Shown here piece after piece: positions 1 through 28,850 of a stretch of 28,850 nt of DNA (position 1 is its first letter; every line of letters begins with the position of its first letter). The stretch comes from a virus, in the IMG/VR virus record IMGVR_UViG_3300002242_000608, positions 11,234 to 40,083 of that record; one strand, 5' to 3'. The position numbers were made by a program, and so were the translations under genes. The notes under the pieces are model-generated. The model worked only from the letters and a program-made list of their open reading frames with translations, was not told the DNA's origin and searched no databases.

Positions 1-297
1 AGTAATAGACCTAGTTATATCACAGGAGATGGAAGATCCTTTGCATCTAAAATTGAACCTGCTTATGATGCAGGTGTTACTCAAGATCAGTTTAACCAAC
101 TAGCTAAAACACAAGATCAAAGAGATGCTATTACTAAATTCTTTGCACGTCAAGAAGCATTAAAAGTTCCTCCTAATGAATCTCTCTTAGACAGAATGAG
201 AAGACAAGCTACTAATAATGAAGTTGCAGCAGGTAAAGAACCTTTCAGTCTTAACGATACTTTACAAAAAACTTATGATCACTTCTCTGGGAATTAA
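1..297 (+). CDS. 3' end of an upstream late-region protein (partial)
   Basis: The frame starting at base 1 is open to a TAA at 295-297, giving the last 98 residues of a protein that begins left of the window. The visible part is hydrophilic and probably helical, rich in Gln, Asp and Lys, and ends DHFSGN. There is no recognisable domain. Its stop lies 3 nt before the next ATG on the same strand, so it sits in the same operon as the two large virion genes that follow. In N4-like phages the genes just before the virion RNA polymerase encode internal virion or tail proteins, so a virion role is plausible, but this is inference from position only. Confidence 0.75.
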   Translation, partial: SNRPSYITGDGRSFASKIEPAYDAGVTQDQFNQLAKTQDQRDAITKFFARQEALKVPPNESLLDRMRRQATNNEVAAGKEPFSLNDTLQKTYDHFSGN

Positions 298-300
298 ATT

Positions 301-3069
301 ATGAGTTTAGATGAGTTTTTTACTCCTGACTCCTCGTTATTTGAAGCTAATAAGTATGGAAATCTTGTAGCTAAACAAGAACAAAAAGCTTCAAGATTAC
401 TAGATGCTGTTAATCCTTCGGGAAAAGCATACATTCCAATGTCTCAAGATTCCTCTGTAGGTGGAAACCTTGGAGGTTTAGCAGCATCTGGAGGAATACA
501 AGAACTTAGTGATGAATTTAATGCAACTAAAGACTTAGCTAACTTAGCTGGTGCTGATTTCCAAATGCCTGCTGGAGGGAACTATTCAGGTCCTTTACAA
601 GCAGATAAGTTTGTAGGATTAGACCCTAGAGTAAGACAAAACTTACATCAACAACAGCAACAAGCAATGACCGATGTGGCTAATGGGGACGTTATTAATA
701 GTATCGTAGATATTGCTAAAGCTGCTCCAGGAACTCTTGCAGACAGTTCTGGTACCCTTGGTTCAAGTATTGCAGGATCATTAGCTATTGGAGCTGCTGG
801 AAGTCCTGTTGCGGGAATTGCTAATGAAATTAAGTCTCTTAGACGTATTTATAACAAGTTCTCTAAACTTGGAGATGAATATAAGGCAGTTAAAAAAGCA
901 AATCAAGCTATTAAAGCATCTGCTAAAGCCTTAGCTCAATCATCTTTTATGAATGTTGCAGAAACTGAACGTCAAGTTCAACAGTATAGAGATTCCCACG
1001 GAGGACGTAATCCTACTGCAGATAGATTTGCAACTATGGCTATAGGTGCTGCAATTACTCAAACAGCAGAAATTGGAATCCTTAAACATCTTTATCTTCC
1101 AAAAGGAAAAGAATCTTTAAATGCTATAAAATCCTTAATTAATGCTATGAAACCTAACTCTTCTGCTATTGCTAGTATGGCAAAACGAATTGGTTCAGGT
1201 ATGCTAAAGATGTCTGAAGCTGGTGGAGCTGAAGGAGTTCAGGAATACTTACAAACTTGGCAACAACTTTTATCTCAAAAAGTAGATCCTAAAACAGGTC
1301 AAACTCTTTATGACGCTGTAATGGAACAAGTAAACAATAAAGAAAACCAACAGCAAGCTGCAGGAGCTGCAGCTCTAGGTGTAGGTGCTGGTGGATTAGC
1401 TAGAGGAATTACTACTATTCCTGCTACTGGTGTAGGTTTAGGTGTTGATGCTACTACAGGAACTGTTAAAACTATAGCTAAAGGAGTTACGGGAACTCTT
1501 AAGTATGCAGCTAATAGAAATTCCAGAAATAACTTATCTGAAGAAGATAAGCAAAATTTCCATACTGAATATGAAGCTGCTGCTCAAGTATCTCAACAAA
1601 AGTTAGATGACTTACAGCAACAAGCAGATATTATTAAAAATGCAAAAAGTTTTGATGACCTTCAGCAACATGAAGAAGTTGCACGAAAAGTTGAAGAACT
1701 TAGACAGAATCTTAACATTCCTCAAGAGAATTTAAGCAACCCTAAAGTGCTTAAGCAAGTTAAGAAAGCGTTACAAATAGATAATAAAAAAGTTAAAACT
1801 GTAATCCAAAAAGAACTAGGCGGATCTAATTTAGCTCACTTTAAGCATAGAACTGGTAATCCCCTAGAGGAGGACACAGTAGCTCCTACTCAAGAATCTG
1901 TAGATAACCTTGTGGAAACAGTAAATAGTGCTTCTAAAGAAAGTGAAAATACACCTTCTAAAGAAGCTATTACTCAAGCTGCAAATGAATTAGAAACTCA
2001 ATCAGCTGTAGACACTGTTAAGGATATTAATAAAGATCCTTCAATAGTGCCTGGAAGAGTATTACAAAGAGCACAACAGCTATCTGCACATGATTTAGAA
2101 AGAGTTGCTGCTCTTGTCAGTCATACGAATCCTGAAGCTGCTAAAGCATTACAGAAACTTCATAGACGTAGGACTAGCGCACAAAATGCATTTTCTCCTA
2201 AAGGCTCTAAGATTATAGACGACTCTAACATAGACTCTTTTGGCATAGTTGGAGACGTAGCTAAAGGAGGAATAACAAATGAAACTCATATACCTAATTT
2301 ATCTGCAACCCTTAGTGCCATTATGCATAAGAACATCAAGGGTCTTAATACTATTAAAACTCTACAGAATGCTATATCCCACTATGAAAATAGTGAAGCA
2401 TTTAAAAAGCAAGGTAAAGGGGTTATTCATCCAAGAACCTTAGCTAAATGGAAAAAACGACTTGATAACTTAGCTAAACGAGAAGAAGCTCAAGCTAAAG
2501 AGGAGTCTTCTACTTCGAAAAAGACTTCTAAGGAAAATTCCTCAGATTCTTCTAAACAGACATCCGATAAAAAATCTTCTGAAGAGACACCTGATACTTC
2601 TAATGAGAGTTCCTCACAGGCTTCTGAGGAGACTTCTAAGGAAACTCCATCAGATACTACCTCGAAAGAGCAAAAGCCTCCTAAAGAGGAAACTACGAAG
2701 GCTACTTCAGAGAAAACTCCATCTAAGCCTGAAGTTAAAGCAAGTAAATCAGTACAAACATTTATTCATATCTTAGTAAAAGAAATAGATGAAGGAACAA
2801 ACTTAAATGATGGTACACAACATATCTTTAAGGAACTCCCTAAACTAGTTGCTCAGTTAAGTAAAGAAGGATATAGAACAAATAAAGATTTTAACGATCT
2901 TATTGAACAATACCCATCACTTAAGAAAAATGCTGAAGTTTATAACCTACTTAAGTTAGCATTATATAACCCTAATGAAGAAGAGGATTCCACAGTGCCT
3001 TCTAAAAAACTTACATTAGAAGAAAGTAAAGAAGCTTACCGTAAACTATTCCCAGAGTGTAAAGTATAA
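301..3069 (+). CDS. 922-aa virion/ejection protein, candidate N-terminal part of a split virion RNA polymerase
   Basis: The protein starts at ATG 301, 3 nt after the previous stop. Two Gly/Ala-rich, weakly hydrophobic stretches (about residues 148-175 and 353-383) are separated by a Lys-rich helical region, a pattern common in podovirus ejected proteins. A segment AGGAEGVQEYLQTW (about 308-321) resembles the EG..E..Q motif of large phage virion proteins. Residues about 730-815 are a low-complexity Ser/Thr/Glu/Lys linker, followed by a roughly 100-residue C-terminal helical part. No enzyme motif was found. Its TAA overlaps the ATG of the polymerase gene (TAATG), so the two are translationally coupled. 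N4 vRNAP carries about 1000 residues ahead of its polymerase domain. This ORF has about that size and place and may be the same domain as a separate chain (inference). A separate internal virion protein is the alternative. Confidence 0.7.
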   Translation: MSLDEFFTPDSSLFEANKYGNLVAKQEQKASRLLDAVNPSGKAYIPMSQDSSVGGNLGGLAASGGIQELSDEFNATKDLANLAGADFQMPAGGNYSGPLQADKFVGLDPRVRQNLHQQQQQAMTDVANGDVINSIVDIAKAAPGTLADSSGTLGSSIAGSLAIGAAGSPVAGIANEIKSLRRIYNKFSKLGDEYKAVKKANQAIKASAKALAQSSFMNVAETERQVQQYRDSHGGRNPTADRFATMAIGAAITQTAEIGILKHLYLPKGKESLNAIKSLINAMKPNSSAIASMAKRIGSGMLKMSEAGGAEGVQEYLQTWQQLLSQKVDPKTGQTLYDAVMEQVNNKENQQQAAGAAALGVGAGGLARGITTIPATGVGLGVDATTGTVKTIAKGVTGTLKYAANRNSRNNLSEEDKQNFHTEYEAAAQVSQQKLDDLQQQADIIKNAKSFDDLQQHEEVARKVEELRQNLNIPQENLSNPKVLKQVKKALQIDNKKVKTVIQKELGGSNLAHFKHRTGNPLEEDTVAPTQESVDNLVETVNSASKESENTPSKEAITQAANELETQSAVDTVKDINKDPSIVPGRVLQRAQQLSAHDLERVAALVSHTNPEAAKALQKLHRRRTSAQNAFSPKGSKIIDDSNIDSFGIVGDVAKGGITNETHIPNLSATLSAIMHKNIKGLNTIKTLQNAISHYENSEAFKKQGKGVIHPRTLAKWKKRLDNLAKREEAQAKEESSTSKKTSKENSSDSSKQTSDKKSSEETPDTSNESSSQASEETSKETPSDTTSKEQKPPKEETTKATSEKTPSKPEVKASKSVQTFIHILVKEIDEGTNLNDGTQHIFKELPKLVAQLSKEGYRTNKDFNDLIEQYPSLKKNAEVYNLLKLALYNPNEEEDSTVPSKKLTLEESKEAYRKLFPECKV

Positions 3070-6000
3070 TGAGCTGTCCAGATTTTGAAGAATTTCAAAA
3101 AACAGTACTAGGTATTGATAAAGAAGGTGCAGTAGTCCTAGACGAGAATAATCCTTTACGCTATGACGTATGGGGCACTACTGGAGAACAGATTAAAAGC
3201 TTAATTACTGATTTATTTATAGGAGTTCTTCCTAAAGGTAAACGTAACTCTACGGCTATTGTAAATAAGCTAGAGGGAGCACTTAAACGACTTACCAATA
3301 ACCCTAATAAGCCTAATGAGTTTTATAAAAAGCTTTTTAGTAACTCAGACAGCACTGTAGCTAAAAGCATAGCTCTTTATGAAGTTATGGAAGCTACTAA
3401 GGGAGAATCTGATAAAGCTAATAATTTTAAGATTGATATTAATAAAATAACAGTAAACGGAATACTTCCTAATTTACCTTTAGCAAGAATAGCATCAGTT
3501 ATAGGTAGAAAAGTTCTTTACCAACAAGGCTATCGAATTGCGAGTTCTAAAGACAATAAAATGTCTCCTGAACAAATAGAAGCGTTATACCATGAAACAG
3601 GTATGCAAGCTTTACGTCTTCTTGAAAAAGATGGATTTATAACATCTCCTGATAAAGGACTGTCTATTAAAGACCATATTAAGGCAGAAGACCAAAATAA
3701 GCCTATTAAAGTAAAAGAAACAGGAATGAATGCTACTACAGATAGTACTCCAGTTATTTCTTTAAATCCTAAAGCATTTGGAATCAAAAAAGCTGATAGC
3801 GAAGAAGCTAAATACTTTTTAGAAAGACAAAGATCAGATACTACTAATACAGAACTTGGAGCTATTACGGATGCTCTTGGAGCTATTAGATACTTAACAC
3901 AACCTACAAAGTATGTTGTTCCTGATACTAAGCCAACTATGTCAGAAAAGGAATTTCGTTCATTAGACGACCAAAAAACCGTTGTAGGTGATACTTTAGA
4001 CAAGGTACGTCAAAAACTTTATGAAAAGAATCTTAAAGTTCATGGAGCTGTTCATGAGTTATTAAAACTTTTACATAAAGAAGTACAGAGAAGTGGATTA
4101 CCTGCATCTAAAGTTATCAAACAAATTTATAAAGGTAGACCTGAATTACTTAGGTCTTTATTTGGAATAAAAGATGTAAATAACTTTTCTGTAGATAAAG
4201 CAGAAAGTACTGCAGGACAATCACTCTCTAAAACTACTGCTATTGATGACATTGCAGAGTTTTATGACCTACTGATGTCAGATGAAGAACCTGCAAATTT
4301 ACACCTTGGGTTAAAAGGTGGACGTAACATACGTCTTTATTACATAAATAGTGTATTAAATCCTCATGCATCTAAACAAAGCAGGTATGCTCTTACTCCA
4401 GGAGAACAAACTCTTGAAGTAGGTAGTGATGACTATGACTACTTTATTCATAAAGTTGCTGATTTTATGGGTCATGGTTTAACTTATGCAAATATTGTAG
4501 GAGTATCTGGAAAACTAAATAAAAATTTAGAAGAAGCTCTTAAAGTTTATGACAGATACCTTAAAGATTCTTCTCTTAAAGATAAGCTATTTCGTTTAAG
4601 TGAATTGCCTCATTTATTTCCTGGAACAGACTATATATCTCTGTTAACTACGTTGCAAGCAGTTAAAGATATTCGTAATAATACAGACGGAAAAATTACT
4701 ACTGAATTTACTGTATCTTCAGATGCTATTGCTTCAGGTGGTTCATTAACCTTTTTTCAAGCATTAGGAACTAACCCTAATATTAAAGCTTTCTTAGAAC
4801 GCTTAGGAATGTTAGTTAAAGATGATGGTACCATAGAAGTATCTAATGCGGATATTTACTCCTTAATGATTGAAGCAGTAGATTCTTATCTAAAAACAGA
4901 GCATCCTGCTGAGTTAGCTCAAGACTTAGGAACAAAACCTAGTAACGTTAAGGAAGTATTAACAGATACGTTAAATCTTCTTTTTGATGATGGTAATGAT
5001 GTTAGGGAGTTTGCTAAACCTCCTACAATGACCTTTGTATACCAGCAAGGAAAAGAAGGCTCTAAAGAGACTATGACTTCTTCATTAGCTGATAGAATTA
5101 TTGAAAATGTTGATGATCCAAAAACTAGAGAGTACTTAGCTAAGCTACTAGATGACCCTAGTTATTTGAAAACTTCTAAGATTGAATTACTTGCTGAAGA
5201 AGGACTCTACAGTAAAATTCAAGAAGCTCTTGTGGATAGTGGACTTCCAGAAAAGCTATATGACTTATTAGACGTTGCGGTAAAAGAAAAATACTTAGCT
5301 GAAAATGTAGAAAGATCAAACAGAATATTCGCATTAGTTAAGAAAACCGTAGGTAATAAAGTAGTAAAAATACTTCCAGCAGATGCTATTTTAGATAACA
5401 AAACTGCTTCTAAGGATTTAGCCCAATATGGTATGGCAATTGCTAAAGTCTTTGAGATTATGCATAAAATGCCTGATGGTACTGATGTGCTTACTCGTAA
5501 AGAGTTACTTCATAAAACTATTATGGATGTATCAGCAATTCATGGAATTGACTCTGCCTTAATCTATCATGCTTTAGATAGAGCAGGATTCAAAGATGGA
5601 GTTGTAGTAGTTCATGATGATGTTAGAGGCACTGTAGCAACTGTAAGAGCTGTAGAAAAGGCTTATAAAGAAATTGCTAAAGAACTATTAGGTTCTTATG
5701 ATATTCATCAACAAATGTTAGAAGCTCTAAAAGTCTATGCTCCAGACGTAGTAAATAAGGCTGAGTACCAAGAATTAGTTAAAGAAGTGAATGGAACAGT
5801 AGAAACTAAGCGGAAATTATCAAAGAAATTTAACTTAGACACTACTGCATTAATAGGAGATGGTGATAAGTATAAAGCGTTTAAAGCAGAAAGTATGGAT
5901 AGTAAGGATGAAATTCCTGTTGCCACTAAAGAAAAAGTTGAACCTAAAGCGGAAACTCCTAGGAAACCTAAAGTTCCTAGGAAACCTAAAGTTCCTAAGG

Positions 6001-9000
6001 AACCTAAAGGACTATTTTCAGTTTTTACACCTTCTTCCGATGGAGATGAAACAAAAACAACAGCTACAAAAGCTAATCCTTCTGTAGCAACTAAAGATTA
6101 CGTTGAAGATTTAGCTAAAGATTCATTACTAATTAGGAAGTTTTTAGCTCATTTCAGTACCAAGGTTAGAAAAGGTAAGAATTTTAAATATAACCCTAAA
6201 ACTGACACTATTACTGTAAATCCAACAATAACAGATAGGACTGCAGCAATAGAAGCTGTTGAACATGAAATTATTCATGCAGCTACAGTAGGTAAGATTG
6301 TACAAGTTATGAGTTCTGACTCTAACGTAGATGAAGGAACTAAAAGGGATATTACATATATCCATCGTACTCTCCAAGGTCTTCAAAACTCTAGTAATAT
6401 CAAATCAGAACTGATTAAGAAAACCTTAACTTACATTAACACTAAAGGTACTGATCAAGAACGAGTTGCAGAATTTGTAGCAATTATGCACTCAGATCCT
6501 GAATTTGCTAATGATGTATATGTGCAACTTGGACATTCTCCTAAACAAGGAAGACTTGCTAGGGTAATTGAAAAGTTACGTAAAATCGTAAAAGCTTTAA
6601 CAGCAGAAGATGAAAATTTACCTATTCACCCTGTAAAACTTTATGGAGCGTTAAAGCGTACTTTAGATACTGGAATTACGGAAAGAAAACTTCATGAACA
6701 GGAAGTTACAAAAGTTCTTAATAATATTAATCAAACTTATGGATTCCATAAAAAATTAAAAGAATCTACAGTAGATTACTTAAATAAAGCAGTAGCTAGA
6801 ATTATTGTGGATAGGTCAGAAGAAGCAGGTAAAACAGCTTTAGGATACTCACATAGACTTTTAAGTAACTCTGAGTTGTATTCTAAAGTATTTGAAAAGA
6901 TGAAAGGAGTATATGACTCTTCTGAGGATTTTCGTGCTCTTATACATGCAATTACAGGTGAAAATGTTAATAAGTCTAAAAAAGCTAAAGTTCTTGCTCA
7001 GTTTGCTAAAGTAACAGCTCAAAGAAATGATTTTATTCAAAAGCATTTAACTCAATTCGATGAATTGACAAAAGACTTATCTGAAAAGGATTCAGCTACT
7101 TTAGATAATGCAATTATGAAAATTCCTTTACACGAGTACTTTGTACAAGCTAAAGAGCTTAATACCGTAGAAAGTATTAATGCAGAAGTGAAAGCACTTG
7201 AGATTAAACTTAAAGACCATAAGGATATTTTAAAGGATATTGATGATTTAGTGAATTTAGATATTCACGACAAAGTAACAGGAACTGCTTACAATCTTTA
7301 CAGTTTTAGTTCTGAAAAATCAGAGTTTCACAGTGATATTAGAAAATTACATGCATTAAGGACTATTCAAACTGTAGGAACTCAAAAATTTGTAAACCTA
7401 CTTAAAAATGAAGACCTAATGGCTGCTTTACAAGATCAAGTAACGGCTAATCATTTAAGCCTTGTAGGTATAAATGGTAGAAATCATATGAGAGCAGCAG
7501 GGATTCCTCATAGTTATGAAGAAGGAATTGAAAGAAGGGTGATTACTCTTAAACAACTAGCTGCGTATGAAAGTGGGGAAGATACTGAAGGGTGGGAAGT
7601 AGTAACGAAACCTACAGAAACTACTTTGGGTTTGGTATACAGAAAAGTTATAGACTCTACAACACTTCCAGGAGCCTTTACAGACGTTAAAATGTCTACT
7701 GCGGACTTTGCTGTAACTCCTGACCTTAAAGGCTATAGTAACGTAATAAACACACCTACAGGCTATAAAGTAGTTGTTACGGAGAAAGAACGTAAAGCTA
7801 TGGGTGTTTTAAGTCCTGTACAGTCGCTTATAAGAAGTACTGCTCATGCAGTATCTATTCAGGAATCTGAAATTATTAGAAGTGAAATGTTAAAGGATGA
7901 AACTACTTTTACAGTAGGTAAAGATTCTATGAAAGAACTTCAAGATACTCTTGCTGATGAAAGTAGAGATGATCCTTGGTTCTTAAAAGAAGACGGAATA
8001 GCGTATAAAGATTTACCAAAAGAAGTAAGAAATAAATACCGCCCAGTAGGTAAAAGAGCATCTAATGTAAATAACTTTGATAAGAAAGTAACATGGGTAC
8101 GTAAAGATATTGCTCATTGGTTACTAGGAGGAAGAGCTAATTCTCCTTTTACAGATCCTAAATGGAAATGGGGAATACGAATAGTTAAAGATATTGTATC
8201 TATGAGTAAAATAGGAATGGTAGTTTTGAATCCAGGAAAAATTGCTAGAGATAATATTTCTAATATAGCCTATTTAGGTGCTGTAGGTGTTGATCCATTA
8301 TTTGCTCATAATAACTATAAAGAAATTATGGCGCAATACGGAGAGTACACAAAAGTTAAAAATGAACTGTTAAATTTAAAAGTTCGTTTATTAGCTAATC
8401 CTAATAGCACTACGCTTAAGGCTAAAGAAAAAGCTTTAAGAGTTAAAATGAAACAAAACCCAATTTCGTCTATTGAGGATAAAGGGTTTTTAAACTCCTT
8501 AGGGTCTTCTCTTATCTCACGAGAAAGCCAGACGTTAGGAGGTGCTCAAAAAGATGTAAATACAGCTCTTAAATACCTATTGGATTCTAAAGATGGAAAA
8601 CAAACTTACGTTGCTCATTTCCTTTTAACTTTACAAAATATAGGATACCAAGGAGAAGACTTTTTACTCCATTTAGCTAATATAGTAGGTAAATATGGAC
8701 CAGGAAAAGAACTCGAAAGTGAATTAACTAAAGTACATAACAGACTTTCTCAGATTAGAACTGATAAGGATGCTGTAGCATACGCTTCACAGTTTATTAA
8801 TGCTCCTCAATCTGAGACTGTACGTCTTGGTGCAAGTATTACAGATTTATCAGACGTACTGGCTAAAGAAACTTATTACAGATACCTAGTGCAAAAAGGT
8901 ATGGGAGAGGAAGAAGCTAAAATTAAAGTTTTAGATTCATTCCCTAACTATATTGAAAATATGCCTATGAAGGTACAGCAAGCAAGTGATTTAGGTATTT

Positions 9001-9236
9001 TGATGTTTCCTTCTTTCTGGCTAAGAGTCCAAAAGATTATTTATAGATTAGCTAAAGATAGACCTTTAAGTATCGGAACTGAAGAAGTTATAGACAGCTT
9101 CTTAGGTACGCATATTGAAAATGTTGTCGATGCTAATATCTATAATAAAGCTACAAGTTGGGGAGGAATACTCCATAGTCCATTTGAAACATTTGGACCT
9201 GGAGCAATCCTTCCTACACATGCATTTAGTTTTTAA
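3069..9236 (+). CDS. N4-like virion RNA polymerase (T7-type single-subunit RNAP) with C-terminal zincin-motif half
   Basis: Residues 1 to about 930 carry the single-subunit RNAP signature. A GGR motif (R419) is followed by NPH (431-433). Motif A is D552-AIA-S556-G557, with the T7 spacing D..S+4, G+5, and is followed by ADIYSLM, like T7 DIYGIV. Motif B is R646-x3-K650-x7-Y658, the T7 spacing of R627, K631, Y639. Motif C is VVVHDDV with H849-D850. In N4 mini-vRNAP the equivalents are near 424, 559, 666, 670, 678 and 951, so this protein starts about where that domain starts. A Pro/Lys repeat linker (964-981) leads to a second half with HEIIH at 1066-1070 (zincin-like) and NPGKIARDN near 1721, resembling phage domain LPD38. 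Deviations are YQ after motif B where T7 has YG, and HDD where T7 has HDS. The TAA overlaps the convergent 66-aa gene by 11 bp. N4 vRNAP is packaged and injected to transcribe early genes; that role here is inference. Confidence 0.88.
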   Translation: MSCPDFEEFQKTVLGIDKEGAVVLDENNPLRYDVWGTTGEQIKSLITDLFIGVLPKGKRNSTAIVNKLEGALKRLTNNPNKPNEFYKKLFSNSDSTVAKSIALYEVMEATKGESDKANNFKIDINKITVNGILPNLPLARIASVIGRKVLYQQGYRIASSKDNKMSPEQIEALYHETGMQALRLLEKDGFITSPDKGLSIKDHIKAEDQNKPIKVKETGMNATTDSTPVISLNPKAFGIKKADSEEAKYFLERQRSDTTNTELGAITDALGAIRYLTQPTKYVVPDTKPTMSEKEFRSLDDQKTVVGDTLDKVRQKLYEKNLKVHGAVHELLKLLHKEVQRSGLPASKVIKQIYKGRPELLRSLFGIKDVNNFSVDKAESTAGQSLSKTTAIDDIAEFYDLLMSDEEPANLHLGLKGGRNIRLYYINSVLNPHASKQSRYALTPGEQTLEVGSDDYDYFIHKVADFMGHGLTYANIVGVSGKLNKNLEEALKVYDRYLKDSSLKDKLFRLSELPHLFPGTDYISLLTTLQAVKDIRNNTDGKITTEFTVSSDAIASGGSLTFFQALGTNPNIKAFLERLGMLVKDDGTIEVSNADIYSLMIEAVDSYLKTEHPAELAQDLGTKPSNVKEVLTDTLNLLFDDGNDVREFAKPPTMTFVYQQGKEGSKETMTSSLADRIIENVDDPKTREYLAKLLDDPSYLKTSKIELLAEEGLYSKIQEALVDSGLPEKLYDLLDVAVKEKYLAENVERSNRIFALVKKTVGNKVVKILPADAILDNKTASKDLAQYGMAIAKVFEIMHKMPDGTDVLTRKELLHKTIMDVSAIHGIDSALIYHALDRAGFKDGVVVVHDDVRGTVATVRAVEKAYKEIAKELLGSYDIHQQMLEALKVYAPDVVNKAEYQELVKEVNGTVETKRKLSKKFNLDTTALIGDGDKYKAFKAESMDSKDEIPVATKEKVEPKAETPRKPKVPRKPKVPKEPKGLFSVFTPSSDGDETKTTATKANPSVATKDYVEDLAKDSLLIRKFLAHFSTKVRKGKNFKYNPKTDTITVNPTITDRTAAIEAVEHEIIHAATVGKIVQVMSSDSNVDEGTKRDITYIHRTLQGLQNSSNIKSELIKKTLTYINTKGTDQERVAEFVAIMHSDPEFANDVYVQLGHSPKQGRLARVIEKLRKIVKALTAEDENLPIHPVKLYGALKRTLDTGITERKLHEQEVTKVLNNINQTYGFHKKLKESTVDYLNKAVARIIVDRSEEAGKTALGYSHRLLSNSELYSKVFEKMKGVYDSSEDFRALIHAITGENVNKSKKAKVLAQFAKVTAQRNDFIQKHLTQFDELTKDLSEKDSATLDNAIMKIPLHEYFVQAKELNTVESINAEVKALEIKLKDHKDILKDIDDLVNLDIHDKVTGTAYNLYSFSSEKSEFHSDIRKLHALRTIQTVGTQKFVNLLKNEDLMAALQDQVTANHLSLVGINGRNHMRAAGIPHSYEEGIERRVITLKQLAAYESGEDTEGWEVVTKPTETTLGLVYRKVIDSTTLPGAFTDVKMSTADFAVTPDLKGYSNVINTPTGYKVVVTEKERKAMGVLSPVQSLIRSTAHAVSIQESEIIRSEMLKDETTFTVGKDSMKELQDTLADESRDDPWFLKEDGIAYKDLPKEVRNKYRPVGKRASNVNNFDKKVTWVRKDIAHWLLGGRANSPFTDPKWKWGIRIVKDIVSMSKIGMVVLNPGKIARDNISNIAYLGAVGVDPLFAHNNYKEIMAQYGEYTKVKNELLNLKVRLLANPNSTTLKAKEKALRVKMKQNPISSIEDKGFLNSLGSSLISRESQTLGGAQKDVNTALKYLLDSKDGKQTYVAHFLLTLQNIGYQGEDFLLHLANIVGKYGPGKELESELTKVHNRLSQIRTDKDAVAYASQFINAPQSETVRLGASITDLSDVLAKETYYRYLVQKGMGEEEAKIKVLDSFPNYIENMPMKVQQASDLGILMFPSFWLRVQKIIYRLAKDRPLSIGTEEVIDSFLGTHIENVVDANIYNKATSWGGILHSPFETFGPGAILPTHAFSF
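5958..6010 (+). repeat. 18-bp tandem repeat (about 3 copies) coding a Pro/Lys linker
   Basis: Two identical 18-bp units (5958-5975, 5976-5993) and a third imperfect unit (5994 to about 6010) encode PRKPKV, PRKPKV and PKEPKG inside the 2055-aa protein. The unit is in frame, so copy-number changes would keep the frame. It lies about 115 residues after polymerase motif C and about 85 before the HEIIH motif, so it looks like an extended linker between the polymerase and the C-terminal half. Confidence 0.9.
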
Positions 9237-9426
9237 AATCGAACCAGTCAGTATCATTCTTACTGCCTGAGTCCCATGAAAAGAAGATGTAGGCAATAAC
9301 GCCTACACTTCCTAGGATAAGCAAAACTATTAAGATGTACCCTAAATAAAAGGAAGCTAATATGGTAGCTCCTGTAAGGATTACAACTAAAATAGTTTTA
9401 GCTAAGGCTACTAAAGAGTCTAACAC
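9226..9426 (-). CDS. small membrane protein, 66 aa
   Basis: The start is GTG at 9426-9424, overlapping the TAG of the SSB gene (TAGTG), so it is translationally coupled to SSB. Residues about 9-50 are almost wholly hydrophobic and form two probable membrane helices with a short turn. The C-terminus is polar (SGSKNDTDWFDFKN). The stop overlaps the end of the convergent RNA polymerase gene by 11 bp, leaving no intergenic terminator between the two operons. N4 also has small genes between SSB and vRNAP. The function is unknown. The cationic-tail or paired-gene context of a holin/spanin system is absent, so no lysis role is claimed. Confidence 0.7.
   Translation of the reverse strand: MLDSLVALAKTILVVILTGATILASFYLGYILIVLLILGSVGVIAYIFFSWDSGSKNDTDWFDFKN
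9288..9307. terminator. 7-bp hairpin in the convergent region, possible weak terminator
   Basis: TGTAGGC and GCCTACA pair around an AATAAC loop inside the 66-aa gene, about 50 bp past the stop of the RNA polymerase gene. In the minus direction it is followed by the pyrimidine-rich run TCTTCTTTTC. In the plus direction no U-run follows. Since the two operons overlap tail to tail, any terminator must lie within coding sequence, and this is the best hairpin seen there. Confidence 0.3.
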
Positions 9427-10085
9427 TACTCTTTACCGAATCTACGCTTGCCTCCAAAGCTAGGGGCTTTTTTAGCTGTAACGGTTCCTTCACGTCCTCC
9501 AGCAATCCAAGCAGCAATAGCTTCTGCATTTAAGTCATTTTCATACGTGACATTATTTGCATACTTCTCATCACGTTCATATCCTTTACCAATGCCTTCA
9601 CCTGATAGGACTTCTTCAGCAGATGCTTTATCATCACGGAAGAAAGAACGAATATTTCTACGTTCTTGAATGTTACCATTCCATACGCTATAAGACATTT
9701 GAACTCGCATAATAACGTCAATATCCATCAAATCCTCAAGAACAGCTACTGTTTTAGGAGCTTCTTTCTTACCAATAGGTAATTCCATTTCTACAGGTTC
9801 TGAGACTTCTTCTAACCCTGCAACTACAAGAAGCTGGTTAAATAGCTTAGAGCCTATCTTATTTGGTGAACCGTCATTATTTGTAATACGTAAATTACCG
9901 TAAATAACTTGCTTTTGTCCTTGATTATCAACATAAAAGTCAATAGATGTAGAACCGTTAGTAGATACATTTACAATAGCTGCTAAGATAGTAACTTCAT
10001 ACATACCAGAATGGTTAATATGAGCACTTGAAGACGCTTTTACATCTTCTTCTTTTGTACTTACTGTAAAAAATGATTTTGCCAT
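9426..10085 (-). CDS. single-stranded DNA-binding protein, N4 SSB-like
   Basis: This 219-aa protein has a beta-rich OB-fold-like core (about residues 20-95: YEVTILAAIVNV, SIDFYVDNQGQKQVIYGNLRI), a conserved phage-SSB segment GSKLFNQLLVVAGLEEV and a charged linker. The C-terminus is APSFGGKRRFGKE, basic and aromatic, not the acidic tail of bacterial or T7 SSBs. N4 SSB has a basic/aromatic C-terminal region that activates host RNA polymerase at late promoters, and this tail fits that pattern. The gene follows a strong terminator and has its own leader. The ribosome site is AGAGGA, 6 nt before the ATG. A Sak4-like annealing ATPase lies two genes upstream, a usual pairing. The assignment rests on core pattern and context, and no profile search was possible. 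Confidence 0.8.
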   Translation of the reverse strand: MAKSFFTVSTKEEDVKASSSAHINHSGMYEVTILAAIVNVSTNGSTSIDFYVDNQGQKQVIYGNLRITNNDGSPNKIGSKLFNQLLVVAGLEEVSEPVEMELPIGKKEAPKTVAVLEDLMDIDVIMRVQMSYSVWNGNIQERRNIRSFFRDDKASAEEVLSGEGIGKGYERDEKYANNVTYENDLNAEAIAAWIAGGREGTVTAKKAPSFGGKRRFGKE

Positions 10086-10165
10086 GATTTTTCCTCTTTG
10101 ATTAAAAATAGAATTGTTTTTACAACTCTATAAAGCACTCTAAAATAAAGTACTTTACAGAAGTG
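10086..10165 (-). promoter_or_regulatory. SSB leader with palindrome and AT-rich hairpin
   Basis: These 80 bp lie between the UUCG terminator and the SSB start, so an SSB promoter should be here. They contain a perfect 12-bp palindrome TAAAGTACTTTA (10146-10157) and, in the transcript sense, a hairpin AGAGTTGT-AAAA-ACAATTCT (10110-10129; one G-T pair) followed by ATTTTT, 24 nt before the ATG. No convincing host-type -35/-10 pair was seen. The hairpin could be an operator, an autoregulatory RNA site or a weak terminator. A 68-codon ORF across this stretch (10061-10267) is judged to be chance. Confidence 0.45.
10091..10105 (-). repeat. 15-bp leader element, shared with 12905-12919
   Basis: TTAATCAAAGAGGAA (minus strand) is identical before SSB (10091-10105) and before the RecB-like nuclease (12905-12919). 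In each it contains the ribosome site AGAGGA about 6 nt before the ATG. In the nuclease copy the first TAA is the polymerase stop. It may be a duplicated RBS cassette. Confidence 0.7.
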
Positions 10166-10191
10166 AAAAAATAAGGGTACCGAAGTACCCC
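10165..10191 (-). terminator. rho-independent terminator with UUCG tetraloop
   Basis: In the minus direction the RNA reads GGGUAC-UUCG-GUACCC followed by UUAUUUUUUC. The stem is perfect (10175-10180 with 10185-10190) and the loop is the very stable C(UUCG)G tetraloop. It lies about 35 nt after the MazG-like gene and ends the long replication transcript before SSB. Confidence 0.92.
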
Positions 10192-10226
10192 TACAAGGTA
10201 ATGTGTCAGCAACTAGGAGGAGAAGA

Positions 10227-10742
10227 CTAGCTGTGGGAAGAATCCTTAGACACACTTTGAACAACACGACTAAGCACGTTAGCGATCTTAGGAGGTTCCC
10301 AACCTAGTGGCTTTACTACCTTGCCAGTACCGTCATATTTAGGATTTCCTTCAGAATCAAGTTTAGCCATATTGCTATCTTGAATTTCCTTAAATACCGC
10401 TTCTCCATCAATACCATAAGCAAGTTCTGTTCCTGCTACAATATAATGAATATCACCTAAAGCATCAGCAATTTCTACCATATCATTGTCTTCTTCTGCT
10501 TTAAGGTATTCAGTAACTTCTTCTAAGAGTAATGAAACTCTAAGCATACGTAATTTAATATTTTCGGCTGTTACTATTGACTGTCTATTATTTAATTTAT
10601 GACGTACTGCTTGAAGAGTACTCTGAAGATTTTTTAAATCCATTATGATAGACATATCGTATACCCCTAGATTAATAGGAGTTCTATTTACTGGAAGATT
10701 AAACGCTTTATGAAACTTTTTTACACAATTCCAAATATTCAT
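10227..10742 (-). CDS. MazG-like nucleotide pyrophosphohydrolase
   Basis: The protein has the all-alpha NTP pyrophosphohydrolase pattern: LLLEEVTEYLKA (metal-binding EExxE), then MVEIADALGDIHYIVAG (ExxxDALGD), then VFKEIQDSNMAKLD and a phage-type tail with GNPKYDGTGKVVKPLGWEPP. Members hydrolyse (d)NTPs to monophosphates, cleaning nucleotide pools or altering (p)ppGpp. The best start is ATG 10742, which overlaps the TAA of the upstream ATPase gene (TAATG) and gives 171 aa. A GTG at 10754 would add 4 residues. The gene ends a transcript closed by the UUCG terminator. The place beside ThyX and the replication genes fits dNTP control. The substrate is unknown. Confidence 0.85.
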   Translation of the reverse strand: MNIWNCVKKFHKAFNLPVNRTPINLGVYDMSIIMDLKNLQSTLQAVRHKLNNRQSIVTAENIKLRMLRVSLLLEEVTEYLKAEEDNDMVEIADALGDIHYIVAGTELAYGIDGEAVFKEIQDSNMAKLDSEGNPKYDGTGKVVKPLGWEPPKIANVLSRVVQSVSKDSSHS

Positions 10743-11410
10743 TATAGTTTCCACTCTTCAGATTCAGCTTTAGAGTCTACTAAAGTTTTAATATATTTAT
10801 TAATATCAAAGTCTTCTATAGGTAATGAAGGCTCTAATCCCTCTAAGGTAGTTCGACAAGGAAATTTCATAGATGTCTGATGTACCACTAGCTTAGTAGC
10901 TTTTTTCTCAATGTAAATGGCATCATTTACTACTGACATCCAACTTCCTGCTTTAGCAAATTGTCCTGTTGCAGGAATTATATGTCTACCACTATCAGGA
11001 TCAAACATACAATGGGCTACGATAACTACGTTAATGCCATTAGCTATTAGGGTTTCTTCAATATACCCGTTAAAGTTTAATGTATCTCTATTATTATTAG
11101 AGTGAATATCAAAACCTGTAAATCTAGTTCCATTGTACTTTTGAATAGCACTATATAACTGAGTTACTGTATCAATAACTACAGTATCAGGATACACTCC
11201 TTTTTTCTCATTGTATGCTTCTATTTTAGAGTTAATTTCTCCTGTTAATTCTTCCATTCCCTCATAATTAGGAATGTTAGCATGAATTGTTTTAAACCCA
11301 TACTCTTTATGATCTAAATTAATAACCAATGCATTCTCTATTTGAGAAGTTACTGTAGATTTCCCACAAGATTCAAATGCGGATACTAATACTTTTACTG
11401 CTTTACTCAT
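10742..11410 (-). CDS. Sak4-like RecA-fold ATPase (phage recombination/annealing)
   Basis: A 222-aa AAA_24-type protein. The Walker A is A11-FESC-G16-K17-S18-T19, with Ala where the first Gly is usual, as in many phage Sak4 proteins. The Walker B is TVVIDTVTQL, and a later strand INVVIVAHC is followed by an IPATGQFAKAGSW segment typical of the family. Sak4 proteins bind single-stranded DNA and promote annealing together with the phage SSB. Here SSB is two genes downstream and a RecB-like nuclease two genes upstream. N4 gp44 is thought to be equivalent (from memory). The ribosome site is AGAGGA. The stop overlaps the next start. Confidence 0.85.
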   Translation of the reverse strand: MSKAVKVLVSAFESCGKSTVTSQIENALVINLDHKEYGFKTIHANIPNYEGMEELTGEINSKIEAYNEKKGVYPDTVVIDTVTQLYSAIQKYNGTRFTGFDIHSNNNRDTLNFNGYIEETLIANGINVVIVAHCMFDPDSGRHIIPATGQFAKAGSWMSVVNDAIYIEKKATKLVVHQTSMKFPCRTTLEGLEPSLPIEDFDINKYIKTLVDSKAESEEWKL

Positions 11411-11421
11411 AATATTTTCCT

Positions 11422-12099
11422 CTATGTTTCTGCACTGTAGGTATCTTCAAGACACTCACCTAGTACATCGTTTAAAAAAGGGAACTCTTCGATAAGAAGG
11501 AGTACTGCTGCTTTAGCAATATCCCTGTGCTCCTTTTGTGTTTCAATACCACAACGTACCTGACAGAACGTAATCCAAGAACGTAATGAGCCGTTCATAT
11601 ACATGTTAGTGGTAGTTAATCCTTCAGGAAGTAATGCTCTAGCTTGTTCTTTAGCTATACCACGGCTAATAGCCGTTTCGTACTCTTTTAATGCAATATA
11701 CCATACGTCTTCTTGAGCCTTATTAAAGCCTTTATTAAGATTCAATTCTTCAGTAGGAAAACTATTTTGCTTATTCTCTGTGTCTTGAAGCCTACATTCT
11801 CGAGGTACTCTTTCTTGTTTAGCTGTAGAATATCGCTGACTAAACTCTTGAAAGCTAAAACTTCTATGACGAAGAATTTGCCTTCCAATATCACGAGTAG
11901 TTTCAATAGCCATTACAATATTTACCATCTCAAAAATACTGAAATGTTTATGCTTAATACAATATTTTAATAACCCTGTATTATTTTTATTTTTTTGATT
12001 AGACGGGTTGGATACCCTAGCACAGTAACTTACAAGTTCACTTGCTGTATCAACACCGTCTACTCTAGGTTGTGTTATACCTACTATCGCTACTTTCAT
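11422..12099 (-). CDS. thyX: flavin-dependent thymidylate synthase
   Basis: A 225-aa protein with the ThyX signature RHRSFSFQEFSQRYS at 77-91 (RHRxxSxxxxSxRY), the second motif QARALLP at 152-158, and the C-terminal RCGIETQKEHRDIA segment. ThyX makes dTMP from dUMP using methylene-tetrahydrofolate and NAD(P)H with FAD, as a homotetramer. Length is normal (about 220-250 aa). The start ATG 12099 overlaps the TGA of the nuclease gene (ATGA) and has AAAGGA upstream. An AT-rich phage has a high thymidylate demand, and the gene sits within the replication operon. Confidence 0.96.
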   Translation of the reverse strand: MKVAIVGITQPRVDGVDTASELVSYCARVSNPSNQKNKNNTGLLKYCIKHKHFSIFEMVNIVMAIETTRDIGRQILRHRSFSFQEFSQRYSTAKQERVPRECRLQDTENKQNSFPTEELNLNKGFNKAQEDVWYIALKEYETAISRGIAKEQARALLPEGLTTTNMYMNGSLRSWITFCQVRCGIETQKEHRDIAKAAVLLLIEEFPFLNDVLGECLEDTYSAET

Positions 12100-12899
12100 T
12101 TATTTTCCTTTAATCTTGGATCATGGAAAATTACATGAACCAACTCTGGATGGTCTTTAGCAGCTTCTAAAGAATCTACTGCTAAATACAACATACTTTT
12201 TATAAATTTCATATCATCTTCTGTAAGCTCTTCTGTAAGCACAGTGACTTCAGAAGGGTATGATTTAAGACGTTTTCCTGTCTTTTCACTTATAGCCCCC
12301 TCAATAGGTCTATTAACATAAACTAACCTAATACGTGTAACGTTATAGCCATTTGCTTTTGCCATTGCAGCATAGCAAAGTAATTGATATTTATAATAAT
12401 TGGGTATTGCCTTAGGTTTTATTTTATTATTGTAAGTTTTGTAGTCTACAATCATTGCATCTTGTAAACTTCCTTGAATAACATCAATAGTACCTCCTAA
12501 AAAACAATTTTTATCAATCTCTGTAATAAGAGACTCTTCTGTTGCATGGTAATTGTTTTTGTTTTCTAAAACATAACCATTTACTAAGGCTTCTGCCATT
12601 GTAGGATACATAGCTTCCACTACTACAGGATCATAGTCCTCTGAAGGCTCTTTAGCTGCTATATAACGAGCTATCTCTTCTTTGTCTACAGAAAGTCCCT
12701 TGGCTACTGTTTCAGCTATATAATGTACTATTGTGCCTATTACACTGCTAGTATTACCTGTAAAGCCTTCCTCTTCCAAGATTTGCTCTCTATACCAGTT
12801 ATGTGGTTTGTCTATAAATTTAGAGAACTGACTAGGACTAAATACCGTAGCAGACTCATTAGGTTTTGGGGTTTTTACATAATCTAATTTGTTGGGCAT
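12096..12899 (-). CDS. RecB-like PD-(D/E)XK exonuclease (Cas4-related fold, no Fe-S cysteines)
   Basis: The 267-aa protein shows the RecB nuclease motifs in order: SSVIGTIVHYIAE (H59), GGTIDVI (D139), MIVDYKT (D152, K154) and YKYQLLCYA (Q172, Y176). True Cas4 has four cysteines for a 4Fe-4S cluster. Only two cysteines (132, 175) are seen here, so it is the cluster-free phage type, as in N4-like replication modules (DUF2800-like). It probably resects or processes DNA ends for the Sak4/SSB pathway. The ribosome site AGAGGA is 6 nt before the ATG, within a 15-bp element also found before SSB. It begins 17 nt after the polymerase stop and overlaps thyX by 4 bp. Confidence 0.85.
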   Translation of the reverse strand: MPNKLDYVKTPKPNESATVFSPSQFSKFIDKPHNWYREQILEEEGFTGNTSSVIGTIVHYIAETVAKGLSVDKEEIARYIAAKEPSEDYDPVVVEAMYPTMAEALVNGYVLENKNNYHATEESLITEIDKNCFLGGTIDVIQGSLQDAMIVDYKTYNNKIKPKAIPNYYKYQLLCYAAMAKANGYNVTRIRLVYVNRPIEGAISEKTGKRLKSYPSEVTVLTEELTEDDMKFIKSMLYLAVDSLEAAKDHPELVHVIFHDPRLKENK

Positions 12900-12915
12900 A
12901 AAAATTCCTCTTTGA

Positions 12916-14721
12916 TTAATGGTTATTTTTAAGTTTTTGAAGTACTTCAGTAACCTCCTCTGGAGTAGCGTTATTTTCTATTTTTTCTAAGTCTGCCCAA
13001 TTAAAGCCTATTTCACCTTCAGCTTCGTTATGTACTTGTTCATTTTCTAAATAAGGAACACACATAACCTCAATAAGATTTTTATTTAACCAAGCAATAA
13101 CTTCTGGGTCTTTATCTACATCAACATAAATACTATCGTAAATCGTAGATTGAATATCCATCCTATCTTCCAATCCTGCTTCCCTAATTCTATGATTAAG
13201 CTCATTTACAGCTATTAGAGTTAGAATACTCCAGAATTGCACAGTGGCATTTGCCAATGTTCTAATCTCTTTCTCAGGGTCCCTTGTATACATTCTGCAT
13301 CCAAGACCTAAATGAATATATCCTTGGTCTTTAGCAGTTTTTAATACATAATTTTCTCTATAATCCGTAATTCCTGGAAATAGCTCGTTATGGTAAACAT
13401 TAAAGATTCTTTCAGCTTCTTCAAGTAAACATTTAATAGATTGAGCTACCTTAGGAGGAAATGCTCCATAAGCTAATCCAAAAGAAACAGGCTTAGAATC
13501 TTGTCTTATTTGTTTAGCTTCTTTATTACTCTCCTCAACTAGTTTCTTAAGTAGCCGACTAGCTTCTTTGAAATCTTCAAAAGGACCTATAAGACTTTCA
13601 ACTCTAGTTTTAAAGTAGTAGCAAGCAGATAAGGAATGTCCATCTAAACCCTCTAGAAATAGAGCGAGTTTATTAGTATCTTTAGATAAGTTAGCAATAA
13701 CCCTATCTTCTAAAGCAGATAAATCAGCAGTATAGATTACTCTTCCCTCAGAGGCTATAAAGCACCTTTTAAGCAGTTTAGCGTAAATAGAGCCTGTACT
13801 AGGCGCATTAAGCAAATTTGGGCTGTTAGAAGTGTTTCTAAAGCTTTTAGCACCAAATAATTTAATATTTCCGTGAAGTACTCCATCAATAGTATAAGAA
13901 TCAAAAGCTTTTAAGAAATTACTTTTAATAATTCCACTATAAGAAAAATCTATAAAAGCTTGAAGAATTTTTAAAACTTCTTCATCTACAACTATCTGTT
14001 GTAATTCCTCTATTTGGTCCCTTCCCCAAGAGGCATTTCCTGTTTTTTTACTTACTGAAAGAGGTTCAAGATTTAACATAGCAAATAGCTCTTGTTTTTG
14101 AACAGCACTTCCAGGATTAAATTTAGGAACAGGAACAGGCTGATTAGCAGACTCATATCTTGGACGATTCCATAAATCTAACTTATATTCTGCTAATTTT
14201 TTCATTCCCTCTTTGGTATATAAGTAATTAGAAATATCTTGTTTACTTAACAACGCATTAATAAAAGGAGCTTTTAACCAAACTTGAAGAGCTTTAAGAG
14301 CAGCAATAGTCCACTTATCCTTAATTTTATTTTCATGTCCTTGAGACTCTAAAAAGTAATTTACCACCCAAGTACGATGAACTATATCTTTAGGGTTATA
14401 CTGTTTTAAAAAGTATGAAAGTGTTCTTACATTTGCAGTAGCTTTAGCTTTATGAACTTCTTGAAGTTTTTTAGCTCTAACTTCTTGATACTGTTTAATT
14501 ATTGGATTTCTATTAAGTCTTTTTGTAACATCCTTTAATACAGAATCTATAGTTCTTCTAAGTTTTTCTACTGCTCTATAATCAATATGCAACCCTGTAT
14601 TCATCAATTTAATCATATCTTCAATAAATTTAGATGCAAAATTATTGTAAAAATACTCAGGTCCAGGATCGTATTCACTAGGAAGAGGCAAAGGAAGTAA
14701 TTCAAAAGGACGTTTACTCAT
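12916..14721 (-). CDS. family A DNA polymerase, polymerase-domain half
   Basis: The protein has palm and fingers motifs but no exonuclease domain. Motif A is ADLSALEDRV (D333), motif B is R406-QDS-K410-PVSFGLAYGA, and motif C is IYDSIYVDV (D529). Motif C reads YDS where most family A enzymes have HDE, keeping only the central Asp. The preferred start is ATG 14721, with AGGAG 9 nt upstream. An ATG at 14727 would add 2 residues, but AGGAG is then only 3 nt away. The reading frame is closed by a TAG three codons before 14727, so it does not run on from the exonuclease. The N-terminal 30 residues, then KFIEDMIKLMNTGLHID, correspond to the region just after Exo III in intact polymerases, so little is missing. 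The partner exonuclease is encoded at 15518-16177. Confidence 0.93.
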   Translation of the reverse strand: MSKRPFELLPLPLPSEYDPGPEYFYNNFASKFIEDMIKLMNTGLHIDYRAVEKLRRTIDSVLKDVTKRLNRNPIIKQYQEVRAKKLQEVHKAKATANVRTLSYFLKQYNPKDIVHRTWVVNYFLESQGHENKIKDKWTIAALKALQVWLKAPFINALLSKQDISNYLYTKEGMKKLAEYKLDLWNRPRYESANQPVPVPKFNPGSAVQKQELFAMLNLEPLSVSKKTGNASWGRDQIEELQQIVVDEEVLKILQAFIDFSYSGIIKSNFLKAFDSYTIDGVLHGNIKLFGAKSFRNTSNSPNLLNAPSTGSIYAKLLKRCFIASEGRVIYTADLSALEDRVIANLSKDTNKLALFLEGLDGHSLSACYYFKTRVESLIGPFEDFKEASRLLKKLVEESNKEAKQIRQDSKPVSFGLAYGAFPPKVAQSIKCLLEEAERIFNVYHNELFPGITDYRENYVLKTAKDQGYIHLGLGCRMYTRDPEKEIRTLANATVQFWSILTLIAVNELNHRIREAGLEDRMDIQSTIYDSIYVDVDKDPEVIAWLNKNLIEVMCVPYLENEQVHNEAEGEIGFNWADLEKIENNATPEEVTEVLQKLKNNH

Positions 14722-15478
14722 GATCATCCACTCCTAAATGTTTTTGTAAATGTTCCCACAATTTTACGTACTCATAATCACTAAAATTTCGTTTGCTTTT
14801 TAGCCCCGAATCAATAATAAACTTTTCTCTATGAAGTGCTCCTGAAAGGGCTGAAGGAAAGTACCCGTCAAAAACACGAGTCTTTTTAATAGTTACTTGA
14901 GCAGTCCAGGGATTCTTAAATTTGGCTATCCTTTTCGGGGCAGATACTCCAACATACCCTGAAGTATTAACGGATGTGAGTACTCTACCTGTATTAGACT
15001 CCACCTTTTCTGTAAATCCGTTAGTTGTATGAGGTAAGTCATTATCGGTTACGTAAGTATCATATGCTTTAGCAGCATCTAAAATTAAGTCATAGTATCC
15101 GATTTTTATGGTTTTTGTATTTACACTAATGGATACCTCCCATTTTTGGTATGCTACATTCCAACTTACTCCTCTGTATCCTGATTTATTATGTTTATAA
15201 AGAATCCGCGTATTAGCTGATTGTACTAACTGAGAAGTCCACCTACAGTTATTTGGTTCATAGTTACCATCGTTATCAATACGATCTATTGAAGCATTTT
15301 GGGAATATCCATTACTGTTAGCCCAAGCCCTGAACGCTGTATATGAATTATGCCACTCAGGGCATACTTTAATGCCTTTTTTCAGGTATTCTGTACAATA
15401 CGTAGATTTACATCTGTTTTTCATGCCTTTCCAGATATTGTATAATCGAGTACCGCTATCACCGTGTCTTTCAAACAT
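14714..15478 (-). CDS. HNH homing-type endonuclease with AP2-like DNA-binding domains
   Basis: The 254-aa protein begins with an HNH domain (about residues 10-90): GTRLYNIWKGMKNRC, CPEWHNSYTAF, and ASIDRIDNDGNYEPNNCRWTS with the catalytic D-N-H-N type pattern. Two AP2-like repeats follow: NKSGYRGVSWN...KWEVSISV (about 95-140) and NTSGYVGVSAP...WTAQVTI (about 168-215). This architecture is typical of phage selfish endonucleases. It lies exactly between the exonuclease and polymerase halves of the DNA polymerase. Its own ribosome site (AAGGA) is 6 nt before the ATG. The C-terminal codons contain the ribosome site and start of the polymerase gene (8-bp overlap with ATG 14721), so it has become part of the coupled operon. 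Confidence 0.9.
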   Translation of the reverse strand: MFERHGDSGTRLYNIWKGMKNRCKSTYCTEYLKKGIKVCPEWHNSYTAFRAWANSNGYSQNASIDRIDNDGNYEPNNCRWTSQLVQSANTRILYKHNKSGYRGVSWNVAYQKWEVSISVNTKTIKIGYYDLILDAAKAYDTYVTDNDLPHTTNGFTEKVESNTGRVLTSVNTSGYVGVSAPKRIAKFKNPWTAQVTIKKTRVFDGYFPSALSGALHREKFIIDSGLKSKRNFSDYEYVKLWEHLQKHLGVDDHE

Positions 15479-15512
15479 TTAAAATTCCTTACATTTAGAG
15501 TATATACATAAT

Positions 15513-15597
15513 ACCGTCTATTGCACTGTACTATCAAGATGTACCTGTGCCTGCTCGAAAAAAAGCATTACGGCTGCACCGTCAATTGCACAGTACT
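15513..15597 (-). repeat. 20-bp imperfect direct repeat beside the polymerase split
   Basis: The stretch coding the Exo III motif (15578-15597) recurs 65 bp further downstream (15513-15532) with 18 of 20 bases identical. The downstream copy straddles the exonuclease stop codon and would read YSAIDG in another frame. It marks the junction where the HNH gene separates the polymerase halves. Confidence 0.85.
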
Positions 15598-16177
15598 CTA
15601 GAAAATCTAAGTCTCTAAGGTTCTCAGGTTCATAAGCGTCATAAAGACTCCAACTAGGCTTGTAATGACTACCCATAAGCTCTTTTAAACCTACTAAGGC
15701 TTTATAGTTATCCGCATTGTTAATTAAGCATTTAGCTAATAACATTCCATCCGTATAGCTTTTGGGAAATGCGTTAACTCTGTTATACATAATTTTTAAG
15801 TCAAATAAAGCATTCCATATTCTTAAATGTCCATTATAATTTTTTACCCAATTCCAAATAACCATCTCTTCTTCATAAGAAGAAGCTATAAGAATATAAG
15901 AAAAGCTTTTTGATACTCCAAATATAAAATGTGTAGTATTTACCAAAGAAGGAAAACTTAAACCTGAGTTATTAACTATAAGGCTATACTCTGCTCTTAC
16001 TTTCGGATTTGTTACTCCTTTATCTAAAAGCTGTTTAGCTTGTTTACGCTCTTCTTTTGAGTACATTCCTTTAGTTTCTGTATCAAAACTTAATAGTGGT
16101 ATATTTTCTAATTTTTTAAGAAGTCTTCTACGCTTCCAATCAGTAGAAGCTACTTCATATTCCACTTCAATAGTCAT
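15518..16177 (-). CDS. DNA polymerase 3'-5' exonuclease half
   Basis: The 219-aa protein carries the three DnaQ-like exonuclease motifs of family A polymerases: Exo I LLSFDTETKG (D32, E34), Exo II IWNALFDLKIMYN, and Exo III LEYCAIDGAAV (Y...D). It ends 19 residues after Exo III, in HLDSTVQ, where an intact polymerase would run into the thumb. It is the proofreading domain of the polymerase encoded at 12916-14721, expressed as a separate chain; the two presumably assemble. The ATG is 2 nt after the TAA of the secreted 103-aa gene, and AAGGAG in the end of that gene is the ribosome site. The last residues lie next to a duplicated 20-bp sequence and may not be ancestral. Confidence 0.9.
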   Translation of the reverse strand: MTIEVEYEVASTDWKRRRLLKKLENIPLLSFDTETKGMYSKEERKQAKQLLDKGVTNPKVRAEYSLIVNNSGLSFPSLVNTTHFIFGVSKSFSYILIASSYEEEMVIWNWVKNYNGHLRIWNALFDLKIMYNRVNAFPKSYTDGMLLAKCLINNADNYKALVGLKELMGSHYKPSWSLYDAYEPENLRDLDFLEYCAIDGAAVMLFFEQAQVHLDSTVQ

Positions 16178-16179
16178 AC

Positions 16180-16491
16180 TTACTCCTTATTTTTATTACT
16201 CAAAACGAATAATATAGTTCCTTTTGCAAGTTCATTAAGAACTTTATTTAACTGATCACGACTTTTAATATTTTCACAATCTTCAAAAATATATGTAACG
16301 TATTTTTTCATGTGTTTTTCAGTAAGTGCTATAGCTTTACTATTTCCTTTTTTATAGTTTTTAACCAGTTTAGGAACTAAAGGTCTTAATGCATTTATAT
16401 ACATTGCTTTGCTAACAGTACATTCAAACTCTCCTGCATTAGCAACTAAAGAACTAAAACATAAAATAATTGTAAAAGTAAACTTTTTCAT
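16180..16491 (-). CDS. small exported (periplasmic) protein, 103 aa
   Basis: The N-terminus is a clear Sec signal peptide: MKK, a hydrophobic core FTFTIILCFSSLV, and a probable cleavage site ANA-G at about residues 17-20. No lipobox is evident. The mature part is about 83 residues, Lys-rich and helical, with two cysteines (24 and 72) that could form a disulfide. AGGAG is 8 nt before the ATG. It lies inside the replication operon, 2 nt before the exonuclease gene, an odd place for an exported protein. A role at the envelope, such as blocking superinfection, is possible but unsupported. No family was recognised. Confidence 0.8.
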   Translation of the reverse strand: MKKFTFTIILCFSSLVANAGEFECTVSKAMYINALRPLVPKLVKNYKKGNSKAIALTEKHMKKYVTYIFEDCENIKSRDQLNKVLNELAKGTILFVLSNKNKE

Positions 16492-16515
16492 TTTCTTTTC
16501 TCCTGTTTAGGATAC

Positions 16516-16833
16516 CTATACTTCTTTAACTTTTTCATAATGTTCTAAAGTTAAAAACTCTTCTGTTTTTTCTCTGCCTAGATAAGTAGTAACAATTTTT
16601 CTACCATCATGATATGTTCCTTTCTTCTGAAGAAAGTATCCTGCTTTTATAAGTTTCTTTCTTACTTCTTGTACTTTTCTGATAGACCACTCTAAGGCAT
16701 GTGCTGCTTTCTTATCAGTAAATTCAAAATCCTCTATCCCTGCTTTAGATAAATAATACTCAAAAAGAATTACAGCAGAGTCTGAATTACATCTATTCAT
16801 AATCTCTACTTTATCTTTTAAGCGTAAATACAT
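16516..16833 (-). CDS. small winged-helix DNA-binding protein
   Basis: From ATG 16833 the protein is 105 aa. The core FTDKKAAHALEWSIRKVQEVRKKLIKAGYFLQKK followed by a basic beta hairpin (GRKIVTTYLGREKTEEF) fits a winged helix, in which the helix starting near EWSIRKVQ would read DNA. AGGAG lies 10 nt before this ATG. An in-frame ATG at 16950 would give 144 aa with a 39-residue N-terminus of unlike composition; its GAGGT is only 3 nt away, so it is less favoured. It may be a transcription regulator or a replication-initiator-like protein. Placed just after a long leader, it could control this operon (inference). Confidence 0.7.
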   Translation of the reverse strand: MYLRLKDKVEIMNRCNSDSAVILFEYYLSKAGIEDFEFTDKKAAHALEWSIRKVQEVRKKLIKAGYFLQKKGTYHDGRKIVTTYLGREKTEEFLTLEHYEKVKEV

Positions 16834-16960
16834 ATTACTAGGTCTCCTCTTAGTTTTCTGCTTGAAGCAGACTGTGTTATAGTTATGCATAGTTATCCTA
16901 ATAAGTAACGAAAGTAACAAGATTGTCTCTACACGATCTTGTAGATACATAGTACCTCAG

Positions 16961-17062
16961 CTACAACTTCTTGTCGATAAACACCCTTTTAGCAACAACT
17001 TTATGTAGGTAAAAAATACTGCTTAAAGCTACTGCTAGAGGGCGTTTACGTAAGATTTCCAT
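16961..17062 (-). CDS. 33-aa basic peptide
   Basis: ATG 17062 is preceded by AGGAG at 8 nt spacing, and the frame runs 33 codons to TAG at 16961-16963. The product MEILRKRPLAVALSSIFYLH... is basic with a short hydrophobic centre (about residues 9-19). It is the first ORF after the 143-bp non-coding leader and lies just before the winged-helix gene. The strong ribosome site is the main support. It could be a small regulator or a leader peptide. Confidence 0.55.
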   Translation of the reverse strand: MEILRKRPLAVALSSIFYLHKVVAKRVFIDKKL

Positions 17063-17205
17063 AAATAGTCTCCTACATAACTAAAGGAATACTAAAGAGT
17101 ATATGCGCTGACGACTGGGTATAAAGCTAAGATATAAGCCTCTTGAAACTAGTTGCTATTGGTTAATCCACATTACTTATAACGATAGATACAAGAAACG
17201 CTACC
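17063..17205 (-). promoter_or_regulatory. 143-bp non-coding leader
   Basis: No ORF fits between the GIY-YIG gene and the 33-aa ORF. The stretch is AT-rich, contains one arm of the inverted repeat at 17140-17225, and carries TATA-like words (TTATAAG, TTATATC, TTTATAC) without a convincing -35 partner. It is the longest gap in the replication block and the likely site of a promoter for the polymerase operon. A tRNA was looked for and not found. Confidence 0.4.
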
Positions 17206-17225
17206 TTAGCCTCTAGTTTCAGGAG
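17140..17225. repeat. 13-bp inverted repeat, one mismatch, 60-bp spacer
   Basis: The arms at 17140-17152 (CTCTTGAAACTAG) and 17213-17225 (CTAGTTTCAGGAG) pair at 12 of 13 positions. The second arm lies in the last codons of the GIY-YIG gene and the first in the non-coding leader. In the transcript it could close a large stem-loop. No U-run follows it. Confidence 0.75.
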
Positions 17226-17640
17226 AATCTTTAATAAGTCCGTCAAGAGCATTATCAAAATACGTTCCTGAAATATTTTTATTTAGGTACTCGTTAGAAA
17301 ATAAGGCTTCAAGCTGAAATAACAAAGAAGCTTCTAAATACGAAGCAGTTCTTTTATCAGAACATTGATAAAGAATTTCTTTTTTAACTATCGCTGGGCA
17401 TTCTGATTTATCCAAGCTGCCTTCGTAATTCATAAAGGGTAAATCTGTAATTTCCTTACGAACAAAGTTTTTACGTATTGCTAATTGAGCTTTTGTAGGT
17501 TTTTTTCTTCTTACGGCTCTTACCTGTTTTTTACCTATATATTTTTTACCTCCTTCATAATGAATAAGGTAAACAATAGCTGTGCAATCAGGGTGTAAAT
17601 CTGCATGAGATGAAATACTATTTTCGTCATAAATCCACAT
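17206..17640 (-). CDS. GIY-YIG nuclease-like protein
   Basis: The N-terminal half has AIVYLIHYEGGKKYIGKKQVRA, matching the two-strand GIY-YIG core (VYLI...KKYIGKK) of a phage subfamily, followed by a basic stretch AVRRKKPTKAQ. SYLEASLLFQLEAL further on supplies a plausible catalytic Glu. It could be a freestanding selfish nuclease or a host-DNA-degrading enzyme. The start is taken as ATG 17640 (AGAGG 6 nt upstream, 144 aa) rather than the TTG 6 nt earlier. It overlaps the 70-aa gene by 14 bp. The 3' end carries one arm of a 13-bp inverted repeat. Confidence 0.7.
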   Translation of the reverse strand: MWIYDENSISSHADLHPDCTAIVYLIHYEGGKKYIGKKQVRAVRRKKPTKAQLAIRKNFVRKEITDLPFMNYEGSLDKSECPAIVKKEILYQCSDKRTASYLEASLLFQLEALFSNEYLNKNISGTYFDNALDGLIKDSPETRG

Positions 17641-17839
17641 ATTCAACCTCTTTTAAAAGTTCAGAACATCCTGAATCTTTTATTCGTTCTAGTAGGTGCT
17701 TATCAGAGTAGTCTTGTTCTAAATCATCATAAACACTATCGTATGCAAGTTGCATCAGCACACTAAGATCCATAGTCTCCATTTGGTATGTAGCATAAGC
17801 ATCCATAAGAAATTCTGCATTACCTATTTTTTTACTCAT
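17627..17839 (-). CDS. hypothetical acidic protein, 70 aa
   Basis: A perfect AGGAGG lies 8 nt before ATG 17839, and the ATG overlaps the TGA of the zinc-ribbon ORF (ATGA). The protein is acidic (many Asp and Glu, for example DSVYDDLEQDYSDK) and mostly helical. No domain was recognised. Acidic small phage proteins often inhibit host DNA-binding enzymes, but nothing specific supports that here. Confidence 0.75.
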   Translation of the reverse strand: MSKKIGNAEFLMDAYATYQMETMDLSVLMQLAYDSVYDDLEQDYSDKHLLERIKDSGCSELLKEVEYVDL

Positions 17840-17964
17840 TTTTTAAGCCTCCTCATTTGACAAGTTACACATTGAGCATTATCAGTAACTTTATAATGAC
17901 TCATATATTTTTTACACGTTTTACATTTTACGAGTATCGCACTTCTCCAGTTTCCTATATCCAT
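17836..17964 (-). CDS. 42-aa zinc-ribbon protein
   Basis: ATG 17964 is preceded by GGAGG at 8 nt, at the end of the primase gene, and the TGA overlaps the next ATG (ATGA). The product has two CxxC knuckles 14 residues apart (VKCKTCKK ... AQCVTCQM) and a basic tail RRLKK, the pattern of a single zinc ribbon. It probably binds nucleic acid or a polymerase subunit. Encoded directly behind the primase, it could serve as a detached zinc-binding module for it (inference). Confidence 0.85.
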   Translation of the reverse strand: MDIGNWRSAILVKCKTCKKYMSHYKVTDNAQCVTCQMRRLKK

Positions 17965-17966
17965 GA

Positions 17967-20168
17967 CTATAACCTCCGTAAAGCAGGTGCTATTAATGTT
18001 TTTTCTAACCTGTATTTTCCCATAGGAACAATCCAGTAATCATTAATTTCATATGCAAGATTTTTTAAATAATCTGCATCAGCTCCTAAATCAATAGCAA
18101 ATGCTAAAGCTCTATACATTTTAATAGACCTTTCTCCTTTCTCTGCTGCAAAAGCAAATCCAAATGTCTCTTTAGGGTCGTCTAAGCGTTGCTGACGGAC
18201 TTTAGGAGTTAAACTGGTAGTAGGAGTAGGTTTGTCCTTAATAATCTCTCTAGCCTGATCTATGAGCTTCTTACTAGGTAATGTTTCCCCTTCTAACTGA
18301 GTAAGAATTTCTCTATCCGCAAAAGAAAAGAATATCTGACTTTTAGGAAGAACATCTACCACTAGACCTAACTCTTCTCCTACAGTAGAAACTAAAGCTT
18401 TCCAGGTCACTTCATCTACATCAACAATAGAATCAAATTCTAAAAGTATTCGAAATTTATAATGATTTTCAGGATCACTTGTCAATGCAATATGGTGGTT
18501 ATACTGATTTAAGAGAATATGAGCTTCTTCATAAGTTAAGAAGGATTTATCTACATCCAAAACTATGAACTTAGCTCCTCCTATTACGTTATCTTTATGT
18601 CTAATACCTCCATCAAACATGAAAGGAGAATAGACAGCATTTTCTTGAAGTAAAAGACTTAATTCAGGAAATTCTGTTTCATAAAACTTATAACCTTTAT
18701 GGCATTTATCTTCTGCGTAAACTTTAAAGTCTGAGTCTTTCTTATCAGTGTCATACACAATATAAGAAACCCCAATAATATCTGTTTTAACTATTTCTTT
18801 ATACTCAATACCTGCACCAGTAAATGAATAGTTTCCTGTTTCATCATAGCTATTAGCCATAACTACCAATTCTTCTACTTTAGATTTAGATGCTCCTGCA
18901 CCACTTATATAAGAGAGTTTTTTCAATTCATGTAACGAAAGGAAAAACTGTCTATCTTGAGCACTAAATTTACACATATCCACAAGTTGTTCATAAGGCT
19001 CTTTAACCAACTCTTTTTCAAATTGTTGTAAATCTGGAGCTAGTAGTTCTACAGTATTAATTGCTGTAGCATAATGTTCTTCACTAATACTTTCTGATCT
19101 ATCTAAAATTGCATAAGCACCAGAAAGTTTTAAAGCTAACCATTGTTTATGCTTCTGACTTAATTTAGAAATAGGAAATTTATTAGATATTTCATCACTT
19201 CTAATAACGTTGTACTCTAAGTACACGTCAAATAACTTATTAGCATTTTCTGAAATTATCAAAGGCGTTGTTGAAGCATCTGAAAGTAGGGTATCAGTGT
19301 AATTACCTACTTCTTCTTGTGCAGCAAGTACTCTTGCACGTTCTTCATTACGATACTCATAAAGCTCCTCAATAGTTTTAAAGGATACGCTTTTAGGCAC
19401 CTCAGGAGTAAATGAAAACATACTCCTACGAGCTAACTGTGTATTAAAAGCAAGCTTAAATTTATTTTTGATTTCATTATTAAACAATAGAGCTTCTTGA
19501 GATCCAAAGAATAAAGCATTAACAGGTAATCCTTTTATTGTTGCTGTTTGGTTCTCTACAGACTTAACAATCTTAGCATCAATATTTCCCAAATCATAAG
19601 CTACAGAAATAGCTTTAATAATATCAGACATATTTGAATTAGTTTGTAATTCAGAACCTATTTCTGAAGAAGTAACTGAACCAGCTCCAACAGCGTAAGT
19701 AGCGATTTCTGAAAAATGATGAATTAATCCTTCTACTGTTCCTAATCCTGCTTGTAACGGTTTAGGTTTTTTATAAAATTGTTGCCAATTTTCAGAAGAA
19801 CCGGTTACTGCATCTGCTTCACGTTTAGCTGCTTCTCTTGCTAATGATTTACGTTCTGCTTCTATCGTATCATAACCTCCCTGAAGGGACTTTCTAATAG
19901 CGTTTAAGGATTTATCCTTTGATGTACCCGAAGCACTAAGAGCGAAGACTATAGCGTTTACAGGAACTAAAGTACCATCATACAATTTAATTGATTTTCT
20001 CAAATGAGAAACGAAAGTAATTAGCTCTGAAAGTGTAATAGCTAACTTAAGCTTAAAAGGAACTTCTCCTGCTATCGTATCCATACTTAAACCAACTATT
20101 TTAGGATACCTAGGGGTTCTTGCTGTTCGCTCTTCCACATAGGACTGTAATAATTGTTTATTTGACAT
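17967..20168 (-). CDS. helicase-like (DUF3987-type) and AEP primase fusion
   Basis: This 733-aa protein has an N-terminal part resembling phage DUF3987 proteins, with a P-loop-like AIVFALSASGTSKDKSLNAI near residues 72-91, in which the usual GK(S/T) is replaced by SKDKS. About residues 525-640 look like an archaeo-eukaryotic primase: FIVLDVDKS (D538, D540 metal site), HYKFRILLEF, and VVDVLPKSQIFFSFADRE. A helical C-terminus follows (RSIKMYRALAFAIDLGADADYL), like PriCT modules. The order helicase-like then primase is reversed from T7 gp4. N4 carries a similar large primase gene (gp42/43). The start ATG 20168 overlaps the preceding TAA (TAATG), with GAGGT upstream. It should prime DNA synthesis for the phage polymerase. 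Confidence 0.75.
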   Translation of the reverse strand: MSNKQLLQSYVEERTARTPRYPKIVGLSMDTIAGEVPFKLKLAITLSELITFVSHLRKSIKLYDGTLVPVNAIVFALSASGTSKDKSLNAIRKSLQGGYDTIEAERKSLAREAAKREADAVTGSSENWQQFYKKPKPLQAGLGTVEGLIHHFSEIATYAVGAGSVTSSEIGSELQTNSNMSDIIKAISVAYDLGNIDAKIVKSVENQTATIKGLPVNALFFGSQEALLFNNEIKNKFKLAFNTQLARRSMFSFTPEVPKSVSFKTIEELYEYRNEERARVLAAQEEVGNYTDTLLSDASTTPLIISENANKLFDVYLEYNVIRSDEISNKFPISKLSQKHKQWLALKLSGAYAILDRSESISEEHYATAINTVELLAPDLQQFEKELVKEPYEQLVDMCKFSAQDRQFFLSLHELKKLSYISGAGASKSKVEELVVMANSYDETGNYSFTGAGIEYKEIVKTDIIGVSYIVYDTDKKDSDFKVYAEDKCHKGYKFYETEFPELSLLLQENAVYSPFMFDGGIRHKDNVIGGAKFIVLDVDKSFLTYEEAHILLNQYNHHIALTSDPENHYKFRILLEFDSIVDVDEVTWKALVSTVGEELGLVVDVLPKSQIFFSFADREILTQLEGETLPSKKLIDQAREIIKDKPTPTTSLTPKVRQQRLDDPKETFGFAFAAEKGERSIKMYRALAFAIDLGADADYLKNLAYEINDYWIVPMGKYRLEKTLIAPALRRL

Positions 20169-20980
20169 TACGCACCAACCTCGAATTTAACAGATTCAAA
20201 AAATTCAACCTCTTTAAACTCCTTACCTAAATTCATAGTTTTATCTATAGTTGTTGCAGTACCATAGCCAGGAGCTAAGGTATTACCATAGAAATTTTCT
20301 AAGATAGCAAACATAAATTTACGAAGAAGTCTGTCATTAAGTACTGATGACATTACTCCAATATCCTTAAACTCTTTATGACTAAACAAGGGAATAGATA
20401 AAAACATACTTTTACTTCCTGAAACACCTGTAGCAGGAAATACTAAAGTAATCTTAATAAAGATATGTTGACGTTCTAACTCCTCAACTGTAGCTAGTAA
20501 TTTAGCCATATTCTTCATAATATCTTCATTTTTAACATAATAAGGGTAACTAATATTTATGAATAGTTCATAAAATAAATCAATATATTTTTTAGTAGGT
20601 GTAATAACACAATCAGGTTCTCCTGCAGCGTATTTTCCTACGTCAATACCTACTTGAGTACCCTCAGTAGCGTATTTAAAAGCTTCATAAATTTCTTCAG
20701 TAATCAATCCCCGTTTGTGCAGATTACTTCTAACCAAATTACGAATACTCTCTTGTTTTTCAGGAGTAATCATAGGTTTTTTAGCAATTAAGTCTTTAAC
20801 TGCTTGTTTATAGCTAACTCCACAGTAATTATCTTGGTGTTGTGATAAGTTTTTCACTACTTGAACAAAGTGATGAACATTTCGAAACTCAAAGTTATCT
20901 GTAAATTCCATTTTTCCCTTCCACGGAAATATGTCGTTTAAAGGTAACGAAGTATTAAATTCTTTTAAAAGCTTATGCAT
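20168..20980 (-). CDS. MoxR-partner protein, 270 aa
   Basis: The gene directly follows the MoxR-like ATPase and overlaps it by 8 bp. AGGAG lies 7 nt before ATG 20980 (an ATG one codon earlier is also possible). The frame is open further upstream to 21016, without a better start. It contains the conserved-looking segment GIDVGKYAAGEPDCVI near the middle and ends FKVEFF-like in a charged C-terminus. N4 gp24/gp25 are a comparable MoxR-ATPase and VWA-type partner pair (from memory). The MIDAS motif DxSxS of a true VWA domain was not seen here, so this may be a derived partner. The function is unknown. Confidence 0.7.
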   Translation of the reverse strand: MHKLLKEFNTSLPLNDIFPWKGKMEFTDNFEFRNVHHFVQVVKNLSQHQDNYCGVSYKQAVKDLIAKKPMITPEKQESIRNLVRSNLHKRGLITEEIYEAFKYATEGTQVGIDVGKYAAGEPDCVITPTKKYIDLFYELFINISYPYYVKNEDIMKNMAKLLATVEELERQHIFIKITLVFPATGVSGSKSMFLSIPLFSHKEFKDIGVMSSVLNDRLLRKFMFAILENFYGNTLAPGYGTATTIDKTMNLGKEFKEVEFFESVKFEVGA

Positions 20981-21743
20981 CATAATTCTCCTGTAATTGT
21001 GCCCAAAGTTGATCAACAGATGTAATATCTTCTTGCTTAACTTTTTCTTTCGGTTTAGTTATTAAGTACTCTTCATATAAAGCAGAGTTATTTTTTAAAA
21101 GTACTTCTTTAACATAATCTTTTGTTAAATTTAGTGCTTTTCTCTTATTTAAACGAATAGTGTCCCTCATAGATATATGAATATCTACGTTATGTTTTTC
21201 GATTACTCTACGAATAGCTAAGGTTTCTTTATAAGTTTCTTCAGAAACTAATGAGGCTTCTAACTTTTTGTCTCTATTAACTCCTACCTTATCAAACCTA
21301 TCTAAGGAAGCAGCATCTAATTGTGCTCTTCCTGTGTAATGACTGTGGTCATCAAAAGGATTTGCTGTAGCAACTAGTCTAAAATCTTTATGTATTTCTA
21401 CAATAGTATCAGGAAAACTTACATACCCATTTTCTAAAGTATTTAAAGACAGTATAACATTAGGATCAGCAGCATCTATTTCATCAAATAGAAAAATTCC
21501 ACCTTCCTCTACTGCCTTTCTAAATAATGATGGAATATAAATGCCATTAACATTCATAAATCCCATAATATGAGATAACGTAGTTTGACGAGTCATAGAT
21601 AACACGTAAAAAGGTAACTCTAACGCTTCAGAAACTTGATTAACTAAAGTAGTTTTTCCGCTTCCCCTCTCTCCATGTAAAAGAACGGGAATATTTGCAT
21701 TTATTAAAGTACTGATTTCAGGAAACTTATAATGTTTAGTCAT
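20973..21743 (-). CDS. MoxR-like AAA+ ATPase
   Basis: The 256-aa protein has Walker A GERGSGKT at 24-31, Walker B IFLFDEID (D87, E88), sensor 1 LVATANPFDD and an arginine-finger region ASLDRFDKV, which together fit the MoxR/CbbQ branch. MoxR proteins act as remodelling chaperones, usually with a VWA-domain partner encoded next door; here the partner is the following gene. AAAGGAG is 7 nt before the ATG, which overlaps the end of the 194-aa gene by 8 bp (ATGACTAA). The target in phage infection is unknown. Confidence 0.88.
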   Translation of the reverse strand: MTKHYKFPEISTLINANIPVLLHGERGSGKTTLVNQVSEALELPFYVLSMTRQTTLSHIMGFMNVNGIYIPSLFRKAVEEGGIFLFDEIDAADPNVILSLNTLENGYVSFPDTIVEIHKDFRLVATANPFDDHSHYTGRAQLDAASLDRFDKVGVNRDKKLEASLVSEETYKETLAIRRVIEKHNVDIHISMRDTIRLNKRKALNLTKDYVKEVLLKNNSALYEEYLITKPKEKVKQEDITSVDQLWAQLQENYDA

Positions 21744-22320
21744 TAGTAGCTCCTTTGTAAACTAAAGTTACAGGATGTTTAAAATCCTTTTTAATTAACA
21801 TGCAATAAAAAATATACGCTTTTAAGTCTTCCTTACTATTTACAGGTAATTTAGCAGCGTCATCTTTAAAAAGATTTAAACTATGAAAATCTTTAATAGT
21901 AGTATCCATTTCACGAAGGTACCGTAAATTATTAAATACCCCTAAATCAATAGGGGATTCTTTAGAGTCTCCAAAAATAGAATAGATATAAGCAATAGCC
22001 AGAGAAGTTTTTTGTTCTTTTAATATTGCCATTTCTGTTTCAGAAACATATTGTGAAAGATTATGTAAATATAAAAATACCTCCCTAGTTATTTCAAATT
22101 TTGGATTTTGTTCTATAAATACAAAGTATTTAGTTACCCAAGAGACTTCATTAAGTTTATTTAACTCCTCTCTAACTTTTTCAATCCCTAAAAAATAAAT
22201 ACTTGCAGTAAGACTTAAAGTAGTACGGTTAGGAACTCCTTTACCCCCTTCTAACAGTTTTTTATACACCGTAGTTATCGGAGTATCCTCTGATACAAAG
22301 GGTAAAAATCGAGATGTCAT
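21736..22320 (-). CDS. hypothetical helical protein, 194 aa
   Basis: The 194-aa protein is predominantly helical and Leu/Lys-rich, with no cysteine cluster, signal peptide or nucleotide-binding motif. GGGAG lies 8 nt before ATG 22320 and is only a few nt beyond the U-run of the terminator at 22332-22368. It overlaps the MoxR-like gene by 8 bp and is probably co-translated with it, so a role with the MoxR system is possible. No family was recognised. Confidence 0.8.
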   Translation of the reverse strand: MTSRFLPFVSEDTPITTVYKKLLEGGKGVPNRTTLSLTASIYFLGIEKVREELNKLNEVSWVTKYFVFIEQNPKFEITREVFLYLHNLSQYVSETEMAILKEQKTSLAIAYIYSIFGDSKESPIDLGVFNNLRYLREMDTTIKDFHSLNLFKDDAAKLPVNSKEDLKAYIFYCMLIKKDFKHPVTLVYKGATND

Positions 22321-22331
22321 TTGTATTCTCC

Positions 22332-22368
22332 CAAAAAATAAGCCCCAACATACAAGTATGCTGAGGCT
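22332..22368 (-). terminator. rho-independent terminator after the 114-aa gene
   Basis: In the transcript a 13-bp stem (22356-22368 with 22341-22353, three G-U pairs, 2-nt loop) is followed by UUAUUUUUU. It lies 20 bp past the stop of the 114-aa gene and directly before the ribosome site of the next gene. This leaves almost no room for a new promoter, so partial read-through is likely. Confidence 0.88.
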
Positions 22369-22387
22369 TTTTACTTAATCTTTACAG

Positions 22388-22732
22388 TTATAAAGAACCG
22401 AAAGAAACTTTCTTTCCTAAGTTTACTAAAATCGGATTTGTTGCAATTAATGCTTCTGCAGTTTTAGCTGCGTTAACACCTTCAGTAGCATTTGTACTTT
22501 CTATAACTTCTTGAAGAATGTTATTAACCTGGATACTTGCCAATTCTAATTGTGATTCTTCAGAAAGTGCCGATAATGGAAATATGCCTGTAACTGTTGT
22601 GACTTCTGGAACACTAATAACTGCTTCTCTGTTACCATAAGATTTTCGAGTATCTGCAACAATACTTGCAATCTTCATTATTTTTTCACTTGGTTCTTCA
22701 GAACTGTGAAGGATTTCTGTAATAGTACTCAT
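22388..22732 (-). CDS. hypothetical protein, 114 aa
   Basis: AGGAG is 9 nt before ATG 22732. The protein is acidic in its first part and Ala/Val-rich later (TNATEGVNAAKTAEALIATNP), probably helical, with no known motif. It stands apart from its neighbours: a 25-bp inverted-repeat element lies before it, and a strong terminator closes it 20 bp after the stop. It may therefore be expressed more highly than the genes downstream, which is typical of an abundant small early or middle protein (inference). Confidence 0.8.
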   Translation of the reverse strand: MSTITEILHSSEEPSEKIMKIASIVADTRKSYGNREAVISVPEVTTVTGIFPLSALSEESQLELASIQVNNILQEVIESTNATEGVNAAKTAEALIATNPILVNLGKKVSFGSL

Positions 22733-22752
22733 TAAAATTTACTCCTAAATAT

Positions 22753-22777
22753 GTTTACTTTTAAAAGGTAAGTAAAC
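22753..22777. promoter_or_regulatory. inverted repeat before the 114-aa gene
   Basis: GTTTACTT (22753-22760) and AAGTAAAC (22770-22777) form a perfect 8-bp inverted repeat with a 9-nt spacer, between the helicase stop and the ribosome site of the 114-aa gene. There is no U-run on the minus strand, so it is not a terminator for the helicase gene. It could be an operator, or a stem in the leader. Confidence 0.5.
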
Positions 22778-22782
22778 TTAAC

Positions 22783-24183
22783 CTATCGGGATAACTCATT
22801 AGCATTATTAAGTATTCTACCTGCTCTAGAAGCTGCAACATAAAAACATTTAAACAATGTTTGTTGTTTTTCTACGTTTTCTTCTCCTGCTTGTTTAGCT
22901 TCTGCAATAAGGCTATCAAACTCTTCAGCTAAAGTTACAGTTTCAAATTCTAAACCTTTAGCGGTATAGACCGTAGCAATAGTATAATCATCTTGTTGTT
23001 TATGACTTTTAACTTTTTTATAAATATCAAATAAATTAATATTTCTTCTCTGTAATCCTAAAAGTAAACGAACTGCACTATGCACTTCTGAGTCATCTAG
23101 CTTTTTTAATACATAAGAAAAAAATGACTTATACTTACCACTCGAGTCTGATTTCCAATCATTAAAAACATCTTGAAGATACTTATACTGGGATTGATAA
23201 ATCTCTCTTTCATTACTTGCAGATAAAACAGCAAGAGAACATGCAAAAATGTCTGCAGGTTTTCTAAGTAACTTAAAACTTTTACCCTCTCCTAGCCTAT
23301 ATGCAAGCTCTTTAATGATAGAACCATTAGTCATGGTACAGTAAAGAGATTTGCCGTTCTCTACGGGCGTATCAGAGCCTGTAAATTTAAAATCACTAGA
23401 AACATAGCTTTGCATAAACTGTTCAATCTTATAAGCAATCTCTTTACTACACCTAAAAGATTGCGTTAAAGAATAAATAGGAATGTCTTTTAATTCTTCA
23501 AATCCATTCACTAAATTCATAAAACTATATATTGCTTGATGAGGGTCACCTATACCTAATTTTTTAGGAGCATCTAATAGTTTAAAAATTTCTAAAGCTA
23601 CCGCAGTAGTATCATTAATTTCATCTAAGATTACTAAGTCGTAATGGCATACTTTTGGGTCTTCTATTAACATTAAGTGAAAATACTTAAGCATAAAGCT
23701 AAAGCTCCAAGGTAACTCTTTATCTAACATTTTATGAACAGTATCTAAAGACGTTTGAATAAGTAATGGTCTATTCTTAGGCTTTCCAAAGTAGTCCTCA
23801 AAGAACTCCCACATATCTGAAGATGCAGATACAAAAAAGCTTTCTATCGCTTGAAGAACTTCGTATTTTTGTCCATAAGTAAGAGAATTAGGTAAATCAC
23901 GATAATTCGTAGACCTAATTTCTCCTTTTGGTTGAGAATACCTATAAGCTAATGAATGAAGAGTTTTACACTCTACTAAATTGGTTCCAAATCGTTTTTT
24001 ACCAGACTCTACAATAGCTTTATTAAAAGCAGTATAAAGAACTTTTGCAGGAGACAGGGCATTAATTACTTGTTCAGCTAAAAATGTTTTACCTGTTCCA
24101 GGTCCTGCTGAAACTAATATCATTCCATCTTCATGAACTAAATGCTCCTTACTTTCAAATTGCTCAGGAGTTAGTTTAATCAT
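22783..24183 (-). CDS. SF1 (UvrD/Rep-like) DNA helicase
   Basis: The 466-aa protein has the superfamily 1A motifs in order: Q-like TPEQFESKEH, I SAGPGTGKT (K32), Ia KTLHSLAYRY, II LVILDEIND (D187, E188), III LGIGDPHQAIYSF, IV LTQSFRCSKEI, V ATVYTAKGLEFETVTL, and VI FYVAASRAGR. It is shorter than UvrD (about 720 aa) with reduced 1B/2B domains, as is usual for phage helicases such as the N4 helicase. It should unwind DNA 3'-5' at the phage fork or in recombination. The start ATG 24183 overlaps the TGA of the 59-aa gene (ATGA), so it depends on the chain of small genes upstream. Confidence 0.93.
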   Translation of the reverse strand: MIKLTPEQFESKEHLVHEDGMILVSAGPGTGKTFLAEQVINALSPAKVLYTAFNKAIVESGKKRFGTNLVECKTLHSLAYRYSQPKGEIRSTNYRDLPNSLTYGQKYEVLQAIESFFVSASSDMWEFFEDYFGKPKNRPLLIQTSLDTVHKMLDKELPWSFSFMLKYFHLMLIEDPKVCHYDLVILDEINDTTAVALEIFKLLDAPKKLGIGDPHQAIYSFMNLVNGFEELKDIPIYSLTQSFRCSKEIAYKIEQFMQSYVSSDFKFTGSDTPVENGKSLYCTMTNGSIIKELAYRLGEGKSFKLLRKPADIFACSLAVLSASNEREIYQSQYKYLQDVFNDWKSDSSGKYKSFFSYVLKKLDDSEVHSAVRLLLGLQRRNINLFDIYKKVKSHKQQDDYTIATVYTAKGLEFETVTLAEEFDSLIAEAKQAGEENVEKQQTLFKCFYVAASRAGRILNNANELSR

Positions 24184-24359
24184 ATTTTATCCTTAAATTC
24201 TGGTTTAGGTTTTACCCGATAATAAAGATCATTTCCTGCATAAGGTTCTTCTACAGGATCAAACCAATTTTCACCATCTATGGATACCTCAATATCTTCA
24301 TCTATTTCTTTGCCCATTTGCCAAAGAAAGATGTTAGCTGCATCATTACACACTTTCAT
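24180..24359 (-). CDS. small phage protein, 59 aa
   Basis: ATG 24359 has AAGGT 8 nt upstream, and the TGA overlaps the helicase ATG. The product is acidic and contains EVSIDGENWFDP and a C-terminal YYRVKPKPEF, a pattern shared by many small phage proteins (short beta domain, W and YRVKPKP conserved). The function of that group is not known. The coupling to the helicase gene is the strongest evidence that it is real. Confidence 0.8.
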   Translation of the reverse strand: MKVCNDAANIFLWQMGKEIDEDIEVSIDGENWFDPVEEPYAGNDLYYRVKPKPEFKDKI

Positions 24360-24365
24360 AGTTAT

Positions 24366-24521
24366 TTACCTTATAGTCCATTTAAAAGACCATCCTTCTC
24401 CAAAGGCATTCTCAAAAGACTCCTGAATGCCTTTTTTAAGATCCTGTTTACTTTCTGGGATTTCTGCTAAGGTTTCCCATTCGTTATTCTTATAAGCCCC
24501 TAGCAGAAGTAAGCTACGCAT
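24366..24521 (-). CDS. small phage protein, 51 aa
   Basis: ATG 24521 overlaps the end of the 63-aa gene by 8 bp (ATGCGTAG), and the frame runs 51 codons to TAA. The sequence begins MRSLLLLGAYKNNEWETLAEI and contains a GWSFKW motif near the end. It lies 6 nt before the next ATG. It is part of a chain of small coupled ORFs leading into the helicase. No family was recognised. Confidence 0.72.
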   Translation of the reverse strand: MRSLLLLGAYKNNEWETLAEIPESKQDLKKGIQESFENAFGEGWSFKWTIR

Positions 24522-24705
24522 CTAATACTTCCGCATCAGATAACATATCTAATAAAGCATCTAAATTACGAGCATTAAGTTCTCGTTGAGGTTGCTTTTT
24601 TAATTCAGCTTTTTTACGTTCTCTGTAAGCTAAATCATAGGTTCCTTGAATTTGTGATTTAAGAAGTTCTAAATCCACATTACGAATTACTAGTGTTTTA
24701 GACAT
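24514..24705 (-). CDS. hypothetical protein, 63 aa
   Basis: AGGAG is 6 nt before ATG 24705. The protein is highly charged: a Lys/Arg-rich middle (YRERKKAELKKQPQRELNARN) and an acidic C-terminal end (LLDMLSDAEVLDA), probably two helices. It starts 14 nt after the previous stop and overlaps the 51-aa gene. No domain was recognised. Confidence 0.78.
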   Translation of the reverse strand: MSKTLVIRNVDLELLKSQIQGTYDLAYRERKKAELKKQPQRELNARNLDALLDMLSDAEVLDA

Positions 24706-24719
24706 AACATCTCCTTTAA

Positions 24720-25325
24720 TTAAATATTACAGCTGTCTAAATCCCTTTTAGCATTTTCTATTTCTTTTTCTAAGTTGTAAATTGCTAACTCTTGTTCTAA
24801 AACACTAAAAGCTTCTTCTGCTTTAGAAAGTTTTAGCTTACTAGAGAAATCACAGGTACCCATAGGATACGAGGTATTTTTACTAATATTAATACTAAAA
24901 ACTTGTTTGTTATATAAATATAGTTTAAACGCTACAGAAGGTAAAAAGATTTCAATATAAGGTCTAGGAACTCTGTCAGTTATTTTACTACCATAGACTC
25001 TAGTAAGATTTAAATTTCCCTCTATACCACTAGGGTATTCTTTAAGAGTACTTTTTGCCTCTTCAGTTTTTATCACTAAATTTATGAAGCTATTTATTTT
25101 TATTTCATTCTTAACTAAAAAATCTTTAAGTAGCATTGTTGCATATTCAATTTCAGCTTTTGAGGGACTTGCCTTAGAAAAAGAAATTCCTGTAACCGCC
25201 ATTAAAGGTTTCCCGCAACTTCCTACAATAGCTAAATACTTAGCCTTGTTAATTTCTACATGGTAATTGGTTAGACCAAAGGTATCTAACGCTTCTTGAC
25301 AGTTTTTACGTAACATTAAACTCAT
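24720..25325 (-). CDS. hypothetical protein with C-terminal coiled coil, 201 aa
   Basis: AGGA lies 8 nt before ATG 25325. Residues 1-150 are mixed alpha/beta, with PRPYIEIFLPSVAFKLYLYN as a beta-rich patch. From about residue 165, heptad-like Leu/Glu spacing (KLSKAEEAFSVLEQELAIYNLEKEIENAKRDL) suggests a coiled coil. It is next to a 53-aa protein that is almost all coiled coil, so the two may pair (inference). No family was recognised. Confidence 0.8.
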   Translation of the reverse strand: MSLMLRKNCQEALDTFGLTNYHVEINKAKYLAIVGSCGKPLMAVTGISFSKASPSKAEIEYATMLLKDFLVKNEIKINSFINLVIKTEEAKSTLKEYPSGIEGNLNLTRVYGSKITDRVPRPYIEIFLPSVAFKLYLYNKQVFSINISKNTSYPMGTCDFSSKLKLSKAEEAFSVLEQELAIYNLEKEIENAKRDLDSCNI

Positions 25326-25346
25326 AATTAATTCCTAATAGGTTGA

Positions 25347-25508
25347 TTAATAATGTTCTACTTTAGAAGTTCCTAAGTAAAACTCATGTAATTGTTCTTG
25401 CAATTTTGCAAGTTTTTGTTGATCTAATAGCTGAATTTTAAGTTTCAACTTTTCTATTTCTAATTCTGCTAATTTTAACTTTAAAGTTAATTCAGTTAAG
25501 TTACTCAT
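25347..25508 (-). CDS. small coiled-coil protein, 53 aa
   Basis: The ATG at 25508 overlaps the TGA of the 70-aa gene (ATGA), and the frame runs to TAA at 25347. Residues 3-42 are a continuous Leu/Lys/Glu heptad pattern (LTELTLKLKLAELEIEKLKL and on), a strong coiled coil. The last 12 residues differ (FYLGTSKVEHY). It is probably an oligomerising partner. The neighbour downstream also ends in a coiled coil. Confidence 0.8.
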   Translation of the reverse strand: MSNLTELTLKLKLAELEIEKLKLKIQLLDQQKLAKLQEQLHEFYLGTSKVEHY

Positions 25509-25717
25509 AGTAAATTAAACTCCTCTAAAAAGGATATAGCAGCATTAAAAATAAGAGCATCTGAATTTTTTCTAACATACTTTCCTATAACGTATTCTTT
25601 ATTAAAAGAATCTTTTAAAGTTTTTACTTCTATTGTTTTACCGTTAAATATTAAAAAAATAAACCCAAACTCCTCCATACGATCTCTAATTAAGAGACGT
25701 AATTCGTTAGAAAGCAT
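25505..25717 (-). CDS. hypothetical protein, 70 aa
   Basis: The ATG at 25717 overlaps the TAA of the 158-aa gene (TAATG). The product is a small alpha/beta protein with a hydrophobic strand EEFGFIFLIFNGKTIEV and a helical end. No motif was recognised. Overlaps on both sides (TAATG and ATGA) support it as a real coupled gene. Confidence 0.75.
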   Translation of the reverse strand: MLSNELRLLIRDRMEEFGFIFLIFNGKTIEVKTLKDSFNKEYVIGKYVRKNSDALIFNAAISFLEEFNLL

Positions 25718-26193
25718 TATTCATCCTTTCTATATCCCGCTTCGTAAAGAGCAATACAGCAATCAGTATTGTCTTTTAATCCTTTGCATACCTTTACCAT
25801 TTCATCTAAGTCTTTTTTCTTTCTTATACTCTCACGTAGACTATTCAATTTGTTATTTACACGTTTATAATCTTGAGCTAATTCTAGTAAGTAATCAGCT
25901 TCTTTGTTATGACTTAAAATTTTTAATTTACCGTAATATTTTTCTGCTTTACTTATATCTATCATTTTATCGTCTACTCTATAATGATCACCATCGTTAC
26001 CATTTTGTGCAATGACATCAATCCGATTTTCACCAGGGCAACTAGGTCGCCATGCCTTAATGGGAATACATGAATCCTTTCTCCATGCGTACGATGCAGG
26101 TGTTTTGGATAGTCTTATATCCTCATCATAAAACATAACATCTACAAGTGCCACAGAAGGCATAGTTCCGTCATTATCAATCCAATCGTTCAT
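25717..26193 (-). CDS. phage protein with WI..MP..LVDV domain, 158 aa
   Basis: Residues 4-50 (WIDNDGTMPSVALVDVMFYD ... IPIKAWRPSCPG) match a small domain common in phage early or accessory genes (WI, P, VDV, then AYR-like end). It is usually found in enterobacterial siphophages and has unknown function. The remaining about 100 residues are helical with repeated charged segments and three cysteines near the end. AGAGGA is 8 nt before ATG 26193. The accessory-block position fits a gene shared by horizontal exchange. Confidence 0.75.
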   Translation of the reverse strand: MNDWIDNDGTMPSVALVDVMFYDEDIRLSKTPASYAWRKDSCIPIKAWRPSCPGENRIDVIAQNGNDGDHYRVDDKMIDISKAEKYYGKLKILSHNKEADYLLELAQDYKRVNNKLNSLRESIRKKKDLDEMVKVCKGLKDNTDCCIALYEAGYRKDE

Positions 26194-26248
26194 TTTAATT
26201 TTCCTCTTTATCGTGATATGCTAGGGTCAATGCTTAATCGTTGAACTT

Positions 26249-26479
26249 TCAAGCTGACTCACCTGTAGCACTTACTTGTTCCCGATTTTCGTAGTTTTTA
26301 CACTTAGTTTCTTTCCAAATTGGGTCATAAAGAGATGGATAATGGAACCATCCATTATTTATGCCGTGTTGATAGCCTTTCATATCCGCGTCAGGCTTTA
26401 AGCATTGAATATGAGCGCTTCCAGTTACCGCTCTCTTATGAACACAGCTATAGCACTCGTTTAATTTATCTGTTTTCAT
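26249..26479 (-). CDS. cysteine-containing phage protein, 76 aa
   Basis: Cysteines at 9, 12, 26 and 60 (CYSCVHKRAV ... IQCLKPDADM ... KETKCKNYE), with a conserved-looking centre HGINNGWFHYPSLYDPIWK, match a widespread small phage protein family of unknown function; the cysteines probably bind zinc. AGGAG within the end of the previous gene serves as ribosome site, and the ATG overlaps its TGA. About 55 bp without a gene follow the stop. Confidence 0.82.
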   Translation of the reverse strand: MKTDKLNECYSCVHKRAVTGSAHIQCLKPDADMKGYQHGINNGWFHYPSLYDPIWKETKCKNYENREQVSATGESA

Positions 26480-26826
26480 TTTAATTCTCCTTCTGTATCA
26501 TACCCAACAAATTCAAACTTCCAATTTTTCTGACCCGTATTACCCAAAAACTCAGTAATATTAGCTTTATATAATCCTGTTTTACCACTCTCCATTGGCA
26601 CTTTTACAATACCTTTTCCAGCACTAATGTAGGGTATCTGGTGGTTAAATACGCATCTAAGCTCAAAATCAAGATTATATTTCTTTGCAGCTTTTCTTGC
26701 TTGTTGCAACTTCCACCAGATAATAAGACGTTCAACTATTTTCACCTTAATGTTTTTTCTTGCCTTCGACAAAGTGCCTTCTATGAGAGCAATCACGGCT
26801 TGTGTAGGCTCTTTGTAATTGCTCAT
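26476..26826 (-). CDS. hypothetical protein, 116 aa
   Basis: The start is taken as ATG 26826 (AGGAG 7 nt upstream, overlapping the TGA of the 72-aa gene). The TTG 27 nt earlier is rejected. The N-terminal half is strongly basic and helical (KARKNIKVKIVERLIIWWKLQQARKAAKK); the C-terminal half is beta-rich. It ends DTEGELK, the same last residues as the gene before it, because both end in a duplicated stop/RBS/start junction. No family was recognised. Confidence 0.75.
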   Translation of the reverse strand: MSNYKEPTQAVIALIEGTLSKARKNIKVKIVERLIIWWKLQQARKAAKKYNLDFELRCVFNHQIPYISAGKGIVKVPMESGKTGLYKANITEFLGNTGQKNWKFEFVGYDTEGELK

Positions 26827-27041
26827 TTTAATTCTCCTTCTGTGTAATACCAATCATATCGCTTAGGCAGCGTTGCTGGACACTTACGACGCTCTATACC
26901 GCTTTTACCTGCTATCTGCACCCATTGGCACTCATGTTCATAGTTAAACGCTACAACAGGCAATGAGAGCCAATCAATAGCTGTTACGGCTATGCAATAG
27001 CCTAGTAAGAGTAGCAGTGTGGATAATATTATTTTAGTCAT
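26823..27041 (-). CDS. small membrane-anchored phage protein, 72 aa
   Basis: The N-terminus is a hydrophobic segment (IILSTLLLLLGYCIAVTAI), either an uncleaved anchor or a signal peptide. The rest contains HECQWVQIAGK and RRKCPATLPKRYDWYY, with Cys at 38 and 54. This pattern (hydrophobic N-terminus, two cysteines, LPxRY) recurs in small accessory proteins of enterobacterial phages. The base composition is more GC-rich than the replication genes. It ends TEGELK like its neighbour. The ATG overlaps the 101-aa gene by 8 bp. Confidence 0.75.
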   Translation of the reverse strand: MTKIILSTLLLLLGYCIAVTAIDWLSLPVVAFNYEHECQWVQIAGKSGIERRKCPATLPKRYDWYYTEGELK

Positions 27042-27339
27042 TGTTTTCTTGCCTCAAAAGTATTACTGCTATTACAGCTGTTCGCTGCGCAGTTCCGCAT
27101 TCCTCAAACCAAATTCGTGTATTCGTATAAGCATCAGAAGAACACGGAAATAAAATAGCTCCCTCTTCAAAATCAATATCAAGTTCATATTTCTGAGCTA
27201 AATTCCATGCTTGTGCTTTACCCTCTAAAGTATCAGCTGTTGGTTCCCAAGTATCGAGATAATCCTCATTTGCACATGATATTTGGTCAAGTCGTTTATC
27301 AGTTGTTCCTCGTAATTGTTCTAGTGTGTAGTTAGTCAT
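27034..27339 (-). CDS. phage ABA-sandwich-like protein, 101 aa
   Basis: The pattern TWEPTADTLEGKAQAWNLAQKY, a beta segment, then RTAVIAVILL near the C-terminus resembles the small phage proteins called the ABA sandwich domain (WEP.., A..L, then AI..A.L). Their function is unknown. The ATG at 27339 overlaps the end of the 54-aa gene by 8 bp, and the stop overlaps the next gene by 8 bp. Confidence 0.75.
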   Translation of the reverse strand: MTNYTLEQLRGTTDKRLDQISCANEDYLDTWEPTADTLEGKAQAWNLAQKYELDIDFEEGAILFPCSSDAYTNTRIWFEECGTAQRTAVIAVILLRQENND

Positions 27340-27496
27340 CTTTATCCTCCTGCAATAGCTTACTAGTTAGCAAGGAGACTGAGTAATCAAAATAGTCTTC
27401 TATACCCTGACTACCGTCCAGCGCAACTAGTGCTCCATCCGCTTGGGACAAGTTCTTAAGCATTGTTATTGCTTCTTCTGTTGTTAATGTAATCAT
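27332..27496 (-). CDS. small protein, 54 aa
   Basis: AGGAG is 6 nt before ATG 27496, and the TAA overlaps the next ATG (ATGACTAA). The product is acidic and helical, without a known domain. The frame is open upstream for 43 codons into the duplicated C-terminal fragment at 27517-27630, which has no ATG, so ATG 27496 is the start. Confidence 0.75.
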   Translation of the reverse strand: MITLTTEEAITMLKNLSQADGALVALDGSQGIEDYFDYSVSLLTSKLLQEDKDD

Positions 27497-27516
27497 TTTT
27501 TCTCCTTTTACTACCT

Positions 27517-27630
27517 CATAGTTATCCCAGATAGATGTTTCTTTAGTACGAATACTTGTTCCTCCGTCAATAAAGCATCTTATTTTGCCTTGGGCAGTAA
27601 ACTCTGCAAAGCACCTAATAAGTGCCTGTT
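27517..27630 (-). pseudogene. C-terminal fragment of the 143-aa SH3-like gene (repeat copy A)
   Basis: This stretch is a 114-bp direct copy of 27828-27941, about 93% identical (8 mismatches, all in the first half; the last about 60 bp are identical). Read on the minus strand it encodes ALIRCFAEFTAQGKIRCF...IWDNYE, the tail of the 143-aa protein, preceded by an in-frame TAA and with no start codon. It reads in frame into the 54-aa gene. It is a remnant left by duplication. Confidence 0.9.
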
Positions 27631-27638
27631 ATAAAGCA

Positions 27639-27830
27639 CTACTGTTTGTGCCAAACCAGCACATCGGCTTTCCCAGTGAACACCTTCCATGCCTTCTTGA
27701 ACCGGCGCACAATTCCACCGCGTCCAATGGGTCGAGCTAGCTTCCAACCGCAATGGGTATCAGTTTGGCAATCCCAGTGTTTAATCTGTTCAGCTGTGAG
27801 TTCGTTAATACCTTTCATTCTGTACATCAT
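27639..27830 (-). CDS. small basic protein, 63 aa, GC-richer than its surroundings
   Basis: The protein has two cysteines (DCQTDTHCGW) and a basic helical C-terminal half (GRGGIVRRFKKAWKVFTGK). Its starts overlap the end of the 143-aa gene (ATG ATG at 27830/27827; a third ATG at 27818 is possible). No strong ribosome site is seen, so coupling is assumed. By eye the gene is around half G+C, against about one third in the replication genes, and it lies exactly between the two copies of the 114-bp repeat. It looks imported. No family was recognised. Confidence 0.65.
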   Translation of the reverse strand: MMYRMKGINELTAEQIKHWDCQTDTHCGWKLARPIGRGGIVRRFKKAWKVFTGKADVLVWHKQ

Positions 27831-28236
27831 AGTTATCCCAAATAGTTGTTTCTATAGTACGAATATTTGTTTCCCCATTAATAAAGCATCTTATTTTGCC
27901 TTGGGCAGTAAACTCTGCAAAGCACCTAATAAGTGCCTGTTCCCTTGATTCGCTGTCATTCCAAACCCAAACTAGATCATTTAGTTGTAGGTTGGGATGA
28001 CGTTTAGGTTCTGGTGCTGGATTGAAATCAAGTGTTGTTCCTTTATGGTAAAGCTGCTGTATGTTGTTTGATTTTAATATAAATCCCTTTTTTGTAAATG
28101 TGAGCATTATATTATCGCAATCAAGTGTTACTTCTACAGGATAATCATAGGCTTCATTAATTGTACTAACTACGCCTTTATCTAAGATTAGTTTTTCTAA
28201 ATCTAAAAATACTACTTCATCACCTACTTTAAACAT
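27805..28236 (-). CDS. SH3-like paralog family member, 143 aa
   Basis: The N-terminal about 75 residues (MFKVGDEVVFLDLEKLILDKGVV ... QLYHKGTTLDF) are paralogous to the 88-aa and 47-codon ORFs just upstream and look like a small SH3-like beta barrel (GDxVVFL...GVV). A second domain follows: LNDLVWVWNDSESREQALIRCFAEFTAQGKIRCF, a WVWND...R.F pattern seen in phage small beta domains. AGGGGA precedes ATG 28236. The 3' end is repeated at 27517-27630. The function is unknown. Confidence 0.78.
   Translation of the reverse strand: MFKVGDEVVFLDLEKLILDKGVVSTINEAYDYPVEVTLDCDNIMLTFTKKGFILKSNNIQQLYHKGTTLDFNPAPEPKRHPNLQLNDLVWVWNDSESREQALIRCFAEFTAQGKIRCFINGETNIRTIETTIWDNYDVQNERY
27828..27941 (-). repeat. 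114-bp direct repeat, copy B
   Basis: This is the parental copy of the repeat, within the 3' end of the 143-aa gene; copy A is at 27517-27630. The 63-aa gene occupies the interval between the copies. Confidence 0.92.
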
Positions 28237-28262
28237 TGTCTTCCCCTTAAGCCATAATGATT

Positions 28263-28406
28263 TTATTTTATAAATGTATTGAATCCGCCATTAAAAAGTT
28301 GTACTACAACTGCATAAACGCCGTAAGTAATTTCAGTAACTACTCCTTCTTCTAAAGTTGAGGTTGTTACATCTAAAAATACTACTTTGTCGCCTTTTTT
28401 AAATAT
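28263..28406 (-). pseudogene. truncated SH3-like paralog with ATA at the start position
   Basis: The 47-codon frame reads IFKKGDKVVFLDVTTSTLEEG and on to TAA at 28263, clearly aligned with MFKVGDEVVFL and MFQIGDEVVFL of the flanking paralogs. At the position of their ATG it has ATA, and it stops after the first about 45 residues of the family domain. GAGG lies only 4 nt before the ATA. It could be a decayed copy, or a gene translated at low level from a rare start by coupling to the 88-aa gene, whose stop overlaps it. The intact frame and conserved residues argue for recent loss or residual function. Confidence 0.75.
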
Positions 28407-28665
28407 GATCCTCTTCTTTATCCGATAATTTGCGATCAGGTTCAGGTGCTTTTTTTATCTCAACAGTTGTTCCTTTATAGTAGAGTTGAGGTATTCTATC
28501 AGTATTATAGTATCTCCCGTCCGCTGTAAAACTCTCATCTTCTTTTTTTAGCTTGACTATAATGGGATACGTATCATTGCTAGGTCCTATTGAGATCACT
28601 ATTCCGTCTTCTAAAGTTAGCGTATCGAGGTGTAGAAATACTACTTCATCGCCTATCTGAAACAT
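28399..28665 (-). CDS. SH3-like paralog family member, 88 aa
   Basis: The product matches the N-terminal domain of the 143-aa protein throughout: MFQIGDEVVFLHLDTLTLEDG, then QLYYKGTTVEI and APEPDR. AGGAG is 8 nt before ATG 28665. It lacks the second domain, ending KEEDHI. It overlaps the 39-aa ORF upstream and the truncated paralog downstream. The family's role is unknown; SH3-like folds often bind protein or nucleic acid. Confidence 0.8.
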   Translation of the reverse strand: MFQIGDEVVFLHLDTLTLEDGIVISIGPSNDTYPIIVKLKKEDESFTADGRYYNTDRIPQLYYKGTTVEIKKAPEPDRKLSDKEEDHI

Positions 28666-28772
28666 AATTTTCTCCTGTCATTAGGTTTATTTGTTGTTAC
28701 GTCTTTCCCGTATTTATACACACCTAATCTGGCATTGAAGGTGTATAAGAGAACCTTTAAAACTCTGTTCAT
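28653..28772 (-). CDS. 39-aa basic ORF
   Basis: ATG 28772 overlaps the TGA of the partial upstream gene (TGATG), and the frame runs 39 codons to TAG, overlapping the start of the 88-aa gene by 13 bp. The product begins MNRVLKVLLYTFNARLGVYKYG and is basic. No independent ribosome site is visible, so it rests on the stop-start overlap. The stretch 28666-28771 holds nothing else. Confidence 0.5.
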   Translation of the reverse strand: MNRVLKVLLYTFNARLGVYKYGKDVTTNKPNDRRKLCFR

Positions 28773-28850
28773 CACTTTGCATATTTATCAAATACAGGCA
28801 TAACGACGAGTATATCGTTGTTATCTTTTTGAGATACGACTATAGACCTA
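28772..28850 (-). CDS. C-terminal end of a gene running off the right edge (partial)
   Basis: The minus frame from 28849 is open for 25 codons to TGA at 28772-28774, ending DNNDILVVMPVFDKYAK. The balanced composition and the TGATG overlap with the next ORF suggest a real gene tail. Too short to identify. Confidence 0.5.
   Translation of the reverse strand, partial: RSIVVSQKDNNDILVVMPVFDKYAK

Follow-up and report, generated by a model that had tools for sequence, protein, structure and literature searches.

The phage behind IMG/VR record IMGVR_UViG_3300002242_000608 encodes a naturally two-chain virion RNA polymerase (vRNAP) of the Schitoviridae (N4-like) type. The enzyme is divided between its N-terminal domain (NTD) and its polymerase domain, the division is conserved in relatives, and each chain carries one cysteine, located at its cut end. 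The sole source for this phage is a 40-kb metagenome contig. The window, i.e. the whole stretch of DNA analyzed here (28,850 nucleotides), corresponds to bases 11234–40083 of the virus record, which is 40,083 bases long.

A virion RNA polymerase in two chains

The vRNAP locus and its upstream neighbor comprise the following features, given in window positions unless stated otherwise:

1–297, plus strand: C-terminal end of the gp51-like ejection protein ORF (489 aa in total, start upstream of the window)
L004 10061–11530 (record positions; window position = record position minus 11233): full gp51-like ORF
301–3069, plus strand: chain A, 922 aa, separate N-terminal (membrane/ejection) domain of the vRNAP (hhalign)
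3058–3060, plus strand: codon of Cys920, the only cysteine of chain A and the third residue from its C-terminus (sequence)
3069–9236, plus strand: chain B, 2055 aa, polymerase and C-terminal domain of the vRNAP (PHROG, hhalign)
3075–3077, plus strand: codon of Cys3, the only cysteine of chain B (sequence; invariant in the divided clade)
3366–5858, plus strand: single-subunit RNA polymerase domain, approximately residues 100–930 (hhalign, AlphaFold/Foldseek)
4323–5618, plus strand: catalytic residues R419, D552, R646, K650, Y658, and H849-D850 (invariant in alignments)
6006–9176, plus strand: C-terminal domain (CTD), equivalent to C1 and C2 of N4 vRNAP, approximately residues 980–2036 (hhalign)
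6264–6278, plus strand: HEIIH, residues 1066–1070, the HExxH zincin-like motif of N4 sub-domain C1 (sequence)

The late genes in the left part of the record encode a portal protein (640 aa), a 346-aa ORF, the major capsid protein (MCP; 415 aa), two small ORFs, and gp53-like (934 aa), gp52-like (133 aa) and gp51-like (489 aa) proteins, followed by chains A and B; the replication genes are opposed to them. This is the late-gene order of the Schitoviridae (portal, MCP, gp53, gp52-like, gp51-like, vRNAP), and N4 has the same neighborhood with gp50 in the last place. The gp53-like protein was confirmed by profile (E = 2.5e-56). The gp51-like ORF, which had no sequence match to canonical gp51, was assigned from its location, flanked by the gp52-like ORF and the vRNAP, and the gp52-like ORF was likewise assigned by position. 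The gp51-like gene (L004:10061–11530) contains ambiguous bases (X residues), as in a population consensus. Elsewhere in the window, a DNA polymerase I gene is seemingly split at positions 12916–16177, as judged from translations only, into a polymerase part (12916–14727) and an exonuclease part (15518–16177) by a putative HNH-type (homing endonuclease-like) ORF at 14714–15478.

Instead of the one polypeptide that characterizes N4-type vRNAPs, the window holds two ORFs in different reading frames. Their extents and lengths are as reported in the initial annotation, and they overlap by one base inside TAATG.

The 2055-aa ORF encodes an N4-type polymerase together with the regulatory C-terminal domain known from N4. 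It matched the PHROG family ‘virion RNA polymerase’ with an E-value of 9e-33. When compared by hhalign with 50–51 single-chain vRNAPs that had been divided along the domain borders of N4, chain B matched the RNAP domain (99.5% over 680 columns) and the CTD (99.8%, E = 1.4e-29, 957 columns), where the E-values of such single comparisons are uncalibrated and the contrast with controls is the evidence. The RNAP motifs listed in the initial annotation (R419, D552 with SG at +4/+5, R646/K650/Y658, and H849-D850) are present at those positions with T7-like spacing, and D552, G557, R646, K650, H849, and D850 were invariant across 28 divided and single-chain polymerases. H1066, E1067, and H1070 of the HEIIH motif, whose counterpart in N4 sub-domain C1 is described in PMC12633501, were also invariant in the alignment. 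An AlphaFold model of residues 1–951, built from a 28-sequence alignment, reached a pLDDT of 85.9 and a pTM of 0.86, with low confidence for the N-terminal 30 residues. The ten best PDB matches of this model in Foldseek were all N4 vRNAP (2po4, 9pnq, 3c2p, and others; best match 2po4, the N4 mini-vRNAP, E = 2.6e-15), followed by mitochondrial RNAP (POLRMT) and T7 RNAP, which bears out the predicted single-subunit polymerase fold; the TM-scores of about 0.5 indicate that global domain placement differs. Sequence searches of the PDB with chain B (phmmer, hmmsearch) returned nothing, the protein being too divergent, and Pfam gave no significant hit.

To judge from profile comparison and gene order, chain A is homologous to the NTD of single-chain vRNAPs and occupies the place of this domain. 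Against the NTD of 50 single-chain vRNAPs, hhalign gave 97.6–97.7% (E = 2.8e-12), with the homology covering only ~130–200 columns, while controls reached at most 2.1%; profiles of gp51-like and gp53-like proteins, RNAP, and CTD spanned 0.2–1.2% (gp51-like 0.2%, gp53-like 1.2%). An earlier comparison with only four NTD sequences had given 46.9% and was replaced by the 50-sequence profile. These values agree with the initial proposal that the 922-aa ORF represents the front part of the N4 chain, and its reading as an unrelated ejection protein failed, as neither the gp51-like nor the gp53-like profile matched. Chain A has hydrophobic stretches at approximately residues 156, 243, and 355, alike in number and order to those of the N4 NTD at 118, 237, and 347; the N4 NTD goes into membrane nanodiscs (PMC12633501). 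The AlphaFold model of chain A was poor (pLDDT 49), with low confidence also for its last residues.

Thus, the window enzyme and N4 gp50 share three domains in the same order, the catalytic residues, the HExxH motif, and a near-absence of cysteine. By this homology and the gene order, the vRNAP of the window phage is predicted to be packaged in the virion and injected.

The division into two chains is not unique to the window phage. The Alteromonas phages PT11-V19 (1000 + 2082 aa, annotated as such in GenBank) and R22Y (1008 + 2083 aa, also with a TAATG-type overlap), two independently sequenced isolates with ~30–31% identity to the window polymerase, are cut at the same place and have the same lone terminal cysteines. 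The paper on R22Y mentions only the 2,083-aa vRNAP and does not comment on the front part or the cysteines (PMC11705849). The same division is seen in IMG/VR contigs (L009, L010, L011, L089, L090, L091, L093, L099, L100, and L101); a search for relatives in genome contigs found none. Within this clade, the gap between the ORFs ranges from −4 to +16 nt and, relative to the first ORF, the second is found in each of the three frames. Apart from the divided loci, essentially all complete vRNAP loci retrieved were single ORFs, and N4 and 57 other vRNAPs are single chains of ~3,000–4,500 aa with essentially no cysteine, in contrast to the two chains with one cysteine each in the window. Cryo-EM of N4 vRNAP revealed two flexible linkers, one of ~100 residues that separates NTD from RNAP and one of 23 residues that connects RNAP to CTD (PMC12633501), and the cut in the window clade falls at the first of them.

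Divided vRNAP genes could instead encode one continuous chain that is interrupted by a sequencing error, a programmed frameshift, or stop read-through. Such a view has precedents: the Alteromonas phage AD45 case is labeled ‘potential frameshift’ in GenBank, Zheng et al. 2023 (PMC10654107) ascribed its two ORFs to gene calling or read-through and joined them, and truly broken vRNAPs exist in As2, pSb-1, and L051. However, the division is conserved across many phages, the four AD45 isolates agree, junction lengths run from −4 to +46 nt with every reading frame represented, the two L106 genes have a reverse-strand ORF between them, and the true breaks have no terminal cysteine. We therefore consider a continuous chain very improbable. 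Read-through and frameshifting were rejected because the division is conserved while its junctions vary in length and frame, and the initial view of a natural division rather than a sequencing frameshift holds, as the break is kept in independent isolates with variable details.

Cysteines at the cut ends

N4 vRNAP was described as lacking cysteine (Kazmierczak 2002, as cited in PMC2784036), and the literature since 2002 has connected this lack with transit of the tail and the periplasm, reading it as a requirement for passage (PMC2784036, PMC3715699, PMC3915230). Our census extends the observation to 58 single-chain vRNAPs, which contained one cysteine in 204,036 residues, an internal one at residue 3319 of L071. 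Apparent N-terminal cysteines of L087 and L032 were artefacts of over-extended starts and were removed from the count.

This absence does not hold in the window, where each chain has one cysteine, at its cut end. Across the divided lineages (n = 19), we counted 40 cysteines in 69,057 residues. Exactly one cysteine was located within seven residues of each of the 40 cut ends (40/40), and none at the uncut ends (0/37); the count includes L105, whose chain B is truncated at the contig end. In divided polymerases, the cysteine occupies positions −1 to −6 in chain A and 3 to 6 in chain B. Under uniform placement, the log10 P of this pattern was −94, and −29 with one representative for each of five groups; as the 19 lineages are related, these P values are guides only. 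Cys920 of the window phage is one of only 21 invariant columns among nine chain-A relatives.

Background ORFs of the same phages contained 0.77% cysteine, and the gp53-like tail protein, which is not ejected, 0.39%. The ejected gp51-like proteins were free of cysteine in 52 of 53 cases, including the window phage, and both gp51-like and gp52-like proteins lacked it in all divided phages except for one gp51 cysteine in L073. Since these proteins are nearly all cysteine-free, the tips of the divided chains have only each other as partners. The tip cysteines are encoded by both TGT and TGC at varying distance from the junction, with the second gene in any frame, which argues for selection on the amino acid and not for an RNA signal.

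Ordinary gene fission with no functional link between the chains offers another explanation, in which cysteine is simply tolerated at flexible termini or serves metal binding or lipid attachment. As the division sites coincide with flexible linkers between N4 domains, a non-covalent assembly of separate chains is conceivable. Tolerance, however, would place cysteines at some termini and not at every cut end and no other, and Cys920 is invariant although the chain-A relatives are only 19–25% identical. A metal site would need more than one cysteine per chain, and a position that varies from −1 to −6 is at odds with a lipidation box. Plain fission of this kind thus appears quite unlikely.

Other cut positions and a proposed covalent link

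The cysteines follow the cut and not the domain, as they occur in groups divided at NTD|RNAP (the window clade and L073), at RNAP|CTD (AD45, L124–L126, and L106), and into three chains (L103). L073 has its cysteines at −4 and 6, and no relatives of it were found in IMG/VR. The Alteromonas phages AD45-P1 to P4 (Efbeekayvirus) resemble the window phage in their division and cut-end cysteines and differ from it by the RNAP|CTD cut. In AD45-P3 (2495|1409 aa), the cysteines are at −3 and 4, a pattern on which four isolates agree and which recurs in the relatives L124, L125, and L126. Both AD45-P3 chains (L117:8438–20162, KF005318) lack a CDS in GenBank, where the locus is marked ‘potential frameshift’. 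L106 (3232|2021 aa) is also cut at RNAP|CTD and has cysteines at −1 and 3. Chain B of the L106 phage (L111:3108–9173, IMGVR_UViG_3300019863_000024) contains a Dda/RecD-like helicase region at approximately residues 70–430, ahead of the vRNAP CTD, and possibly represents an ejected helicase.

L103, a 112-kb contig, provided a prediction. Its chain A (2804 aa, NTD and RNAP) ends in cysteine, and its chain B (3840 aa) has one cysteine at residue 4 and another as its last residue; as cysteines at both ends mark a middle chain, we predicted a third chain with an N-terminal cysteine. This chain was then found: it has 1457 aa, comprises the CTD (E = 3e-100), and contains a single cysteine, which is residue 6 in the called ORF and residue 4 when counted from an inner Met. 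The middle chain (L110:171–11693, minus strand, IMGVR_UViG_3300028534_000018) lies between the polymerase and CTD chains. As negative controls, the frameshift-broken vRNAPs of As2, pSb-1, and L051 had no cysteines at the broken ends. In As2 (Salmonella phage, L120, PQ785583) and pSb-1 (Shigella phage, L129, KF620435), the vRNAP is spread over several ORFs, probably because of sequencing errors.

We infer that chains A and B are probably stapled together in the virion by a disulfide, then threaded end to end, and freed in the reducing cytoplasm. Both chains would be packaged in the virion. The bacterial cytoplasm is reducing and the disulfide would thus have to form late, between the two lone cysteines, once the virion reaches oxidizing surroundings. 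The joined pair would then thread through the tail and the ejection channel end to end, like the single chain of N4, and the host cytoplasm would reduce the bond, so that the NTD stays at the membrane and the polymerase is freed. The low-confidence tips of both chain models are consistent with flexible ends. The initial annotation had suggested that a two-chain polymerase changes assembly and threading; this is reasonable, although the annotation overlooked the single cysteine at each cut end, a feature suggesting that the chains are re-joined.

The main competing explanation is that the terminal cysteines form homodimers (A–A and B–B) or tie the chains to other virion proteins. One lone cysteine per chain could equally pair like with like, and the N4 virion holds 4 ± 1 vRNAP copies (PMC12633501). 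Against this, the cysteines occur only at matching cut ends and at none of the 37 outer ends of first and last chains, the remaining ejected proteins lack cysteine, and the middle chains of L103 and of the Crassvirales phage phi14:2 have a cysteine at each end, as a head-to-tail string needs. We regard homodimers or ties to other proteins as unlikely, and favor the A–B staple.

Similar tips were found in the Crassvirales, for which we inspected five genomes only (L131–L135: crAss001, DAC15, phi14:2, crAss002, and C0521BW15). Giant RNAP-related proteins of crAss001 were detected in virions by mass spectrometry (PMC10172136), and the annotation of phi14:2 likewise places such proteins in the virion on the basis of mass spectrometry. 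In phi14:2, gp78 has one cysteine as its last residue, gp77 has cysteines at 3 and −2 only, and gp76 has one at 3. In crAss001, gp47 has one at −3, gp50 has them at 5, 1334, and −9, and gp49 has one at 5. Internal cysteines thus number one in crAss001 gp50, and there are four in DAC15, whose tips are otherwise similar. crAss002 and the p-crAss-like phage have the last two chains joined into one, which starts with MSC at an inner Met, and the gp47-like chain ends with cysteine at −2. Two thioredoxin-like genes were also seen close to the RNAP genes of the p-crAss-like phage. The order of the tips is that expected of a head-to-tail string. The Crassvirales thus resemble the window phage in having several giant virion chains with cysteine tips in first-middle-last order, and differ from it by another polymerase family (DFDxD motif) and some internal cysteines; no sequence match was found between their chains and those of the window.

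Slightly less firmly than the A–B staple itself, we favor a general design in which ejected giant chains are free of cysteine except for one at each divided end, are strung head to tail by disulfides, as two or three chains, in the virion, and are released in the host. It would have emerged at several cut positions in N4-like phages as well as in the Crassvirales with their unrelated polymerase.

Origin of the division and its implications

An unrooted RNAP tree separated the window clade (100%), L106, and L103 with AD45 from the 50 single chains and L073, the last being placed among the single-chain vRNAPs (96% SH-aLRT). Either the single-chain vRNAP came about by fusion of an enzyme that had several chains at first, and L073 was divided again, or the division arose repeatedly; the tree has long branches and is unrooted.

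No papers on cut-end cysteines were found in the open-access literature searched. Zheng et al. 2023 noticed two AD45 ORFs (PMC10654107), and the 2,500-aa length filter of that study would drop chains such as those of the window. ORFs that were thrown out as frameshifts or by length filters (AD45; PMC10654107) represent a real biological class.

A 380-kDa polymerase has to pass through a channel of ~35 Å. With one cysteine per cut end, these phages show natural cut positions and make the threading order and covalent continuity of the ejected chains testable, for which R22Y, PT11-V19, AD45, phi14:2, and crAss001 are culturable examples. The phages that break the no-cysteine rule suggest a redox switch that frees the injected enzyme.
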